A stretch of 64,000 nt of DNA, taken from NCBI RefSeq assembly GCF_900172375.1, contig NZ_FWFS01000012.1, positions 1 to 64,000 of the forward strand, read 5' to 3'. Position 1 is the stretch's first letter. Each line of letters starts with the position of its first letter. The DNA comes from Aquimixticola soesokkakensis (GTDB lineage Bacteria > Pseudomonadota > Alphaproteobacteria > Rhodobacterales > Rhodobacteraceae). The position numbers were made by a program, and so were the translations under genes. The notes under the pieces were generated by a model. It saw only the letters and a list, made by a program, of their open reading frames with translations. It did no database searches and was not told the origin of the DNA. Shown here in pieces: positions 1 through 64,000 of this stretch.

Positions 1-133
1 CACCCCAAACGATAACAAAAACCACTTACCCACACCCCAAAGCGCAACTTTCGAAAAATCAAAACCAAACACACCAAATCACCCCCGAGTCACCAAAACA
101 AAAATCACCAAATAAATCCAAAACAACCCACAA

Positions 134-172
134 CCGACTCGCCTCAAACACCCAAAAGTGGCGCCGAGTCGG
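134..172. repeat. inverted repeat, 8 bp arms
   Basis: The arms are CCGACTCG (134-141) and CGAGTCGG (165-172), separated by 23 nt. It could form a stem-loop on either strand. There is no T-run on either side, so it is not a convincing intrinsic terminator. Function unknown. Confidence 0.4.
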
Positions 173-209
173 CGCGCAGGTGGCGTGCCGATGCGCGCGC
201 CCTGCCCTT

Positions 210-234
210 TTTGGGTATTTATATCCGAAAGAAG
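210..234 (+). repeat. dispersed 25 bp element, copy 1
   Basis: Reads TTTGGGTATTT, three variable bases (ATA), then TCCGAAAGAAG. The same two 11-base blocks recur at 32170-32194 and 62118-62142, all in plus orientation and outside genes. This copy lies 22 bp beyond the 3' end of the minus-strand glycerate kinase, so it is antisense to that transcript. The function is unknown. Confidence 0.7.
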
Positions 235-256
235 ACCACCGGCGTGCCCTGCCCTG

Positions 257-1546
257 TCACGGCAGAATGAGGATGGCGCGAAAGTCATTCACATTGGTCA
301 GGGTCGGGCCGGTGATCACCTGATCGCCGATGGCCGCGAAAAAGGCGTGGGCATTGTTGGCCGCGAGGGCGTTTGCAGGGTCGAAACCCGCCTGCGCGGC
401 CTTTGCCAGCGTGTCGGGGCCGATCACCGCGCCCGCCACTTCGGCGGCTCCATCGACCCCATCGGTATCACAGGCCAGCGCATGGATGCCTGCGGCCCCC
501 TCCAGGGCCAGGGCCAGTGCGAGGCAGAATTCGGCATTGGGGCCGCCGATCCCTGCGCCGCGCCGTGTCACGGTCAACTCGCCGCCCGACAGCAGCAACA
601 CCGGATGGGACAGGGCTTCGCGGCGCACGGCTTGGGCCAGTCCGGCCTGCGCGCGCGCCACGTCGCGCGCTTCGCCCTGCACAGCGTCACCGAGCAGGCG
701 GACCTCGATCCCTTGCGCGCGCGCCAATCGCGCCGCGGCTGCGAGCGATTGCGCAGGCGCGGCGTAGATCACGTTTTCCACTTTTGACAGGCGCGGATCG
801 TTGGGCGCAACGACCCCTGTGGGGCGCGACAGCGCTTGGGTGACGGCCTCGGGCACCGCGACGTTCCAATCCGCCAGCACCGCGCGTGCATCCCGCGCGC
901 GGCTGGCATCGCCCACGGTGGGGCCGGAGCCGATGAAGGCGGGATCATCCCCCGGCACATCGGAAATCATCAGGGTCAGCATCCGTGCGGGATAGGCGGC
1001 GGCGGCCAGTTGCCCGCCCTTGACCCGCGAGAGATGTTTGCGCAGGGTGTTCATCTTGTCGATGGGGGCGCCGCTTGCCAGCAGGGCGGCGTTGACCTGT
1101 TGTTTTTGCGCAAGGCTCACCCCCTCGCAGGGCGCGCACAGCAGCGCCGAGGCCCCCCCCGATATCAGCGCGAGCACAAAATCCTCTTCGCCCAGCCCCG
1201 CCAACAGCGCGAGCATGCGCCCGGTGACGGCCTCCCCCGCCGCATCGGGCACGGGGTGGGCCGCTTCGACGATCTCGATCCCCTGACAGCTGCGCGCATA
1301 GCCGTAGCGGGTGATCACCAGCCCCTCGCAGGGGCCCCATTGCGCCTCCACCGCCTCGGCCATACGCGCGGAGGCCTTGCCTGCGCCGACCACCACCACC
1401 CGGCCCTGCGGTTTGGGCGGCAGGGCCTGCGCAAGGGAGCGCATCGGGTCGGCCACTTCGACCGCGCGGTCGAACAGGGACCGCAGCAGCGGCTCGGGCG
1501 AAAGGACAGCGGGCGGGCGGGTGTCGGGCTGCGAAGTGTCGGGCAT
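257..1546 (-). CDS. glycerate 2-kinase, MOFRL family
   Basis: A 429 aa cytoplasmic kinase of the GckA/TtuD (MOFRL) type, which phosphorylates D-glycerate to 2-phosphoglycerate using ATP. It feeds glycerate from glyoxylate, serine or tartrate breakdown into lower glycolysis. Visible marks are VGAGKAS (53-59), SGGASALL (129-136), the basic stretch NTLRKHLSRVKGGQLA (from residue 166), and a C-terminal MOFRL half with a GGPNAEF block and DTDGVDG. Full length. The ATG at 1546 is preceded by AGGAGA at suitable spacing. It starts 57 bases downstream of the amidohydrolase stop on the same strand, so the two are probably co-transcribed. The family is clear; the physiological source of glycerate is inference. 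Confidence 0.88.
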   Translation of the reverse strand: MPDTSQPDTRPPAVLSPEPLLRSLFDRAVEVADPMRSLAQALPPKPQGRVVVVGAGKASARMAEAVEAQWGPCEGLVITRYGYARSCQGIEIVEAAHPVPDAAGEAVTGRMLALLAGLGEEDFVLALISGGASALLCAPCEGVSLAQKQQVNAALLASGAPIDKMNTLRKHLSRVKGGQLAAAAYPARMLTLMISDVPGDDPAFIGSGPTVGDASRARDARAVLADWNVAVPEAVTQALSRPTGVVAPNDPRLSKVENVIYAAPAQSLAAAARLARAQGIEVRLLGDAVQGEARDVARAQAGLAQAVRREALSHPVLLLSGGELTVTRRGAGIGGPNAEFCLALALALEGAAGIHALACDTDGVDGAAEVAGAVIGPDTLAKAAQAGFDPANALAANNAHAFFAAIGDQVITGPTLTNVNDFRAILILP

Positions 1547-1602
1547 GGGGTCTCCTGTCGGTTGTTACGATCATGGGCCCCACGCTTGCCGGCGCAAAGG
1601 GT

Positions 1603-2976
1603 TTATTGGGCCGCGCGCAGGGCTTGGCGCAAATCGGCAACCGCTTCGCGCGATTGTGCGGCCAAAGTCGCCAGATCGAGCTGTGGCAGCGCCCCGTTCA
1701 CCACCACCGGCCGGCCCGCCACGAAGCTGTGTTTGACCGGCGCGCCGGCGCAGATGATCGGGCCAAGCGCAAGATCGTGCAGCCCCATGAAGCGCGGGGC
1801 CGACAGGTCGAACAGCGCCAGATCCGCCGCTTTGCCCACGGCGATTTCCCCGATCGCGGGAAGATCCAGCGCCTGCGCGCCCCCCATGGTCGCCCAGTGC
1901 AGGATGGTTTCGGGCCGCATTGCCCCCACGCCCTTGGTGGCGCGGTGCAGGGTGAAGGCGCTGTAAAGGGCCGCGCCCATGTCGGCCGCCTCATTGGCCC
2001 CTGCGCCATCAACGGCCAATGACACCCTGCCCCCCAGCGCATGCAGGCGGTCCGCCGGCGCCACGCCCGAGCCGAGCCGCGCGTTGGCCTGCGGACAATG
2101 GGCCATGCCGGTGTTGGTCTCGGCCAGGAGGTCCAGTTCGCGCTCGGAGAGATCAACCAGATGGGCAAACCACACGTCGTCTCCGAGCCAGTCGTGTCGG
2201 GCCAGCCATTCGAGCGGACGCTGACCGTACATCTTTTGCGTAAAAGCGGCGTAGGCGGTGTTTTCATTCAGATGCGCATGCAGGCGCAGGCCCAGGTTGC
2301 GGGCGAAACCGGCAATCTCGCGCAGGTCGGGTTCAAAGAGGTTAAAGGTGGGCGTGGTCGGGGCCACCGCCACCCGCGTCATCGCATCGGGCGCGCGATC
2401 GTGAAACCGCGCCGCCGTCGCCGCGATCCGCTCCAGCATCTGCGCGAGCGGCTCGTTGGGCGACGGCGGCATGGTGGCGTCGGCAAAGGCCCGCCCCTTG
2501 GTCATCCCCCCGCGCGCAAGAACGAAGCGCATGCCAAATTCGGCCGCGACCCCAAACAGCACTTCGGCAGGGTCGTAGTCGTAGCGTTCGGAGAAAATAT
2601 AGTGGTGGTCGCTGACAGTTGTGCAGCCGGTCAGCGCCAGCTCGGCCATGCCGATACGCGCGGAGGTTTGCAAGATCTCGCGGGTGATCAGCGGCCAGTA
2701 GCGATAGGGCACCTCGGCCAGCCAGATGTCGAGCGCCTCGTTCACTCCCTCGGGCACGCCCTTGAGGATGGATTGAAACAGGTGGTGGTGAGTGTTTACC
2801 AAACCGGGGGTGACAACGCAGCCGCGCGCATCGACGACCTGCTCGCCCTGCTCGGGGGATAGCGCGCCAAGGGCCGCGATCCTGCCGCCGCGCACCCGCA
2901 ACGCACCCGCAAACCGTGTGCCCGCGCGATCGCCGGTCAGCCCCTGCGCGATATTGGTAATCAGAAAGTCGCTCAT
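1603..2976 (-). CDS. amidohydrolase, 8-oxoguanine deaminase / hydroxydechloroatrazine ethylaminohydrolase type
   Basis: A 457 aa member of the metal-dependent amidohydrolase superfamily (COG0402), which removes amino groups from purine- or triazine-like rings. An HxH metal motif sits in NTHHHLFQ (residues 61-68); further ligand blocks are LHAHLNE, a later AHLVDLSE histidine and the aspartate of DGAGANEA. I chose the ATG at 2976 (MSDFLITN) because GGGAG lies 7 bases upstream; the longer frame to 3009 adds 11 residues with no ribosome site. It is followed by glycerate kinase in the same direction. Purine salvage or breakdown is a likely role; the exact substrate cannot be read from sequence, and 8-oxoguanine is the best family guess. 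Confidence 0.8.
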   Translation of the reverse strand: MSDFLITNIAQGLTGDRAGTRFAGALRVRGGRIAALGALSPEQGEQVVDARGCVVTPGLVNTHHHLFQSILKGVPEGVNEALDIWLAEVPYRYWPLITREILQTSARIGMAELALTGCTTVSDHHYIFSERYDYDPAEVLFGVAAEFGMRFVLARGGMTKGRAFADATMPPSPNEPLAQMLERIAATAARFHDRAPDAMTRVAVAPTTPTFNLFEPDLREIAGFARNLGLRLHAHLNENTAYAAFTQKMYGQRPLEWLARHDWLGDDVWFAHLVDLSERELDLLAETNTGMAHCPQANARLGSGVAPADRLHALGGRVSLAVDGAGANEAADMGAALYSAFTLHRATKGVGAMRPETILHWATMGGAQALDLPAIGEIAVGKAADLALFDLSAPRFMGLHDLALGPIICAGAPVKHSFVAGRPVVVNGALPQLDLATLAAQSREAVADLRQALRAAQ

Positions 2977-3137
2977 GTTTTGCTCCCGCCAAGTCGTTGC
3001 GACGAGCAATGTCGGGGCCGCAGCCCCACCGCTTCTACTCCCTGCCTGTTCTGGCCTGCTGGCGCGCGCCTGTCACCTGCACCACGACAGCGATGGCCAC
3101 AGCCGCGCTGCCTGGGCAAACGGTTTGCACAGAAAAC

Positions 3138-3161
3138 AGGCAAAGGGTCGCCCCTCTGCCT
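3138..3161 (-). terminator. intrinsic terminator of the agl operon
   Basis: On the minus strand a 10 bp stem with one G-U pair (AGGCAGAGGG / CCCTTTGCCT) closes a GCGA tetraloop and is followed by GTTTTC. It lies 21 bases beyond the aglK stop, so it probably ends the aglEFGAK transcript and separates it from the amidohydrolase gene. Confidence 0.65.
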
Positions 3162-3182
3162 CCTGGCTGCGCAAATCCGGTC

Positions 3183-4274
3183 TCAGCCTTTGGGCCGCAG
3201 GGACAGCCCGTCGGCAAAGAGGTGCAGCTTGTCCGAAGCGGCGCTCAGGTCCACCCGCTTGCCCCGAAGCCCCGCGTGGATGCCGGGTAATTTGGCGATC
3301 AACGGATCGCGCCCGCCCTCGGCGCTGAAATAGAGCAAAGTCACCTCGCCCAGCGCCTCGATGAAATCCACCGTGCCCCCGATGAGCGGCGTGCCCTCGG
3401 CCAGCACCAGATCCTCGGGACGCACCCCGACGTTGACGGCGCGCCCGAGCTGATCTGCCTCTGTGGGGATCGCCACGGTCGCTGTGCCACCGGACTCCAG
3501 CGTCACGGTGGTCTGCGCGCCCGTTGCGCTGATTTTGCCCGCCAGCAGGTTCATCGCGGGTGAGCCGATGAACTGCGCGACGAATTCATTGTCGGGGCGT
3601 TCGTACAGATCCAGCGGGCTGCCGACCTGCGCGATGCCCTTATTGGCCAGCACAACGATGCGATCGGCCAGAGTCATCGCCTCGACCTGATCGTGGGTGA
3701 CGTAGATCATCGTGCTGTCAGGCATGGATTCCTTGAGCTGGGCGATTTCGATCCGCGTGGCGACCCGCAAAGCCGCATCGAGGTTCGACAGCGGCTCGTC
3801 AAACAGATAGACCTTGGGATCGCGCACAATCGCACGCCCGATCGCCACGCGTTGGCGTTGCCCGCCCGAGAGCGCCTTGGGCAAGCGGTCGAGGTAGTCG
3901 GTCAATTGCAGGATGCGCGCGGCATTCTCGACGGCGGCGGTGATCTCGTCGGTGGATTTCTTGGCGATCTTGAGCGCGAAGGCCATGTTGTCGCGCACCG
4001 TCATATGCGGATAGAGCGCGTAGGATTGAAAGACCATGGCGATGCCACGCTGCGCAGGCGGCACGTCATTCATCGGCACACCGTCGATTTCGAAGGTGCC
4101 GCCGGTGATTTTTTCCAAGCCCGCGATCATGCGCAACAAGGTGGACTTGCCGCAGCCCGACGGCCCGACAAAAACCACCAGTTCGCCGGTCTTGATGTCG
4201 AGATTGATGTCGCGCAGCACCTCGACCTTGCCACCGTAAGATTTCGCAACATCCGTGAGCTTGAGTTCCGCCAT
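3183..4274 (-). CDS. aglK: alpha-glucoside ABC transporter ATP-binding protein
   Basis: A 363 aa ATPase of the MalK/UgpC family that powers import of alpha-glucosides through the AglF/AglG membrane pair. Walker A is GPSGCGKST (37-45), the ABC signature LSGGQ is at 135-139, Walker B VYLFDEP is at 155-161, then the VTHDQVEA H-loop; a C-terminal TOBE-type regulatory domain follows. I chose the ATG at 4274 (MAELKL) because a GGGGAGAG ribosome site precedes it and family members start there; the frame is open 42 codons further up, into the end of aglA. It is the last gene of the operon, 26 bases after aglA. Confidence 0.92.
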   Translation of the reverse strand: MAELKLTDVAKSYGGKVEVLRDINLDIKTGELVVFVGPSGCGKSTLLRMIAGLEKITGGTFEIDGVPMNDVPPAQRGIAMVFQSYALYPHMTVRDNMAFALKIAKKSTDEITAAVENAARILQLTDYLDRLPKALSGGQRQRVAIGRAIVRDPKVYLFDEPLSNLDAALRVATRIEIAQLKESMPDSTMIYVTHDQVEAMTLADRIVVLANKGIAQVGSPLDLYERPDNEFVAQFIGSPAMNLLAGKISATGAQTTVTLESGGTATVAIPTEADQLGRAVNVGVRPEDLVLAEGTPLIGGTVDFIEALGEVTLLYFSAEGGRDPLIAKLPGIHAGLRGKRVDLSAASDKLHLFADGLSLRPKG

Positions 4275-4300
4275 GGTCTCTCCCCTCCCCTTCTTGTGGT

Positions 4301-5947
4301 TTATTGTTTCAGCAGGATGCAGGGCTGCCACGGGCCCAGATGCACCTTGCCGTCCGGCCCCGCATGGGCCGAGTTCAATTCGCCGCCCACCGCATGCCAT
4401 TTGCCCGCAGGCGGATCGATGGCGCAGGGGTCGTCGCTAAGGTTGAAGGCGCAAAACACCGTTTCGTCGCCGCTTTTGCGGGTAAAGGCGATGGTGTTGC
4501 CGATCACCGTCACACGGTCCATCGCGCCGGTTCTCAGCGACGAATGGGCGTGCCGAAACGCAATGGCCTTGCGATAATGGTGCAACAACGACCCGGGATT
4601 GGCTTCGGAGCTGGCGACCGACAGCTTCAGGTGCTCGCCCGAGACCGGCAACCACGTGGTGAAAGCATCCGAAAAGCCCGCGTGGTGGTTGGCTTCATCC
4701 CAGACCATGGGCGTGCGACAGCCATCACGCCCCTTGAAGGCTGGCCAGAAGCGGATGCCATAGGGATCTTGCAGATCCTCAAAGCGCAGATCCGCTTCGG
4801 GCAGCCCCAGTTCCTCGCCCTGATAAAGGCAAACCGAGCCGCGCAGGCACATCATCAGCGTGGTGAAACACCGCGCCGCACTGTCGCCCAGATTCCAGCG
4901 CGAAATATGGCGCGGCACATCGTGGTTGGAAAAGGCCCAACAGGCCCAGCCGTCGCCCGCAACCTCATCGACTTTGTTCATCACCTCTTCGACATAGGCC
5001 GCCGTCGGCATTTTGCCCGACAGCAACTCAAAGGCGTAGCTCATGTGGATGTGTTCATCGCCGCGCGTGTATTCGCCCAGAATTTCCAGCCCGCGCTGAT
5101 CATCCCCGATCTCGCCGACGGCCGCCGCATTATAGCCGTTCATCAGGCTGCGCAGCTTGGCCAGAAAGATCAGGTTCTCGGGGCGGGTCTTGTCATAAAG
5201 GTGATCCTGCCAGGTGTAGGGGTTCACCGCAGGGGCCGTGATCGGATTGCGGTCTTCCTCGGCCAGCGCGGGGTTGTCGCGCAGCTCGGCGTCATGGGTG
5301 TAGAAGTTGATCGTATCCAGACGGAAGCCATCCACCCCGCGATCCAGCCAGAATTGCGACACATCCAGCAGGGCCTGCTGGACCTGCGGTTCGTGAAAGT
5401 TCAGGTCGGGTTGTTCGGTGAGGAAATTGTGCAGGTAATACTGGCACCGTGTGGTGTCCCATTGCCACGACGAGCCGCCAAAGATCGACAGCCAGTTGTT
5501 GGGCGGCGTGCCATCGGGTTTGGCATCGGCCCAGACATACCAGTTGGCCTTGTCGTTGTCCTTGGAGGCGCGGCTTTCCTTGAACCACGGGTGCTGGTCG
5601 GAGGTATGCGAGAGCACGAGATCGATCAGCACCTTGATGCCGAAACTATGGGCCGTCTCGATCACCGCGTCGAAATCGGCCAGCGAGCCGAACATCGGGT
5701 CCACATCGCAATAATCGGACACATCATAGCCGAAATCGCGCATCGGCGAGGTAAAGAACGGCGAAATCCAGATCGCATCGACCCCAAGCGAGGCAACATG
5801 GGGAATGCGGCGCACGATGCCCAGAAGGTCGCCGATGCCATCGCCATTACTGTCTTGATAGCTGCGCGGGTAGATCTGGTAGATCACGGCACCGCGCCAC
5901 CAGTCAGGGTCTTTGGCGATATGGGTTTTGGAAATTTGGGAGGTCAT
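4301..5947 (-). CDS. aglA: alpha-glucosidase, GH13
   Basis: A 548 aa glycoside hydrolase of family 13 (oligo-1,6-glucosidase/alpha-glucosidase group), expected to cleave imported alpha-glucosides such as sucrose, maltose or trehalose in the cytoplasm. No signal peptide is visible. The catalytic triad is readable: nucleophile D211 in GVDGFRLDT, acid/base E279 in AVGEIGDD, and D343 in FSNHDVPR; the first conserved region DLVLSHTSDQHPWF starts at 109. The ATG at 5947 follows the aglG stop by 8 bases, indicating coupled translation. The operon position between permease and ATPase matches the aglEFGAK order known in rhizobia and Rhodobacteraceae. Substrate range is inferred from context. Confidence 0.92.
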   Translation of the reverse strand: MTSQISKTHIAKDPDWWRGAVIYQIYPRSYQDSNGDGIGDLLGIVRRIPHVASLGVDAIWISPFFTSPMRDFGYDVSDYCDVDPMFGSLADFDAVIETAHSFGIKVLIDLVLSHTSDQHPWFKESRASKDNDKANWYVWADAKPDGTPPNNWLSIFGGSSWQWDTTRCQYYLHNFLTEQPDLNFHEPQVQQALLDVSQFWLDRGVDGFRLDTINFYTHDAELRDNPALAEEDRNPITAPAVNPYTWQDHLYDKTRPENLIFLAKLRSLMNGYNAAAVGEIGDDQRGLEILGEYTRGDEHIHMSYAFELLSGKMPTAAYVEEVMNKVDEVAGDGWACWAFSNHDVPRHISRWNLGDSAARCFTTLMMCLRGSVCLYQGEELGLPEADLRFEDLQDPYGIRFWPAFKGRDGCRTPMVWDEANHHAGFSDAFTTWLPVSGEHLKLSVASSEANPGSLLHHYRKAIAFRHAHSSLRTGAMDRVTVIGNTIAFTRKSGDETVFCAFNLSDDPCAIDPPAGKWHAVGGELNSAHAGPDGKVHLGPWQPCILLKQ

Positions 5948-5955
5948 AGTCAGTC

Positions 5956-7095
5956 TTATCCACCTTTGACGGAGCCGGCCAGCAGGCCGCGCACCAGGAA
6001 TTTCTGCATTGCAAAGAACACGACGAGCGGCACGGCGATGGATACAAAGGCGGAGGCCGCCAGAATGTCCCAATCACCCCCGCGCGAACCCAAAAGTTCA
6101 CGCAACCGCCCCGTCATCACGAGTTGGCTCTCGGTGTTGCCCAAGAAAACGGTCGCCACCAGCAGATCGTTCCACACCCAGAGGAATTGAAAAATCGCAA
6201 AAGAGGCCAGCGCCGGAAAGCTGAGCGGCAAAACGATGCGCCGGAAGATTTCAAAATCCGTCGCCCCGTCCACTTTGGCGCTTTCGATGATCTCCTTGGG
6301 CAGACCGGCGATGTAGTTGCGCAGCAGATACACCGCCAGCGGCAGGCCAAACCCCGTATGCGCCAGCCATATCCCGAGGTAGCCCTTGCCCAGACCAATC
6401 GAATTGTGCAGGCGCAACAGCGGGATCAGCGACATTTGCAGCGGCACCACCAACAGCCCCACGATCAGCGCGATCAGGATCGCACGTCCGGGAAAATCCA
6501 TCCACGCCAAGGCGTAGGCGCAAAAGGCCGCCACGAGGATCGGGATGATGGTCGCCGGAATAGTCACGGTAAACGTGTTTACGAAGGAGCGCCCGATGCC
6601 TTCGGAAAACAACACGCGGGTGTAGTTGGCGGTGGTAAAGCTGGGCGGGGTTTTGACGGTGGTAAAGACCCGCTCGCCGCGCTTGCCGCTGGGCTGCTCG
6701 GCATAGGTGAACACATAGTCGCCATTCTCGGCAACGCTCAGGGTGTGGCCGTCATCCTGCGCCACCTCCCCTGCTTTGAAGGCCGCCGGTTCGCGGATGG
6801 AAATGCCGAAATCCGACACCGTGCCCGCACCGCCCTCATCCTCAAAGACGTTGCCTTCGATCACCCAGACCCCGTCCACCTGCCTCGCGGTATCCGGCGC
6901 GCTGGCGCGCGCGACGATGTTTTGTTCCGAGGCCGAAAGCGCGGTCCACCAGCCCGAGGTCGTGATCGCGTCGCGGTCGCGAAAGGAGGAGATCAGCAAA
7001 CCAAAGGTCGGCACCACCCAGAGCAGCACCAAAAGGCCCACCGCGATGTTGACCGCCCAGGTCAGCGAGGACTTTGTCCCTGCGATATTGTCCAT
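5956..7095 (-). CDS. aglG: alpha-glucoside ABC transporter permease
   Basis: A 379 aa inner-membrane permease of the MalG type. One N-terminal membrane helix (about 13-37) is followed by a long hydrophilic, presumably periplasmic segment (about 40-180), and then the usual five-helix core. The EAA loop that docks the ATPase is EIIESAKVDGATDFEIFRR. The inserted segment makes it longer than a typical ~280 aa MalG-type permease. The ATG lies one base after the aglF stop, so the two permeases are translationally coupled. Confidence 0.92.
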   Translation of the reverse strand: MDNIAGTKSSLTWAVNIAVGLLVLLWVVPTFGLLISSFRDRDAITTSGWWTALSASEQNIVARASAPDTARQVDGVWVIEGNVFEDEGGAGTVSDFGISIREPAAFKAGEVAQDDGHTLSVAENGDYVFTYAEQPSGKRGERVFTTVKTPPSFTTANYTRVLFSEGIGRSFVNTFTVTIPATIIPILVAAFCAYALAWMDFPGRAILIALIVGLLVVPLQMSLIPLLRLHNSIGLGKGYLGIWLAHTGFGLPLAVYLLRNYIAGLPKEIIESAKVDGATDFEIFRRIVLPLSFPALASFAIFQFLWVWNDLLVATVFLGNTESQLVMTGRLRELLGSRGGDWDILAASAFVSIAVPLVVFFAMQKFLVRGLLAGSVKGG

Positions 7096-7096
7096 C

Positions 7097-8092
7097 TCAG
7101 ATATCCTCCTTGCGGGCGTTGCGAATGTTCCAGACCATGATCGGCGTCACCATCAGCATGATGACAAGCGCAATCGCCGAGGCGCGCCCGTAGTCGTTGC
7201 CGCGAAACATCCAGTCAAACATGTAGTTGGCAAGCACCTGAGTGCCCCACTGGCCGTTGGTCATGGCCAGCACGATGTCGAAAATCTTCAATACGGTGAC
7301 GGTGATGGTCGTCCAGACCACCGCGACCGTGCCCCAGATCTGGGGCACTTTGATCTTCCAGAACACCTGCCAGGGGTTCGCCCCGTCCAGAATCGCCGCC
7401 TCGATGGTTTCTTCGGAAATACCGCGCAGCGCCGCCGACAGGATCACCATGGCAAAGCCCGTCTGAATCCACACCAAAATCGCCATCAGGAAAAAGTTGT
7501 TCCAGAACGGCAGGGTAATCCATGCCGCGGGGTCGCCCCCAAACCCGTAGACGATGGCATTGAGCAGGCCGATCTGTTCCTGACCTGCCGCGCGGTAGTC
7601 ATAGACGAATTTCCAGATGACCGAGGCCCCGACAAAGGAAATCGCCATGGGCATGAAAATCAGCGATTTGGCGAAATTTCCCCAGCGGATGCGATCCGTC
7701 AGCGCCGCTGCGATCAGGCCGAAAAACGTGGCCAGAGCGGGCACGGTGATCAGCCAGAGAATGTTGTTGAAGAGGGACTCGCGAAACTTGCCGTCCTTGA
7801 CCAGCCAGACCCAGTTATCCAGCCCCACCCAGGTGCGACCGGAGCGGTTGTGCAAGGACAACCAGATCGAGTTGAACACCGGATAAACAAGATACAGCCC
7901 CAAGATAAAGAGGGCAGGAAACATGAACAGCCACGGGCGGATGCGATTCGCGCGATTGATATTGCGCCCCGCGTTCACGCCCTTGGCCGGAAGCGCCGCA
8001 TCCAGCAGTTTATTGGACATGAAAAAGTACAACACGCAGCCAAACACGCCTGCAATCATCGTGCCAAGTGCGAATGTAATCTGCTCGAGCAT
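7097..8092 (-). CDS. aglF: alpha-glucoside ABC transporter permease
   Basis: A 331 aa inner-membrane permease of the MalF type, partner of AglG. An extra N-terminal helix (about 2-26) precedes a charged linker and the six-helix core. The EAA docking loop is ETIEAAILDGANPWQVFWK. The ribosome site is GGGAG, with the ATG at 8092. It is separated from aglE by 251 bases that contain a strong stem-loop, so its expression is probably lower than that of the binding protein. Confidence 0.92.
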   Translation of the reverse strand: MLEQITFALGTMIAGVFGCVLYFFMSNKLLDAALPAKGVNAGRNINRANRIRPWLFMFPALFILGLYLVYPVFNSIWLSLHNRSGRTWVGLDNWVWLVKDGKFRESLFNNILWLITVPALATFFGLIAAALTDRIRWGNFAKSLIFMPMAISFVGASVIWKFVYDYRAAGQEQIGLLNAIVYGFGGDPAAWITLPFWNNFFLMAILVWIQTGFAMVILSAALRGISEETIEAAILDGANPWQVFWKIKVPQIWGTVAVVWTTITVTVLKIFDIVLAMTNGQWGTQVLANYMFDWMFRGNDYGRASAIALVIMLMVTPIMVWNIRNARKEDI

Positions 8093-8343
8093 CTGGTTCT
8101 CCCCCTCCCCGAATTGTCACAACGCGCCATCGCAAACCGGGTTGCGCAGCCTTTCAAGGGTGCGCCGTACAGGCCCCGTCGATGACGGTGCCCCAAAGCC
8201 GATCACGACTTTTGCCAGCAAAGACAAAGAAATACGTCACATCTTTTACAGGTAGCGCAAAGCGCGTCGCTGCCAAGAGCGGGCGTTGCACAGCCTGTCA
8301 AAGACGAAGTGGCGCGGGCACATGCGGCCCGCGCCAAACGGGC
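8093..8343 (-). other. aglE-aglF intercistronic region
   Basis: A 251 base spacer inside an otherwise tightly packed operon. I see no gene in it. Its 5' end, just after the aglE stop, holds a 10 bp stem-loop (8310-8336). The remainder has no clear promoter or repeat. Confidence 0.6.
8310..8336 (-). promoter_or_regulatory. intercistronic stem-loop after aglE
   Basis: A perfect 10 bp stem (TGGCGCGGGC / GCCCGCGCCA) closes a 7-base loop, starting 7 bases after the aglE stop codon. No T-run follows on the minus strand, so complete termination is unlikely. In binding-protein operons such structures commonly protect the 3' end of the first cistron and raise binding protein over permease; that role is inferred here. 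Confidence 0.6.
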
Positions 8344-9690
8344 CTACTTGAGGCTGTCCCAGGTGGACTGGATCTCGTCCGCCACGGATTGCGCATCCTC
8401 GCCGGAGGCGTAATCGACCATGCCGGTCCAAAATGCGCCTGCGCCGATCGCGCCGGGCATCAGATCGGAGGCGTCAAAGCGGAACACATCCGCGTTGAGC
8501 AGGATTTCCCCCATGCCGCGCGCCGTATCGGTGGCGTAGGTCGCGGTGTTCGCGCCGGTATGGGCGGTCAGGAACGCGCCATCCGCCATCCAGATTTCAT
8601 GGGCGATGGGGTTCTTGAGGTAGTCCACGAACGCCCGCGCGCCCTCGGAGTCATTGGTGATTGCCGCCACCGTGCCTGCTCCCAGAACCGGATTGCCCAA
8701 TTCTTTTTCAGCATAGGCCGGGAAGTAGAAGAAATCCGCGTCGATGCCGAGTTCCGTGCCCTCGGGGAAGAAGGCGGGAATGAACGATGCCTGGTGATGC
8801 ATGTAGCACCCCGGAGGCGAGGCAAACAGACCCGCAGGGCTGTCGCGGAAATCGGTCGTTGCAACGGAACCGGCGCCGCCCTGCACAAAGGCATCGTCGC
8901 GCGCAAAGAAACCGAATTCTTCAATTGCGCCAACCACCTCGGGGGAATTGAACGGCAGTTCGTTGGACACCCAAGCGTCGTAGACTTCGGGTGGCTGTGT
9001 GCGCAGCATCATGTCCTCGACCCAGTCGGTCGCAGGCCAGCCGGTCGCAGCCCCCGACCCCAGACCGATACACCACGGGGTGCCGCCATCTTCGGCGATC
9101 TGCTGGGTCAACGCCTTGAGATCTTCCAGCGTTTCGGGGATTTCATAGCCCGCATCGTCGAAGTTGTCGGGCACATACCAGACCAGCGACTTCAGATCGG
9201 CGCGGTAGAACAGGCCGAACAGGTGATCTTCACCGTTTTCATCGGGAAAGGTTGCCAGATCCACCCAGGACTGGCCAGCGGCGTAGTTCTCTTGCACCCA
9301 GGCCTCGTCCTCATCGGTGAGCGGTGCAAGCAATCCGCGCGAGGCCATGTCTTTGACCAGCCCGGGCTGCGGGAAAATCGCGACATTGGGCGCAGAGCCC
9401 GCTTCGGCGTCGATGACGATCTGCTGTTCGAAGCTGTCGGAGCCGGAATATTGGACATCCGCGCCGGTTGCGGCTTCGAAATAGGCCGCAGCAGCGTTAA
9501 AGCTGTCCGCCTCGGCGCCCAGCCAGCTTCCGAAAACGGTGATCACTTCGCCCGAGAGGTCCAGCTTGGACAGCTCCTCATAGGCCGACCACGTAAAGTC
9601 GCCTTCGCCCACGGGATATTTCAGGTCCTGCGCATGGGCAGAGGACACGAGGGCAAGCGCGGCTGCGCTGGCGAATAGTGTAGATTTCAT
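8344..9690 (-). CDS. aglE: alpha-glucoside-binding periplasmic protein
   Basis: A 448 aa extracellular solute-binding protein (family 1) that captures alpha-glucosides in the periplasm and delivers them to AglF/AglG. The N-terminus is a clear Sec signal peptide with likely cleavage after SSAHA (about residue 20). The rest has the mixed aromatic-rich composition of sugar-binding proteins. It is the first gene of the operon, with the operator about 92 bases upstream of the ATG and the LacI-type regulator divergent beyond it. Confidence 0.92.
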   Translation of the reverse strand: MKSTLFASAAALALVSSAHAQDLKYPVGEGDFTWSAYEELSKLDLSGEVITVFGSWLGAEADSFNAAAAYFEAATGADVQYSGSDSFEQQIVIDAEAGSAPNVAIFPQPGLVKDMASRGLLAPLTDEDEAWVQENYAAGQSWVDLATFPDENGEDHLFGLFYRADLKSLVWYVPDNFDDAGYEIPETLEDLKALTQQIAEDGGTPWCIGLGSGAATGWPATDWVEDMMLRTQPPEVYDAWVSNELPFNSPEVVGAIEEFGFFARDDAFVQGGAGSVATTDFRDSPAGLFASPPGCYMHHQASFIPAFFPEGTELGIDADFFYFPAYAEKELGNPVLGAGTVAAITNDSEGARAFVDYLKNPIAHEIWMADGAFLTAHTGANTATYATDTARGMGEILLNADVFRFDASDLMPGAIGAGAFWTGMVDYASGEDAQSVADEIQSTWDSLK

Positions 9691-9781
9691 TCCATTACCT
9701 CCCAGTATGGTTCCGAAGTGTCGCGGCCGCCTGCCCGTGCAAAGCCCCTCCTCGCGGGGAGTGCAGGGTGAATCAGGAAAG

Positions 9782-9795
9782 CCAAAGCGCTTTGG
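9782..9795. promoter_or_regulatory. LacI-type operator of the agl operon
   Basis: A perfect 14 bp palindrome, CCAAAGCGCTTTGG. Its central AAAGCGCTTT core is typical of sites bound by the LacI/GalR family, and the divergent regulator belongs to that family. It lies upstream of aglE, where repressor binding could block the promoter. Thirteen of these 14 bases recur at 51556-51568. Confidence 0.7.
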
Positions 9796-9824
9796 GTGCG
9801 CTCAGAGTGTCGTTTAGATGACTA

Positions 9825-9859
9825 TGTGTCAACGGTCTTATCCCGTCGTGTGTCAACGG
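9825..9859 (+). repeat. direct repeat in the agl control region
   Basis: TGTGTCAACGG occurs at 9825-9835 and 9849-9859, 24 bp start to start, a little over two helical turns. It lies between the LacI-type operator and aglR. It may be a second binding site, or a tandem duplication of the kind seen elsewhere in this window. Confidence 0.4.
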
Positions 9860-10118
9860 CCCTGCCACGCGCACCCCATGAAAGCTGCGCGTTCGAAAAC
9901 CGTTCTGCCCCTACAGTTTACGCGATTGGTCCAGAGGTCAATTCCCTCTTGGGTTGCGCCCCCTGAAAGCCCAGACTTGCACGCCTGCCCCGCCCTCTGT
10001 TCAGGGCGCCATTCAGGTTTTGACCTCCAGCACGCAACCGCTTATTCTTTAAGCGATCAAGATCAATGCGGGGTGCGGTCCTTTGGGGACCGGTGGCGGG
10101 GAGCGGCGCAGACAGACT
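9860..10118. other. aglR upstream region
   Basis: Together with 9691-9859 this completes the 428 base divergent region between aglE and aglR. I see no gene in it. An upstream in-frame ATG at 10083 would extend aglR by 12 residues that do not resemble the family N-terminus. Confidence 0.5.
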
Positions 10119-11153
10119 ATGAACCTCAAGGAACTTTCCAGCCTCTTGGGGTTGTCGCAGACAACCGTCAGCCGCGCGCTGAACGGCTACCCCGAAGTGT
10201 CCGAAGCCACGCGCAAGAAAGTCACCGCGATGGCGCGCGCCCACGGCTATGCGCCCAATGCACGCGCGCGCGGTCTGGCCACGGGGCGCACCATGTCCAT
10301 CGGCCATGTCATCCCGCTGTCCACCCGCCATGAAATCGTCAATCCGGTGTTTTCCGACTTTGTGGCCGGTGCCTCGGAAATCTATTCCGCCAATGGGTAC
10401 GACATGTTGCTCACGGTCGTGCCCGATCAGGGCGAGGCCGAAGCCTATCGCAAGATCACTGCCCGCCAGACCGTGGACGGCGTGATCGTGCATGGCCCCA
10501 AAGCACAGGACGGGCGCATCGCCTTGCTGCGCGAAATCGGCATGCCCTTTGTGGTTCACGGGCGGATGAGCGCGGATGACACCGGCTATGCCTGGGTGGA
10601 TATGAACAATGTCACCGCGTTTTCGTGCGCCGCTGACTGTCTGATCGACCTTGGCCATCGCCGCATCGGCCTGCTGAACGGGTTGGAAACGCTCGACTTT
10701 GCCCTGCGGCGGCGCGAGGGCGTGCAGCGCGCGCTGGCGGCGGCGGGGATCGAGGCGCAGGCGCGCTATTTCCTCTCCGACGAGATGACCGAGGGCTTTG
10801 GCTACCGCGCCACCTGCGCCCTGCTCGACCTGGATGAGCCGCCCACCGCGCTGATCGTGTCCTCGCTGATTATCGGCATCGGGGTGCGGCGCGCCGCCGA
10901 GGAACGCGGGCTGAAGCTGGGCCGCGAGCTGTCGCTGATCGTGCATGACGACGACCTCAGTTATTTGCGCAACGGCTCGGAAACCGGCGCGCCGGTCTTT
11001 ACCGCCACCCAGTCCTCCGTGCGCGATGCCGGGCGGATGTGCGCGCAGAATCTGCTCGATATCATCGCTGCCCCTGACACGGCCGCCCGCTTTCAGACCG
11101 AGCTTGAGGCCAAACTGGTGATGGGCAGTTCCACCGGCCCCTGCCCCGTGTAA
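10119..11153 (+). CDS. aglR: LacI-family transcriptional regulator of alpha-glucoside use
   Basis: A 344 aa regulator with an N-terminal LacI helix-turn-helix (residues 1-45; SQTTVSRALNGYPEVSEATR) and a periplasmic-binding-protein-like effector domain. The ATG at 10119 (MNLKELSSLLG) was chosen because the helix-turn-helix normally begins right at the N-terminus. It is divergent from aglE and followed by glucokinase. It is expected to repress aglEFGAK until an alpha-glucoside or a derived sugar binds; the palindrome at 9782-9795 is its likely site. The symbol follows locus order and is not independent proof. Confidence 0.88.
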   Translation: MNLKELSSLLGLSQTTVSRALNGYPEVSEATRKKVTAMARAHGYAPNARARGLATGRTMSIGHVIPLSTRHEIVNPVFSDFVAGASEIYSANGYDMLLTVVPDQGEAEAYRKITARQTVDGVIVHGPKAQDGRIALLREIGMPFVVHGRMSADDTGYAWVDMNNVTAFSCAADCLIDLGHRRIGLLNGLETLDFALRRREGVQRALAAAGIEAQARYFLSDEMTEGFGYRATCALLDLDEPPTALIVSSLIIGIGVRRAAEERGLKLGRELSLIVHDDDLSYLRNGSETGAPVFTATQSSVRDAGRMCAQNLLDIIAAPDTAARFQTELEAKLVMGSSTGPCPV

Positions 11154-11285
11154 CATTGCGCAACGCCCGCACGCCGCAACCGGGTCATTCCCCCTTTGCG
11201 CGCGCGCTTTGGCCTGCTACCAAGGCCCAAACAGCCCGTTAGCGCTATCACAGATCGCCCCGTTGCCGCCACAAAGGACCACGCC

Positions 11286-12260
11286 ATGCCCAGCCATCCC
11301 GCCAATACCCTCACGCTCGTCGCTGATGTCGGCGGCACCAACACCCGTGTGGCGCTGGCCGATGGCACCCGTGTTCTGGCGCAAAGCGTCCGCAAATATG
11401 CCAATGCCGACCACAGCGATCTGCAGTCGGTGATCCGTGCCTATATCGCGGATGAGGGCGGCGTTGATTGTCTGGGCGCATGTGTGGCAATCGCGGGTCC
11501 GGTGATGGACGGTGTGGGCAAGATGACCAACCTCGACTGGACCTTTGACCGGGACAGCCTGCGCGCGGCGACGGGTGCGGAACATGTGTCCATTCTCAAT
11601 GACTTGCAGGCACAGGGTCACGCGATCGGCTATCTGTCAGAGGATAAGTTGCGGGTGATCATCGACGGCCCGAGCGGCAAGGAACACGCCGCCAAACTGG
11701 TGATCGGCGTCGGCACCGGCTTTAACGCGGCTCCCGTTTTCGACACCGAAGCGGGGCGTTTCGTTGCCCCGTCCGAATGTGGTCATACCGCCTTGCCGGT
11801 GGGCAGCGAGCGCCTCAACCGCCTTGCCGCCTTTATCGCCGCTGAGCACGGGTTTGCCTCGGTCGAGGAAGTGCTGTCGGGGCGCGGGATGGAAAACATC
11901 TACCGCTGGGTCAGCACCGAAGCCGGGACGCCCGCCAAACTGGCTGCCGCCGACATCGGGGCGGCTGCGAAATCCGGCGATCCGCTGGCGGTCATAACGC
12001 TGGAAACCTTCGCGCAAGTGCTGGGGGCCGTCGCGGGCGACCTTGCGCTGACACAGCTGCCCTACGGCGGCGTTTATCTCATCGGGGGAGTCGCGCGCGC
12101 GATCACACCGTGGCTGCAAGGCGATAATTTCGCCAAACCCTTTCAGGACAAAGGCCGGTTTTCGACCTTCATGCGCGATTTTGGCGTAAAAATTGTCGAG
12201 GATGATTTCGCCGCTCTCGTGGGCTGCGCCAGCCATATCGCCCATAAAACACACGGATAA
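11286..12260 (+). CDS. glk: glucokinase
   Basis: A 324 aa cytoplasmic glucokinase (Glk family) that phosphorylates glucose released by AglA to glucose 6-phosphate with ATP. The N-terminal phosphate-binding motif ADVGGTNTRVAL is present and the length fits the family. The ATG at 11286 has AAAGGA about 8 bases upstream; the in-frame start at 11196 would add 30 residues without a site. It follows aglR by 132 bases, which contain a small AGCGCT-centred palindrome (TAGCGCTA, 11240-11247). A strong terminator follows. Confidence 0.92.
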   Translation: MPSHPANTLTLVADVGGTNTRVALADGTRVLAQSVRKYANADHSDLQSVIRAYIADEGGVDCLGACVAIAGPVMDGVGKMTNLDWTFDRDSLRAATGAEHVSILNDLQAQGHAIGYLSEDKLRVIIDGPSGKEHAAKLVIGVGTGFNAAPVFDTEAGRFVAPSECGHTALPVGSERLNRLAAFIAAEHGFASVEEVLSGRGMENIYRWVSTEAGTPAKLAAADIGAAAKSGDPLAVITLETFAQVLGAVAGDLALTQLPYGGVYLIGGVARAITPWLQGDNFAKPFQDKGRFSTFMRDFGVKIVEDDFAALVGCASHIAHKTHG

Positions 12261-12291
12261 ATCGCTCCGACAGCCCCCAAGTCCAATCCAG

Positions 12292-12317
12292 CGCGCGCCC
12301 TGAGTGGCGCGCGTTTT
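12292..12317 (+). terminator. intrinsic terminator after glk
   Basis: A perfect 8 bp stem (CGCGCGCC / GGCGCGCG) with a 6-base loop, followed by TTTT and then GCGTTTG. It lies 31 bases after the glk stop and separates the sugar genes from the chemotaxis operon. Confidence 0.75.
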
Positions 12318-12413
12318 GCGTTTGTGATGTCGAAAATCTTTCCTGCGTAACGTCGAATTAACGGTCTGCCCGCTATGACATAGGACGCAGACGGGACGAC
12401 AAGGGACACATAG

Positions 12414-12452
12414 ATGCAACTTCTGACACCAGACTTGCGGAGACGGGCATGA
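12414..12452 (+). CDS. possible 12-codon upstream ORF of the che operon
   Basis: ATG at 12414 has AAGGGA 8 bases upstream and reads 12 codons (MQLLTPDLRRRA) to a TGA that overlaps the STAS-gene ATG by four bases (ATGA). A good ribosome site plus exact stop-start overlap suggests translational coupling rather than chance. No function is claimed and no homologues were checked. Confidence 0.4.
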   Translation: MQLLTPDLRRRA

Positions 12453-12730
12453 GCACGACAGTGACACTCGACGCGCGTCTCGACTACCAATCTGTAGAGC
12501 CATTGCGCGATACCTTGCTGGCGGCGGGCCCCGCTGAGCTTGTGATCGACGCCGCCCATGTGCGCCACATCGGCACGCTGGCCCTGCAAACGATTCTTGC
12601 CGTGGTCAAAACCCGCGCCACCAACAACCAGGCCACCCGCGTGAGGGAAGCCTCGGACGCCTGCGTCGATCAACTGGGCCTCTTCGGCTTTACCCCTGAA
12701 ACGCTTACACAACCGGAGGAATGGGCATGA
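12449..12730 (+). CDS. STAS-domain protein, chemotaxis operon
   Basis: A 93 aa single-domain STAS (anti-sigma-factor-antagonist-like) protein. The central DAAHVRHIGTLALQTIL matches the STAS core strand-helix, but the usual phosphorylatable Ser/Thr of true anti-anti-sigma factors is not clear: the motif reads RHIGTL. It is the first full-size gene of the che operon, with GGAG ahead of the ATG, and overlaps cheY by four bases. A small STAS partner is common at the head of alphaproteobacterial che clusters; its molecular role is uncertain. Confidence 0.75.
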   Translation: MSTTVTLDARLDYQSVEPLRDTLLAAGPAELVIDAAHVRHIGTLALQTILAVVKTRATNNQATRVREASDACVDQLGLFGFTPETLTQPEEWA

Positions 12731-13092
12731 GCCTCGAAGTCCTCGCTGTCGATGACAGCCGAACCATGCGCGACATGTTGAACCTCGCGCTTTCCTCGGC
12801 GGGTTTTACCGCCCACCTTGCCGACGATGGCCTGCACGGCCTTGAAGTGCTCGAAGATATCGAGCCGGACGTCATCATCACCGATATCAACATGCCACGC
12901 CTTGATGGCTTTGGGTTCATTGACGCCGTGCGTCGTGAGGAAAAATGGGCACGCATTCCCATTCTGGTCCTCACCACCGAAAGCGCCGACGAGTTGAAAG
13001 CCAAAGCCCGCGCGGCAGGGGCGACCGGCTGGATCGTCAAACCCTTTGATCCGGCAAAACTGGTCAAAGCGCTGCAAATGGTTGCTGGCTGA
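12727..13092 (+). CDS. cheY: chemotaxis response regulator CheY
   Basis: A 121 aa single receiver domain. The acidic pocket DDS is at 9-11, the phosphoacceptor is D53 (ITDINMP), the switch threonine lies in VLTTES and the conserved lysine is K105 (VKPFDP). There are two in-frame ATGs. GGAGGA abuts the one at 12721 but sits 6 bases before 12727, so 12727 is the start. It is phosphorylated by the CheA encoded next, and presumably acts on the flagellar motor or another output. It overlaps the STAS gene. Confidence 0.92.
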   Translation: MSLEVLAVDDSRTMRDMLNLALSSAGFTAHLADDGLHGLEVLEDIEPDVIITDINMPRLDGFGFIDAVRREEKWARIPILVLTTESADELKAKARAAGATGWIVKPFDPAKLVKALQMVAG

Positions 13093-13102
13093 AAGGTAGA
13101 AC

Positions 13103-15505
13103 ATGTCTGACCCGATGGCAGAAATCCGCGCCTCCTTCTTTATCGAATGCGAGGAACTCCTGGAAAGCCTGCAAGATGGCCTCCAGATGATGGATGACGG
13201 CGAAAGCGATAGTGAAACCATCAACATCGTCTTTCGCGCGGTCCATTCGATCAAAGGCGGCGCAGGAGCCTTTGGGTTGAACGATCTGGTCCATTTCGCG
13301 CATCGGTTCGAAACCGCCATGGACGAAGTGCGCACGGGCCGGTTTGTGCCCGATGGCGAAGCGATCAAAATATTCTTCGCCTGCGCGGATGTGTTGGGCG
13401 ACCTTGTCCGTGCCTCGCGCGACGAAACCCCGATTCTCGACGAAATGACCGCACCGGTGCTCGATTCGCTCGAACGTCTGGTCGGCATGGAAGAGGAAGT
13501 CGAGGAGGAGGTGGAATTCGTGCCTGCGGGCATCGCGCTCGACCTCGGCGGACTTGGGGATCTTGGCGGCGGGATGGGCGACCTGCCCCCGCTGGATTTA
13601 CCAGCACTCGACATGCCATCGCCTGACCTCTTGTCGGCAGACGGCCTGCCTGAGGGCAGTGAAACGCCTGACGTCGCGGGCGACAATGACGCACAAGCTG
13701 CTCTTGGCAAAGGCTTTAAAATCCACTTCCTGCCGGAACCTGCCCTGTTCATTTCCGGCAACGAGCCGCTTTACCTCTTTCGGGCCCTGCGCGATCTGGG
13801 CGACTTAACGGTTCGCTGCGACACCTCCCGCCTGCCCGCGGCAGAGGCGCTTGCGGCCGAAACCGGTTACCTGTCCTGGTCCTTGGTGCTCCTGACCGAG
13901 GAACCCGAAACCGCCGTGCGCGATGTCTTTGAATTCGTTGACGGTCTCTGCGTCCTCACCATCGAACCGATCACGAACGCAGCCTTGGACGGTAGCATGG
14001 CTCTGCCCGATCTCGATGTCCCGTCAGCGCAGATCCCGCTTGCGCCCGGCGACTCGGCCGAGACCGCGCCTGTCGAAACAATCGCCGCCGAGGCCCCGCC
14101 CAGCAGCCCCGCGCAAGCGGCGCCTGCCGCCCTGCCCGACCGGCTTGCGCCCGGCGCTGCAGCTGCGCCAATCCCTGCGCCAATCCCTGCGCCAGCCGCT
14201 GCGCCAGTCGCGCCGCCCGCACCGATCGAAAGCGCCGCGGAAAGTACAGAGCCAAGCGATGCACCTTCGCGCGAAGCGAAAAACGCCCCGACCCAACCGC
14301 GCGCAACCGTGCGCGTCGACCTGGAGCGCGTGGACCGTCTGGTCAACCTAGTCGGGGAATTGGTGATCAACCAAGCCATGCTCAGCCAATCCGTCACCGA
14401 AGCCGGCCTGCCGGCCAATTCGGCGGTCTCGACCGGGTTGGAAGAATTTTTGCAGCTCACGCGCGACATCCAGGAAAGCGTGATGATGATCCGCGCCCAG
14501 CCGATCAAATCGCTGTTCCAGCGCATGGGGCGGATCGTGCGCGAAGCCTCGGCGGCCGTGAACAAGGACGTCCGCCTGCACACAGACGGCGAAAATACCG
14601 AAGTCGACAAGACCGTGATCGAACGGCTCGCCGATCCGCTGACCCATATGATCCGCAATGCGGTGGATCACGGGTTGGAAACCACGGAAAAACGGGTCGC
14701 AAGCGGCAAGCCGCGCAACGGGCATGTGACCCTCACCGCACAGCACCGCTCCGGACGGATCGTCATCGATGTCTCGGATGATGGCGGCGGCATCAACCGC
14801 CCCCGCGTTCTGGAAAAAGCCATCGAAAAGGGTCTGGTCTCGCCAGAGGCACAACTGAGCGATGGCGAGATCGACAACCTTTTGTTCCTGCCCGGCTTTT
14901 CCACCGCCGCAGAGGTCTCGGCTCTGTCGGGGCGCGGGGTTGGCATGGATGTGGTGAAAAGCTCGATCCAGTCGCTCGGCGGGCGGATCGCCATCACCTC
15001 CGTCGAAGGCAAAGGCACGACCTTTTCGATCTCTCTGCCGCTCACGCTTGCCGTGCTCGACGGGATGGTCGTGCGGGTGGCCGGCGAAACCCTGGTCGTC
15101 CCGCTCAACGCCATTCTCGAAACGCTGACCCTCACAGACGACGACATCAAACAACTCGGACCTGAAACCCATGTGGTGCAACTGCGGGGCGGATTTGTTC
15201 CGTTGCTCGATCTGGGTGCCGAACTGGGCTATCGCACGCCCGAACAAAGCTACGTCGGTGGCATCGTCCTTTTGATCGGCCAGGAGGACGGGCATCGCGC
15301 CGCCCTCGTCGTGGATGCGATCGAGGATCAGCGACAAGTCGTGATCAAGGGTCTCGAGGGCAGCTACGGACGCGTTCCGGGCATCGCCGCCGCCACGATT
15401 TTGGGCGATGGGCAAATCGCGCTCATCCTCGATCCGATGGATCTTATCAGCCAAGCCAGCGGTCGCACCAAAGACCGCAGCCTGTCCCTTTCGCACGCAG
15501 GATAA
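13103..15505 (+). CDS. cheA: chemotaxis histidine kinase CheA
   Basis: An 800 aa kinase. The N-terminal Hpt domain has phosphohistidine H48 in VHSIKGGAGAFG. A divergent middle region follows, then a long Ala/Pro-rich linker (about 320-385) with repeated proline-alanine units. The dimerisation segment contains LVGELVINQAM, and the ATPase domain has the N box DPLTHMIRNAVDHGLE, G1 DVSDDGGG and G2 GRGVGMDVV. A C-terminal CheW-like domain docks to receptor and CheW. All catalytic boxes are intact. It starts 10 bases after cheY and is followed by cheW after 4 bases. Confidence 0.95.
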   Translation: MSDPMAEIRASFFIECEELLESLQDGLQMMDDGESDSETINIVFRAVHSIKGGAGAFGLNDLVHFAHRFETAMDEVRTGRFVPDGEAIKIFFACADVLGDLVRASRDETPILDEMTAPVLDSLERLVGMEEEVEEEVEFVPAGIALDLGGLGDLGGGMGDLPPLDLPALDMPSPDLLSADGLPEGSETPDVAGDNDAQAALGKGFKIHFLPEPALFISGNEPLYLFRALRDLGDLTVRCDTSRLPAAEALAAETGYLSWSLVLLTEEPETAVRDVFEFVDGLCVLTIEPITNAALDGSMALPDLDVPSAQIPLAPGDSAETAPVETIAAEAPPSSPAQAAPAALPDRLAPGAAAAPIPAPIPAPAAAPVAPPAPIESAAESTEPSDAPSREAKNAPTQPRATVRVDLERVDRLVNLVGELVINQAMLSQSVTEAGLPANSAVSTGLEEFLQLTRDIQESVMMIRAQPIKSLFQRMGRIVREASAAVNKDVRLHTDGENTEVDKTVIERLADPLTHMIRNAVDHGLETTEKRVASGKPRNGHVTLTAQHRSGRIVIDVSDDGGGINRPRVLEKAIEKGLVSPEAQLSDGEIDNLLFLPGFSTAAEVSALSGRGVGMDVVKSSIQSLGGRIAITSVEGKGTTFSISLPLTLAVLDGMVVRVAGETLVVPLNAILETLTLTDDDIKQLGPETHVVQLRGGFVPLLDLGAELGYRTPEQSYVGGIVLLIGQEDGHRAALVVDAIEDQRQVVIKGLEGSYGRVPGIAAATILGDGQIALILDPMDLISQASGRTKDRSLSLSHAG

Positions 15506-15509
15506 CGCA

Positions 15510-15974
15510 ATGAATGACATCACCAAACAACCCGACTCTGCCATTGAACTCCTGTCCTTTCGCGTCGGCGGTCAGGATTACTCGGTCGATATCATGTCCG
15601 TGCGCGAGATCAGAGGCTCCGCCAAGGCGACCTCCCTGCCCCATGCGCCTGCCTTTGTGCGCGGGGTGATCAACCTGCGCGGCACCGTGCTGCCAATCAT
15701 TGATCTTGCCGCACGGCTTGGGCTTGAAACCGGCCAAGACACCGAACGCAACGTGATTATCGTCGTTGATCTTGGCGGGCGCACCGCGGGGCTGATGGTT
15801 GACGCCGTGTCGGACATCCTCGCGATTCCGACCGATGAAATGCAGCCTCCGCCCGACCTTGCGGCTGACGACGCCCGCACCTTTGTCAGCGCACTGACCA
15901 TCGTCGACGGGCGGATGATCCGCGTGCTTGATTTGAACGCGGTGATGCCGCCGCAAGGCGAGGAAGCCGCTTGA
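15510..15974 (+). CDS. cheW: chemotaxis coupling protein CheW
   Basis: A 154 aa CheW-domain protein that links receptors to CheA at the membrane. Family marks are the DIMSVREIRG block, FVRGVINLRGTVLPIIDL and the C-terminal VDAVSDILAI. The ATG at 15510 follows the cheA stop by 4 bases. The stop overlaps the presumed TTG start of cheR. Confidence 0.93.
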   Translation: MNDITKQPDSAIELLSFRVGGQDYSVDIMSVREIRGSAKATSLPHAPAFVRGVINLRGTVLPIIDLAARLGLETGQDTERNVIIVVDLGGRTAGLMVDAVSDILAIPTDEMQPPPDLAADDARTFVSALTIVDGRMIRVLDLNAVMPPQGEEAA

Positions 15975-16903
15975 CCTACCATGCCCCAGAGGAGCGCGCA
16001 AAATTCGGCGCGACCATGTCCGACGCCACGTTTTCGCGCGTCGCAAAAATTGCGCAACGCGAAGCGGGGCTGGTTCTGGCCCATGCCAAACTGTCGATGG
16101 TCCAATCCCGTCTCTCGCGGCGCCTACGTGCCTTGCAGCTGCCGGACTTTGACAGCTACCTCGATTTTCTGGAGGGGGAAGCCGATGGTCGCACCGAAAT
16201 GCGCCATTTCATCTCGGCGCTGACCACAAATGTGTCGCATTTCTTTCGGGAAATGCACCACTTCAACACGCTCAAGGAACAAGCCCTGCCCAAGCTGATC
16301 GAGCGCGCCAAATCCGGTGGGAAAATCCGCATCTGGTCCGCGGGATGCAGCAACGGGCAGGAACCCTACTCGATTGCGATGAGCATTCTGGAGGTGTTCC
16401 CTCAGGCCGGCGACTTCGACATCAAGATTCTTGCGACCGACATCGACCCCGAAGTTTTGGCAACGGCGCGGGCGGGCGTGTATTCCGGCTCTTTGACCAC
16501 GGGCCTCGATGAGGACACAAAGCGCAGCTATTTCGACCGCAGCGGGACCGCCGAGGACGAGAAGCTGACGGTCAAACCCAATGTGGCCGCCTTGGTGGCC
16601 TTTCGCGAATTGAACCTGCATGCCACCTGGCCGATGCAGGGCCAGTTCGACGCGATCTTCTGTCGCAATGTCGTCATTTATTTCGACGAGCCGACGCAGG
16701 AAAAACTGTACCGCCGCTACGCAGAACGGCTGGGCCGTGAGGGGTGGCTGTTCTTGGGACATTCCGAGCGGATCAATGATTCTTCGGCGCAATTGTTCGC
16801 CAGTTGCGGCGTCACGACCTATCGCCCGACGGGGGCGACACCTTCATCCTCAGCAAAACCGACCGCAGGCGCGGTCGCGAAAGGGCAGCAACATGGCGCT
16901 TAG
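15971..16903 (+). CDS. cheR: chemotaxis protein methyltransferase CheR
   Basis: Transfers methyl groups from S-adenosylmethionine to receptor glutamates for adaptation. It has the helical N-terminal domain and a catalytic domain with SAM loop IWSAGCSNGQEPYS; FCRNVVIYFDEP lies further on. I place the start at TTG 15971 (310 aa), because GAGGA sits 7 bases upstream and TTG overlaps the cheW TGA. The alternative ATG at 16016 (295 aa) has no ribosome site at good spacing. No CheB methylesterase follows, which is unusual. Confidence 0.9.
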   Translation: MTYHAPEERAKFGATMSDATFSRVAKIAQREAGLVLAHAKLSMVQSRLSRRLRALQLPDFDSYLDFLEGEADGRTEMRHFISALTTNVSHFFREMHHFNTLKEQALPKLIERAKSGGKIRIWSAGCSNGQEPYSIAMSILEVFPQAGDFDIKILATDIDPEVLATARAGVYSGSLTTGLDEDTKRSYFDRSGTAEDEKLTVKPNVAALVAFRELNLHATWPMQGQFDAIFCRNVVIYFDEPTQEKLYRRYAERLGREGWLFLGHSERINDSSAQLFASCGVTTYRPTGATPSSSAKPTAGAVAKGQQHGA

Positions 16904-17279
16904 AGATCAACTTCGTATTCTCGTCGTGGACGACATGTCCACCAGCCGCGGCCTGATCACCAATGCGCTGGACTCCTTTGGCATTCGCACCGTGGCCAGC
17001 GCATCCGACGGGCCGAGTGCCCTGCAAAAAATCGCCGCATCGCCCGTCCATCTGGTAATCAGCGACTACAACATGCCCGGCATGGACGGCTTGCATTTGT
17101 TGCACGCGTTGCGCAGCGCGCCGGCCACGCGCGGCGTCGGATTTTTGCTGATCACCGGGCGCGCAGATCGCGAGATCATTGAAAAAGGGAAACAGCTCGG
17201 CATGAACAACTTTCTCAAAAAACCGTTTGAACCCGCTGGGTTGCGCGCCGCAATCGAAGCCATCGTGGGGCGGCTGTAA
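16893..17279 (+). CDS. second CheY-like response regulator
   Basis: A 128 aa single receiver domain, clearly different from the first CheY. The acidic pocket DDMS is at 13-16, the phosphoacceptor is D58 (ISDYNMPGMDG), the switch threonine is in LLITGR and the lysine is K110 (KKPFEP). It begins inside the end of cheR (11-base overlap), and its stop overlaps the start of the next gene. It could be a phosphate sink for CheA or a motor-binding regulator. Confidence 0.88.
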   Translation: MALRDQLRILVVDDMSTSRGLITNALDSFGIRTVASASDGPSALQKIAASPVHLVISDYNMPGMDGLHLLHALRSAPATRGVGFLLITGRADREIIEKGKQLGMNNFLKKPFEPAGLRAAIEAIVGRL

Positions 17280-17683
17280 TGACCATTCCCTCCCCGTTTC
17301 GCGGGACGACCGGTGGGACGTCCTTTGAGGAGCAGACGATCGATTACCCGCTGCTCAACCGGCGTATCCAGGATGAAATCATGGCCTTGGTGATCCTCGC
17401 GGCCGAAGTGCAGATCGCACTTGGCCCCACTCTGGCCGAAGCGCGCTCCCTGTCCCCCGCCGTCCAGCGCAGCTTGCAAGCGATCGACCGCTTGCAACAG
17501 ACGCTCGACGATCTGCAACGGGTGATGGGGTTCATGGCGGCGCAATCGCCCCATGCGGGGATCAAGATCGAACCCCTCAGCCATGTCATCAAACTGCGCC
17601 ACCTCGCCCACAAATTGTTTGACGATGTCGATACGCCCTTTGCGCTGGCAGAGGATGACTCCGGCGACATCGCCTGGTTCTAA
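17279..17683 (+). CDS. unknown protein at the end of the che operon
   Basis: A 134 aa protein I do not recognise. Its ATG overlaps the stop of the second cheY by one base, so it is almost certainly co-translated with the signalling genes. It is predicted mainly helical, with a central amphipathic stretch (about 45-90, LSPAVQRSLQAIDRLQQTLDDLQ) that could form a coiled coil, and an acidic C-terminus. No signal peptide, membrane helix or cysteines. A CheA- or CheY-binding role is a guess from position only. Confidence 0.7.
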   Translation: MTIPSPFRGTTGGTSFEEQTIDYPLLNRRIQDEIMALVILAAEVQIALGPTLAEARSLSPAVQRSLQAIDRLQQTLDDLQRVMGFMAAQSPHAGIKIEPLSHVIKLRHLAHKLFDDVDTPFALAEDDSGDIAWF

Positions 17684-17712
17684 GCCCGGTTTTACGCGTC
17701 GTCCCAAGCCCC

Positions 17713-17742
17713 ACATCCGCGCATAAAACATCCGCGCATAAA
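17713..17742 (+). repeat. perfect tandem duplication, 15 bp
   Basis: ACATCCGCGCATAAA occurs twice head to tail (17713-17727 and 17728-17742) in the spacer between the che operon and ndk. Confidence 0.85.
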
Positions 17743-17779
17743 AAAGCCTGCACGGCGCGAACCGAACAGGCGAATTTTT
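17739..17779. terminator. probable bidirectional terminator between che operon and ndk
   Basis: AAAAAAGCCTG is mirrored by CAGGC and, three bases later, ATTTTT, around a 16-base loop. The A-run and T-run on either side would serve both the che operon and the convergent ndk. The short 5 bp core makes this moderate only. Confidence 0.45.
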
Positions 17780-17842
17780 CAGGCTTTGCGCAGGTGAATG
17801 CGCGCTCTGACCGGGATCAAAATTGCTTGCGCAACCTTGATC

Positions 17843-18265
17843 TTAGCCAACCAGTTCGAGACCGGAGAAGAAATACGCGATTTCTTGCGCAGCAGTTTCC
17901 GGAGCATCGGACCCGTGTACAGAGTTCTCGCCAACCGATTCTGCGAATTCTGCGCGGATGGTGCCGGCCGCCGCGTCCGCGGGGTTGGTTGCGCCCATGA
18001 CTTCGCGGTTTTTCGCGATTGCGCCTTCGCCTTCAAGGACTTGCACAACAACCGGCTCGGACGCCATGAAGTCGCAGAGTTCGCCGTAGAAGGGACGCTC
18101 TTTGTGGACTTCGTAGAAGGTGCCAGCCTGCGCCGGGGTCAGTTGGATGCGTTTTTGCGCAACGATGCGCAGGCCGGCTTCTTCAAACTTGGCGTTGATT
18201 TTGCCCGTCAGGTTGCGGCGGGTTGCGTCGGGTTTGATGATCGACAGGGTACGTTCGATAGCCAT
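17843..18265 (-). CDS. ndk: nucleoside diphosphate kinase
   Basis: A 140 aa cytosolic enzyme that transfers the gamma-phosphate of ATP to nucleoside diphosphates via a phosphohistidine, here H117 in NSVHGSDA. The N-terminal [15 protein letters not shown] is typical of alphaproteobacterial enzymes, so I prefer ATG 18265 over the one two codons upstream (18271). It is convergent with the che operon and divergent from the ABC-F gene. Confidence 0.95.
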
Positions 18266-18397
18266 TTTCATGTCTCGTCTCTACAGCGGCGCGAGCCCTA
18301 CGCCCTCGCCTTGATTATGGCCCGCGACTTATCACGCGACATGCGTGATGGAAAGCCGCGATTGACTTGGCGTTTGGGATAGGTCAGGTGACGGATC

Positions 18398-20248
18398 ATG
18401 CTCAGGATCTCAGATATCACCTATTCCGTGGAAGGCCGCCCCCTGTTTGAAGGGGCCTCCGCCACGATTCCCACCGGACATAAAGTCGGGCTTGTCGGGC
18501 GCAATGGCGCGGGCAAAACGACGCTGTTCAAACTTATTCGCGGCGAATTGCAGCTTGAAGGCGGGACGATCGATATCCCCCAACGCGCGCGCATCGGCGG
18601 CGTGGCCCAAGAGGTCCCCGGCAATGAGGTTTCCCTGCTCGACACGGTGCTGGCCGCCGATGTTGAACGCGCGGCCCTTTTGGCAGAAAAGACCGACGAT
18701 CCCAATCGTATCGCCGATATCCAGACACGGCTTGCCGATATTGACGCCTGGTCTGCCGAGGGGCGCGCCTCCTCGATTCTCAAGGGGTTGGGTTTCACGG
18801 CCGAAGAACAACTTATGCCCTGCTCGGCTTTTTCGGGCGGCTGGCGGATGCGCGTGGCGCTGGCGGCGGTGCTGTTTTCCGAACCCGACTACCTGCTGCT
18901 CGACGAGCCGACCAACTACCTCGACCTCGAGGGCGCGCTCTGGCTTGAATCCTATCTGGCGAAATATCCCCACACGGTGCTGATCATTTCCCACGACCGC
19001 GAATTGTTGAACCGCGCGGTCGGGGCGATCCTGCACCTCGATAAAAAACAGCTGACGCTCTGGACCGGCAATTACGACGCCTTTGCCAAGGCCCGCGCGG
19101 CACAACGTGCCATTCAAGCGGCTGCGGCCAAGAAACAGGACGCCGCCCGCGCCCACCTGCAAAGCTTTGTGGATCGCTTCAAGGCCAAGGCCTCCAAGGC
19201 GAAACAAGCCCAGTCGCGCGTTAAGATGCTCGACAAAATGGTCAAGATCACCGCCCCCGAGGACGAGGCACGCACGCGCTTTACCTTCCCCGAACCCGAA
19301 GAACTGTCGCCGCCGATCATCCATATCGAGGGCGGCTCGACGGGCTATGACGACACGGTGATCCTGAAAAACCTGAACCTGCGCATCGACCAGGATGACC
19401 GCATCGCGCTTTTGGGGCGCAACGGCGAGGGCAAATCGACGCTATCCAAGCTGTTGTCGGACCGCCTGCCCGCGATGGGGGGCAAAATCACCCGCTCCAA
19501 CAAGCTGCGCATCGGCTTTTTTGCCCAGCATCAGGTGGACGAGCTGTTCATCGACGAAACGCCGCTTCAGCACCTTCAGCGCGAGCGCCCGGGCGAGATG
19601 CAATCCAAACTGCGTGCCCGTCTGGCTGGTTTCGGCCTGGGTGCCGATCAGGCGGAAACCGAGGTGGGTCGCCTATCAGGGGGCCAGAAGGCGCGACTGT
19701 CGCTGTTGCTGGCCACCCTGCCCGCACCGCATCTTCTGATTCTCGATGAGCCGACCAACCACCTTGATATCGAAAGCCGCGAAGCGCTGGTCGAGGCGCT
19801 GACCGCCTACACGGGCGCGGTGATCCTTGTCAGCCACGACATGCACCTCCTGTCGATGGTCGCGGACCGTCTGTGGCTGGTCAAGGACGGCACGGTGGCG
19901 CCCTATGAGGACGACCTTGAAACCTATCGCAAAATGCTGATCACGCCGGATGCACCGGCGAAATCCTCACGCGACAAGGAAAAGGCCGCCGCCAAACCCA
20001 AACCCTCGCGCGACCAGATTCTGGCCCTCAAGGCCGAGGTGCGCAAATCCGAGGAACGTGTCACCAAGCTGCAGGACATGAGCCAGAAACTGGCCAAGAA
20101 ACTGTCCGATCCCAAACTTTATGACGAGGATCGTGTGGATGAGGCCGCCGTTTGGCAAAAGAAATATGCCGAGGTGATGGAAGCCATCACCCGCGCGGAA
20201 ACCCTCTGGGTGGCCGCCCTCGAAAAGCTGGAAAAAGCGGAGAAATAA
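18398..20248 (+). CDS. ABC-F family ATPase
   Basis: A 616 aa soluble protein with two ABC ATPase domains and no membrane segment: the translation-associated ABC-F family, which acts on ribosomes. Walker A motifs are GRNGAGKT (34-41) and GRNGEGKS (340-347); both halves have LSGG-type signatures and LLDEPTNYLD / ILDEPTNHLD Walker B motifs. The halves are joined by a lysine-rich helical linker, and the C-terminus is a basic coiled coil (YheS/Uup-like). It is followed one base later by marC. A second ABC-F gene lies at 38443-40302. The exact subfamily needs a tree. Confidence 0.88.
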   Translation: MLRISDITYSVEGRPLFEGASATIPTGHKVGLVGRNGAGKTTLFKLIRGELQLEGGTIDIPQRARIGGVAQEVPGNEVSLLDTVLAADVERAALLAEKTDDPNRIADIQTRLADIDAWSAEGRASSILKGLGFTAEEQLMPCSAFSGGWRMRVALAAVLFSEPDYLLLDEPTNYLDLEGALWLESYLAKYPHTVLIISHDRELLNRAVGAILHLDKKQLTLWTGNYDAFAKARAAQRAIQAAAAKKQDAARAHLQSFVDRFKAKASKAKQAQSRVKMLDKMVKITAPEDEARTRFTFPEPEELSPPIIHIEGGSTGYDDTVILKNLNLRIDQDDRIALLGRNGEGKSTLSKLLSDRLPAMGGKITRSNKLRIGFFAQHQVDELFIDETPLQHLQRERPGEMQSKLRARLAGFGLGADQAETEVGRLSGGQKARLSLLLATLPAPHLLILDEPTNHLDIESREALVEALTAYTGAVILVSHDMHLLSMVADRLWLVKDGTVAPYEDDLETYRKMLITPDAPAKSSRDKEKAAAKPKPSRDQILALKAEVRKSEERVTKLQDMSQKLAKKLSDPKLYDEDRVDEAAVWQKKYAEVMEAITRAETLWVAALEKLEKAEK

Positions 20249-20249
20249 C

Positions 20250-20879
20250 ATGGATATGGCCGGCCTGATCGCAGCATTTTTCACCTTGTTCGTGGTGATT
20301 GACCCGATCGGGTTGGCCCCGCTCTTTGTTGCGCTGACCCAAGGCGAAAGCACGCATAAACGGCGCGTCATCGCCGTGCGTGCTGTCGCCATCGCCGCTT
20401 TCGTCCTGGTTTTATTCGGGATTTTCGGTGAAGCGGTTTTGGGCTTTGCGGGCATTTCCATGGGGGCCTTTCGCATCGCGGGGGGCATTTTGCTGTTCCT
20501 CACCGCGCTCGACATGTTGTTTGAACGGCGCACCAAACGGCGCGGCGAACAGGCCGCCACCCATGACGATGACGCCTCCGACGACCCGTCGGTCTTTCCG
20601 CTGGCCACGCCGCTGATCGCAGGTCCCGGCGCGATCGCGTCGATGATCCTGCTGATGGACCGCGCCGATACCCTGCTTCTGGATGTCGCGGTGATCGGTG
20701 TGCTCGCGCTGGTCCTTGCGATGGTTCTGGTGTTTTTCCTGAGCGCGGGCCTTCTGGAACGCCTGCTGGGCGTGACGGGAACCAATGTGGTGACCCGCCT
20801 GCTGGGCATGTTGCTTGCGGCTTTGTCGGTGCAATTCGTCATCGACGGTCTGCGCGAGGTCGGCACGCTCGCAAGCTGA
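20250..20879 (+). CDS. MarC-family integral membrane protein
   Basis: A 209 aa protein with about six hydrophobic helices, and the family N-terminus AAFFTLFVVIDPIGLAPLFV. The inner-membrane MarC/NAAT family is of uncertain transport function; some members are annotated as amino-acid transporters or exporters. A charged loop (about 92-115, RRTKRRGEQ followed by acidic residues) sits in the middle. It starts one base after the ABC-F stop, so it is certainly in that operon. Confidence 0.88.
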   Translation: MDMAGLIAAFFTLFVVIDPIGLAPLFVALTQGESTHKRRVIAVRAVAIAAFVLVLFGIFGEAVLGFAGISMGAFRIAGGILLFLTALDMLFERRTKRRGEQAATHDDDASDDPSVFPLATPLIAGPGAIASMILLMDRADTLLLDVAVIGVLALVLAMVLVFFLSAGLLERLLGVTGTNVVTRLLGMLLAALSVQFVIDGLREVGTLAS

Positions 20880-20934
20880 CCCGCGCGCGCGAAACCTCTT
20901 GGAACTGAACTGCGAACACCCCATATCTTGCGGC

Positions 20935-21510
20935 ATGGACCAGTTTGACAGCGCACAACTCCTCTATTTTGCCCTTCTTCTGGGGGCGCTCGTGACCTAT
21001 GTCATCGTCGCCAACCGCCGCGAACTGGGGCGACTGGCGCGCCATGGCGTGATGTGGTGCCTGCTGTTTATCGGGCTTCTTGCCGCCTATGGCATGTGGA
21101 ATGATGTTTCCTCGACCCTGGTGCCACGTCAATCCGTGGTCAGCGCCGGGGTGATCGACATTCCGCGCGGCGCGGACGGGCATTACGGGCTGGTCGCAGA
21201 TGTGAACGGCACCCCGATCAATTTCATGATCGACACGGGCGCGACTACGGTCGTCCTTGCCCGCGAAGATGCCCAGCGCGCGGGCATCGACCTTGACCAG
21301 CTTGCCTTTACCGGCGTGGCGTCAACCGCGAACGGGCGCGTGCAGACCGCTCCCGTGCATATTGATCTGGCGCTGGAAGGTGTGATCGACGACCGCTTTC
21401 GCGCCTATGTTACCAATGGCGAGATGCCCGGATCCCTGATGGGTATGGACTACCTCAATCGCTACTCGAAAATCGAAATCAGCGATGGCGTGCTGCGGCT
21501 CACGCGCTAA
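20935..21510 (+). CDS. membrane-anchored retropepsin-like aspartyl protease
   Basis: A 191 aa protein of the TIGR02281 clan-AA type. Two N-terminal hydrophobic helices (about 8-26 and 38-54) anchor it, and a soluble domain carries the single catalytic DTGAT motif (D100, in NFMIDTGATTVVL). Only one DTG is present, so activity would need a dimer, as in retroviral proteases. The ATG at 20935 lies 55 bases after marC on the same strand. The substrate is unknown. Confidence 0.85.
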   Translation: MDQFDSAQLLYFALLLGALVTYVIVANRRELGRLARHGVMWCLLFIGLLAAYGMWNDVSSTLVPRQSVVSAGVIDIPRGADGHYGLVADVNGTPINFMIDTGATTVVLAREDAQRAGIDLDQLAFTGVASTANGRVQTAPVHIDLALEGVIDDRFRAYVTNGEMPGSLMGMDYLNRYSKIEISDGVLRLTR

Positions 21511-21866
21511 GCCCTGCTGGGCTGCAATCCATGCCCCCTAAAGGCGAATCACCAAGCGGTTGATTTATATCCCTAAAACGTCACCATTCTGGCGTGAGTG
21601 TGTGGATTTGACCGCGCAGCAATGCAGGACTCCAATTTCTGCGCCTGTTTTACATCGCAAGCAAAAACTGCACACCAAACACCCTCAAGGTATCAAAGAT
21701 ACCGAATCAAACAACCCCTGATTGTTGCATATCGGCGCGTTGGAGAAAGCGCAGCTGCTGCGCGCCGCTCTGTGGGACACTTCATGACAGGCGGCCCGTG
21801 CGACGCCTTGCGGGCCACTCAGCACGCGCAACACGGATCGCAAGTTTGAAGAACGAGGGGAACAGG
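21511..21866. other. A/T-richer spacer upstream of exported protein
   Basis: A 356 base region without a supportable gene, visibly richer in A and T than the flanks around 21600-21720. It holds a perfect GGTATC-AAA-GATACC palindrome (21689-21703) and a GCGCAG-CTG-CTGCGC palindrome (21751-21765). Either could be an operator for the gene at 21867. A weak AGCCC/GGGCT hairpin lies at the protease stop. Confidence 0.5.
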
Positions 21867-22355
21867 ATGAAGACATTATTTTCGACGCTTGGCCTTACGG
21901 CCATCCTCGCGCTGGGGGCGACCTCGGCAACCGCGACCGACGCACAGGTCATACAAAGGCAATATCTGGCCAGCACCTGCGCGGCGTTGCCCGCCCAATG
22001 CAGCGAAGCGCTTGCGCAGGCTTTGACACATCTTGCGTCCGCGGGCTTGAGTCCGGCCGACCATGATGCCGCCGTGGCACAGATGGTCGCCGAGGTTGCG
22101 ACCTTTCTGCCGTTTGGCCCGCTGCGCACGAGCGACAGTTTCAGCGACGACGACGGGCGCGACCTGTCCGATACGAGCAGCCTGATCCTGGCCAGCGAGA
22201 CGCCCGAGGACCTCGGCCTACTCACCGCCGCATCGCATAAATCCTCGAGCAACGGCAAAAATGGGTCGGACAAGCGCAACGGATGGAATAATGGCAAAGG
22301 CAAGGGCGCAAACAAGCCAAAACCCGGCCGCCCCCATGACTCAAGCCCGCATTAA
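21867..22355 (+). CDS. exported protein of unknown function with basic disordered tail
   Basis: A 162 aa protein I do not recognise. A clear Sec signal peptide (cleavage near ATSATA, about residue 23) is followed by a helical domain (about 27-75; two cysteines in STCAALPAQCSEAL), an acidic Ser/Asp-rich hinge, and a tail of ~40 residues rich in Ser, Gly, Asn, Lys and His. ATG 21867 has GAGGGG upstream; longer frames lack a signal peptide. The two cysteines may form a periplasmic disulfide. It is convergent with another exported unknown, and a short helical segment looks related between the two. Confidence 0.65.
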   Translation: MKTLFSTLGLTAILALGATSATATDAQVIQRQYLASTCAALPAQCSEALAQALTHLASAGLSPADHDAAVAQMVAEVATFLPFGPLRTSDSFSDDDGRDLSDTSSLILASETPEDLGLLTAASHKSSSNGKNGSDKRNGWNNGKGKGANKPKPGRPHDSSPH

Positions 22356-22367
22356 CGGGATAGAATG

Positions 22368-22394
22368 AGGCCCGGCGAGAGACCCGCCGGGCCT
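22368..22394. terminator. shared stem-loop between convergent genes
   Basis: A perfect 9 bp GC-rich stem (AGGCCCGGC / GCCGGGCCT) around a 9-base loop lies just after the stop of the plus-strand gene. No T-run follows on either strand, so it may act as a transcript end-protecting hairpin rather than a classical terminator. Confidence 0.5.
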
Positions 22395-22400
22395 GTGACA

Positions 22401-22450
22401 GCCATTTGTTTTGTGGCGATTTGTTTTGTGGCCATGTTCTTGTGGCCATT
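22401..22450 (+). repeat. tandem repeat, 14-15 bp units
   Basis: Three and a half units: GCCATTTGTTTTGTG, GCGATTTGTTTTGTG, GCCATGTTCTTGTG, then GCCATTTG. They end 11 bases from the stop codon of the minus-strand gene. Copies 1 and 2 differ at one base. They are GT-rich on the plus strand. Confidence 0.85.
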
Positions 22451-22460
22451 TGCGCGGGGC

Positions 22461-23048
22461 TTAGCTGTTGCTTGCGGGGTTTTGCACGAGCGCGGCCGGC
22501 ACCGCACCAAAGGCTGCGCCCGAAATCGACGCCGCCTGCCCGCTTGCCACCAGATTCGCAACAGCCAGCAACGCGGCGGCTGCGGTCGGATTGGTCATAT
22601 TCGCGGCCATGGCCGTAAGCATCCCGCTGATTTGCGCATCAAATGTGGCCGCCGTAAGAGAGGCCGGATTGCCGCCGCTCATCTGGTTCAGCGGGCCCGA
22701 CAATTGCGGGTAGACCGCCAGCAGGCCGCCAGCCCCTTGGGCGTCGAACAACTTGGCAGCGTCCACCAAAAGACCGGCGGCCTCGCCGATGCCCGTGTCG
22801 ATCTCATCCGAGGTAAAGCCTTGGCCACGCGCGCGTCCCACCACGGCCGCCAATGTGGCGTTCAACGTGTCGGGCGAGCCCGCGAGACTGTTCATCACCG
22901 AGGGCGTAATTTCATTTTTCAACTGTTCGATCTGTGCGGGGGTCGCCGCAAAGCCTGGCTGGACGGGTGTCAGCGCCACCATGAAGGGAACAGCGAAACA
23001 AAAGCCTTTCAAAATTCGGGTCGTTTTGAGGGAAAAAAGAAGCGACAT
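22461..23048 (-). CDS. exported protein of unknown function
   Basis: A 195 aa protein I do not recognise. A long signal peptide (about 1-35, ending PGFAA) is followed by a low-charge, alanine- and glycine-rich helical domain with no cysteine. A segment around residues 58-95 (RARGQGFTSDEIDTGIGEAA) resembles ASAGLSPADHDAAVAQMVAE of the convergent protein, suggesting distant kinship. The Ala/Gly/Asn-rich C-terminus could be surface-exposed. Role unknown. Confidence 0.65.
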   Translation of the reverse strand: MSLLFSLKTTRILKGFCFAVPFMVALTPVQPGFAATPAQIEQLKNEITPSVMNSLAGSPDTLNATLAAVVGRARGQGFTSDEIDTGIGEAAGLLVDAAKLFDAQGAGGLLAVYPQLSGPLNQMSGGNPASLTAATFDAQISGMLTAMAANMTNPTAAAALLAVANLVASGQAASISGAAFGAVPAALVQNPASNS

Positions 23049-23234
23049 TCGTCACACTCCTAAAAAAACTCGCCCAACAGGCCGCGAGCAAGGTAGCGTT
23101 CCGCTGTTCTTTGACGTTACGCAATCCCGATTTTGCACCCGCGCGCGATTGCGGGCAATTTGAGAAAAATGTTCCGGCTTGCGCCGCGATTGCATGTCAA
23201 ATTACGCACTAAAAAGAGGCAGCTACGCAGGGGA

Positions 23235-23687
23235 CTACTGGCTTTGGGCCTTCATTTCCCAGCGCCCTGATTCTTGGGACCAGTATTTGGCCTTCACGCC
23301 CGCGCCCGTCAGCGCTTTCCACTGGCTGCGGGCCTGCGTCACGGCCGCCCCGTCCATACCGTCAAACACGATGGACGCGCGGGTGAACTGGGCGACCTCC
23401 TCGGCGCTCACCGGCGCGCCCCCCACCGAAATCAGCGCCTGCGCGCCATTGGTCACAGGCCCCGTCGTCAACAGCACCGGCTGGTCCGCGTCATGCGCAC
23501 CGCCGATCATCCCATGCGGCAAAAACCCCGCGCCGTGCCAGAGCAGGCGGTCGAGGCTGTCGAGCAGCGGCAGCTGTGGCGCGCGCAGGCCGACGCGCCA
23601 GCCTGCCGCGAGCGAACGCTCGAGCAGGACCGGCACCAATTCGTCAAGCGTGGCGCGCGTGAGGTGGTAGAAATAGACCTCCGACAC
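23235..23687 (-). CDS. holC: DNA polymerase III chi subunit
   Basis: A 150 aa HolC protein, part of the clamp-loader complex, which bridges single-strand-binding protein and the polymerase. Family marks are the N-terminal EVYFYHLT, CPQ-like APQLPLLDSLDRLLW and FLPHG. I place the start at GTG 23687, four bases after the pepA stop, since HolC proteins begin two or three residues before the VYFYHL strand; the longer ATG frame runs into pepA. Transcribed with pepA, a widely conserved pair. Confidence 0.88.
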   Translation of the reverse strand: MSEVYFYHLTRATLDELVPVLLERSLAAGWRVGLRAPQLPLLDSLDRLLWHGAGFLPHGMIGGAHDADQPVLLTTGPVTNGAQALISVGGAPVSAEEVAQFTRASIVFDGMDGAAVTQARSQWKALTGAGVKAKYWSQESGRWEMKAQSQ

Positions 23688-23691
23688 GCTG

Positions 23692-25173
23692 TCAGACCTT
23701 GGGCGTCGGGGTCGCGTCCAGATCATCCACCAGACGGTTCAACGCCAGAACGCCCCAGCCGGTCGCGCCTTTGGGGGCCAGCGTTGTATCGGCTTTGACG
23801 CTTGCCACGCCCGCGATGTCGAGGTGAATCCACGGCTGGCCTTCCTTGACGAAGCGTTTGAGGAATTGCGCGGCGGTAATCGACCCGCCGGCCCGTGTGC
23901 CGACGTTTTTCATATCGGCAATCGCGGATTTGAGTTGGTCATCGTAGGCTTGGCCCATTGGCAAACGCCACGCGCCCTCGCCCTCGTCCTCGGCGGCTTT
24001 CAGGAAGGCACGGCAGAAGGGGTCGTCGTTGGAAAAGACGCCCGCATTCTCATGGCCCAGCCCCACGATAATCGCGCCCGTCAGGGTCGCAAGGTCGATC
24101 ATGGCGCGCGGGTTGAAGCGCTCCTGTGCGTACCACATCACGTCACATAGCACGAGGCGGCCTTCGGCATCGGTATTGATGATCTCGACGGTATCGCCCT
24201 TCATGGATTTCACCACATCCCCCGGACGGGTGGCACGATCCGAGGGCATGTTTTCCACGATCCCGACAAGGCCGACAACATTGGCCTTGGCTTTGCGCAG
24301 GGCCAGCGATTTCATAACGCCCGCCACAACGCCCGCGCCGCCCATATCCATGGTCATGTCTTCCATGCCCCCAGCGGGTTTCAAGGAAATCCCGCCGGTA
24401 TCAAAGACCACCCCCTTGCCCACCAGCGCCAGCGGGGCCTCGTCATCGCCGCCCTTCCACTGCATCACGACGACTTTCGAGGGCGAGGCAGAGCCAAAGC
24501 CGACGCTCAGCAGCGTGCGCATTCCCAACGCTTCCAACTTGTCCTCTTCGAGCACCTCAACCTCAAGGCCGATGCCGCGCAGCGCCTCAAGACGGTTGCC
24601 AAATTCGGTGGTGGTCAGGATGTTCGCAGGCTCGGACACCAGATCGCGGGTGAAAAACACACCTTCCGCCAAAGCGGTGACCTGATCAACGGACACTTCT
24701 TCGGGTTTGGTCAGCGCCAAAGTCACCGTCGGCACCTCGGTTTTCGCGCCCTCGGACTTGTGATCGGTAAAAGCATAGGCCCGCAACAGCGCGCCCAGCG
24801 CCAGATCGGCGCCGTATTTCACCGTGCCCGCCAGAACCAGCACATCCGTGCCCGACATCCCCTTGCCGATCGAGGCGCCCGCCTTGCGCGCCACATGTTC
24901 GTCGCCGCCGCGTCGGTCCAGCTTGACGATTTGCAGCGCTTGCGCCTCCATCCCCACCGGACAGAGCAGATCGCGCGCCTCGCCAAAGGCGAGCTTGGTG
25001 AAGGCCTCGCTTTCGACGAAGCGCTTGAGCGCGCCTTTGGTCAGCTTGTTCACGCGGCGACCGGCAGGATCGAGCGTGCCGTCTTCGGGCACGATCACCG
25101 CGACGCGGCCCACAAAGGTGGCGATGGCGTCAAGATCGGGAACGATAACGGACAGGCTTGCGGGACGGGTCAT
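23692..25173 (-). CDS. pepA: leucyl aminopeptidase PepA
   Basis: A 493 aa M17 zinc/manganese aminopeptidase that trims N-terminal residues from peptides in the cytoplasm. The C-terminal catalytic half carries the signature NTDAEGRLVL with its metal-binding Asp and Glu and the catalytic Arg; upstream are VGKGVVFDTGG and KPAGGMEDMTMDMGG. The N-terminal half is the usual divergent domain. The ribosome site is TAGGAGAAG. Divergent from lptF, with holC directly downstream. Confidence 0.95.
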   Translation of the reverse strand: MTRPASLSVIVPDLDAIATFVGRVAVIVPEDGTLDPAGRRVNKLTKGALKRFVESEAFTKLAFGEARDLLCPVGMEAQALQIVKLDRRGGDEHVARKAGASIGKGMSGTDVLVLAGTVKYGADLALGALLRAYAFTDHKSEGAKTEVPTVTLALTKPEEVSVDQVTALAEGVFFTRDLVSEPANILTTTEFGNRLEALRGIGLEVEVLEEDKLEALGMRTLLSVGFGSASPSKVVVMQWKGGDDEAPLALVGKGVVFDTGGISLKPAGGMEDMTMDMGGAGVVAGVMKSLALRKAKANVVGLVGIVENMPSDRATRPGDVVKSMKGDTVEIINTDAEGRLVLCDVMWYAQERFNPRAMIDLATLTGAIIVGLGHENAGVFSNDDPFCRAFLKAAEDEGEGAWRLPMGQAYDDQLKSAIADMKNVGTRAGGSITAAQFLKRFVKEGQPWIHLDIAGVASVKADTTLAPKGATGWGVLALNRLVDDLDATPTPKV

Positions 25174-25346
25174 GGACTTCTCCTAAATGCGTGTTTGACC
25201 CATACCTAGCCGCGCCGTGCGGGCTTTGCCAGTTCACATGCCATATCTGTGTGCGCGTTATCGGTTTTCGACGCGCCTGCGCCCTGCTAGGATGAACGCC
25301 AGTCCGCGCGTGCCCCGCGCGCGCAACGTTGTGACGGAGAGCCGCT

Positions 25347-26492
25347 GTGGCCAAATTCGACCGGTATCTGCTGTCGCAGCTGCTCATCTATTTCGGCTTT
25401 TTCTCGCTGCTTCTGGTGCTGGTGTTCTGGGTCAACCGCGCGGTGGTCCTGTTTGACCGGCTGATCGCGGACGGGCAATCGGCGGGCACATTCATCGAAA
25501 TCACCCTGCTGACCATTCCGTCGGTGATGCGTATCGTTTTGCCAATTTCCGCTTTTGTGGCAACGGTTTACGCGACGAACCGTCTTGCGGGCGAAAGCGA
25601 GTTGGTCGTCGTGCAGGCCACGGGCTATTCGCCCTACCGCCTTGCGCGTCCGGTGCTTGCCTTCGGGCTGATTGCAACGCTGATGATTTCGGTGCTGACC
25701 CATATTCTGGTGCCCACCGCGCTGCATCAACTCAATCTGCGCACGGCCCAGATTGCCAATGATATCGCCGCGCAACTTCTCACCGAAGGCAGTTTCGAAC
25801 ACCCCGCCGACGGGATCACCTTTTATGTGCGCGAAATTACGCCAAACGGTGAATTGCGCGACATCTACCTGTCTGACAGCCGTTCCCTGACCGAGCGCAC
25901 CACCTATCTGGCGGCGCGCGCCCTGATCGTGCAGGGCGATGGCGAAAACGCCGCGCCGACCTTTTTGATGTTTGACGGGATGGCGCAGCAATTGACGCTC
26001 GACACCCGTAGCCTCTCGGTCACCACCTTCGAAGATTTTGCCATTGATGCGGGCACGCTCATTCCCGCGTCCGGCCCGCCCACGCGCGGGGTAAACGCCA
26101 TCACCACCTTCGATCTGCTCGCGCCCAGTCAGGCTATTCTGGAAGAAACCGGTGCTACACGCGCCCGGATGAGCGAACTGGCGCATGAGCGGATTTCCCA
26201 AGCGTTGCTGGCCTTTATCACCGCCGTTGTGGGCTTTGCCGCGCTGATGGTGGGCGGGTTTTCCCGCTTTGGGCTGTGGCGTCAGATTCTGGGGGCCATC
26301 GCCGCACTTGCGGTTCTCAAAGCGCTCGACAACGCCGTCATTTCCACCGCGCGCAGCGACAATGCCCTCTGGCCCGTGCTCTATCTGACCACGCTGGCGG
26401 GGGGGGCTTTGGCCTTTGTGTTGCTGTGGATCGCAGCACATCCGGCCCTGTTTACACGGCGCCACAAACCCAGCCGCGGAGCACAGGCATGA
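25347..26492 (+). CDS. lptF: LPS export permease LptF
   Basis: A 381 aa inner-membrane protein of the YjgP/YjgQ family that, with LptG and the LptB ATPase, extracts lipopolysaccharide from the membrane. Helices cluster at the N-terminus (about 10-32, 52-75, 95-120) and C-terminus (about 290-370) around a periplasmic domain. It starts with GTG at 25347, preceded by CGGAGAG. Its stop overlaps the lptG start (ATGA). Confidence 0.92.
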   Translation: MAKFDRYLLSQLLIYFGFFSLLLVLVFWVNRAVVLFDRLIADGQSAGTFIEITLLTIPSVMRIVLPISAFVATVYATNRLAGESELVVVQATGYSPYRLARPVLAFGLIATLMISVLTHILVPTALHQLNLRTAQIANDIAAQLLTEGSFEHPADGITFYVREITPNGELRDIYLSDSRSLTERTTYLAARALIVQGDGENAAPTFLMFDGMAQQLTLDTRSLSVTTFEDFAIDAGTLIPASGPPTRGVNAITTFDLLAPSQAILEETGATRARMSELAHERISQALLAFITAVVGFAALMVGGFSRFGLWRQILGAIAALAVLKALDNAVISTARSDNALWPVLYLTTLAGGALAFVLLWIAAHPALFTRRHKPSRGAQA

Positions 26493-27586
26493 AGCTGCAT
26501 TTCTATTTCGCCCGCCGCTTTGCGCTGACCTTTGCGATGGTGTTTGCCCTGCTGTTCGGGCTGTTCGTCATGGTCGATCTGGTCGAGGAATTGCAGGATT
26601 TTTCCAAAGTCGATCTGGGGTTTTTGCCAACGCTGGGCATGACGCTGCTCAATGTGCCCCAGGGGCTGTATCAACTGCTACCCATCATCGTGCTGATCGC
26701 CACTCTGGTGATGTTTCTGGGGCTGGCGCGATCGTCGGAACTGGTGGTCACGCGCGCGGCGGGGCGCTCGGCCATGCGCGCGCTTCTGGCCCCGATTTCG
26801 GTGATTTTCATCATCGGCGTGCTCTGCGTGACCGTTTTCAACCCGATGGTCTCGGCCACCTCGCGCCAATACGATCTCAAACGCACCGAATTGCTCAAGG
26901 GCGAGCAACAGGTGTTTTCCGTGTCCGACGAGGGGCTGTGGCTGCGTCAGGGCAGCGATGCGGGCCATTTCGTGATCCGTGCCAGCCGCTCCAATCTGGA
27001 TGCGACCGAATTGTTTGGCGTCACTTTTATGGGGTTTGGTCCCGACAATGCCCCCACCGAGCGTATCGAAGCCACAAGCGCGCGGCTGACCACGGGCGCC
27101 TGGGTGCTCACGCAGGCCAAAGTCTGGCCGCTGCGCGCCAGCGACAACCCCGAACGCGACGCCACGACCGCCGCGCAAATGACCATCGACACCACCCTTA
27201 CGCTTGACGAAATCCGCGACAGCTTCGGCACGCCCTCCGCGATTCCGTTCTGGGATCTGCCCCAGTTTATCGCGCGGCTGGAAGCGGCGGGGTTTTCGGC
27301 GCGCGCCTATCGGATGTGGTATCAGTCGGAACTGGCGCTGCCCTTTGCCTTTGTTGCAATGCTCATGATCGGCGCGGGGTTCACCATGCGGCACACGCGG
27401 CTCGGGCGCACCGGCCCTGCGGTCCTCTCGGCGCTGATGCTGGCATTCGGGTTCTATTTCCTGCGAAATTTCGCAACGGTTCTGGGGGAAAACGGCCAGT
27501 TGCCAGTGATTGCCGCCGCTTGGGTGCCCCCTCTCGCCGTGATCCTCTTGACCTTGTCGCTGCTTTTGCATTTTGAGGACGGATGA
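26489..27586 (+). CDS. lptG: LPS export permease LptG
   Basis: A 365 aa partner of LptF with the same layout of N-terminal helices, periplasmic beta domain and C-terminal helices (LGRTGPAVLSALMLAFGFYF region). The ATG at 26489 overlaps the lptF TGA by four bases, and the stop overlaps the lptD ATG in the same way, so lptF-lptG-lptD are translationally coupled. Confidence 0.93.
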   Translation: MKLHFYFARRFALTFAMVFALLFGLFVMVDLVEELQDFSKVDLGFLPTLGMTLLNVPQGLYQLLPIIVLIATLVMFLGLARSSELVVTRAAGRSAMRALLAPISVIFIIGVLCVTVFNPMVSATSRQYDLKRTELLKGEQQVFSVSDEGLWLRQGSDAGHFVIRASRSNLDATELFGVTFMGFGPDNAPTERIEATSARLTTGAWVLTQAKVWPLRASDNPERDATTAAQMTIDTTLTLDEIRDSFGTPSAIPFWDLPQFIARLEAAGFSARAYRMWYQSELALPFAFVAMLMIGAGFTMRHTRLGRTGPAVLSALMLAFGFYFLRNFATVLGENGQLPVIAAAWVPPLAVILLTLSLLLHFEDG

Positions 27587-29754
27587 TGATCCAGCGCCCC
27601 TTCTCCCGCCCCTGCCGCAGCCTGTTGCGCGCGCTCACGACGACCGCTTGCCTTGCGCTGGCCAGTGTCGCGCAAAGCGCCCCTGCACAGGAGCGGGCGC
27701 AAACGCAAGCCTCCGGCGCACCCGCTGTGTTGCTGGCAGACAGCCTTGTGCTGGGTGCGGGCAATGTGCTTGTGGCGGCGGGCAACGTCGAGGTGCTGTA
27801 TGACGGCGCCCGGCTGACCGCCAGCCGCGTCACCTATGACAGCACCGCCGGCAGCCTTGCCATTGACGGCCCGATCCGGCTCGAACAGGGAGAACGGGTC
27901 GTGATCCTTGCCTCCTCGGCACAGCTCAGCGACGATCTGCGCAACGGGATTTTAACCTCGGCCCGCCTTGTGCTGGATCGCCAGCTGCAACTTGCCGCCG
28001 CCGAAATCAACCGCGTCGACGGGCGCTACACCCAACTGTATAAAACCGTCGCCTCGGCCTGCGAAGTCTGCGCCGCGCGCCCCGTGCCGCTCTGGCAGAT
28101 CCGCGCCAAGGAAGTGGTGCATGACTCGGTCGAGCAGCAGCTCTATTTCACCAAGGCCACCTTTGAAATCGCGGGGGTGCCGGTGCTCTACCTGCCGCGG
28201 ATGCGCTTTCCCGACCCCGAACTGTCGCGCGCCACCGGTTTTCTGGTGCCCAATATCCGCACCTCCACCCAGCTTGGCGTCGGCATCGAAGTGCCGTATT
28301 TCATCACCCTCGGTGACAGCGCCGATGTGACGGTTTCACCCTTTGTCTCGCCCAATGCACGCAGTCTGGGGGTCCAGTACCGCCAAGCCTTTGCGCGCGG
28401 TGATCTGGAGATTGCGGGCGCGGGCACCTTTGACGATCTGACCGACGACAGGACGCGCGGCTATCTCTTTGCGAGCGGCACATGGCAAACTGCGGGCGGG
28501 CTGACCTATGGCTTTGATCTGAAAACCACCTCCGACATCGCCTATCTGCTGGACTATGACATTTCCTCGGCTGACCGCCTCGAAAGCGCGATCTTTGCGG
28601 AAAAATTCGACACGCAGGGACGGGCGCTGGCACGGCTGTATCATTTCCAGACCCTGCGCGAGAGCGATATCGATATCGCCGACACGCTGCCCGCCTATTA
28701 CGCCACCGCACTTTACGAACGCCGCTTTAGCGCGCCCGGCCTTGGCGGTCAGGGCTATTGGCAGGTCTCGGGGGGACAGGTGCTGCGCGAAAGCACGCTG
28801 GATGAAAGCGGGCGCGATGTGTTGCGCCTTGGCGCCAAGGGCGGCTGGTCGCGCGATTGGCTGATGCCCAGCGGGCTGTTGCTCGGCTTTGACAGCACGG
28901 CGGCGCTGGATCAGTACTGGACCCATGACGACAGCACCCAAACCAGCCCCGCCATCCGCCTGAGCGGCGCAAGCAGCCTCACCCTGACCTATCCGATGCT
29001 GCGCGCCACCTCGCGCGGCACCGATGTGATCACCCCCATCGCCCAATTGGGCTGGAGCGGCTTTCGGGGCGATCGCGTCCCACAAGAGGACAGCACCCTT
29101 GTGGAACTGGACGAGGCCAATCTCATGGCCCTGTCGCGCTACCCGGGTCATGACGCAAGCGAAACCGGCCCGCGCGCCGCGCTCGGGTTTAGCTATGCCC
29201 ATGCGGGCACGGGAAAAATCCCCGATTACTCGTTGAAACTGGGGCGGATTTTCACCCTTGATACGGGGGACACCCTTGCCACGGGTGATCGCAGCAACTG
29301 GGTGATTGCGCTTCAGGCCAGCCTCGGGGCCAAGACGCATATGTCCACCCGCGCCCAGCTTGACGGGGCGCTGGAACCCGCAAAACTCGAAACGCGCCTG
29401 ACCTATGCGGGGCCGCAGTTCGAGGCGGATATCGTCCATGCCTATGTGCGCGCCGATCCCGACGAAAACCGCGACAAAAGCCTCAACGAATTGACCTTTG
29501 CCACCGATTATCAATGGTCGAGCCGCTGGTCGAGCGGGCTTGCCGTGCGCTACGATCTTGACGGCGGTCAGGCCAGCAAACTGGGGGTCGAGCTTGGCTA
29601 TCGCAACGAATGTGTCGCCGTGGCCCTCGGCGTGACGCGCCGCTTTACCAATGCCGACACGCTTGAGGCCTCCACGGGCATGTCGTTTTCCGTGGCCCTC
29701 GCAGGGTTTGGCGGCACGCAAGCCAGCGCCGCGCGCAGCCAGTGCCTGCGCTGA
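27583..29754 (+). CDS. lptD: LPS assembly outer-membrane protein LptD
   Basis: A 723 aa OstA-type protein with signal peptide (about 1-37), an N-terminal periplasmic OstA/LptA-like beta domain (about 45-150), and a C-terminal beta barrel that inserts LPS into the outer leaflet. Cysteines in ACEVCAA (about 158-161) and near the C-terminus (NECVA, SQCLR) fit the inter-domain disulfides needed for maturation. Length is normal for alphaproteobacteria. Confidence 0.93.
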   Translation: MMIQRPFSRPCRSLLRALTTTACLALASVAQSAPAQERAQTQASGAPAVLLADSLVLGAGNVLVAAGNVEVLYDGARLTASRVTYDSTAGSLAIDGPIRLEQGERVVILASSAQLSDDLRNGILTSARLVLDRQLQLAAAEINRVDGRYTQLYKTVASACEVCAARPVPLWQIRAKEVVHDSVEQQLYFTKATFEIAGVPVLYLPRMRFPDPELSRATGFLVPNIRTSTQLGVGIEVPYFITLGDSADVTVSPFVSPNARSLGVQYRQAFARGDLEIAGAGTFDDLTDDRTRGYLFASGTWQTAGGLTYGFDLKTTSDIAYLLDYDISSADRLESAIFAEKFDTQGRALARLYHFQTLRESDIDIADTLPAYYATALYERRFSAPGLGGQGYWQVSGGQVLRESTLDESGRDVLRLGAKGGWSRDWLMPSGLLLGFDSTAALDQYWTHDDSTQTSPAIRLSGASSLTLTYPMLRATSRGTDVITPIAQLGWSGFRGDRVPQEDSTLVELDEANLMALSRYPGHDASETGPRAALGFSYAHAGTGKIPDYSLKLGRIFTLDTGDTLATGDRSNWVIALQASLGAKTHMSTRAQLDGALEPAKLETRLTYAGPQFEADIVHAYVRADPDENRDKSLNELTFATDYQWSSRWSSGLAVRYDLDGGQASKLGVELGYRNECVAVALGVTRRFTNADTLEASTGMSFSVALAGFGGTQASAARSQCLR

Positions 29755-29870
29755 TTGCCGCCAGCGCCCCTGTGTCGGACTGCGCGCCCCTCCCGGCCGC
29801 GCGCTTGTCGCTTTCCCCAGCCTCTAAAACGGCCTAAGAAGAGACAAGACAAAAAACGCGAGGAACGGGC

Positions 29871-31169
29871 ATGGCTTTGCACCGCACAGGCAAAACGACA
29901 CAGACCGCAGGCACCGGCAGCGCAGGCAGGGTTTTGCGCGCCGTTCTTTTGGGCAGCAGCCTCCTTGGCGCCAGCTTGGCGAGCTTTAGCGGATTGGCAC
30001 CAAAAGCCGCCGTTGCCCAGAACATGTTCGCGCCGATTGCGACCGTGAATGACGCCGTGATCACCTCTTACGAGCTGAACCAACGCATCGCTTTGATGTC
30101 GGTTTTGGGCGCAGGCGGTGCGGATGTCGGCAAGGTTGCGCTTGACCAGTTGATCGACGACCGCCTGCGCACCCAAGCGGCACTCCGGGCGGGCATCACG
30201 CTTGGCCCTGACGAGGTGCAGACGGGAATGGCGGAATTTGCCGCCCGCGGGTCTCTGGATACAGAGGGTTTCTTGCGCCTGCTTGCCAGCCGTGGTGTCG
30301 CCGCAGAGACCTTTCGCGACTTTATTTCGGCAGGTGTCGCATGGCGCAACCTGTCGCGCGCGCGGTTTATTTCGCAAGCGCAGGTCAGCGAGACCGAAAT
30401 CGACCGCGCCCTGGGACAAAGCGCGGTAAACACCAGCTTGCAGGCCTCCCTGAGCGAGATTTTCCTCCCCGCGCGCGATGATGCCGAGCGCGCTCAATCC
30501 GAAGCACTCGCCGCGCGCATCGCGGCAAACGCCACGATTGCCTCCTTTGCGGCTGCGGCGCGCGAATATTCCGTCGCGCCCTCGCGCGAGCGCAGCGGTC
30601 GCATGGACAGCGTTGCCCTGAACCAGTTGCCCCCCGCGCTGGCGGGCCAGATTGCCGGCCTCGCCCCCGGAGAGGTGACATCGGTTCTGGCGACGCCCAA
30701 CGCCCTGGGCATCTTCCAGTTGCGCGCGCTGACCGAAATCAACGGCGCGCCGCAGGCCCCCAGCGAAATCGAATATGCCGCCTATTACATCGACAACAGC
30801 GATCCCGCGCGCGCGCAAAAACGGATTGCGCAAGTCACCGCCCAAGCCGACAGCTGCGATGATCTATACGGCATCGCAAAGGGCGAACCCGCGCAGGTGC
30901 TGCAAATCGACAGCCTGCCGTTTGGCGATATTCCCGACGATGTAAAGCTGCAACTGGCGCAGCTTGATCCGGGCGAGGCCTCCAGCGCACTCACCCGCGC
31001 CGACGGGCAAACCCGCGTGTTCCTGATGCTGTGCGGGCGCAGTTTTGCCACGCAGAGCGCCGTGTCGCGCGACGATATCCGCGCGCAATTGCAAAACCAA
31101 AAGCTGGCCAATCTGGCCGACAGCTATCTGGCCCAGCTCAAGGCTGACGCCGCCATCACCTACAAATGA
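29871..31169 (+). CDS. surA: SurA-like periplasmic peptidyl-prolyl isomerase/chaperone
   Basis: A 432 aa exported chaperone that escorts outer-membrane proteins such as LptD. The signal region (about 1-50) ends at AVAQN and is followed by the SurA_N start FAPIATVNDAVITSYEL. A parvulin-type domain follows (about 190-290; ...AAREYSVAPSRERSGRMD...). The isomerase core looks divergent, as often in this group, so chaperone function may dominate. Overlaps pdxA by four bases. Confidence 0.87.
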   Translation: MALHRTGKTTQTAGTGSAGRVLRAVLLGSSLLGASLASFSGLAPKAAVAQNMFAPIATVNDAVITSYELNQRIALMSVLGAGGADVGKVALDQLIDDRLRTQAALRAGITLGPDEVQTGMAEFAARGSLDTEGFLRLLASRGVAAETFRDFISAGVAWRNLSRARFISQAQVSETEIDRALGQSAVNTSLQASLSEIFLPARDDAERAQSEALAARIAANATIASFAAAAREYSVAPSRERSGRMDSVALNQLPPALAGQIAGLAPGEVTSVLATPNALGIFQLRALTEINGAPQAPSEIEYAAYYIDNSDPARAQKRIAQVTAQADSCDDLYGIAKGEPAQVLQIDSLPFGDIPDDVKLQLAQLDPGEASSALTRADGQTRVFLMLCGRSFATQSAVSRDDIRAQLQNQKLANLADSYLAQLKADAAITYK

Positions 31170-32155
31170 GCGCGCCCTACGATCTGGCCCGACCCATCGC
31201 GATCAGCTGCGGCGAGCCCGCAGGCGTGGGGCCGGAACTGATGGAAGCGGCGTGGCAGGCCACCCGCGCGCAATTGCCGCTTTTGTGGGTGGGCGATCCG
31301 CGCCACCTGCCCGCGACCCTGCCCCACCGCATCGTTGCCGACCCGCAGGAGGCGCTCGATATCTGCCCCAAGGCGCTGCCGGTCCTGCCCCTCGCCTTTG
31401 AGGGAAGCGCCGCGCGCGGGGTTGCAGACCCTGCCAATGCAGCCGGGGTGATCGACGCTATTGCCTGCGCTGTGGACCTCGTGCAGCGCGGCGCGGCCAG
31501 CGCGCTGTGCACCCTGCCGATCCATAAAAAGGCGCTCAAGGACGGGGCGGATTTCGCCTATCCCGGTCACACGGAATATCTTGCGGCGCTTGCGGGTGTG
31601 TCGCGCGTGGTGATGATGCTTGCCTGCGACGCGTTGCGGGTCGTGCCTGCCACTATCCACATCCCCCTGAGTGCTGTGCCCGCCGCCTTTACCCCTGCCG
31701 TGCTCGAAGAGACCGTGCGCATCACCCAGAGCGCGCTGCGCACACAGTGGGGGCTGGCGCATCCGCGCATCGCGATTGCCGGCCTCAACCCCCACGCCGG
31801 CGAAGGCGGGGCGATGGGCACGCAGGAACAGGACTGGATGTTCGCGTCCTGCGCGAAGTTGCGCGCGGAAGGCATTGAAGTCACTGATCCTTTGCCGCCT
31901 GACACGATGTTCCATTCCCGCGCGCGCGCGGCCTATGACGTGGCGGTCTGCGCCTATCACGACCAAGCGCTGATCCCGATCAAGACCCTTGATTTCGATC
32001 GCGGCGTGAATGTCACCCTGGGTCTGCCCTTTATTCGCACCTCCCCCGATCATGGCACGGCCTTTGATATTGCGGGCAAGGGGATCGCGCGCCCGGACAG
32101 TGTGATTGCGGCGCTGAACATGGCCGCGCGGATGGCCCGCGCCGCCCAGTCCTGA
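31166..32155 (+). CDS. pdxA: 4-hydroxythreonine-4-phosphate dehydrogenase
   Basis: A 329 aa cytoplasmic NAD-dependent enzyme of pyridoxal 5'-phosphate synthesis (DXP-dependent route). Motifs: SCGEPAGVGPEL at the N-terminus, and metal-site histidines in CTLPIHKKAL, YPGHTE and CAYHDQALIPIK. The ATG overlaps the surA stop. Its place between surA and rsmA is the classical arrangement. Confidence 0.95.
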   Translation: MSAPYDLARPIAISCGEPAGVGPELMEAAWQATRAQLPLLWVGDPRHLPATLPHRIVADPQEALDICPKALPVLPLAFEGSAARGVADPANAAGVIDAIACAVDLVQRGAASALCTLPIHKKALKDGADFAYPGHTEYLAALAGVSRVVMMLACDALRVVPATIHIPLSAVPAAFTPAVLEETVRITQSALRTQWGLAHPRIAIAGLNPHAGEGGAMGTQEQDWMFASCAKLRAEGIEVTDPLPPDTMFHSRARAAYDVAVCAYHDQALIPIKTLDFDRGVNVTLGLPFIRTSPDHGTAFDIAGKGIARPDSVIAALNMAARMARAAQS

Positions 32156-32169
32156 GGCGCTGCGCGCCA

Positions 32170-32194
32170 TTTGGGTATTTAAGTCCGAAAGAAG
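32170..32194 (+). repeat. dispersed 25 bp element, copy 2
   Basis: TTTGGGTATTT, variable AAG, TCCGAAAGAAG. It begins 14 bases after the pdxA stop and ends 43 bases before the rsmA ATG, inside the operon transcript. See copies at 210-234 and 62118-62142. Confidence 0.8.
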
Positions 32195-32237
32195 CCGGAG
32201 GCGATTGCGCTGCGGCTTGTGACAGAAAGAGAATGAG

Positions 32238-33083
32238 ATGGCATTGATCGACGGGCTTCCGCCCCTGCGCGAGGTGATCGAGACCCATGGTCTTGTTGCC
32301 AAGAAATCGCTTGGCCAGAACTTTTTGCTCGACCTGAATCTCACGTCGAAAATTGCCCGCCAGGCGGGGGATCTGACCCAATGCGATGTGCTGGAAGTCG
32401 GGCCCGGTCCGGGGGGGCTCACGCGCGGGCTGTTGGCCGAGGGCGCGCGGCGGGTGCTGGCGGTGGAAAAAGACAGCCGCGCCATGGCCCCTTTGGCCGA
32501 AATCGCGGCCGCCTATCCCGACCGGCTTGAGGTGGTGAACGCCGATGCGCTGGCGATCGACCCGCTCGAACGCCTCACCGCGCCGGTGCGCATCGTCGCC
32601 AACCTGCCGTATAATATCGGCACGGAACTGTTGGTGCGCTGGCTTACGCCGGCGCAATGGCCGCCCTATTGGGCGTCGCTTACGCTGATGTTCCAGCGTG
32701 AGGTGGCGCAGCGGATCGTCGCGCAGCCGGGGTCCAAGACCTATGGGCGGCTCGCGATTCTCAGCCAGTGGCGCACCGATGCGCGCATTGTGATGGAATT
32801 GCCGCCCGAAGCCTTTTCGCCGCCGCCCAAAATCCATTCTGCCGTGGTGCATTTCACCGCCCTGCCCGCGCCGCGGTTCGAGGCCGACGCCAAAACGCTG
32901 GAGCGGATCGTTGCGCAGGGGTTCAACCAGCGCCGCAAGATGCTGCGCGCCTCGCTCAAGGGTGCAACGCTTGACCTTGAGGACAAGTTGATTGCCGCGG
33001 GCATCAAGCCCACCCAGCGCGCCGAAGAAGTCGGGCTTGAGAGCTGGTGTGCATTGGCGCGGGCGATCAAAGCCACCGCCTAG
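32238..33083 (+). CDS. rsmA: 16S rRNA dimethyladenosine transferase
   Basis: A 281 aa KsgA/RsmA methyltransferase that dimethylates two adjacent adenines near the 3' end of 16S rRNA during small-subunit assembly. The SAM site is [15 protein letters not shown] and the catalytic motif is [11 protein letters not shown]. Last gene of the lptF-to-rsmA operon. Its final codons lie in an 11 bp tandem duplication, and the stop TAG is created at the junction. Confidence 0.95.
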
Positions 33084-33092
33084 CCACCGCCT
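33071..33092 (+). repeat. tandem duplication across the rsmA stop, 11 bp
   Basis: AGCCACCGCCT is repeated head to tail (33071-33081, 33082-33092), with a third partial unit after it. Because 11 is not a multiple of three, duplication or loss of a unit would shift the frame at the gene end. Confidence 0.85.
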
Positions 33093-33120
33093 AGCCAGGA
33101 CGCGCGCTCTGGTTGAGAGC

Positions 33121-33157
33121 AAAAGCCCCGCGCGGAGCGATCCACGCGGGGCTTTTT
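33121..33157. terminator. strong bidirectional terminator
   Basis: AAAAGCCCCGCG and CGCGGGGCTTTT form a 12 bp stem around a 12-base loop, with an extra T following. It is symmetric for both strands and lies between the convergent rsmA and DUF4167 genes, 38 and 19 bases from their stops. Confidence 0.85.
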
Positions 33158-33175
33158 CATGGCATCATGCCGGGC

Positions 33176-33961
33176 TTATTCCGCCGCTTTGGGCGTGTCG
33201 CCCGGGCCGGTATCGGATTTGGGCTTGGGGGCACGCGGTTTGCGCGGCGCGCGCGGTTTTTTCGGCGCCTCGGTCGATGTCTCTGCCTTGGGCTTGCGCG
33301 CCCGCGTCACTTTGGGCTTTTCGGCAGGCTTTTGCGCCGCTTCCGGTGATGGCGTGTTCGAAGTCGCGTTCATTTCCGGCGTCTCGACCAAACCGCTATC
33401 GCTGTCCTGGGCGGGCGTATTCAAGAAGGCCGGAACGCTATCGCCCTCGAAGCTGTCCTCACGCTTTTGCGCCGCCGGAATCTGGTCATCGCGGGTCTGG
33501 TCGTCGCGCGCAGATTCGCTGTGCGCGACGCTGGTGTCATCGCGCTCGCGCATGGTTTCGCGGACTTCGGCGCGCGCCTGGGCGGCGGCACGGTCGCGTT
33601 CGGATTGCTCGCGGCGCGCCTGTTCGCGTTGCGCCTCGCGCTGTTGCTGGTCGCGCTCGGATTGCTCGCGGCGCGCGGCCGCTTCGCGTTCTTGCTGCTC
33701 GCGCTGCTGGTCGAGTTCCTTTTGCGCCTCGCCCAGCATCCGCAGATAATGCTCTGCGTGCTGCTGGAAGTTTTCGGCCGCCACGCGGTCGTTGCTCAGC
33801 TGGGCGTCGCGCGCCAGTTGATTGTATTTCTCGATGATCTGTTGCGGCGTGCCGCGCACCTTTCCTTCGGGGCCCGAGCTATCAAACACACGGTTGACGA
33901 CGTTGCCTACGGAACGGGTGCGGTTCGATTTCGACCGCGAACGGGATTTCGAAGATCTCAT
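33176..33961 (-). CDS. DUF4167 domain protein
   Basis: A 261 aa protein of the alphaproteobacterial DUF4167 family. The conserved N-terminal domain (about 1-85) starts with a Ser/Arg/Lys-rich basic patch and continues VNRVFDSSGPEGKVRGTPQQIIEKY...RDAQLSNDRVAAENF. A Gln/Glu/Arg-rich coiled coil follows (about 80-145), then an acidic stretch and a Lys/Pro/Ala-rich basic tail. RNA or ribosome association is a guess from the basic ends. No enzymatic motif. Confidence 0.85.
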   Translation of the reverse strand: MRSSKSRSRSKSNRTRSVGNVVNRVFDSSGPEGKVRGTPQQIIEKYNQLARDAQLSNDRVAAENFQQHAEHYLRMLGEAQKELDQQREQQEREAAARREQSERDQQQREAQREQARREQSERDRAAAQARAEVRETMRERDDTSVAHSESARDDQTRDDQIPAAQKREDSFEGDSVPAFLNTPAQDSDSGLVETPEMNATSNTPSPEAAQKPAEKPKVTRARKPKAETSTEAPKKPRAPRKPRAPKPKSDTGPGDTPKAAE

Positions 33962-34278
33962 ATTGGTTACAGTCCAGCCTTGGTTTGGCTCTCGTGCGAC
34001 CCTGTGTTTCCGGTTTTGGTTTCCGGTGTCTCGCCCTGTTCAAACGGCACCCCTTGCAGGGCATGTCGTTCAGGGCAGCACGATAAAGGTCGGCACTGAT
34101 TTGGATATTCGGCGAGGGGGACCAAACTGGTCCCGCCGCCCGCGTGCCTCTGAGTAAACAACTTACAGGGGCTGTGACAAGGGTGATTCAGAGCGAATAA
34201 GACGAGTTTCACCTGAATCTGTGATATTTTTATAAATTCCGACCGCGCATGGGCAGTTTCTTGCGCGCTGCGGGTGTT
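33962..34278 (-). other. spacer between prmC and the DUF4167 gene
   Basis: A 317 base region with no supportable gene; it should hold the promoter of the DUF4167 gene. It includes GGGACC-AAACT-GGTCCC (34118-34134) and GATTCAG...CTGAATC (34185-34219) inverted repeats, and an A/T-rich patch near 34220-34240. I see no convincing terminator for prmC. Confidence 0.5.
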
Positions 34279-35142
34279 CTAGGGGGCCGTTTGGGAGGCA
34301 GTTTTGGGGGCATGGGCGGCGACAACACGGTCACGCCCGTCAAGATCGGGCAGGATTTCTACCGCCACGAGGCCCGCATCGCGCATCAATTGCGACACGG
34401 CCGTGCCCTGTGTGGGGCCGATTTCCACCAAAAGCCGCCCCTCTGGCGCAAGGTAGTCGCGCACCCTTGCGCAAATCGCGCGATAGGCGGTCAGCCCGTC
34501 GCTTTCATCGGTTAGCGCCATGCGCGGCTCATGCGCAAGTTCGGGGGCGAGACCGGCCATTTCACATAGCGCAATATAGGGCGGGTTCGCGGTGATCAGA
34601 TCGAATCTTCCCGCGATCTGGCTAAACCAGTCGGACCACAGAAAGGCCGCGCGCGCGCCCAGCCCCAATGCCTGCGCGTTGCTCTGGGCGACTGTCAAAG
34701 CCGCCGCAGAGACATCCGCGCCCACCCCGCTCGCTTGCGGCAATTCTGCAAGCAAGGTCAGCAAGATACACCCCGTTCCAGTGCCAAGATCGAGCAGCCG
34801 GGTGGCGGGGGCACGCAGGGCGGCGCTGATCAGGGCTTCGGTGTCGGGGCGCGGATCAAGCGTGTCAGGGGTGACGCGAAATTCACGCCCGTAAAAGGCG
34901 CGCTTGCCGATGATCTGGCTGACGGGCTGGCGCGTCAGCCGCGCGGCAATCGCCGCCTCGAAACGGATTTGGGCCTCGGGGGGCAACAGGTCCGGCGCAA
35001 CCAGGGTCAGGCGGCTCGCGTCGATCTTCAGGGCAAAGGCCATCAAGCGGCGCGCATCCCCCATCGCGCCCGCAAGGCCCGCCGCGTCAAGGCGGGATTT
35101 CCCGGCGATCAGGGCCTGTTGGACCGTCACAGCTGCGCTCAT
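34279..35142 (-). CDS. prmC: release-factor glutamine methyltransferase
   Basis: A 287 aa SAM-dependent enzyme that N5-methylates the glutamine of the GGQ motif in release factors. It has the NPPY catalytic motif (N186-Y189, in LITANPPYIAL) and the SAM loop LLDLGTGTGCILLTLL. The ATG at 35142 shares a base with the end of prfA, so enzyme and substrate are made from one transcript. Confidence 0.94.
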   Translation of the reverse strand: MSAAVTVQQALIAGKSRLDAAGLAGAMGDARRLMAFALKIDASRLTLVAPDLLPPEAQIRFEAAIAARLTRQPVSQIIGKRAFYGREFRVTPDTLDPRPDTEALISAALRAPATRLLDLGTGTGCILLTLLAELPQASGVGADVSAAALTVAQSNAQALGLGARAAFLWSDWFSQIAGRFDLITANPPYIALCEMAGLAPELAHEPRMALTDESDGLTAYRAICARVRDYLAPEGRLLVEIGPTQGTAVSQLMRDAGLVAVEILPDLDGRDRVVAAHAPKTASQTAP

Positions 35143-36191
35143 TACGCGCCCATTTCGGCCAGCAGCGCGGCTTGGTGTTCGGCCACCAGCGCGTCGATGA
35201 TTTCGCGCAGATCGCCTGCGAGAATCGCGTCAAGTTTGTAGAGCGTCAGGTTGATACGGTGATCGGTCATGCGCCCTTGCGGAAAATTATAGGTCCGGAT
35301 GCGTTCCGAACGATCCCCGGAGCCGACCTGGCTTTTACGATCCGCCGAGCGCGCATCATCCACCTTCTGGCGTTCCAGATCATAGAGCCGCGCGCGCAGC
35401 ACGTTCATCGCGATTTCGCGGTTCCTGTGCTGGGATTTTTCGGCGCTGGTGACGATCATGCCCGTGGGCAAATGGGTGATGCGCACCGCGGAATCGGTGG
35501 TGTTGACGTGCTGCCCGCCTGCGCCGCTGGCGCGCATCGTGTCGATGCGGATGTCATTGGGGTTGATGTCGATGTCCACGGCCTGCGCCTCGGGCAGAAC
35601 GGCGACAGTGGCGGCAGAGGTGTGAATGCGCCCCCCCGATTCTGTCGAAGGCACGCGCTGCACACGGTGTACGCCGCTTTCGTATTTGAGCTGGGCAAAC
35701 ACGCCCTCGCCGCGCACGTTGGCGGTCACTTCCTTGATCCCGCCCAATTCGGTTTCGGCCAGATCGATGATGTCGAACTGCCAGCCCTGCGTTTCCGCAT
35801 AGCGCTGGTACATCCGCAAGAGATCCCCCGCAAACAGCGCCGCCTCATCGCCGCCCGTTCCGGGGCGGATTTCAATGATCGCCGGGCGCGCGTCGGCGGC
35901 ATCTTTGGGCAAAAGCGCGATTTGCAGCGCCTTTTCCAAGCCCGGAATGCGTGCTTTCAACGCGGGCAATTCCGCTTCGGCCAATTCGCGCATTTCTGGA
36001 TCGGCCAGCATCGCTTCGGCCTCGGCCAGATCGGCCTGAAGCTGGCGATAGGCGCGGATCTGGTCCACGACGGGGCGCAATTCGGCGTATTCTCGGCCCA
36101 AAGCGGCAATATCACCGCCCCCCGTGGCCATCTTGGCCTCGAGGAATTCGAACCGTTCGGAAATCTGGGCAAGTTTGTCTGATGGGATCAT
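35142..36191 (-). CDS. prfA: peptide chain release factor 1
   Basis: A 349 aa release factor that reads UAA and UAG. The catalytic GGQ is at 225-227 ([12 protein letters not shown]). The codon-recognition tripeptide region reads [10 protein letters not shown], that is PST where PAT or PVT is usual; both have the P-x-T form. I chose ATG 36191 (MIPSDKL); the frame is open further up to 36254, overlapping the agmatinase-like gene. Confidence 0.95.
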
Positions 36192-36223
36192 AGGCTGTTC
36201 AATGGACAACGGCGACCGCGTGG

Positions 36224-37201
36224 TCAAGACCTCTGATTGCGCCGTGTCCAGCAATAGAGCGCAAGGATTTCCATGGCCACATGCGCCCCTGCCACCGCCG
36301 TGGCATTGCCCACATCATAGGGCGGCGAGACTTCGACCACATCGCCCCCCGTCAGATGCACCCCCGCGAGTTCGCGCAGGATCGCGGCGGCCTGCCAACT
36401 GGCCAAGCCTCCCCAGACCGGTGTGCCCGTCCCCGGCGCAAAGGCAGGATCGAGGCAGTCGATATCAAAGGTCAGATAGGCGGGATGATTGCCGACGATA
36501 TTTTTCACACGGCTCGCCACCCAGCTTGCGCCGCGTTCATGCACAGCGCGCGCATCGATAATGTTGACGCCCAGCGTGTCGGGGTTGTCCGTGCGGATGC
36601 CGATCTGGACCGAGCGCGCCGGATCGATCAGCCCCAGCTTTACCGCCTTGTAAAACATGGTGCCGTGGTCGATCCGCGTCATGTCGTCATCGGCCCATGT
36701 GTCTGAATGGGCATCGAAATGGATCAGCGACAGCGGGCCGAATTTGGCGGCATGGGCGCGCAGGACGGGAAAGGAAATAAAGTGATCGCCCCCCAAAACC
36801 AGCGTCCCGGCTCCGGCGGCAAGAATGGGGGCGATGTGATCGGTAAGCGCTTGGGGGAAGTCGGCGACTTTGGCGTAGTCAAACGCCAGATCGCCGTAGT
36901 CGATCACGTCAAATTCCTCGAGCGGCGAATAGCCCCAGCCATAGGGCGCATCAAAGGCCTGCAGGGTCGAGGCTTCGCGGATCGCGCGCGGGCCAAGGCG
37001 GGTTCCGGGGCGGTTGGTGACCGCCTGATCAAAGGGCACACCAGTGACCGCCAGATCGACGCCCGACAGGTCCTTGGTGTAGCGGCGGCGCAAGAACGAC
37101 AGCGCTCCGCCGAACGCATTTTCAAACGCCAGACCGCGGCGCTGATCGGGCGTCGTGGTAAAGGCCAGATCGACTTGGGTTTTTGCATCTTCCAGTGCCA
37201 T
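36224..37201 (-). CDS. speB: agmatinase-like ureohydrolase
   Basis: A 325 aa arginase/agmatinase-family enzyme that hydrolyses a guanidino compound to urea plus an amine, using two Mn ions. Ligand motifs are [17 protein letters not shown] and [18 protein letters not shown]. Agmatine is the common substrate in this group, giving putrescine, but guanidinobutyrate cannot be excluded, and no arginine decarboxylase is in the window. ATG 37201 chosen. It precedes prfA by 32 bases. Confidence 0.85.
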
Positions 37202-37296
37202 GATCCGTGCTCCTTGGCGGCTTTGCGTCAGATAGCCATGCCGCCCGAGTCCGTGCAAGGCCCAGAGCCACGAAGAGCCGCGCAAGCATCCGCGAC

Positions 37297-37324
37297 GAAA
37301 AAGGGCGCCCCGATAGGGACGCCC
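37297..37324 (-). terminator. intrinsic terminator of the outer-membrane protein gene
   Basis: On the minus strand GGGCGTCCC and GGGGCGCCC pair with one mismatch around TATC and are followed by TTTTT. It lies 30 bases after the gene stop. Confidence 0.75.
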
Positions 37325-37353
37325 GATACTCGTAAATCAAACCTGAGGTTCGA

Positions 37354-37962
37354 TTAGAACTTCATGGAAACGCGTGCGCCAACCGAAGTGGACGAGATGT
37401 CGGTGCCGGTGCCGTCGAAATCGTCGAATTCGGTTTGCAGAACTTCTGCGCCCACGATGACTTTGTCGGTCACTGCGTAGTCAAGGCCCACACCGTAGAG
37501 GTAACCGGTGTCGATCAGCTTGTCGCCAGCGCGGTCGAGCTGGGCGTATGCACCACCAGCGGTACCGTAGATGAGGAATTTGCCAGCGTCGTAACCGACT
37601 TTTGCTTTTGCACGTGCGATGTAGTCAGCTTCTGCGCCGTTCAGCTCGAGGTCCGAACCGATGCCTTCGAGTTCACCACCGACGACCCATTTGCCGAAGT
37701 CGTAGTTGTAACCGGCGAATGCGCCGTAGTTGGCGGCTTCGTCGCTGATGTGCACGTCGCCTGCGTCGTTGTCGTAGTCTGCATCGTCGTAACCAAGGGT
37801 CACACCAGCGTAGGCGCCGGACCAATCCATGGAGGGCATCATGACGGGTGCGGGAGCGACGACGACGGGCTCAGCAACGGGGGCGACATAGCCGCCGGCG
37901 ATTGCGGAACCTGCTGCTGCGGTGGTTGCGGCGAAAGCTGCTGCGAGAGTTGCGAATTTCAT
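37354..37962 (-). CDS. small outer-membrane beta-barrel protein
   Basis: A 202 aa protein with a signal peptide (cleavage after GSAIA, about 22), a Val/Pro/Ala linker, and an eight-strand-type barrel of the OmpA-like/Omp25 group: GAYAGVTLGYDDAD, GAFAGYNYDFG, YIARAKAKVGYD, a final aromatic RVSMKF. Strand residues alternate and the C-terminal Phe is typical of BAM substrates. Codon use is strongly biased, suggesting high expression. It has its own terminator and a long upstream control region. Confidence 0.85.
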   Translation of the reverse strand: MKFATLAAAFAATTAAAGSAIAGGYVAPVAEPVVVAPAPVMMPSMDWSGAYAGVTLGYDDADYDNDAGDVHISDEAANYGAFAGYNYDFGKWVVGGELEGIGSDLELNGAEADYIARAKAKVGYDAGKFLIYGTAGGAYAQLDRAGDKLIDTGYLYGVGLDYAVTDKVIVGAEVLQTEFDDFDGTGTDISSTSVGARVSMKF

Positions 37963-38036
37963 TTCTTAGGTCTCCTAATTCTGTCCCACGGGTTGTTCCG
38001 GGGCTGTCTATTGTGACGACAGAACCGCTAGTGACA

Positions 38037-38050
38037 TTGGAAAGTTCCAA
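38037..38050. promoter_or_regulatory. palindrome in outer-membrane gene upstream region
   Basis: TTGGAA-AG-TTCCAA, 6 bp perfect arms, centred about 80 bases upstream of the ATG at 37962. The position fits an operator or promoter-overlapping site. The binding protein is unknown. Confidence 0.4.
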
Positions 38051-38211
38051 AGAAAAGAGGGGTCGTGATCACGGCACCGTGACGGCGAAATGTTACAGGG
38101 AACCAAAACGGTAACTCCATGTTTTTGAACAGTTTTCAAAAAGTAATCGGCCATTTCATGCTGGTTCCATGGTTTTTTCAATCTCGGTTCAATGTCGCAA
38201 AAACGCCACAC

Positions 38212-38250
38212 GTGATCACAAGAATGTCAAAACACATCGCTTGTGATCAC
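38212..38250. promoter_or_regulatory. 11 bp inverted repeat built on GTGATCAC
   Basis: GTGATCACAAG (38212-38222) and CTTGTGATCAC (38240-38250), 17 bases apart. GTGATCAC, itself a palindrome, occurs a third time at 38065-38072. Possible paired operator or a stem-loop. Confidence 0.45.
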
Positions 38251-38375
38251 AGCCTCGTGAAACCAAACCGCCCCCTCACCCCTGCTCACGTTCGCACGAC
38301 TCATGGGAACCGCCAGTCTGACCGCAGATCTGCCCTGCCCCGCGCGTCCCAAACGCCCCGCGCAGGCCCAAAAGA

Positions 38376-38411
38376 CAACAGCGGCCCTCGGTGTGCCGAA
38401 AGCCGCTGTTG
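38376..38411 (-). terminator. terminator of the ABC-F gene
   Basis: A perfect 10 bp stem (CAACAGCGGC / GCCGCTGTTG) with a small inner CGG/CCG hairpin, followed on the minus strand by TCTTTT. It lies 32 bases after the stop of the ABC-F gene. Confidence 0.7.
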
Positions 38412-38442
38412 CGTCGTTTTGGGGCGAAGAGGGACCGCGCGG

Positions 38443-40302
<1,860 letters not shown>

Positions 40303-40388
40303 GCCGCTCGCTACTGCGAGACGGACAAAAGGTCAACGCCTGCCGCGCATCTCGCCGCGTCCTGACCCGACACAAGGGCCTTTCGCCC

Positions 40389-40424
40389 GGCTTTTACGGG
40401 GGCTTTTACGGGGGCTTTTATGGG
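40389..40424 (+). repeat. tandem repeat, three 12 bp units
   Basis: GGCTTTTACGGG, GGCTTTTACGGG, GGCTTTTATGGG, in the spacer between olsB (stop at 40449) and the ABC-F gene (start at 40302). Two copies are identical and the third differs by one base. Confidence 0.9.
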
Positions 40425-40448
40425 CCTTTCACAGGTCACAAACGCGCC

Positions 40449-41219
40449 TCAAACGGGCAAAGCGCGCAACAGCCGTGCGCGCGCGGGGGGGATGGCTTTG
40501 ATTTCCAGGCCGGTGAACACATGCAAGGTGTTCAGGTCACGGTCCACCACCGCGTGATCCGACACCCAGCCCCCCATCAGGAGGTAGGTTTTCAGCAGCG
40601 GCGGCATTTTCAAAGCGGCGCGGCGCGCATCGGGTTTGCGGCGCAGGCGCGCGGCGAATTTGAACACATTGGGCGCTTTGACCCGTGGCTTCCAGCGCGC
40701 CGGCGCAAGATGGCGGTGTTTGAGCATCGCAAAAGCATCAAGATACTCTGCCGTATCCGTGCCATGAAAGGAGGAGCAGCCAAAGAGCATCTCCACCCCT
40801 TCTTCATCGACAAACCGCGTCATCGCCCCCCAGGCAATGCGCAAGATATCGGGGTCATGCACTTGGGGATGCAGGCAAAAGCGGCCCATTTCCACCATCT
40901 TGCCCTCGAATTGCTCCAGCGCGTCCAGATCGTAATATTGCGCCGAATAGCTGCGGGCGATGTCGGAGCCGCCGCCCAGCGGCAAAATGCGAAAACAGGC
41001 GACAAGGCGGTGCGGCGTGGCTTCGGCATCGCGGGTGTCCTCGATCAGCACATGACGGCAAATCGCATCGAACGGGTCGGCGTCAAACCCCTGCTGCGGG
41101 GCGGCGCCAGGGGGCTCGTTTGCAACGAACGCCAGATAGCGCAGCGCTTGGGCGGCGGCGACATCGCTGTCGCTTGCGGCAAAACGGGCGATGTAACGGG
41201 GCTTGCGCAGCGCAATCAT
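40449..41219 (-). CDS. olsB: L-ornithine N-alpha-acyltransferase
   Basis: A 256 aa GNAT-fold acyltransferase of the OlsB family. It transfers a 3-hydroxyacyl group from acyl-carrier protein to ornithine, giving lyso-ornithine lipid, the first step to phosphorus-free membrane lipids. Family marks include RYLAFV, the block VEMGRFCLHP and LFGCSSFHGTD, and a C-terminal basic part ending KTYLLMGGWVSDHAVVD. A partner OlsA is not adjacent. Ribosome site GGAAGGG. Divergent from msrB. Confidence 0.85.
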   Translation of the reverse strand: MIALRKPRYIARFAASDSDVAAAQALRYLAFVANEPPGAAPQQGFDADPFDAICRHVLIEDTRDAEATPHRLVACFRILPLGGGSDIARSYSAQYYDLDALEQFEGKMVEMGRFCLHPQVHDPDILRIAWGAMTRFVDEEGVEMLFGCSSFHGTDTAEYLDAFAMLKHRHLAPARWKPRVKAPNVFKFAARLRRKPDARRAALKMPPLLKTYLLMGGWVSDHAVVDRDLNTLHVFTGLEIKAIPPARARLLRALPV

Positions 41220-41469
41220 GTGAACCCTTCCCCAAAACCATCCCGCGCGCCATGCAGCGGCAGGCCTGATAAAATATGTGCCTCACCAGCGTATCACACA
41301 AGATGTGACAACCGCTTAACCACCAATTGACAGCTTGGTGACGATGAACGCCCGTTTTGATGCCAAAACGCGCGGCGAAATCCGCGCAGCGCGCCCGCCC
41401 CAATGACGGCGCATATTGAACCGCGCGCGCGCATGCCTACCTTAAGGACAACACAAAAGAGGACATTTC

Positions 41470-41895
41470 ATGGCCGATTCTCCCGACACCCCGCAAGGCA
41501 ACTTCAAATCTCCCGCAGACATGAGCGAGGCGGACTGGCGCGAGGCGCTCGATCCCGAAACCTTCCGCGTCACCCGCCAACACGGGACCGAGCGCGCCTT
41601 TTCCCATCCGGGCTTTCCCGAGGGCGACGGGATCTTTCGCTGCGCCTGTTGCGGCGCGGAACTGTTCACCAAGGACACGAAATACGAAAGCCACTGCGGT
41701 TGGCCTTCGTTTTACGCGACCAAGGACGATGCGCCCGTGGCAGAAAGCCGCGATGAAAGCCACGGGATGGTGCGCACCGAAGTCCATTGCGACGATTGCG
41801 GCGCGCATCTGGGCCATCTGTTTCCCGACGGCCCCAAGCCCACGGGCATTCGCTATTGCATCAACGGCGTGTCGCTGCGGTTCGAGCCGGCCTGA
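41470..41895 (+). CDS. msrB: peptide-methionine (R)-S-oxide reductase
   Basis: A 141 aa enzyme that repairs the R-epimer of oxidised methionine in proteins. Catalytic C130 is in RYCINGVSLRF; structural zinc is held by CACCG and HCDDCG. The N-terminal 30 residues form a non-conserved extension without a signal peptide, so it is cytoplasmic. Followed by a strong terminator. Confidence 0.94.
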   Translation: MADSPDTPQGNFKSPADMSEADWREALDPETFRVTRQHGTERAFSHPGFPEGDGIFRCACCGAELFTKDTKYESHCGWPSFYATKDDAPVAESRDESHGMVRTEVHCDDCGAHLGHLFPDGPKPTGIRYCINGVSLRFEPA

Positions 41896-41947
41896 ACGGC
41901 CCGACATCGCCTGAGGCGGCGTTCTTCCCCCCCTCGCGCAGACATCA

Positions 41948-41977
41948 AGAAGGGCGCTCCGACGGGGCGCCCTTTTT
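41948..41977 (+). terminator. intrinsic terminator after msrB
   Basis: GGGCGC and GCGCCC arms (extended with imperfect pairs) precede TTTTT, 53 bases after the msrB stop. It faces the convergent bamE gene. Confidence 0.8.
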
Positions 41978-42035
41978 CAAAACCGGGACTGACAGTGAGA
42001 GGTCGCTGGGTGAGATGTCGCCGGGATGGCGGTTT

Positions 42036-42521
42036 CTACTGGATGAATTGATCCGCCGAGATCCGGCCCAGATTGCCCAGAAGCTGGCGCACAAAGGTGG
42101 TGCCCCCGACATTGGGGTCGGTCACGCGGCGCGACAGCACGATGACATTGCCATCCTCGAGGCCGAAGCGCTCGACATTGGACACCAGCCCGGCGGCATC
42201 GAAACTGATGGCCAGAACTTCGCGGCGGGTTTCGCGCGGCGCAAAGGGGCCGATGCTTTGAAAGGTGGAGCCGACGTAATACCAGCCCGCGCCTTCGATC
42301 AGCCCCATCGCTGCGGGGCGTCCGACTTTGTCGGCAACGCTTTGCTGGCTGTCGACGCCGACCGAAATCTGCGCAAGGTCTTCCTCGGGGGGAATATAGC
42401 CGTGGCGTTTGACGATCGGGGTGCAGGCCACCAGAGCGACGCACACGACAGCGCCCAGAACGAGTTGGCTCAGTCGCGCAGCCGCGCGGCGGATCCCTGT
42501 GGCGGATTCATTTTGGCCCAT
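42036..42521 (-). CDS. bamE: outer-membrane assembly lipoprotein BamE
   Basis: A 161 aa SmpA/OmlA-family lipoprotein, accessory subunit of the BAM complex that inserts beta barrels. The lipobox is VALVAC with lipidated C33, after a 32-residue signal. The conserved core is HGYIPPEEDLAQISVGVDS...VADKVGRP...WYYVGS. Its upstream region carries short duplications. Divergent from yceD. Confidence 0.9.
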   Translation of the reverse strand: MGQNESATGIRRAAARLSQLVLGAVVCVALVACTPIVKRHGYIPPEEDLAQISVGVDSQQSVADKVGRPAAMGLIEGAGWYYVGSTFQSIGPFAPRETRREVLAISFDAAGLVSNVERFGLEDGNVIVLSRRVTDPNVGGTTFVRQLLGNLGRISADQFIQ

Positions 42522-42540
42522 GCTGGAACGGGTCCCCTTT

Positions 42541-42564
42541 TTCGATTGGCGCTTCGATTGGCGC
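42541..42564 (+). repeat. perfect tandem duplication, 12 bp
   Basis: TTCGATTGGCGC twice head to tail in the bamE-yceD divergent region, 20 bases upstream of the bamE start codon, so it probably overlaps its ribosome site or 5' leader. Confidence 0.88.
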
Positions 42565-42576
42565 GCAGCACATCCA

Positions 42577-42631
42577 GACCCCGTGACGGGCCCCTTGCCT
42601 TCCGGACCCCGTCACGGGGTCCCCTTGCCTT
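42577..42631 (+). repeat. paired hairpin-forming direct repeats
   Basis: Two similar 25-27 base units (42577-42601 and 42605-42631), each a CCCCGT/ACGGGG hairpin followed by CCCCTTGCCTT. The second forms a stronger GGACCCCGT/ACGGGGTCC stem. They occupy the centre of the bamE-yceD divergent region. Confidence 0.75.
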
Positions 42632-42718
42632 GCAGCGCCTTGCCTCGTATCCCGATTACAGATTGTTTTCCTCCTGTTCAAGCCGCGCGCAGTGACAGGG
42701 CACCCCAAGGAGCCGCTT

Positions 42719-43372
42719 ATGTCGCAAAAGACACCCCCGCAGACCCCCGACACCGCTGCGCGCGCCAAGGACGCGCCCTCTTCCAAAGCGGCGTCCAACA
42801 CCGCCGCCACCAGCGCAGACGCGCAAAACTGGACCCATGTGGTAACGTTGCGCGCCCTGCCCAAAAATCGTGATCACAGCTTCGAGATCACGCCCGATGC
42901 CGCCCAAAGCGCACAAATCGCCCGAGAGCTCGACATTCTGGGCGCGCGCAAAATCCGCTTTGCCGGCACGCTCAGCCCCGTGGGGCGTTCGGATTGGCGG
43001 CTCCTGGGCACCATCGGGGCCACGGTGACCCAGCCCTGCGGCGTCACGCTGGCACCGGTGACCACCCGCATCGACGAAAGCCTCGAGCGCAACTATCTGG
43101 CTGAGCTGCGCGAAGACCCCGAGGCCGACACCCCCGAGGAAATCGAAATCCCCGAGGATGACACCGCCGAGGCGCTTCCTGCCACGCTCGATCTGGCGGC
43201 TGTCGCCATCGAAGCCCTCGCCCTCGCCCTGCCGCCCTTCCCGCGCGCACCCGATGCCGACCTTGGCGAAGCCGTGTTCACCGAGCCGGGCAAGGACGCG
43301 ATGACCGATGAGGCCACAAAACCCTTCGCCGGTCTCGCATCGCTGCGTGACAAACTCGCCGATAAAGAGTAG
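42719..43372 (+). CDS. YceD/DUF177 family protein
   Basis: A 217 aa protein of the DUF177 (YceD) family, normally encoded before rpmF and thought to take part in 23S rRNA or large-subunit metabolism. After a disordered Ala/Ser/Thr-rich N-terminus (about 1-35) comes the family domain, with the conserved cysteine region GATVTQPCGVTLAPV. The ATG at 42719 is preceded by AAGGAG. The spacing to rpmF (497 bases) is much greater than usual. Confidence 0.85.
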   Translation: MSQKTPPQTPDTAARAKDAPSSKAASNTAATSADAQNWTHVVTLRALPKNRDHSFEITPDAAQSAQIARELDILGARKIRFAGTLSPVGRSDWRLLGTIGATVTQPCGVTLAPVTTRIDESLERNYLAELREDPEADTPEEIEIPEDDTAEALPATLDLAAVAIEALALALPPFPRAPDADLGEAVFTEPGKDAMTDEATKPFAGLASLRDKLADKE

Positions 43373-43481
43373 ACGGCAGCCAATCCGCGCGAAAGGCCCG
43401 CAAAACGGGTCCGGTTGCGCCGGAAAATCCGCGTCCAATCAACGCTGCGGGGCCTTAAAAACAAGGGACTTAACAAAGGGG

Positions 43482-43509
43482 TTGCAGATTGTGCGATTCC
43501 GAGTATGTT
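43482..43509 (+). promoter_or_regulatory. candidate sigma-70 promoter for rpmF
   Basis: TTGCAG (43482-43487), 16 bases, TATGTT (43504-43509). Both hexamers are good for this group and it is the best match in the spacer. It would start transcription about 350 bases before rpmF. Confidence 0.45.
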
Positions 43510-43726
43510 CCCGGCCTCACTTCCACGTTGGATTCTGTGCGTTGCGCGACTTGCGCGAGGGGCAGAACCTTAGCGGAAACAACGGGTTGACCCTCTGTAG
43601 ACACGGACACGTCCGTCACACGCAGGGCTGCCCACCCCGCGCACCGCTTCGGTGCAAGGGTTGTGGGTGCAAAACCTGCGTCGATGTCAAACCCCCTCGG
43701 GGCGGCCGCATCAACCGGACGGTCTC

Positions 43727-43859
43727 GTCCAAACACACCGGGCGCGCGCGTCCGATACGCGGACGAAGTCGTCCACCACACCGGACGCTTGCGTTCAGAA
43801 TTTCCGGACCCTTTGGTCCACCACACCGGGGCATCTGCAAATCGGCCCCCCGAACATTG
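43727..43859 (+). repeat. three degenerate 44-45 bp tandem repeats in rpmF leader
   Basis: Units begin at 43727, 43771 and 43816, each with GTCCA(A/C)CACACCGG (one extra A in unit 1). Units 2 and 3 share 14 identical leading bases; the rest of each unit diverges. The third unit ends 10 bases before the rpmF ATG. Confidence 0.6.
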
Positions 43860-43869
43860 AGGTTGTGAC

Positions 43870-44079
43870 ATGGCTGTCCCTCAGAACCGAGTTACCCGCT
43901 CCAAGCGGAACATGCGCCGCGCCCACGATGCTCTGGTCGCCGGCAACCCCTCCGAGTGCCCGTCCTGCGGCGAACTCAAGCGTCCCCACCACGTGTGCGG
44001 CGCTTGCGGTCACTATGCTGACCGTGAAGTCGTTGCACAGGCAAACGACGTCGATCTCGACGACGAAGACGCCGCATAA
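43870..44079 (+). CDS. rpmF: 50S ribosomal protein L32
   Basis: A 69 aa bL32 protein with the canonical [20 protein letters not shown] start and a four-cysteine zinc site (C30, C33, C43, C46). It is the zinc-binding form. An acidic C-terminal tail ([10 protein letters not shown]) is seen. Followed by a strong terminator before plsX. Confidence 0.97.
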
Positions 44080-44401
44080 GCGGCTGGCTGTGCAGGCATC
44101 CTGCGCGCGGTTTTGACAGGAAACTGTCGCGCCGTGCGGATCGGATGTCGCCTCGCTTGCGCGTGAGGCTGCATGTGCCACCCCGTCTCGCAGACATCGG
44201 GGCCGCGTCCGTGAAAACGGATTTCGGCCCCGTTTCTGTTTGTTTTTTCGCCCTTTAAGCGCGTTCGCCTTCTGCTTTTGGCATTTCGGCTGTTGTCCCC
44301 ATCCGGCCCTTTGGGCATGATCGGCGCAAAAGCTCGACCGCGCGCGGATCGGGTTCAGGACACCGGCGCAGACTTCGCGCCCTTTCGTGCAAAGCAAGAC
44401 G
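44080..44401 (+). other. rpmF-plsX spacer
   Basis: 322 bases with no gene. It contains the rpmF terminator (44199-44248). The remaining ~150 bases must hold the plsX promoter; I see no strong hexamer pair. Confidence 0.5.
44199..44248 (+). terminator. intrinsic terminator after rpmF
   Basis: GGGGCCG...CGGCCCC with an inner CCGT-GAAA-ACGG hairpin, followed by GTTTCTGTTTGTTTTTT. It is 119 bases after the rpmF stop and is the strongest T-run terminator in the window. Confidence 0.88.
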
Positions 44402-45472
44402 ATGAGCCGTATCGAAGCGCCTTCCCCCACCGGACGTATCACCCTTTCCATCGACGCGATGGGATCAGACCGCGGTCCCGCCGTTGTGGTCGCGGGCATG
44501 GCACGCTCTGCAGGTAAAAATCCCCGCATCGACTTTATCGTCCATGGCGACGAAGCCGTTCTGACCCCCCTCGTCGAGCGGCGGCGCAACCTAAAGGATC
44601 GTGTCACGATCCGCCACGCGCTTGGCGTTGTCGAGATGCATGAAAAACCCTCGCAAGCGATGCGCCGCAAGGATACCTCCATGCGCTCGGCTATCGACGC
44701 CGTCGGCGCGGGCGAGGCCCAAGCCATCGTGAGCTGTGGCAATACCGGCGCGTTGATGGCCGTTTCCATGGTCCGCCTGCGCAAACTCGAAGGGATCAAC
44801 CGCCCCGCCATTGCCTGCCTGTGGCCCTCGCGCAATCGCGGCGGTTTCAATGTCATGCTCGATGTCGGGGCCGATATCCGCGCCGATGAACGCGACCTGT
44901 TGCAATATGCGATGATGGGCTCCTCCTATGCGCGCAACGGTCTGGGCCTTGAAGCGCCGCGGGTTGGCCTGCTGAATGTCGGCACCGAAGAACACAAAGG
45001 CCGCTCCGAACTGCACAGCGCCCATACGCTGATTTCCGACAATGCCGAGGGCGGCGGATTCAAATTCGTCGGATTCGTTGAAGGCGGCGACATTCCGGGG
45101 GATCGCTGCGACGTGATCGTCACCGATGGCTTTACCGGCAACATCGCGCTCAAAACCGGCGAAGGCACGGCCAAGCTGGTGGGGGATTTCCTCAAGGAGG
45201 CCTTTCAGGCCACGCCGCTGTCGAAAATCGCCGCGCTGCTGGCGCTCACCTCGCTCAAGCGCTTGCAAAAACGCATTGATCCGCGCCGCGTGAATGGCGG
45301 CGTGTTTTTGGGGCTGCGGGGCACGGTCGTCAAATCCCACGGCTCTGCCGATGCAACCGGCGTATCGGCGGCAATCAAACTGGCCTATGAGCTGGCCGCG
45401 TCAAACTTTGCCGATCGGCTGGCCGCACGGGTTGCATCTATTGCCCCCGCGACCGAAGATGCGGCACAATAA
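44402..45472 (+). CDS. plsX: phosphate acyltransferase PlsX
   Basis: A 356 aa enzyme that makes acyl-phosphate from acyl-ACP, the first step in phosphatidic acid synthesis together with PlsY. The N-terminal motif is ITLSIDAMGSDRGP; CGNTGALMA and DVGADIRADERDLLQYA follow. ATG 44402 was preferred to a GTG five codons upstream. Part of the plsX-fabH pair. Confidence 0.94.
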   Translation: MSRIEAPSPTGRITLSIDAMGSDRGPAVVVAGMARSAGKNPRIDFIVHGDEAVLTPLVERRRNLKDRVTIRHALGVVEMHEKPSQAMRRKDTSMRSAIDAVGAGEAQAIVSCGNTGALMAVSMVRLRKLEGINRPAIACLWPSRNRGGFNVMLDVGADIRADERDLLQYAMMGSSYARNGLGLEAPRVGLLNVGTEEHKGRSELHSAHTLISDNAEGGGFKFVGFVEGGDIPGDRCDVIVTDGFTGNIALKTGEGTAKLVGDFLKEAFQATPLSKIAALLALTSLKRLQKRIDPRRVNGGVFLGLRGTVVKSHGSADATGVSAAIKLAYELAASNFADRLAARVASIAPATEDAAQ

Positions 45473-45516
45473 ACTGCCGTTTCTTTCGGCAACGCACAGA
45501 AAAGACAGGCTTTGAT

Positions 45517-46491
45517 ATGACCCTTCGGGCAGCAATCGCAGGCGTCGGACATTATCTGCCCGCGCGCGTCGTCGAAAACGCCGAGTTCGAGAGCAGCCTC
45601 GACACCTCCGACGAATGGATTCGCACCCGCTCGGGGATCGAGCGGCGCCATTTCGCCGCCGAGGGCGAAACAACCAGCCAGATGGGCGCACAGGCCGCGC
45701 GCGCAGCGCTTGAAAACGCGGGCCTGCAGATCGGCGATATCGACGCCATCGTTGTCGCCACCTCGACCCCCGATCTGACCTTTCCCTCCGTTGGTACGAT
45801 GATCCAGCAGGAACTCGGAATGGCATCGGGATTTGCCTTTGATGTCCAAGCCGTCTGCGCTGGCTTCATTTTTGCGCTCGCCAATGCCAATGCGCTGATT
45901 GTCTCGGGGCAGGCCAAGCGCGTGATCGTGATCGGTGCGGAAACCTTTTCGCGCATCATGGACTGGAGCGACCGTGCCACCTGCGTGCTGTTTGGCGACG
46001 GCGCGGGCGCGCTGGTCCTTGAAGGCGTTGCGGGCACGGGCACCTCTGCCGATCGCGGCATCCTGTCCACCGATCTGAATTCGGACGGCAGCTACCGCGA
46101 CATGCTCTATGTCGACGGGGGGGTGTCCACCACAGGCACGGCAGGCAAGCTGCGGATGCAGGGCAATGCGCTGTTTCGCCAGGCCGTTTCGAAACTCGCG
46201 CAAACCGCTGAAACGGCTTTGGAAAAGGCAGGCATTACCGCAGCCGACATCGATTGGGTTGTGCCCCATCAGGCCAATATCCGGATCATCGAAGGCACGG
46301 CGAAAAAGCTGAGCCTGTCGATGGACAACGTCGTGGTCACCGTTCAGGACCACGGCAACACCTCCGCCGCCTCCATCCCTCTGGCCATGTCGGTGGGACG
46401 CGCGCGCGGGCAGATCAAAGACGGCGATCTGCTGGTCGCAGAGGCGATTGGCGGCGGTCTGGCCTGGGGCGCGGTGGTCCTGCGCTGGTAG
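45517..46491 (+). CDS. fabH: beta-ketoacyl-ACP synthase III
   Basis: A 324 aa condensing enzyme that starts fatty-acid synthesis by joining acetyl-CoA and malonyl-ACP. Catalytic residues are C114 (QAVCAGFIFAL), H251 (VPHQANIRI) and N281 (DHGNTSAAS). It follows plsX by 44 bases. Confidence 0.96.
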   Translation: MTLRAAIAGVGHYLPARVVENAEFESSLDTSDEWIRTRSGIERRHFAAEGETTSQMGAQAARAALENAGLQIGDIDAIVVATSTPDLTFPSVGTMIQQELGMASGFAFDVQAVCAGFIFALANANALIVSGQAKRVIVIGAETFSRIMDWSDRATCVLFGDGAGALVLEGVAGTGTSADRGILSTDLNSDGSYRDMLYVDGGVSTTGTAGKLRMQGNALFRQAVSKLAQTAETALEKAGITAADIDWVVPHQANIRIIEGTAKKLSLSMDNVVVTVQDHGNTSAASIPLAMSVGRARGQIKDGDLLVAEAIGGGLAWGAVVLRW

Positions 46492-46582
46492 GCAAAGCGG
46501 CGCGGCCGGGCTGATGTTTTATGCAGCGCCGTGATTACACTGTCGGGAAAGCGCCTCAATTGTCCAACTCAAGTCATTGATA

Positions 46583-46611
46583 TTGACTTGCGATTTGCAA
46601 GGGGACATTCT
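46583..46611 (+). promoter_or_regulatory. candidate promoter for ihfA
   Basis: TTGACT (46583-46588), 17 bases, CATTCT (46606-46611). The -35 is near consensus and the -10 weaker. It would start transcription about 55 bases before ihfA, and would place the small upstream ORF at 46611 at or before the transcript start, so the two proposals compete. Confidence 0.4.
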
Positions 46612-46673
46612 TGGCTCAAGAAAATAGCAGCGAACAATTGCGGCAAATCATCGAAAATCCTCGGGGGGAATGA
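46611..46673 (+). CDS. possible 20-codon ORF overlapping ihfA start
   Basis: TTG at 46611 has AAGGGG at good spacing and reads 20 codons (beginning [12 protein letters not shown]) to a TGA overlapping the ATG at 46670. It faintly recalls the N-terminus of GapR/DUF2312 proteins, so it may be a coupled leader or a decayed gene fragment. Speculative. Confidence 0.25.
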
Positions 46674-46975
46674 TGAGCGAGAAAACTTTGACACGTATGG
46701 ACCTCAGCGAAGCTGTCTTCAGCGAAGTGGGTCTCAGCCGGAACGAATCCGCGCAGCTGGTTGAAACCGTGCTGCAATATATGTCTGACGCGCTCGTCGC
46801 GGGCGAAACCGTCAAGATTTCCTCTTTCGGGACCTTTTCGGTGCGCGACAAGGCCGCCCGTGTGGGGCGCAACCCCAAGACCGGCGATGAGGCCCCGATT
46901 CCCGCGCGACGCGTTTTGACCTTCCGCCCGTCGCATCTGATGAAAGATCGCGTGGCCGCAGGCAACAAAGCCTAA
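46673..46975 (+). CDS. ihfA: integration host factor subunit alpha
   Basis: A 100 aa DNA-bending protein; with IhfB it bends DNA sharply at promoters, origins and recombination sites. The HU/IHF core reads [10 protein letters not shown]...[27 protein letters not shown], with the DNA-intercalating proline in GRNPKTG. I prefer ATG 46673 to 46670, because the GGGGGG ribosome site nearly touches the earlier one. Followed by the MerR-type gene. Confidence 0.95.
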
Positions 46976-47071
46976 ACCGCACATCCGATCCTGATGGCGC
47001 ATCTGCGCATGATATGCGGCTTGGCCCTTGCGCCAGATTGCGGCAGCCACCTGCACTAAGGCACTGACAAT

Positions 47072-48358
47072 ATGGGGAAATCTCCGGACGCTTTTCGCAC
47101 GATCAGCGAAGTTGCCGATTGGCTGCAAACGCCCGCCCATGTGCTGCGCTTTTGGGAAAGCCGGTTCACGCAGATCAAACCTGTCAAACGCGCAGGCGGG
47201 CGACGCTATTACCGCCCCGCCGATATGGCGCTGCTCGGCGGGATCAAAAAACTGTTGCATGAGGATGGTTTGACCATTCGCGGCGTGCAAAAGCTGCTGC
47301 GCGAAGAGGGGGTGCGTCACGTGTCCGCCCTGTCGCCTGCAATTGACGGGCAGAGTTTCGACCTTGATGCGGATGCGATTCCCGAGGCCCCGATGGCGGT
47401 GGACGTGCCCCTTGAGGACGCCCCCGACAGCGAGGGCAAGGACACGGGTGGCGCGACGAATGTCGTCCCCCTTGCGCCGCGCGCAAGTGCTTCTGTGCCC
47501 GAAACGCAACCGCTTCAGCCTGCCCCCGAAGCCCCCGACGACCTCGCGCCGATGTTTGATTTCGGGGCGGAGTTTGGCCCGTCAGAACCGGATATGCCCC
47601 TGATCGACGAGGAGCCTCTGAGCGAGGACGCGGCTGACACCGGCCAACCGCAGGACAGCGAAACCGACGCGCAGGACAATATTTTCGCCCCTTCCCCCGC
47701 TGCGGACGCGCCAACGCCCCCCATGTCGCAGGATGAGTCGCCGCAGGATGAGTCACCGCAGGATGTGACCCCCCGGCATGATTCGCCGCAGGCCGTTCAG
47801 GGCGAGGCCGACCCATCGCCCCCCGCCCCAACCGACGCCGCGCAGAGCGCGCCCGACCACCCGGATGCTTGGGCGCCGTCAGAGCAGCCCGTCGATGCCG
47901 ATGAAGACGCGCAGCTGCAGGAAACGGCGGAGGAGGACTCCGCACCGCTGGCGGCAGACCAGAGGCCGCACGCGGAGGGTGTTGACGAAAGTTTCAACGA
48001 GAGCTTTGACGACTCCTTCTCCGATGCGCCTTTCGACGAGGATTTTGCCCGCCCCGCCGACTCCCCGGCGCAGATGACTGACCCGCAAGGCACAGAGCCA
48101 AAGGGCGCGCCCTCAGCCCCCATCCCGCCTGCCCCCGTTGCGCCTGCCCCCGTCGCGCCTACCCTGGCCCCCCTCGATCGCGCGCGCGATGTTCCAGCAG
48201 ATCCCGCCGATGATGACGGGCACATTCGCCCCGGCGCGGGCCTTGTCGGCGGGCTGGACGCGCGCAAACTGCGCGCAGCCGACCCTGTGGCGCTCTCAAG
48301 CCTCTACGTGCGGTTGCAGGCCCTCCATGAGCGCCTCGCCTCTGACGGGCGTTTGTAA
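47072..48358 (+). CDS. MerR-family regulator with long acidic tail
   Basis: A 428 aa protein. Residues 8-80 are a MerR winged helix ([25 protein letters not shown], then [16 protein letters not shown]). The remaining ~340 residues are acidic, Pro/Ala/Asp/Glu-rich and probably disordered, with a DESPQ repeat encoded by 15 bp units and [12 protein letters not shown]. The last ~30 residues ([27 protein letters not shown]) look helical. The MerR-after-ihfA order is conserved in Rhodobacterales. The target is unknown. Confidence 0.82.
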
Positions 48359-48438
48359 AGCGCACGCGAAAAAAGGTGTGCCTGGCGTGAATTTCACGCT
48401 TGCGCCCCCCCTGAATATCACTATTAAAGCCCACACGT

Positions 48439-48515
48439 CGGGCTATAGCGCAGCCTGGTAGCGCGTCCGTCTGGGGGACGGAAGGTCGCAGGTTCGAGTC
48501 CTGCTAGCCCGACCA
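48439..48515 (+). tRNA. tRNA-Pro (GGG)
   Basis: A full cloverleaf: 7 bp acceptor CGGGCTA/TAGCCCG, discriminator A, encoded CCA, anticodon stem TCCGT/ACGGA with loop CTGGGGG and anticodon GGG at 48473-48475, and a GGTTCGAGTC T-arm. It reads CCC (and CCU by wobble) codons. A terminator follows. Confidence 0.97.
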
Positions 48516-48523
48516 ACAAACAA

Positions 48524-48557
48524 CGCCCGCATCCGGTTTTCCGGTGCGGGCGTTTTT
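48524..48557 (+). terminator. intrinsic terminator after tRNA-Pro
   Basis: CGCCCGCA/TGCGGGCG, 8 bp stem, 13-base loop containing CCGG-TTTT-CCGG pairing, then TTTTT. It starts 9 bases after the encoded CCA. Confidence 0.88.
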
Positions 48558-48633
48558 GCGTTTTTGGGCTATGTCAAAAGCGCTTGGGCTGATATTGCGA
48601 CGCCACGACGTTAAAGCCAAAGGGGAATGCGGC

Positions 48634-49743
48634 ATGGGTGTTGAGACGGCTGCCAAGGCGGGTTCGGGTGTTCTGGCGGACACGGCGCTGCGCGACATGA
48701 TTGCCAGCGGCGCGATCACCACCTCTTCCAGCGCGCCCGACATCATCGACGGCCAGATCCAACCGGCCTCGCTTGACCTGCGGCTGGGCACGCGTGCGTG
48801 GCGTGTGCGCGCCTCTTTTCTCGCGGGCGAAGGACAAAGCGTGTCGCACCGCCTGTCCGAATTTGAAATGCACCAGATTGATCTGCGCGACGGCGCGGTG
48901 CTTGAAAAAGGCTGCGTCTACGTTGTGCCGCTGATGGAGGGCCTTGACCTGCCTGACAGCGTGCAAGCCGTCGCCAATGCCAAAAGCTCGACCGGCCGGC
49001 TGGACCTGCTGACGCGTCTGATCACCGATGGCGGCACGGAATTCGACCGCATCTCAAGCGGTTACAGCGGCCCGCTTTACGCCGAAATCTGCCCGCGCTC
49101 CTTTTCGGTGCTGGTGCGTCCCGGCATGCGGCTGAACCAGATCCGCTTTCGCAGCGGCTCGGCGCAATTGAGCGATCTGGACCTGCAAGCGCTCCACGAT
49201 CAAACCCCCTTGGTGGACGGGCCTGCGATCATCGACCAAGGCCTCGCCTTTTCGGTCGATCTCAAACCTGCCGAGGGCGATCTGGTCGGCTACCGCGCCA
49301 AGCCGCACACGGGCGTCATCGACCTCGATCGCATCGGGGAATACGACCCCGCCGACTATTGGGAACCGATCCATTCGAGCAAGGGTCAGATCATTCTCGA
49401 CCCCGGGGCATTCTACATCCTCGTGTCGCGCGAAGCGGTGCATATCCCCGCCGATTATGCCGCCGAAATGGCCCCCTATCTGGCGATGGTGGGCGAATTT
49501 CGTGTCCATTACGCAGGGTTCTTTGATCCGGGCTTCGGGACGACAGATGCGGGCGGCGCAGGATCGCGCGGCGTGCTGGAAGTGCGCTGCCACGAAGCGC
49601 CCTTTGTGCTGGAACACGGGCAGGTCGTCGGCCGCCTGGTCTACGAACGCATGGCAAGCGCGCCAGAGCGGGTCTATGGCGCAGGGTTGAAGTCCAACTA
49701 TCAGGGTCAGGGCCTCAAGCTGTCCAAACATTTTCGCGGCTGA
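48634..49743 (+). CDS. dcd: 2'-deoxycytidine 5'-triphosphate deaminase, double-domain type
   Basis: A 369 aa member of the large DCD family, with two dUTPase-like folds in one chain, against ~190 aa in the E. coli enzyme. It deaminates dCTP to dUTP for thymidylate supply. The first half reads DIIDGQIQPASLDLRLG and AKSSTGRLDLLTRL, and the dUTPase-like block GYSGPLYAEICPRSFSVLVRPGMRLNQIRF follows. ATG 48634 has AAGGGG upstream; the 30 residues of the longer frame would start inside the tRNA terminator. Confidence 0.87.
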   Translation: MGVETAAKAGSGVLADTALRDMIASGAITTSSSAPDIIDGQIQPASLDLRLGTRAWRVRASFLAGEGQSVSHRLSEFEMHQIDLRDGAVLEKGCVYVVPLMEGLDLPDSVQAVANAKSSTGRLDLLTRLITDGGTEFDRISSGYSGPLYAEICPRSFSVLVRPGMRLNQIRFRSGSAQLSDLDLQALHDQTPLVDGPAIIDQGLAFSVDLKPAEGDLVGYRAKPHTGVIDLDRIGEYDPADYWEPIHSSKGQIILDPGAFYILVSREAVHIPADYAAEMAPYLAMVGEFRVHYAGFFDPGFGTTDAGGAGSRGVLEVRCHEAPFVLEHGQVVGRLVYERMASAPERVYGAGLKSNYQGQGLKLSKHFRG

Positions 49744-49775
49744 CGTTTCGTCAAAAGCGCGCGGCGCAAATCCGC

Positions 49776-51260
49776 TCAGCCCACCTGTACGGTGACTGTG
49801 GCAAGCTGCGGCGCGTCAACCGACTCCTCGACCACAACGCAATTGCGACCGCGAAATTTGGCCGCATATAGGGCCTCATCCGCGCGGCGCACGGCCGCGG
49901 CATGGTCCTGTTCCTCGCGCCCGACGATGGCGCATCCAAAAGAGGCGGTCACTTGTATGCTTTGTGCAACGCCGCCCGCCCCTGTCCGGGAAATACGCAC
50001 ATGCGCCGCGACGCTTTCGCGCAGGGTCTGCGCAAGGTCACGCACCTCGTCGACGCCCGTGACATCGGGCATTAGGACCAGAAATTCTTCACCGCCCCAG
50101 CGCGCCAGCAAATCGCTGCGCTTGATCCGCGCGCGCAAAACAGATGCCACACCGCTCAGGACATCGTCGCCCGTGCGGTGGCCGAACCGGTCGTTCACCT
50201 CCTTGAAATGATCGAGGTCGATCAACATCACGCCCAATGCGCCGCGCGGGCGATTGCCAAGGCCGCGCTTGCCCGACCGGCTGCGGCGCAGCGCATTTTG
50301 GACAAACACATCGACAGCGCGCCGGTTGGCAGCGCCGGTCAGGGGATCGCGCATCAACATCTGCGACAATTCCCGCTCCAGCTTGCGCCGTGTGCATTCG
50401 GCACGCTCCGTCATTTGGGCAGACACCGAAATCAGAAAGAACAGCAAAAGCAACATGCCCGAAACCATCACCGCCATCGCATGTTGTGCGCTGATGTATA
50501 CAGGCGCATGGCGCAGGGCAAATCCCAGAATCCACAACACAACAAAGCTGAGAAGCAACTGGTTGCGCGCGAACCTGCCGTGGGCTGCGGAGTTGAAAAT
50601 CGACCGTAGCAGCGCAGTCCGCGGGAACAGCGTCAAGGCCGCCAAGCCGTTGAGCAGCAAAAGTCCGATGCTCGGGATCGACATTTGTCCGAACAGCGGC
50701 GCAAACCCGTAGCTATAGCCCACAAGCCCGATCACAGGCTGCGAAATACCGATGATGACCGACCAAAGCGCCAGATAGGGCGCGCGGCGGCGCAAGAGGA
50801 CGGACAGGGCAATCAACAAGACGGAAACGGCGGTATTGGACCCCATCGCCGACACGCCGCGGATCTCTTCATGCAGGAGCATATTCAGCGGGGCGGAGAT
50901 AAATTCGACAGGGACGACATAAATTTCCGCCAGCCGCGCCAAGGCAATCGCGGCGGCCACGGAGCTTCCCAAAAGCCAGCTATGGTCATGCTTGCGCCCG
51001 AATCGCGGGGCCAGCACGATGCCAAGAGCCTGGCTGAGCACCGCAAGCAAAGTCAGCGGGCTGAGGGTGGCGACCCCGAAATAGCTGCGCATCGGGGCCA
51101 ACAGATCAAGCGGGGTCGCGACCAGCAAACACACCGAAATGATCACAGCCATGCGCGAAAAGAACATCCGCAAACGAATAAAAGATAGAAGCGGGCGGTA
51201 AGAAACTGATCCCAAACGGGAAATCCGCTTTACCAGTTCGACATCTTCGCTCATTGCCAT
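49776..51260 (-). CDS. membrane-bound diguanylate cyclase (GGDEF)
   Basis: A 494 aa inner-membrane protein with about eight N-terminal helices (from ~35 to ~290) and a C-terminal GGDEF domain that makes cyclic di-GMP from two GTP. The active loop is RWGGEEF (GGEEF at 389-393), with DPLTGAANRRA and LMIDLDHFKEVND ahead. The inhibitory I-site position reads KRSD, lacking the RxxD arginine, so product inhibition may be lost. ATG 51254 (MSEDVEL) is an alternative start. Convergent with dcd. The signal sensed by the membrane part is unknown. Confidence 0.9.
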   Translation of the reverse strand: MAMSEDVELVKRISRLGSVSYRPLLSFIRLRMFFSRMAVIISVCLLVATPLDLLAPMRSYFGVATLSPLTLLAVLSQALGIVLAPRFGRKHDHSWLLGSSVAAAIALARLAEIYVVPVEFISAPLNMLLHEEIRGVSAMGSNTAVSVLLIALSVLLRRRAPYLALWSVIIGISQPVIGLVGYSYGFAPLFGQMSIPSIGLLLLNGLAALTLFPRTALLRSIFNSAAHGRFARNQLLLSFVVLWILGFALRHAPVYISAQHAMAVMVSGMLLLLFFLISVSAQMTERAECTRRKLERELSQMLMRDPLTGAANRRAVDVFVQNALRRSRSGKRGLGNRPRGALGVMLIDLDHFKEVNDRFGHRTGDDVLSGVASVLRARIKRSDLLARWGGEEFLVLMPDVTGVDEVRDLAQTLRESVAAHVRISRTGAGGVAQSIQVTASFGCAIVGREEQDHAAAVRRADEALYAAKFRGRNCVVVEESVDAPQLATVTVQVG

Positions 51261-51623
51261 CTCTCATACCACCCTGACACGGGCGACGGTCTCAACCCTC
51301 GTCGATGTCAGCCAAACATACACTGCGCAGATGATTGCGCCGGTTTTTGCAAGCGCCGCGCCGTGCGCCGCTCACCCTCCCTGCGTTGTGGATGCGATCC
51401 ACGCCGCTTCGTCCGCATTCTCCGCTCTGTGGCGCGCCCCGCGAAACGCGCGACACCCCGAATTGGTCTTTTCTAAGGCCAGTGTTGCGGGATTTGCGTT
51501 ACCAAAATTTTAAAATCCGACCGAAGTAGGCATTTATTTACCGGTCATCGGGCATCAAAGCGCTTTGGCTCTAAATTTCGCGCAGCCGCGCGCGCGCATT
51601 GCCCGAAAACCGAGATGACTGCG
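51261..51623. other. spacer upstream of the diguanylate cyclase
   Basis: 363 bases without a supportable gene, A/T-richer between about 51480 and 51580. It contains a perfect LacI-type palindrome at 51556-51567. Both flanking genes read minus, so the region is upstream of the cyclase and downstream of the small basic-protein gene. Confidence 0.5.
51556..51568. promoter_or_regulatory. LacI-type operator-like palindrome
   Basis: CAAAGCGCTTTGG, identical to 9783-9795 of the agl operator; the first 12 bases are a perfect palindrome. It lies about 295 bases upstream of the diguanylate cyclase ATG. Either a true second site for the same or another LacI-family protein, or a chance copy. Confidence 0.45.
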
Positions 51624-51887
51624 CTACATCCGCCCCATGCGTTTGGCCATCCGCGCCGCTTGGCGGGCCTTTTTCGCAGATTCGCGCGCTTGGCGCTTTT
51701 GCAGGCGTTCTGCTTTGGTCAGCGGACGCTCGGGCTCTGCGCTTGCGGGGGCGACGTCGCCGCGCTCCTCGCCACGGCGCGCATATAAATCCGCGCCTTT
51801 CTTGATCCCGTAGTTCATGCCTTTGTTGATGCCCTTGCGCATAAACATACGCAAAATCATGCGGATAATCTGGTCGGCTTGCATCAA
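51624..51887 (-). CDS. small basic protein of unknown function
   Basis: An 87 aa protein I do not recognise by function. The N-terminal helix is amphipathic and Met-rich (MMQADQIIRMILRMFMRKGI), and the C-terminal half is a Lys/Arg/Ala-rich helix (TKAERLQKRQARESAKKARQ). It is last in the argS-to-scpB gene set, where tatABC is found in some relatives, but it is not TatA. Nucleic-acid or membrane-surface binding would fit its charge. Confidence 0.65.
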   Translation of the reverse strand: MMQADQIIRMILRMFMRKGINKGMNYGIKKGADLYARRGEERGDVAPASAEPERPLTKAERLQKRQARESAKKARQAARMAKRMGRM

Positions 51888-51946
51888 AGCTCTCCTTTCG
51901 CTGCGCTGTGCGCTTTGGTCACAGCCCTGCGCGCACGCCGCGCAGC

Positions 51947-52603
51947 CTATGCGTCATCCTCAAACAGGTCGTCTTGCTCGGCGTCATTTTCAACCTCTGC
52001 GCCGTCCGAACTTCCCTCCAGACCGGGCAAGGGGCGCGCGTCCAACAGACCCGCTGCGCGCAGTTCGCGCAACCCCGGAAGATCGCGCGCGCTTTCCAGA
52101 CCGAAATGATCCAGAAACTGTGGCGTCACCACATAGGTCACGGGCCGCCCCGGCGTCATACGGCGACGCCCAAAGCGGATCCATTCCATTTCCAGCAACT
52201 GGTCGATGGTGCCGCGACTGACCGAGACGCCGCGAATTTCCTCGATCTCGGCGCGGGTTGTGGGCTGGTGATAGGCGATGATCGCCAGCGTTTCGATCGC
52301 CGCGCGGCTGAGTTTGCGCATCTCGGTGGTTTCGCGCTGCATCAAATGGCCCAGATCAGGGGCCGTGCGCATGGCATAGCCATCCCCGACACGCACCACC
52401 CGCACGCCGCGCCCCTCGTAGCGCTTGACCAGCATTTCCAGCGCCGTCTTGGCGTTGCAGCCGTGGGGCATACGGGCGTTCAGCCCCGCGACAGAGACAG
52501 GTTCGGTGGCGGCAAACAGCACCGCCTCCACCATGCGCTCCTGCTCGGCAAAGGGCGGGGCATCGAACAGGCTTTGTTCTTTATCGTCGTATGATTCAGC
52601 CAC
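51947..52603 (-). CDS. scpB: segregation and condensation protein B
   Basis: A 218 aa partner of ScpA in the SMC-ScpAB condensin that organises and segregates the chromosome. Two winged-helix domains: first from EQERMVEAVLFAATEPVS, second around LSRAAIETLAIIAYHQPTTRAEIEEIRGVS. The acidic C-terminal tail is DDLFEDDA. The start abuts the scpA stop. Confidence 0.93.
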   Translation of the reverse strand: MAESYDDKEQSLFDAPPFAEQERMVEAVLFAATEPVSVAGLNARMPHGCNAKTALEMLVKRYEGRGVRVVRVGDGYAMRTAPDLGHLMQRETTEMRKLSRAAIETLAIIAYHQPTTRAEIEEIRGVSVSRGTIDQLLEMEWIRFGRRRMTPGRPVTYVVTPQFLDHFGLESARDLPGLRELRAAGLLDARPLPGLEGSSDGAEVENDAEQDDLFEDDA

Positions 52604-53404
52604 TTACGGCTTCCTTCTGATCTGGATGGGCGCGAATGTGTCGCCCTGGCGGATTTCGATTTTGCCCGCTTTTACCAGTTCCAGCGAGGCCGCAAAGGTC
52701 GCCGCGGTCGCCGAGCGGCGGCGTTTGGGGTCCAGTTCCCAGCCTTCGGGCAGATAGCTTTGAATATCGGTCCAATCGCCTGCATAGCCGATCAAGCCGC
52801 GCATCCGTTCCAGCGCCTGCTCCATGCTCAAAATAGCTTCGCGGTCCAAGACGAAGGGGCGAAATTCATCCTTGGTGCGGACGCGCGCATAGCCCTGCAT
52901 CAGGTCCAACAGCGTCGCCGAATAGGTCACCCTGCGCACGCGCGCGACGTCCTCGGGCGCGCCACGGGCAAAGAAATCCCGCCCAAGCTGGTCACGCGCC
53001 ATCAAGCGCGCCGCCACATCGCGCATCGCCGCCAGCCGTTCCAACTGAAAGGCCAGATGGGCCGCGAGTTCCTCGCCCGACGGGCCCTCGTCGGTTGGAT
53101 CGGGCGGCAACAGCAGGCGCGATTTCAAGAACGCAAGCCATGCCGCCATCACCAGATAATCCGCCGCAAGTTCGATGCGCAGCGCTTTGGCGCGCTGTAC
53201 GAAGGCCAGATATTGTTGCGCCAGATGCAGCACCGAAATGGTTCGCAGGTCCACTTTCTGGGTGCGCGACAGGTTCAACAACAGGTCGAGCGGCCCCTCG
53301 AAGCCCTCGACATCGACAATCAGCGCCTCCGCCTTGAGCCGTTCCTGAACGCTCAGGCTTTCGCTGAAATCAAACTGGTCGTCACTCATCCTGATGTCCG
53401 GCAT
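52604..53404 (-). CDS. scpA: segregation and condensation protein A
   Basis: A 266 aa kleisin that bridges the SMC heads. The conserved start of the domain is EGFEGPLDLLLNLSRTQKVDL and the middle includes YLVMAAWLAFLKSRLLLP. Two in-frame ATGs, at 53404 and 53389, are 15 bases apart because the start region is itself duplicated (53387-53416); the shorter product lacks MPDIR. Neither start has a strong ribosome site beyond the repeated CAGG. Confidence 0.92.
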   Translation of the reverse strand: MPDIRMSDDQFDFSESLSVQERLKAEALIVDVEGFEGPLDLLLNLSRTQKVDLRTISVLHLAQQYLAFVQRAKALRIELAADYLVMAAWLAFLKSRLLLPPDPTDEGPSGEELAAHLAFQLERLAAMRDVAARLMARDQLGRDFFARGAPEDVARVRRVTYSATLLDLMQGYARVRTKDEFRPFVLDREAILSMEQALERMRGLIGYAGDWTDIQSYLPEGWELDPKRRRSATAATFAASLELVKAGKIEIRQGDTFAPIQIRRKP

Positions 53405-53416
53405 CCTGATGTCGGG
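53387..53416 (-). repeat. 15 bp duplication of the scpA start region
   Basis: CATCCTGATGTCCGG (53387-53401) and CATCCTGATGTCGGG (53402-53416), plus-strand reading, differ at one base. Each contains an ATG in the scpA frame on the minus strand, so the gene has two equivalent starts. Confidence 0.88.
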
Positions 53417-53434
53417 TTGCGTTCCTGCCGTGGC

Positions 53435-54424
53435 TCAGCCACGAAACTGGTCCTGAAAGTCCCGCTCGAGCGCCGCAATGTCAACGGGCCGGGCCGTGGG
53501 GCGCGCACGCGCCGCCGCATCCGCGCGCGTCTGAGCGGGCGCAGACATCGCACCAAGCCCCGCAACCGCTTCCATTTCGTCCATTTTGCCGTTGCAATGC
53601 AGGATCACGTCACAGCCCGCACGAAGCGCGGCGTGGCTGCGTGTCGAAACATCGCCCGCAAGCGCATTCATCGAAATGTCATCCGTCATCAACAAACCCC
53701 CAAAGCCGATCTCGCGTCGGATCAGGTCGATCATCACAGGGCTTTGCGTGGCGGGGCGTTCGGGGTCGAGCGCCGTGTAGACCAGATGCGCGCTCATCGC
53801 CATCGGGCTGTCCTTGAGGGCGCGAAATGGTGCGAAATCAACGGCTTCCAACACGGCGCGATCCGCGGTGACCACGGGAAGATCGTGGTGGCTGTCCGCC
53901 TGTGCCAAGCCGTGGCCGGGCATATGTTTGATGACACCCGCCACGCCGCGCACCGCCATCCCCTCCAGACAGGCGCGCGCGAGATCCACAATTTCAAGCG
54001 GATCGCTGGACAGGGTGCGGTTGCGCAAAAACGGGTGGGTCTGCGCGCGTGCGACATCGAGGGTCGGCGCGCAGTTCACGTCGATGCCGACCTCGGCCAA
54101 CTCATGCGCAAGCAGGACCGAGCGCAGATACATCGCGCGGATCGGGTCGCGCGCCTGGGCAGATTGATCGAGCGGCGGCAGGTAGTCGCGCCAGATTGGC
54201 GCGCGCATCCGCTGCACCCGCCCGCCCTCCTGATCGATCAGGATCGGGGCATCGCGCCCTACGCTCGCGCGCAAATCCGCCGTCAAGCGTGACAGCTGGG
54301 CGCGGTCCACGACATTGCGCGCAAAGAGGATAAAGCCCCAAGGATTGGCGGCACGAAAGAACGCCGCTTCATCGCGGGACAAAACAGGGCCCTCCAGCCC
54401 GAGGATAAAGGCACCCTGAGACAT
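53435..54424 (-). CDS. nagZ: beta-N-acetylhexosaminidase NagZ
   Basis: A 329 aa family 3 glycoside hydrolase of cell-wall recycling, which removes N-acetylglucosamine from anhydro-muropeptides in the cytoplasm. The family loop is VIKHMPGHGLAQADSHHD and the nucleophile Asp lies in LLMTDDISM. No signal peptide. It starts 4 bases after the SPOR-gene stop. Confidence 0.93.
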   Translation of the reverse strand: MSQGAFILGLEGPVLSRDEAAFFRAANPWGFILFARNVVDRAQLSRLTADLRASVGRDAPILIDQEGGRVQRMRAPIWRDYLPPLDQSAQARDPIRAMYLRSVLLAHELAEVGIDVNCAPTLDVARAQTHPFLRNRTLSSDPLEIVDLARACLEGMAVRGVAGVIKHMPGHGLAQADSHHDLPVVTADRAVLEAVDFAPFRALKDSPMAMSAHLVYTALDPERPATQSPVMIDLIRREIGFGGLLMTDDISMNALAGDVSTRSHAALRAGCDVILHCNGKMDEMEAVAGLGAMSAPAQTRADAAARARPTARPVDIAALERDFQDQFRG

Positions 54425-54427
54425 GGC

Positions 54428-55783
54428 TTAACGCTGCGCGACCGGCACGCAGGCCGCGTTTTCCGCCACGAGAGAGGCGCAGAAATGGCGGCTCTCCGAC
54501 AGGTCTGCAAAGCCCATGGCGCGCAGGCGGTAGAAGGTCGAGCCCCCGGAGGAGGCCTGTTCGATCACCCGGTCCTTGCCTGCCATCACATCGGAGAACC
54601 GCGTCGCGATGCGGTCCCATTCGGCGCGCGCAGTTGCCTCCGAGTCATAAGCGCCCAGTTGCACCATGCGGGTTCCGGCGGGCACATCGGCCACCGCGAC
54701 CTCCTCCACACCGCCCAGCGCCGCAAAGATGTCAGCCGCCACGGACGAGGGGTCCGCCGATAGCACCGCAGGGCTGTTGGCCTGGGCCGTTGCCACGTCG
54801 ATCACGCGGTTTTCAGGGCGCGCGCGCGGCACAGGCGAAGCGGTGACGCCCCGCGCCACATAGCCCGGCTCAGCGCTGGACAGCGACAGCGCGCCATCGG
54901 CCTCGAGGTCGGTTTGTGCGCCCGGCTGCTGGCCCGTCACCGCAGCGATTGCTTCGGCAGATCCCGGTGCAGGAGGCGGTGCGAGGGGCAGTGCAGCGCC
55001 ATCCACCGGATCGGCCTCAAGCGCGCCCAAAAGCGTGGTATCCTCGCCCAGCGCGTCGCTTTGCGCTCCCATCGGCGCCCGGCTGTCAGTGCCAAGGCTG
55101 CCAGCGGCAAGGCTGTCAGCAGCAAGGGCGCTCTCGGTCGTGCCGGCCTGTTGCGGCGCGGGCAGCGCAGGCAAATCCGCCTGCGCAACATCTTCGTCCG
55201 ACAAGCCCACCGTGCGCGGCGCCAGCACCAAGCGGTCGGGGGGCGGCGCGGCCTCGCCCTCGGCTGCGACGTTGTTCACACTCAGGCCCTGATGGTCGAC
55301 CACCTCGCCACCCGGGTCCTTGGGGGCAACCCGCATGTCCCCCTCCAGCGCGCTGACAACGGGAATGCCGCTGATATCGCGCACCATCAATTTATAGCCC
55401 CAAACCGCAAAGCCCCCCAAGAGCGCGATGGAAATCGCGGCGGCGGCGAATTGCGGCAGGCCAAGGCGCACGGGCGGTGGCGTGTCGTCGTCCTGCGCAA
55501 AACCGGCGTCCCCATAGGGGTCACTGCCCCCCTGCCCGGCGCGGGTTTGCACATAGCGATAGCCCTGCCCTTCCTGGGAAAAAGCCGATCCGCGCGCGCT
55601 CTGCGCGGCGATATTGTCCTGCCACTGCGGATTGGTCTGCTGGCTGGGCTGGTCAGAGGTGGTTGACGCCGCGGGCCGATGGGCCGCTTGCCAGTCTTCA
55701 TACCGCTCGCTTGTGCGCGCACGCGGCTTTTGGGGCGCAGAATGCCCCCTGAAACCGCCTTGCCCAATCGGGAAGTCTGCCAT
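54428..55783 (-). CDS. SPOR-domain membrane protein
   Basis: A 451 aa bitopic protein. A Gln/Ser-rich cytoplasmic part (1-~110) precedes one membrane helix (about 112-130) and a long Ala/Pro/Asp-rich periplasmic linker. The C-terminal SPOR domain (about 375-448; TRMVQLGAYDSEATARAEW) would bind denuded glycan strands at the division septum. ATG 55783 (MADFPIGQ) chosen over an upstream frame. It sits between argS and nagZ. Likely in septal peptidoglycan metabolism. Confidence 0.87.
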   Translation of the reverse strand: MADFPIGQGGFRGHSAPQKPRARTSERYEDWQAAHRPAASTTSDQPSQQTNPQWQDNIAAQSARGSAFSQEGQGYRYVQTRAGQGGSDPYGDAGFAQDDDTPPPVRLGLPQFAAAAISIALLGGFAVWGYKLMVRDISGIPVVSALEGDMRVAPKDPGGEVVDHQGLSVNNVAAEGEAAPPPDRLVLAPRTVGLSDEDVAQADLPALPAPQQAGTTESALAADSLAAGSLGTDSRAPMGAQSDALGEDTTLLGALEADPVDGAALPLAPPPAPGSAEAIAAVTGQQPGAQTDLEADGALSLSSAEPGYVARGVTASPVPRARPENRVIDVATAQANSPAVLSADPSSVAADIFAALGGVEEVAVADVPAGTRMVQLGAYDSEATARAEWDRIATRFSDVMAGKDRVIEQASSGGSTFYRLRAMGFADLSESRHFCASLVAENAACVPVAQR

Positions 55784-55886
55784 TGTTGCCTCGTCTTTGC
55801 CCCGCTTTTGGATACGGGTTGCTGCCTGCTCGCGGGAGGGACGCACCACGCCCCACCCTCAAACCTGTCCGACGGGCACCGTATTT

Positions 55887-57605
55887 TCAGCGCATCTCGT
55901 TGGCAGGCGTTACCCCGAGAATACCAAGACCTGCAGAAATAACAACGGCCACGGCGCGCGGCAGGGCGATTTTCGCCGAAGAAGCTGCCAGATCGTCCTG
56001 CAAGAAGCGCAACTGCGGCTTGTCATTGCCCTTGTTCCAGAGGGCGTGGAAATCCGAGGCCAGCTCGTAGAGGTAAAAGGCGATGCGGTGCGGCTCGTGA
56101 CCCTTGGCGGCAATTTCCACCTGACGCGGCCAATCGGCCAGCTTGCGCGCCAGCGTGATCTCCGCATCATCCGTCAGGTTCGCAACATCCGTCAGCGTCA
56201 CGCCGGCATCATGCGCCTTGCGCAGCACCGATTGCACGCGGGCATGGGCGTATTGCACGTAGAACACGGGGTTGTCTTTGGATTGCTCCATCACCTTGTC
56301 GAAATCGAAATCCAGCGGCGCGTCGTTCTTGCGGGTGAGCATGACGAAGCGGGTCACATCCGCGCCCACTTCCTCGACCACATCGCGCAGGGTCACGAAT
56401 GTGCCCGCGCGTTTGGACATCTTCATCTCCTGACCGTCCTTGATCAGTTTGACCAGCTGGATCAGCTTGATATCGCAGGCAACTTTCCCATCGGACAGGG
56501 CCGAAACAGCCGCCTTCATCCGCTTGACATAGCCACCGTGATCGGCGCCGAAAATGTCGATAATCTCGTCAAAGCCGCGCTTTACCTTGTTGTAGTGATA
56601 GGCAATATCGGGGGCGAAATAGGTCCAGGCGCCATCGGATTTCTGGATCGGGCGGTCCACGTCATCCCCATGCGCCGTCGAGCGGAACAGGGTTTGTTCG
56701 CGCGGCTCCCAATCTTCGGGCAGCTTGCCTTTGGGCGGTTCCAGCGTGCCGCGATAAATCAGCCCCTTGTCCTTCAACTCGCCGATGGCCGCTTCAATCA
56801 GCCCTGTGTCATAAAGCGACTTTTCCGAAAAGAAGCTGTCCATTTCGACGCCCAGCGATTTGAGATCGGCGCGGATCATGTCCATCATCGCTTCGGTCGC
56901 AAAAAGGCGTACATCCTGCAGCCAGACCTCTTCGGGCTGGTCAAGCAGGCTGTCGCCGTATTTTTCTTTCAACGCCTCGCCCACGGGGACCAGATAGTCG
57001 CCGGGGTACAGCCCTTCGGCCAGTTCGGGCGACAAGCCATTGGCCTCGCGGTAGCGTTCAAAGGCCGAACGCGCCAGCACATCGACCTGCGCGCCGCCAT
57101 CGTTGATGTAATATTCGCGCGTCACGTCGTATCCGGCGAAATCGAGCAGGCTGGCCAGCGCATCGCCAAACACAGCCCCGCGCGTGTGACCGACATGCAT
57201 CGGGCCGGTGGGGTTGGCAGACACATATTCGACGTTGACCTTTTTGCCCCCACCCATCGTCGAGGTGCCAAAGCTGTCGGCCTTCAATACGGCCTGCACA
57301 AGCGCGCCCCAGACGTCGCCCTCAAGACGCATGTTGATGAAGCCCGGCCCTGCGACCTCGGCCACAGCGACGCGCGGATCCGCCGCCAGTTTGACCACAA
57401 GGGCGTCGGCAATATCGCGCGGCTTTTTACCGGCGGGCTTGGCCAGAACCATGGCCGCATTTGTCGCCATGTCCCCGTGCAGCGCATCGCGCGGCGGCTC
57501 GACCGCGACGTTGGCGGTTTCCAGACCGGCGGGCAGCAGCCCCTCGGCAACCATCGCCTCAAGCGAAGTCAGGACAAGGGAACGAATATCGGCAAACAGG
57601 TTCAT
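55887..57605 (-). CDS. argS: arginyl-tRNA synthetase
   Basis: A 572 aa class I synthetase charging tRNA-Arg. The HIGH-type motif is in [16 protein letters not shown] and the KMSK-type loop is [10 protein letters not shown]; the C-terminal DALR anticodon-binding domain contains [18 protein letters not shown] 57605 (MNLFADIR) chosen over one 12 bases upstream. First gene of the argS-SPOR-nagZ-scpAB set. Confidence 0.96.
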
Positions 57606-57719
57606 CTGGCGTCTCACGAAAAAGGGATCGTTTGCGGGTTTAGCATCCGCTGCGCTCAGGTCAATGCGATTGGGCGCTGCGCGACGGACGCCTTGAACGC
57701 ACCGCCCGCCGTTTTGCGC

Positions 57720-58676
57720 CTATTTGACGACGCGGGCCGCCAGAATGGGCCCCATGTCCTCAGCCTGAAGCAAGATCGCGGCGGGTTCGTCTCCGGCGAC
57801 TTCCACCGCGACATCAAGCGGCCGCGCGCCGTCCCATTCCCCCAGGACCTGCCAGCTTGTGACAACATTGGTGTAGTCGATCGTGCGGCCCGCATTTTCG
57901 CCGGACCGGATCGCGACCTGCGCGCGTGGCAGATACCGCACAAGCTGGATCAACATATCCTCGGGCAAGTCGCCCTCGGGGATCAAGGACACATGCAGGC
58001 TGTTGCCCTCGCGCACTGCCAGAAGATCAACCGGCACACCGGCCAGTTTACGGCGCAGCATGGCGATGGATTCGGCCAGCTTCATCGGCTTGGCCCCCGT
58101 CACACGGTCCAGCCCCTGCACGATAAACTGCGGGGTGTAGAGCGCGCGCGTTCCGGCGGCCTGCGCATAGGCGCGCTGACGGTCGGTAAAGGCCGCATCG
58201 CCAAAGGCATCTTTCCAGCCGATGTAATCCCAGTAGTCGACGTGAAGCGCGAGGGCCAGAATATCCGAGCGCCCCGCCAGATCGGTCAGCATCGCATCGG
58301 CAGGCGGGCAACTGGAGCAGCCCTGAGAGGTGTAAAGTTCGACAACCACGGGGAAATCGTGATCCACCCGCAGGGCGCGTTCGACAAAGGGCATCGGCGC
58401 GGGGCGCGATTTGCCCCACCCCGGAATGGCGTCCTGTCCGGGTGCGGGTAACTTGGGACGCTTGAGGGCTTGCCCCTGCCCGATTTGAGCTTGGCCGTTT
58501 TGAACTTGGCCGTTTTGAGCCGTCACAACCTGCGTGCGCGCGTTTTCGGCAAACCCGGCGCTTGCGCTTGAGACAGCGGCGCAAGCGGCCCAGAGCGACA
58601 GCGCCGCCACAGCCCGCGCGCCGCGCGTGGCGCTCGCGAAACCGGTCGAATGAAGCCCTGCGCGGCGATCAGCCAT
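57720..58676 (-). CDS. DUF1223 thioredoxin-fold exported protein
   Basis: A 318 aa protein of the DUF1223 family. An N-terminal signal (about 20-42) precedes a Gln/Asn/Gly-rich segment (QNGQVQNGQAQIGQGQ, encoded by short tandem repeats) and a thioredoxin-like domain with a CxxC-type motif LYTSQGCSSCPPAD. HVDYWDYIGWKDAF is a family hallmark. A periplasmic redox or metal role is plausible but unproven. Confidence 0.83.
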   Translation of the reverse strand: MADRRAGLHSTGFASATRGARAVAALSLWAACAAVSSASAGFAENARTQVVTAQNGQVQNGQAQIGQGQALKRPKLPAPGQDAIPGWGKSRPAPMPFVERALRVDHDFPVVVELYTSQGCSSCPPADAMLTDLAGRSDILALALHVDYWDYIGWKDAFGDAAFTDRQRAYAQAAGTRALYTPQFIVQGLDRVTGAKPMKLAESIAMLRRKLAGVPVDLLAVREGNSLHVSLIPEGDLPEDMLIQLVRYLPRAQVAIRSGENAGRTIDYTNVVTSWQVLGEWDGARPLDVAVEVAGDEPAAILLQAEDMGPILAARVVK

Positions 58677-58735
58677 GAACTGCCCTTTTAAAACGTCTGA
58701 AAGAAGTGCCCCAAGGGGCCCTCTGCGAAGGCGCC

Positions 58736-58765
58736 GTTTTCTTGAGCGCCGATTTCTTGAGCGCC
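58736..58765 (+). repeat. tandem duplication, 15 bp
   Basis: GTTTTCTTGAGCGCC and GATTTCTTGAGCGCC, one mismatch, 60 bases upstream of the DUF1223 start codon. Confidence 0.85.
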
Positions 58766-59112
58766 AGTCTTAAGCCTCCCTGCAGGGCTGCGCCAATCAA
58801 GGTTTTGCGAGATCGGCGTTAGCGGCGCGGTTCCTGTGCAAAGTGTTCCCGAAACTCCACAAAGACGCGGATAAATTCTACTGCTTTTGAGGTATAAACC
58901 CGCCGTTTTGCAAAATCGCACGGCCAAAGCCTGCGCGCTTTGCGCTGCTTCTTGGCCCACGGGCGGTTGGTTTCGGGCTTGAAAACACCCCGCCGCGCTT
59001 TCGCAAACCGCTCAAAACGACCGCCATTTCCCTGCCAGACGCCGCAACTGCCGCTATTTTCAGCACAAGCGCGTGCCAGCCCCCCGCAGCGCGCGCCCTG
59101 CACCGCCGCAGA

Positions 59113-59141
59113 TTGACCGCACCCGCCCGTGCGGATTTTCT
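59113..59141 (+). promoter_or_regulatory. candidate promoter for acnA
   Basis: TTGACC (59113-59118), 17 bases, TTTTCT (59136-59141). Good -35, weak -10. A palindromic candidate operator lies ~40 bases downstream. Confidence 0.3.
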
Positions 59142-59177
59142 GAATAAAATGCGTCTTTTCTGCAATGCGGCACTCAC

Positions 59178-59197
59178 TTGTGTACCATCGCATACAA
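59178..59197. promoter_or_regulatory. imperfect palindrome in acnA leader
   Basis: TTGTGTAC...GCATACAA, near-symmetric around CATC, about 90 bases before the acnA ATG. The outline resembles GntR/FadR-type sites (TTGTAT...ATACAA). Regulator unknown. Confidence 0.35.
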
Positions 59198-59286
59198 AAA
59201 AACACCCAGCCCCCCTTGAACGCGGGCGGCATTCGGGTGAAAAGCGATGCAGCGTAACCCTGTTCCTCGAAAGGGAGGCCAACTCC

Positions 59287-62067
<2,781 letters not shown>

Positions 62068-62093
62068 CGCGCCTCATCGATTGTCAAAAATTG

Positions 62094-62120
62094 AAAAGCC
62101 CCGCTTCTGCGGGGCTTTTT
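62094..62120 (+). terminator. intrinsic terminator after acnA
   Basis: AAAAGCCCCGC-TTCT-GCGGGGCTTTTT: 11 bp stem, 4-base loop and T-run, 27 bases after the acnA stop. Its final Ts are also the first bases of the dispersed element copy 3. Confidence 0.9.
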
Positions 62121-62142
62121 GGGTATTTGGGTCCGAAAGAAG
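62118..62142 (+). repeat. dispersed 25 bp element, copy 3
   Basis: TTTGGGTATTT, variable GGG, TCCGAAAGAAG, fused to the end of the acnA terminator and 72 bases before the next gene. Same orientation as the copies at 210 and 32170. Confidence 0.8.
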
Positions 62143-62214
62143 CCGTATCGGTACAGGAACCCAAAGCGCGCAAACCCGTTATCCCTATGTCCTCTGCTGA
62201 CAAGGATGCCCCCC

Positions 62215-62883
62215 ATGAGCGTTGTACAAAGTTTTTTCAATTCCCCTTGGTTCATCGGGACTTGGCTGGTTCTGGCTGTGATTTGTGTGGTTTTGGTCAT
62301 CCGCGATCTGGTCGTGAACAACAGCCATCTGATGTCCTTGATGAAAGTGGTCTGGACCTTGGCGGTTGCCTATTCCGGTCCGGTTGGCCTGCTGATTTAT
62401 TGGCGCACGGGACGCAAGGAGATCCCCGATGATGCGGATTGGCGGCGTGCCTTTCGCTCGGTCGCCCATTGCTATTCTGGTTGTGGCCTGGGCGAAATCA
62501 TTGGTGTGGTCCTGGTGACATGGCTGTTTGCGGCAAATAACTACGTCACCGCGGGGGTGACTTTTGGCCTTGCCTATGCCATCGGCTTTGCGCTTTCGCT
62601 GGGCCCCTTGGTGCAGGAGGGGGTCGCGCTGCGCAAGGCGCTGAAGGACACCTTTGTGGCAGAGACCCCGTCGATTTTGACCATGGAAGTCGTCGCCATT
62701 GCCGTGGACCTCACCCTTGCGGGCAAGGCCCATATGGGCGAGCCGATCTTTTGGGCGTCGCTTGTGGTGTCGCTGACCCTGGGGCTGTTTGCGGCCTATC
62801 CGGTGAACTACTGGCTTATCACCCACGGGATCAAGGAAGGCATGATGGATCCGCGCATGACGCATCACCATCCTGCCTCCTGA
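62215..62883 (+). CDS. DUF4396 integral membrane protein
   Basis: A 222 aa protein with about five membrane helices (roughly 12-28, 45-60, 92-110, 118-135, 175-200) and a C-terminal His-rich end (MTHHHPAS). HCYSGCGLGEIIG, with two cysteines, and GPVGLLIYWRTGRKEIP look conserved for the family. ATG 62215 is chosen because AAGGA lies 8 bases upstream. The His/Cys content invites a metal-handling idea, but the function is unknown. Confidence 0.8.
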   Translation: MSVVQSFFNSPWFIGTWLVLAVICVVLVIRDLVVNNSHLMSLMKVVWTLAVAYSGPVGLLIYWRTGRKEIPDDADWRRAFRSVAHCYSGCGLGEIIGVVLVTWLFAANNYVTAGVTFGLAYAIGFALSLGPLVQEGVALRKALKDTFVAETPSILTMEVVAIAVDLTLAGKAHMGEPIFWASLVVSLTLGLFAAYPVNYWLITHGIKEGMMDPRMTHHHPAS

Positions 62884-62889
62884 GGCGCA

Positions 62890-63516
62890 TCAGGCGGGGA
62901 GTTGCGCGCGGGCGGCCAGAGCCGCCTCATCATGCGCCGCCGCTTCGGCCACCCAAGGCATGGCCCCGCAGCGCGCCACCCAAGCACGGATCAGATCGTC
63001 GTCGGGTGTGAAATCGGGAAAGAAGAGAAAGGGCGAGGACAGCAGAAGATCGGCAGCGCAGTACTCATCGCCCAGCAGAAAGGGGCCCTGCGCCAAAGCG
63101 CTGCGCAGGTTTTGCGCAATCTCGGGCGCGCCGCGAAAGGCAGAAAGGAGCGCCGGGTTTTGCGCGAAACCGCCGAACTGGCCGACCAACACCGGCTCGA
63201 CCACATTGCCGTAATAGGCCAGCCAGCTCAGATAGGCGGGGTAGTCGGGATCGCCCAATCTGCGCCCCAGAGGGCTGTCAAAGACCTCGGGCAGAAAGTG
63301 GAACATCGCCGTGCGCTCGCGCATCCCGAGGCCATCGACGACCAGATAGGGCACTTTTGCCTCGGGATGGGGGTTGGCGGGATCGCGCTGCCCCGTGCCA
63401 TCCTGACGGCACACATCGACAAGGCGCAGATCGACCGCCTCCAGTTTTTCCATCGCCAGCAAAAGCGCAAGGACGTTGGTCGAGCGGCTATAGGGGGCGT
63501 GGTAGAATGTGATCAT
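62890..63516 (-). CDS. glutathione S-transferase family protein
   Basis: A 208 aa protein with an N-terminal thioredoxin-like domain (MITFYHAPYSRSTNVLALLLAMEKL; PYSRS at 8-12 supplies the likely catalytic Ser) and a C-terminal helical domain with LLGDEYCAADLLLSS. ATG 63516 has AAAGGAG 8 bases upstream; the longer frame is unsupported. Convergent with the DUF4396 gene (stops 6 bases apart) and divergent from the YafY-type regulator. Confidence 0.88.
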   Translation of the reverse strand: MITFYHAPYSRSTNVLALLLAMEKLEAVDLRLVDVCRQDGTGQRDPANPHPEAKVPYLVVDGLGMRERTAMFHFLPEVFDSPLGRRLGDPDYPAYLSWLAYYGNVVEPVLVGQFGGFAQNPALLSAFRGAPEIAQNLRSALAQGPFLLGDEYCAADLLLSSPFLFFPDFTPDDDLIRAWVARCGAMPWVAEAAAHDEAALAARAQLPA

Positions 63517-63613
63517 CGGGTATCTCCTTTGGGAAGGGGGCGGTCGGGCTTGACCGCCGATGCCCTGTTTTGGCACGGTGCTCCTGTCAATTTCTGTCAG
63601 GAGGTTGCGCAAG

Positions 63614-64000
63614 ATGGCGCGCTCGGATCGTCTGTTTCGTCTGCTGCACTGCATCCGCAGCCTGCCCCAGCCCGTCACGGCCGCACGGCTGGCCGCGGCA
63701 CTGGAGGTGTCCGAGCGCACGCTGTATCGCGACATCGACGCGCTGCGCCTTGCGGGCGCGCGTATCGAGGGGGCGGCGGGCCTGGGCTACACGATGATCG
63801 AGGACATTGCCCTTCCGCCGCAGACCTTTACCCAGTTGGAAATCGAGGCGCTGGTCCTTGGCCTTGGGGAGGTGCAGTTTCGCGGCGACACCGCGCTGGC
63901 CGAGGCGGCGCGCGACGCCTTGACCAAGATCACCGCCACCCTGCCCGATCGCCAGCAGCGTCAGGTTACCCACGCCGCCGGGCTGGTGCGGCGCTGGGAT
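63614..64000 (+). CDS. YafY/DeoR-type transcriptional regulator, 5' part
   Basis: The frame from ATG 63614 stays open to the window edge, giving 129 residues. It has a DeoR-like helix-turn-helix (about 1-60; FRLLHCIRSLPQPVTAARLA, then ALEVSERTLYRDIDAL), then the start of the region before a WYL domain (GYTMIEDIALPPQTFTQLEIEALVLG), as in YafY. It is divergent from the transferase across 97 bases, which suggests it controls that gene. The 3' end is missing only because the window stops. Confidence 0.85.
   Translation, partial: MARSDRLFRLLHCIRSLPQPVTAARLAAALEVSERTLYRDIDALRLAGARIEGAAGLGYTMIEDIALPPQTFTQLEIEALVLGLGEVQFRGDTALAEAARDALTKITATLPDRQQRQVTHAAGLVRRWD

Follow-up and report, generated by a model that had tools for sequence, protein, structure and literature searches.

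The operon in the window, a stretch of 64,000 nucleotides of Aquimixticola soesokkakensis DNA, is the core operon of the single recognisable chemotaxis pathway of this genome, and a receptor (MCP) gene, cheB and cheD lie at a second locus on another contig (C11). Its last gene encodes a 134 aa protein that sequence profiles relate, at some distance, to Sinorhizobium CheT. The explanation that fits best, and that we consider probable, is an operon in the S. meliloti order split from the MCP, cheB and cheD genes and ending in a CheT-like phosphatase that also contacts CheR.

A seven-gene chemotaxis operon

The list of open reading frames and a Pfam search of the window confirmed a seven-gene operon at positions 12449-17683 (Table 1), in the order given by an earlier note made from the letters alone: a cheS-like STAS gene, cheY1, cheA, cheW, cheR, cheY2 and the cheT-like gene. 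Neither analysis found cheB, cheD or a receptor gene within the operon, as the note had also stated. Ten bases separate cheY1 from cheA and 4 bases cheA from cheW, and the remaining gene pairs overlap; the note's description of genes all overlapping or within 10 bases holds only if cheR starts at the TTG, since the alternative ATG leaves a gap of 41 bases between cheW and cheR.

Table 1 Features of the chemotaxis operon in the window.
Feature	Positions	Strand	Evidence
Terminator-like hairpin between glucokinase and che operon, possible upstream boundary	12290..12315	+	
cheS-like, STAS-domain protein, 93 aa, operon's first gene	12449..12730	+	PF13466 2.7e-9
cheY1, receiver, phospho-acceptor motif D55	12721..13092	+	PF00072 2.6e-26
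cheA, H48 in HSIKGG	13103..15505	+	Pfam: Hpt, dimerisation, ATPase and CheW domains
cheW	15510..15974	+	PF01584 2.1e-41
cheR, TTG start (ATG option 16016)	15971..16903	+	PF01739 1.3e-64, PF03705
cheY2, receiver, D58	16893..17279	+	PDB best match S. meliloti CheY2 1p6q
cheT-like, 134 aa, Q67-x-x-D70-x-x-x-Q74, variable linker, C-terminal tail SGDIAWF	17279..17683	+	rhizobial CheT profile match
Codons of signature Q67 A I D70 R L Q Q74	17477..17500	+	alignments

The hairpin upstream of the operon is weak evidence for a boundary, since the window holds 10 terminator-like sites for 6.3 expected. A CtrA box at 12347-12362 (2 mismatches) was discarded as evidence, the window containing 3 matches for 2.4 expected. 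Downstream, the cheT-like gene is followed by a nucleoside diphosphate kinase gene.

When compared with a set of 11 proteins from the S. meliloti cluster, each of the six operon proteins other than the 134 aa protein had its namesake as best match, with identities of 60% for CheY1, 47% for CheR and 45% for CheY2. The first protein has the attributes of a CheS: a single STAS domain, a gene placed first before cheY1, and CheS as its only significant match in the S. meliloti cluster (28% over 78 aa, E 1.5e-6). An identity no higher than 28% weighs against this assignment. In the PDB search, S. meliloti CheY2 scored 118.5 bits with CheY2 of the operon, vs 85.5 bits for the next best entry.

The remainder of the pathway

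The earlier note had proposed that CheB might be elsewhere, and a search of the genome for cheB, cheD and receptor genes bore this out. At C11:207567-208613 we found a CheB of 348 aa with a receiver (PF00072, 4.8e-24) and a methylesterase domain (6.8e-51), 50% identical to S. meliloti CheB; it lies side by side with a 174-aa CheD and an adjoining MCP, one of five in the genome. A search of the genome for CheW found a single stand-alone protein, that of the operon, and one further match, the CheW domain of CheA, which is the only CheW-domain kinase found. A second CheB-domain match, on contig C23, was rejected as a chemotaxis CheB: the protein is a chimera of CheB and CheR in which no receiver was matched. 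Profile searches of the genome gave no match for CheZ, CheC (PF04509) or FliM (PF02154).

The note had also offered another way of resetting the system, with the orphan protein as a new component. In a CheB-free adaptation of this kind, the part of the methylesterase would be taken by the CheT-like protein (or by CheD). This proposal draws on the lack of cheB in the operon and in the cheR-cheY2 interval of 70 of the 71 loci from the host's own family (same-family loci) where CheR was seen, and on the failure to recognise a receiver in 27 of 40 same-family CheBs. It also draws on Rhodobacter sphaeroides, whose cheOp1 is listed without cheB in the accessible part of PMC7277832, a list that also omits cheA1 and is therefore incomplete, and whose CheA1, according to the accessible part of PMC2829493, phosphorylates neither CheB1 nor CheB2 in vitro. 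Against it, the host encodes the receiver- and methylesterase-containing CheB described above, beside CheD and an MCP, and one CheA is present to serve it. CheB-free adaptation is thus largely refuted and highly improbable in this organism, which removes a false lead for the host genome.

Relatives lend the note's suspicion of CheB some substance, as many of their CheBs have no recognisable receiver; the host CheB has one.

The last gene encodes a divergent relative of CheT

The 134 aa protein had been described as an orphan. It had no Pfam match at E<=1, and its sole NCBIfam hit was an unrelated model at 0.22, as expected by chance. PDB and Pfam searches with its first alignment returned chance-level hits only, and against S. 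meliloti CheT phmmer gave an E of 0.7 and BLASTP no hit. The NCBIfam CheT equivalog NF047973, with a cut-off of 200 bits and a score of 227 bits for S. meliloti CheT, was matched neither by the 134 aa protein nor by its L163 relative. Because it fails this curated cut-off, we class the protein with the divergent relatives of CheT and outside the NF047973 equivalog.

Profiles placed it with CheT. Using hhalign, 72 same-family rows aligned with 34 rhizobial rows over 115 columns at 98.6% and an E of 9.7e-16, and a 7-row same-family model recognised S. meliloti CheT with 26.4 bits (E 9e-8 at database size 300). Identity between the host protein and rhizobial CheT is 18-25%. The signature Q-x-x-D-x-x-x-Q occurs in 106/106 aligned rows with Q67, D70 and Q74 invariant, a conservation partly due to selection, as the rows were picked by similarity to the model; it is also present in 80/80 rhizobial loci. 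Within it, D70 and Q74 form DXXXQ, the published phosphatase motif. The gene slot after cheY2 (or cheD), this motif and the profile homology to S. meliloti CheT together place the protein among the homologues of CheT. The earlier note had said that a cheB/cheD pair elsewhere and a known family match for the 134 aa protein would make the cluster ordinary; both were found, the match by profile and not by Pfam or NF047973, and the cluster is of an ordinary kind. Membership of the CheZ family (PF04344) was rejected, given the lack of a Pfam match, an hhalign value of 2.9% to E. coli CheZ, and a comparison with CheZ in which 96 of 494 shuffles scored as well.

Distribution among relatives

The note had asked whether the 134 aa protein always accompanies the cluster, which is nearly so: a CheT-like ORF was present in 73 of the 75 same-family loci having CheY2 and was not found in two. 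It lies directly after cheY2 in 71 loci, after cheD in one, and is relocated in another. The model matched only 73 of the 7671 ORFs in these 75 loci, one per locus. In three named Rhodobacterales that were absent from all models used (Ruegeria sp. TM1040, Phaeobacter inhibens P57 and Leisingera methylohalidivorans), a CheT-like ORF occupies the same slot in 3/3, with model matches of 4e-24 to 8e-26; these relatives are annotated as 'hypothetical protein'.

The number of relatives found depended on the approach. A single-sequence search with the 134 aa protein over 61 family genomes and a search with the 7-row profile over 385 class genomes each found it in 7, a count that includes the host itself; within the family, inspection anchored on cheY2 was far more productive. 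Outside the family, the 7-row model detected a CheT-like ORF in 2 of 25 loci, one of them weakly (E 0.0065), among loci chosen by CheY2 similarity, many of whose CheYs are probably not CheY2.

These data also bear on whether the ORF is unrelated to CheT and has a DXXXQ in common with it by chance. The missing pairwise match to S. meliloti CheT and the unmatched NCBI model would fit such a coincidence, but the profile match over 115 columns, found together with the same gene slot and QxxDxxxQ, the one match per locus among thousands of ORFs, and the strong matches in the same slot of three relatives outside the model make it extremely unlikely. A CheT-like protein missed by the NCBI CheT model and by Pfam is thus a standing operon member in the host's family, and the signature combined with the profile would allow such proteins to be annotated.

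Proposed function

According to the accessible part of PMC12654446, CheT is described in S. meliloti and Agrobacterium fabrum; the S. meliloti protein carries DXXXQ, acts as a phosphatase on one of two CheYs and enters a complex with CheR, and a CheZ-like helical fold is stated there for S. meliloti CheT only. Published work describes S. meliloti CheS as binding CheA and favouring CheY1 dephosphorylation. By analogy, the 134 aa protein most likely acts as a CheY phosphatase and makes contact with CheR as well. The earlier note, in connecting it with resetting, pointed in the right direction, although not as regards a CheB-free reset.

We infer the activities and partners of all pathway proteins from their relatives. 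Receptors with CheW would drive CheA, which would phosphorylate CheY2 (by analogy the motor regulator), CheY1 (by analogy a phosphate sink) and CheB; CheS would bind CheA and help drain phosphate via CheY1. The DXXXQ helix of the CheT-like protein would speed the dephosphorylation of one CheY-P, CheY1-P being the CheT substrate in S. meliloti, and the protein would also contact CheR. Adaptation would oppose CheR to CheB plus CheD. With neither CheZ nor CheC matched in the genome, the CheT-like protein is the likely means by which this pathway ends its signal.

It is also conceivable, if rather unlikely, that the protein bears the CheT signature and has no phosphatase activity here, mainly binding CheR (perhaps CheD/CheB) and so coupling adaptation to signal termination. 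The CheT-CheR complex reported in the accessible part of PMC12654446, the resemblance of many CheT tails to the one by which receptors tether CheR and CheB, and the position of the 134 aa protein outside the NCBI CheT equivalog would agree with this. Yet D70 and Q74 stay invariant in alignments whose mean column identity is about 18%, which is difficult to account for unless a catalytic or equivalent constraint acts on them, and we retain a phosphatase that also contacts CheR as the preferred reading.

A C-terminal tail in many CheT and CheD proteins

Receptors tether CheR and CheB through a C-terminal pentapeptide, x-W-E-[D/E]-F-COOH. Many CheT and CheD proteins end in a candidate tail, joined by a variable linker, whose pattern is roughly [D/E]-[I/V/L]-x-L-F-COOH. 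In same-family loci, a terminal Phe was found in 50/71 CheT, 32/39 CheD and 28/33 MCP, and in 1/76 CheA, 0/40 CheB, 0/72 CheR, 2/74 CheW, 0/75 CheY1, 4/75 CheY2 and 0/19 STAS proteins. Rhizobial loci gave 80/80 for CheT, 80/80 for CheD and 2/78 for the operon MCP, and other long ORFs of these loci gave 16/615. With the stricter tail hydrophobic-[DENQ]-x-F, the same-family counts were 25/71 for CheT, 13/39 for CheD and 19/33 for MCP.

We tentatively suggest that many CheT and CheD proteins have a common C-terminal docking peptide that imitates the receptor pentapeptide and may dock where receptor tails do, on one and the same face of CheR (or on CheB). The three named roseobacters count against docking, with a terminal Phe in CheD (3/3) and MCP (3/3) but not in CheT (0/3); a test over 36 loci of whether CheT and CheD lose their tails together was not significant (Fisher p = 0.098) and depends on the definition of the tail. 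If docking is real, the phosphatase, the deamidase and the receptors would either compete for the adaptation enzymes or come together on them, and the reported CheT-CheR complex would gain a physical basis. Together with the receiver-less CheBs of relatives, the CheT/CheD tail raises testable questions on how signal termination and adaptation are linked.

Comparison with known systems

R. sphaeroides cheOp1 resembles the host operon in being listed without cheB; the list in the accessible part of PMC7277832 differs in including receptors and cheD, in omitting cheA1 and in naming no CheT. E. coli CheZ has the same DXXXQ spacing (D143/Q147, vs D70/Q74 in the host protein), but no sequence homology, a length of 214 aa vs 134 aa, and an Asp three residues before the motif Asp where the CheT rows have an invariant Gln.

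The plasmid records of TM1040, P57 and L. methylohalidivorans show the order STAS-response regulator-CheA-CheW-CheR-response regulator-'hypothetical protein' with QxxDxxxQ. As in the host, MCP-CheB-CheD is a separate unit, divergent in these relatives; it adjoins their operon, whereas in the host it is at another locus. Their CheBs are without a Pfam receiver match and their CheT-like proteins without a C-terminal Phe.

The S. meliloti operon reads MCP-cheS-cheY1-cheA-cheW-cheR-cheB-cheY2-cheD-cheT-fliF. In the host the MCP, cheB and cheD genes lie away from the operon, and the place of fliF is taken by a nucleoside diphosphate kinase gene. The host protein differs from S. meliloti CheT (PMC12654446 ref. 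44; NF047973) in lacking an NF047973 or pairwise match, and resembles it in size class, slot, DXXXQ, C-terminal Phe tail and profile homology. Both operons have two CheYs, the STAS gene first among the shared genes, CheT last, and the order S-Y1-A-W-R-Y2-T.

The che operon and its cheB-less junction

ORF listing and the Pfam search confirmed seven co-directional genes in the order STAS, CheY, CheA, CheW, CheR, CheY, the seventh encoding a 134-aa protein to which no Pfam family matched, as the earlier note had described for an operon lacking cheB, cheD and receptor genes. Its statement that all genes overlap or lie within 10 bases holds with a TTG start of cheR (15971), but not with an ATG start (16016), which leaves a cheW-cheR gap of 41 bases. 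The 5' neighbour is a glucokinase gene (PF02685) and the 3' neighbour, in opposite orientation, a nucleoside diphosphate kinase gene (PF00334). A CtrA-box-like sequence, GTAACGTCGAATTAAC, lies 5' of the operon, such matches being no commoner in the window than expected by chance; the che genes of Phaeobacter inhibens are mentioned as falling in CtrA-pathway mutants (PMC12363192, in part).

The relatives were taken from what we infer to be the Rhodobacteraceae of GTDB (198 genomes, one per genus). CheY2, the second receiver, was detected at E≤1e-25 in 76 of these, including the window's own genome, and the locus survey covered all 75 others, the 122 genomes without a CheY2 match being left out. 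CheR was seen in 71 of the 75 loci, and only one of these 71 (locus L234) has cheB between cheR and cheY2. The plasmid records of Ruegeria sp. TM1040, P. inhibens P57 and L. methylohalidivorans likewise show the order STAS-RR-CheA-CheW-CheR-RR-hypothetical (RR, response regulator). Therefore, the cheR-cheY2 junction without cheB is normal in this sample, cheB being absent from the interval in 70 of 71 loci. CheB or CheD occurs anywhere within the fetched stretch in 48/75 loci, and convergent and downstream in 14; STAS was found in at least 48/75, a lower bound from pairwise searches. The gene list given for cheOp1 of R. sphaeroides has no cheB either, and it lacks cheA1 as well (PMC7277832, in part).

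A search of the window's own genome (3.49 Mb in 32 contigs; completeness 98.87%), which the earlier note had suggested, returned cheB and cheD on contig C11 and five MCP (chemoreceptor) matches. PF01339 had two matches, the C11 CheB and a chimera on contig C23 that is separate from the chemotaxis CheB; a CheB-CheR-type chimera is also mentioned for P. inhibens (PMC12363192, in part). The C11 CheB combines a receiver (PF00072, 4.8e-24) with a methylesterase domain (6.8e-51) and adjoins an MCP and CheD, which rules out a missing CheB and bears out the alternative that it is encoded elsewhere. CheW domains were found in this genome only in the CheA and CheW of the window.

Coordinates of features in the window, its genome and related loci
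Feature	Location	Remarks
che operon	12449-17683	seven genes
CheT-like 134-aa protein	17279-17683	last operon product
CtrA-box-like sequence	12347-12362	5' of operon
MCP, 1029 aa	C11 about 204423-207512	precedes cheB
cheB, 348 aa	C11 207567-208613	PF01339 + PF00072
cheD, 174 aa	C11 208603-209127	overlaps cheB
CheD	L001:2069-2593	tail compared with CheT-like protein
CheB-CheR chimera	C23:111879-112409 (L002)	717 aa fetched of 886-codon frame
Flagellar site	C21 around 169558-171540 (L238-L240)	noted with FlhA, FliF, FliP
CheT-like ORF	L199:1531-1983	opposite strand, beyond cheD
CheB, methylesterase without recognisable receiver	L244:1048-1983; L245:941-1882; L246:911-1855	

The 134-aa protein as a putative divergent relative of CheT

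Pairwise searches of the 134-aa protein against S. meliloti CheT fail (phmmer E 0.7), and neither this protein nor that of L163, the relative with the CheY2 closest to the window's among the 75 loci, matches NF047973, the CheT equivalog of NCBIfam; S. meliloti CheT itself reaches 227 bits with that model, above its cut-off of 200. We therefore class the 134-aa protein as related to CheT but divergent. The best PDB match of the window CheY2 is S. meliloti CheY2, and the latter sequence was used to fetch the best 80 of 387 rhizobial loci. All 80 have a small gene between cheD and fliF, identified as cheT from its published place, and QxxDxxxQ occurs in every one of the 80 products. Aligned by hhalign, 72 same-family CheT-like sequences and 34 rhizobial ones (picked from the 50 of the 80 remaining after near-duplicate removal) gave 98.6%, E 9.7e-16, over 115 columns. 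S. meliloti CheT scored 26.4 bits with a model of the first seven sequences, before its inclusion; later rounds contain it and add no further proof. For the last che ORFs of the three roseobacters, none of them in any model, the seven-row model gave scores of 16.1 to 22.2 bits and the combined model scores of 72.8 to 78.2 bits; all three carry QxxDxxxQ. Called an orphan before, the protein indeed lacks a Pfam or NF047973 match, but is related to CheT by profile.

CheT is described with a DXXXQ motif and a predicted CheZ-like structure, as dephosphorylating one of two CheYs and binding CheR, and with homologues in S. medicae, R. leguminosarum, C. crescentus and Hoeflea (PMC12654446, in part). 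Among the matches listed, literature combining CheT with Rhodobacter, Roseobacter or Caulobacter names it in two reviews only; a Thioclava paper matched through authors' names only.

CheZ itself was also considered. E. coli CheZ has a single DXXXQ (D143-Q147), yet shows no similarity to the CheT profile (hhalign 2.9%), and 96 of 494 shuffled versions of CheZ equal or exceed the score of the real one against CheT; membership of the CheZ family is thus rejected on sequence. PF04344 and PF04509, searched for the CheZ and CheC alternatives, have no match in the window's genome. The putative CheT relative may nevertheless work like CheZ.

Against 61 family genomes, the 134-aa query had seven matches including itself, the six others each directly behind cheR-cheY2, and D70 and Q74 are invariant in their alignment with the window protein. 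Of 7671 ORFs in the same-family loci, 73 were hit by the CheT-like model, one per locus: 71 directly downstream of cheY2, one after cheD (L234) and one beyond cheD (L199), the last two sequences lying outside the model that found them. On the question whether the protein always accompanies the cluster, it was present in 73 of 75 loci; none was found by model search of the fetched locus L191, where CheB and CheD follow CheY2, and L237 ends at cheY2. Over the 72 rows mean column identity is 18% and only Q67, D70 and Q74 are invariant, part of this invariance being selection because rows were admitted by similarity to the model.

C-terminal tails of CheT, CheD and receptors

Comparison of C-termini revealed [D/E]-[I/V/L]-x-L-F as the last residues of many CheT and CheD proteins, and W-[E/Q]-[D/E]-F as those of the MCPs. 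In the same-family loci, a terminal Phe occurs in 50/71 CheT, 32/39 CheD and 28/33 MCPs, against at most 4/75 for each other Che protein and 16/615 for other long ORFs; a stricter pattern, hydrophobic-[DENQ]-x-F, occurs in 25/71, 13/39 and 19/33, respectively. Relative to their own Phe frequency, binomial p values are 1.6e-67 (CheT) and 1.2e-36 (CheD), overstated since loci were taken as independent. Rhizobial loci show it in 80/80 CheT, 80/80 CheD and only 2/78 operon MCPs. Joint loss of the CheT and CheD tails was not significant (p 0.098), and the three roseobacters have the terminal Phe in CheD and MCP but not in CheT.

In the window's genome, CheD (NEVELF) and the CheT-like protein (GDIAWF) have similar hydrophobic/acidic tails ending in Phe, and two of five MCPs end in GGWEDF and SDWEDF. 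The receptor pentapeptide, bound by the beta-subdomain of CheR, has W as its second residue and F as its fifth, the others being mostly acidic (PMC7390727, in part); CheT and CheD tails differ in having I/V/L instead of W, and L instead of the D/E of receptors at -2. Tails of this kind in CheT or CheD are not described in the pentapeptide titles and abstract openings among the matches listed, nor in passages of PMC7390727 and PMC12654446.

Proposed pathway and comparison with known systems

We infer all activities of the pathway proteins by analogy with S. meliloti (PMC8429497 and PMC12654446, in part). CheA would phosphorylate CheY2, acting on the motor, and CheY1, a sink helped by CheS (the STAS protein), while CheR, CheB and CheD would adapt the receptors. 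The CheT-like protein would speed the decay of one CheY-P; in S. meliloti, the substrate of CheT is reportedly CheY1. FlhA, FliF and FliP are present in the window's genome, and a site on contig C21 was noted with these genes. FliM (PF02154) had no match there at E≤0.001, with the rings of E. coli, B. subtilis, Caulobacter and Thermotoga as controls; it may have diverged or been lost, or may fall into a gap of the assembly.

The CheBs of the three roseobacters match PF01339 without a receiver match, as do 27/40 same-family CheBs with a small receiver model, which weak receivers may escape because it was built from 7 receivers. The same model matched 80/80 rhizobial CheBs, 40/40 CheY1 and 0/39 CheW, and found the receiver in the CheB of the window's genome (E 1.9e-37). 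Since no receiver is recognisable in it, the CheB of these relatives may be outside the control of CheA. In the three roseobacters MCP-CheB-CheD lies upstream of the che operon and divergent from it. The S. meliloti order is MCP-cheS-cheY1-cheA-cheW-cheR-cheB-cheY2-cheD-cheT-fliF.
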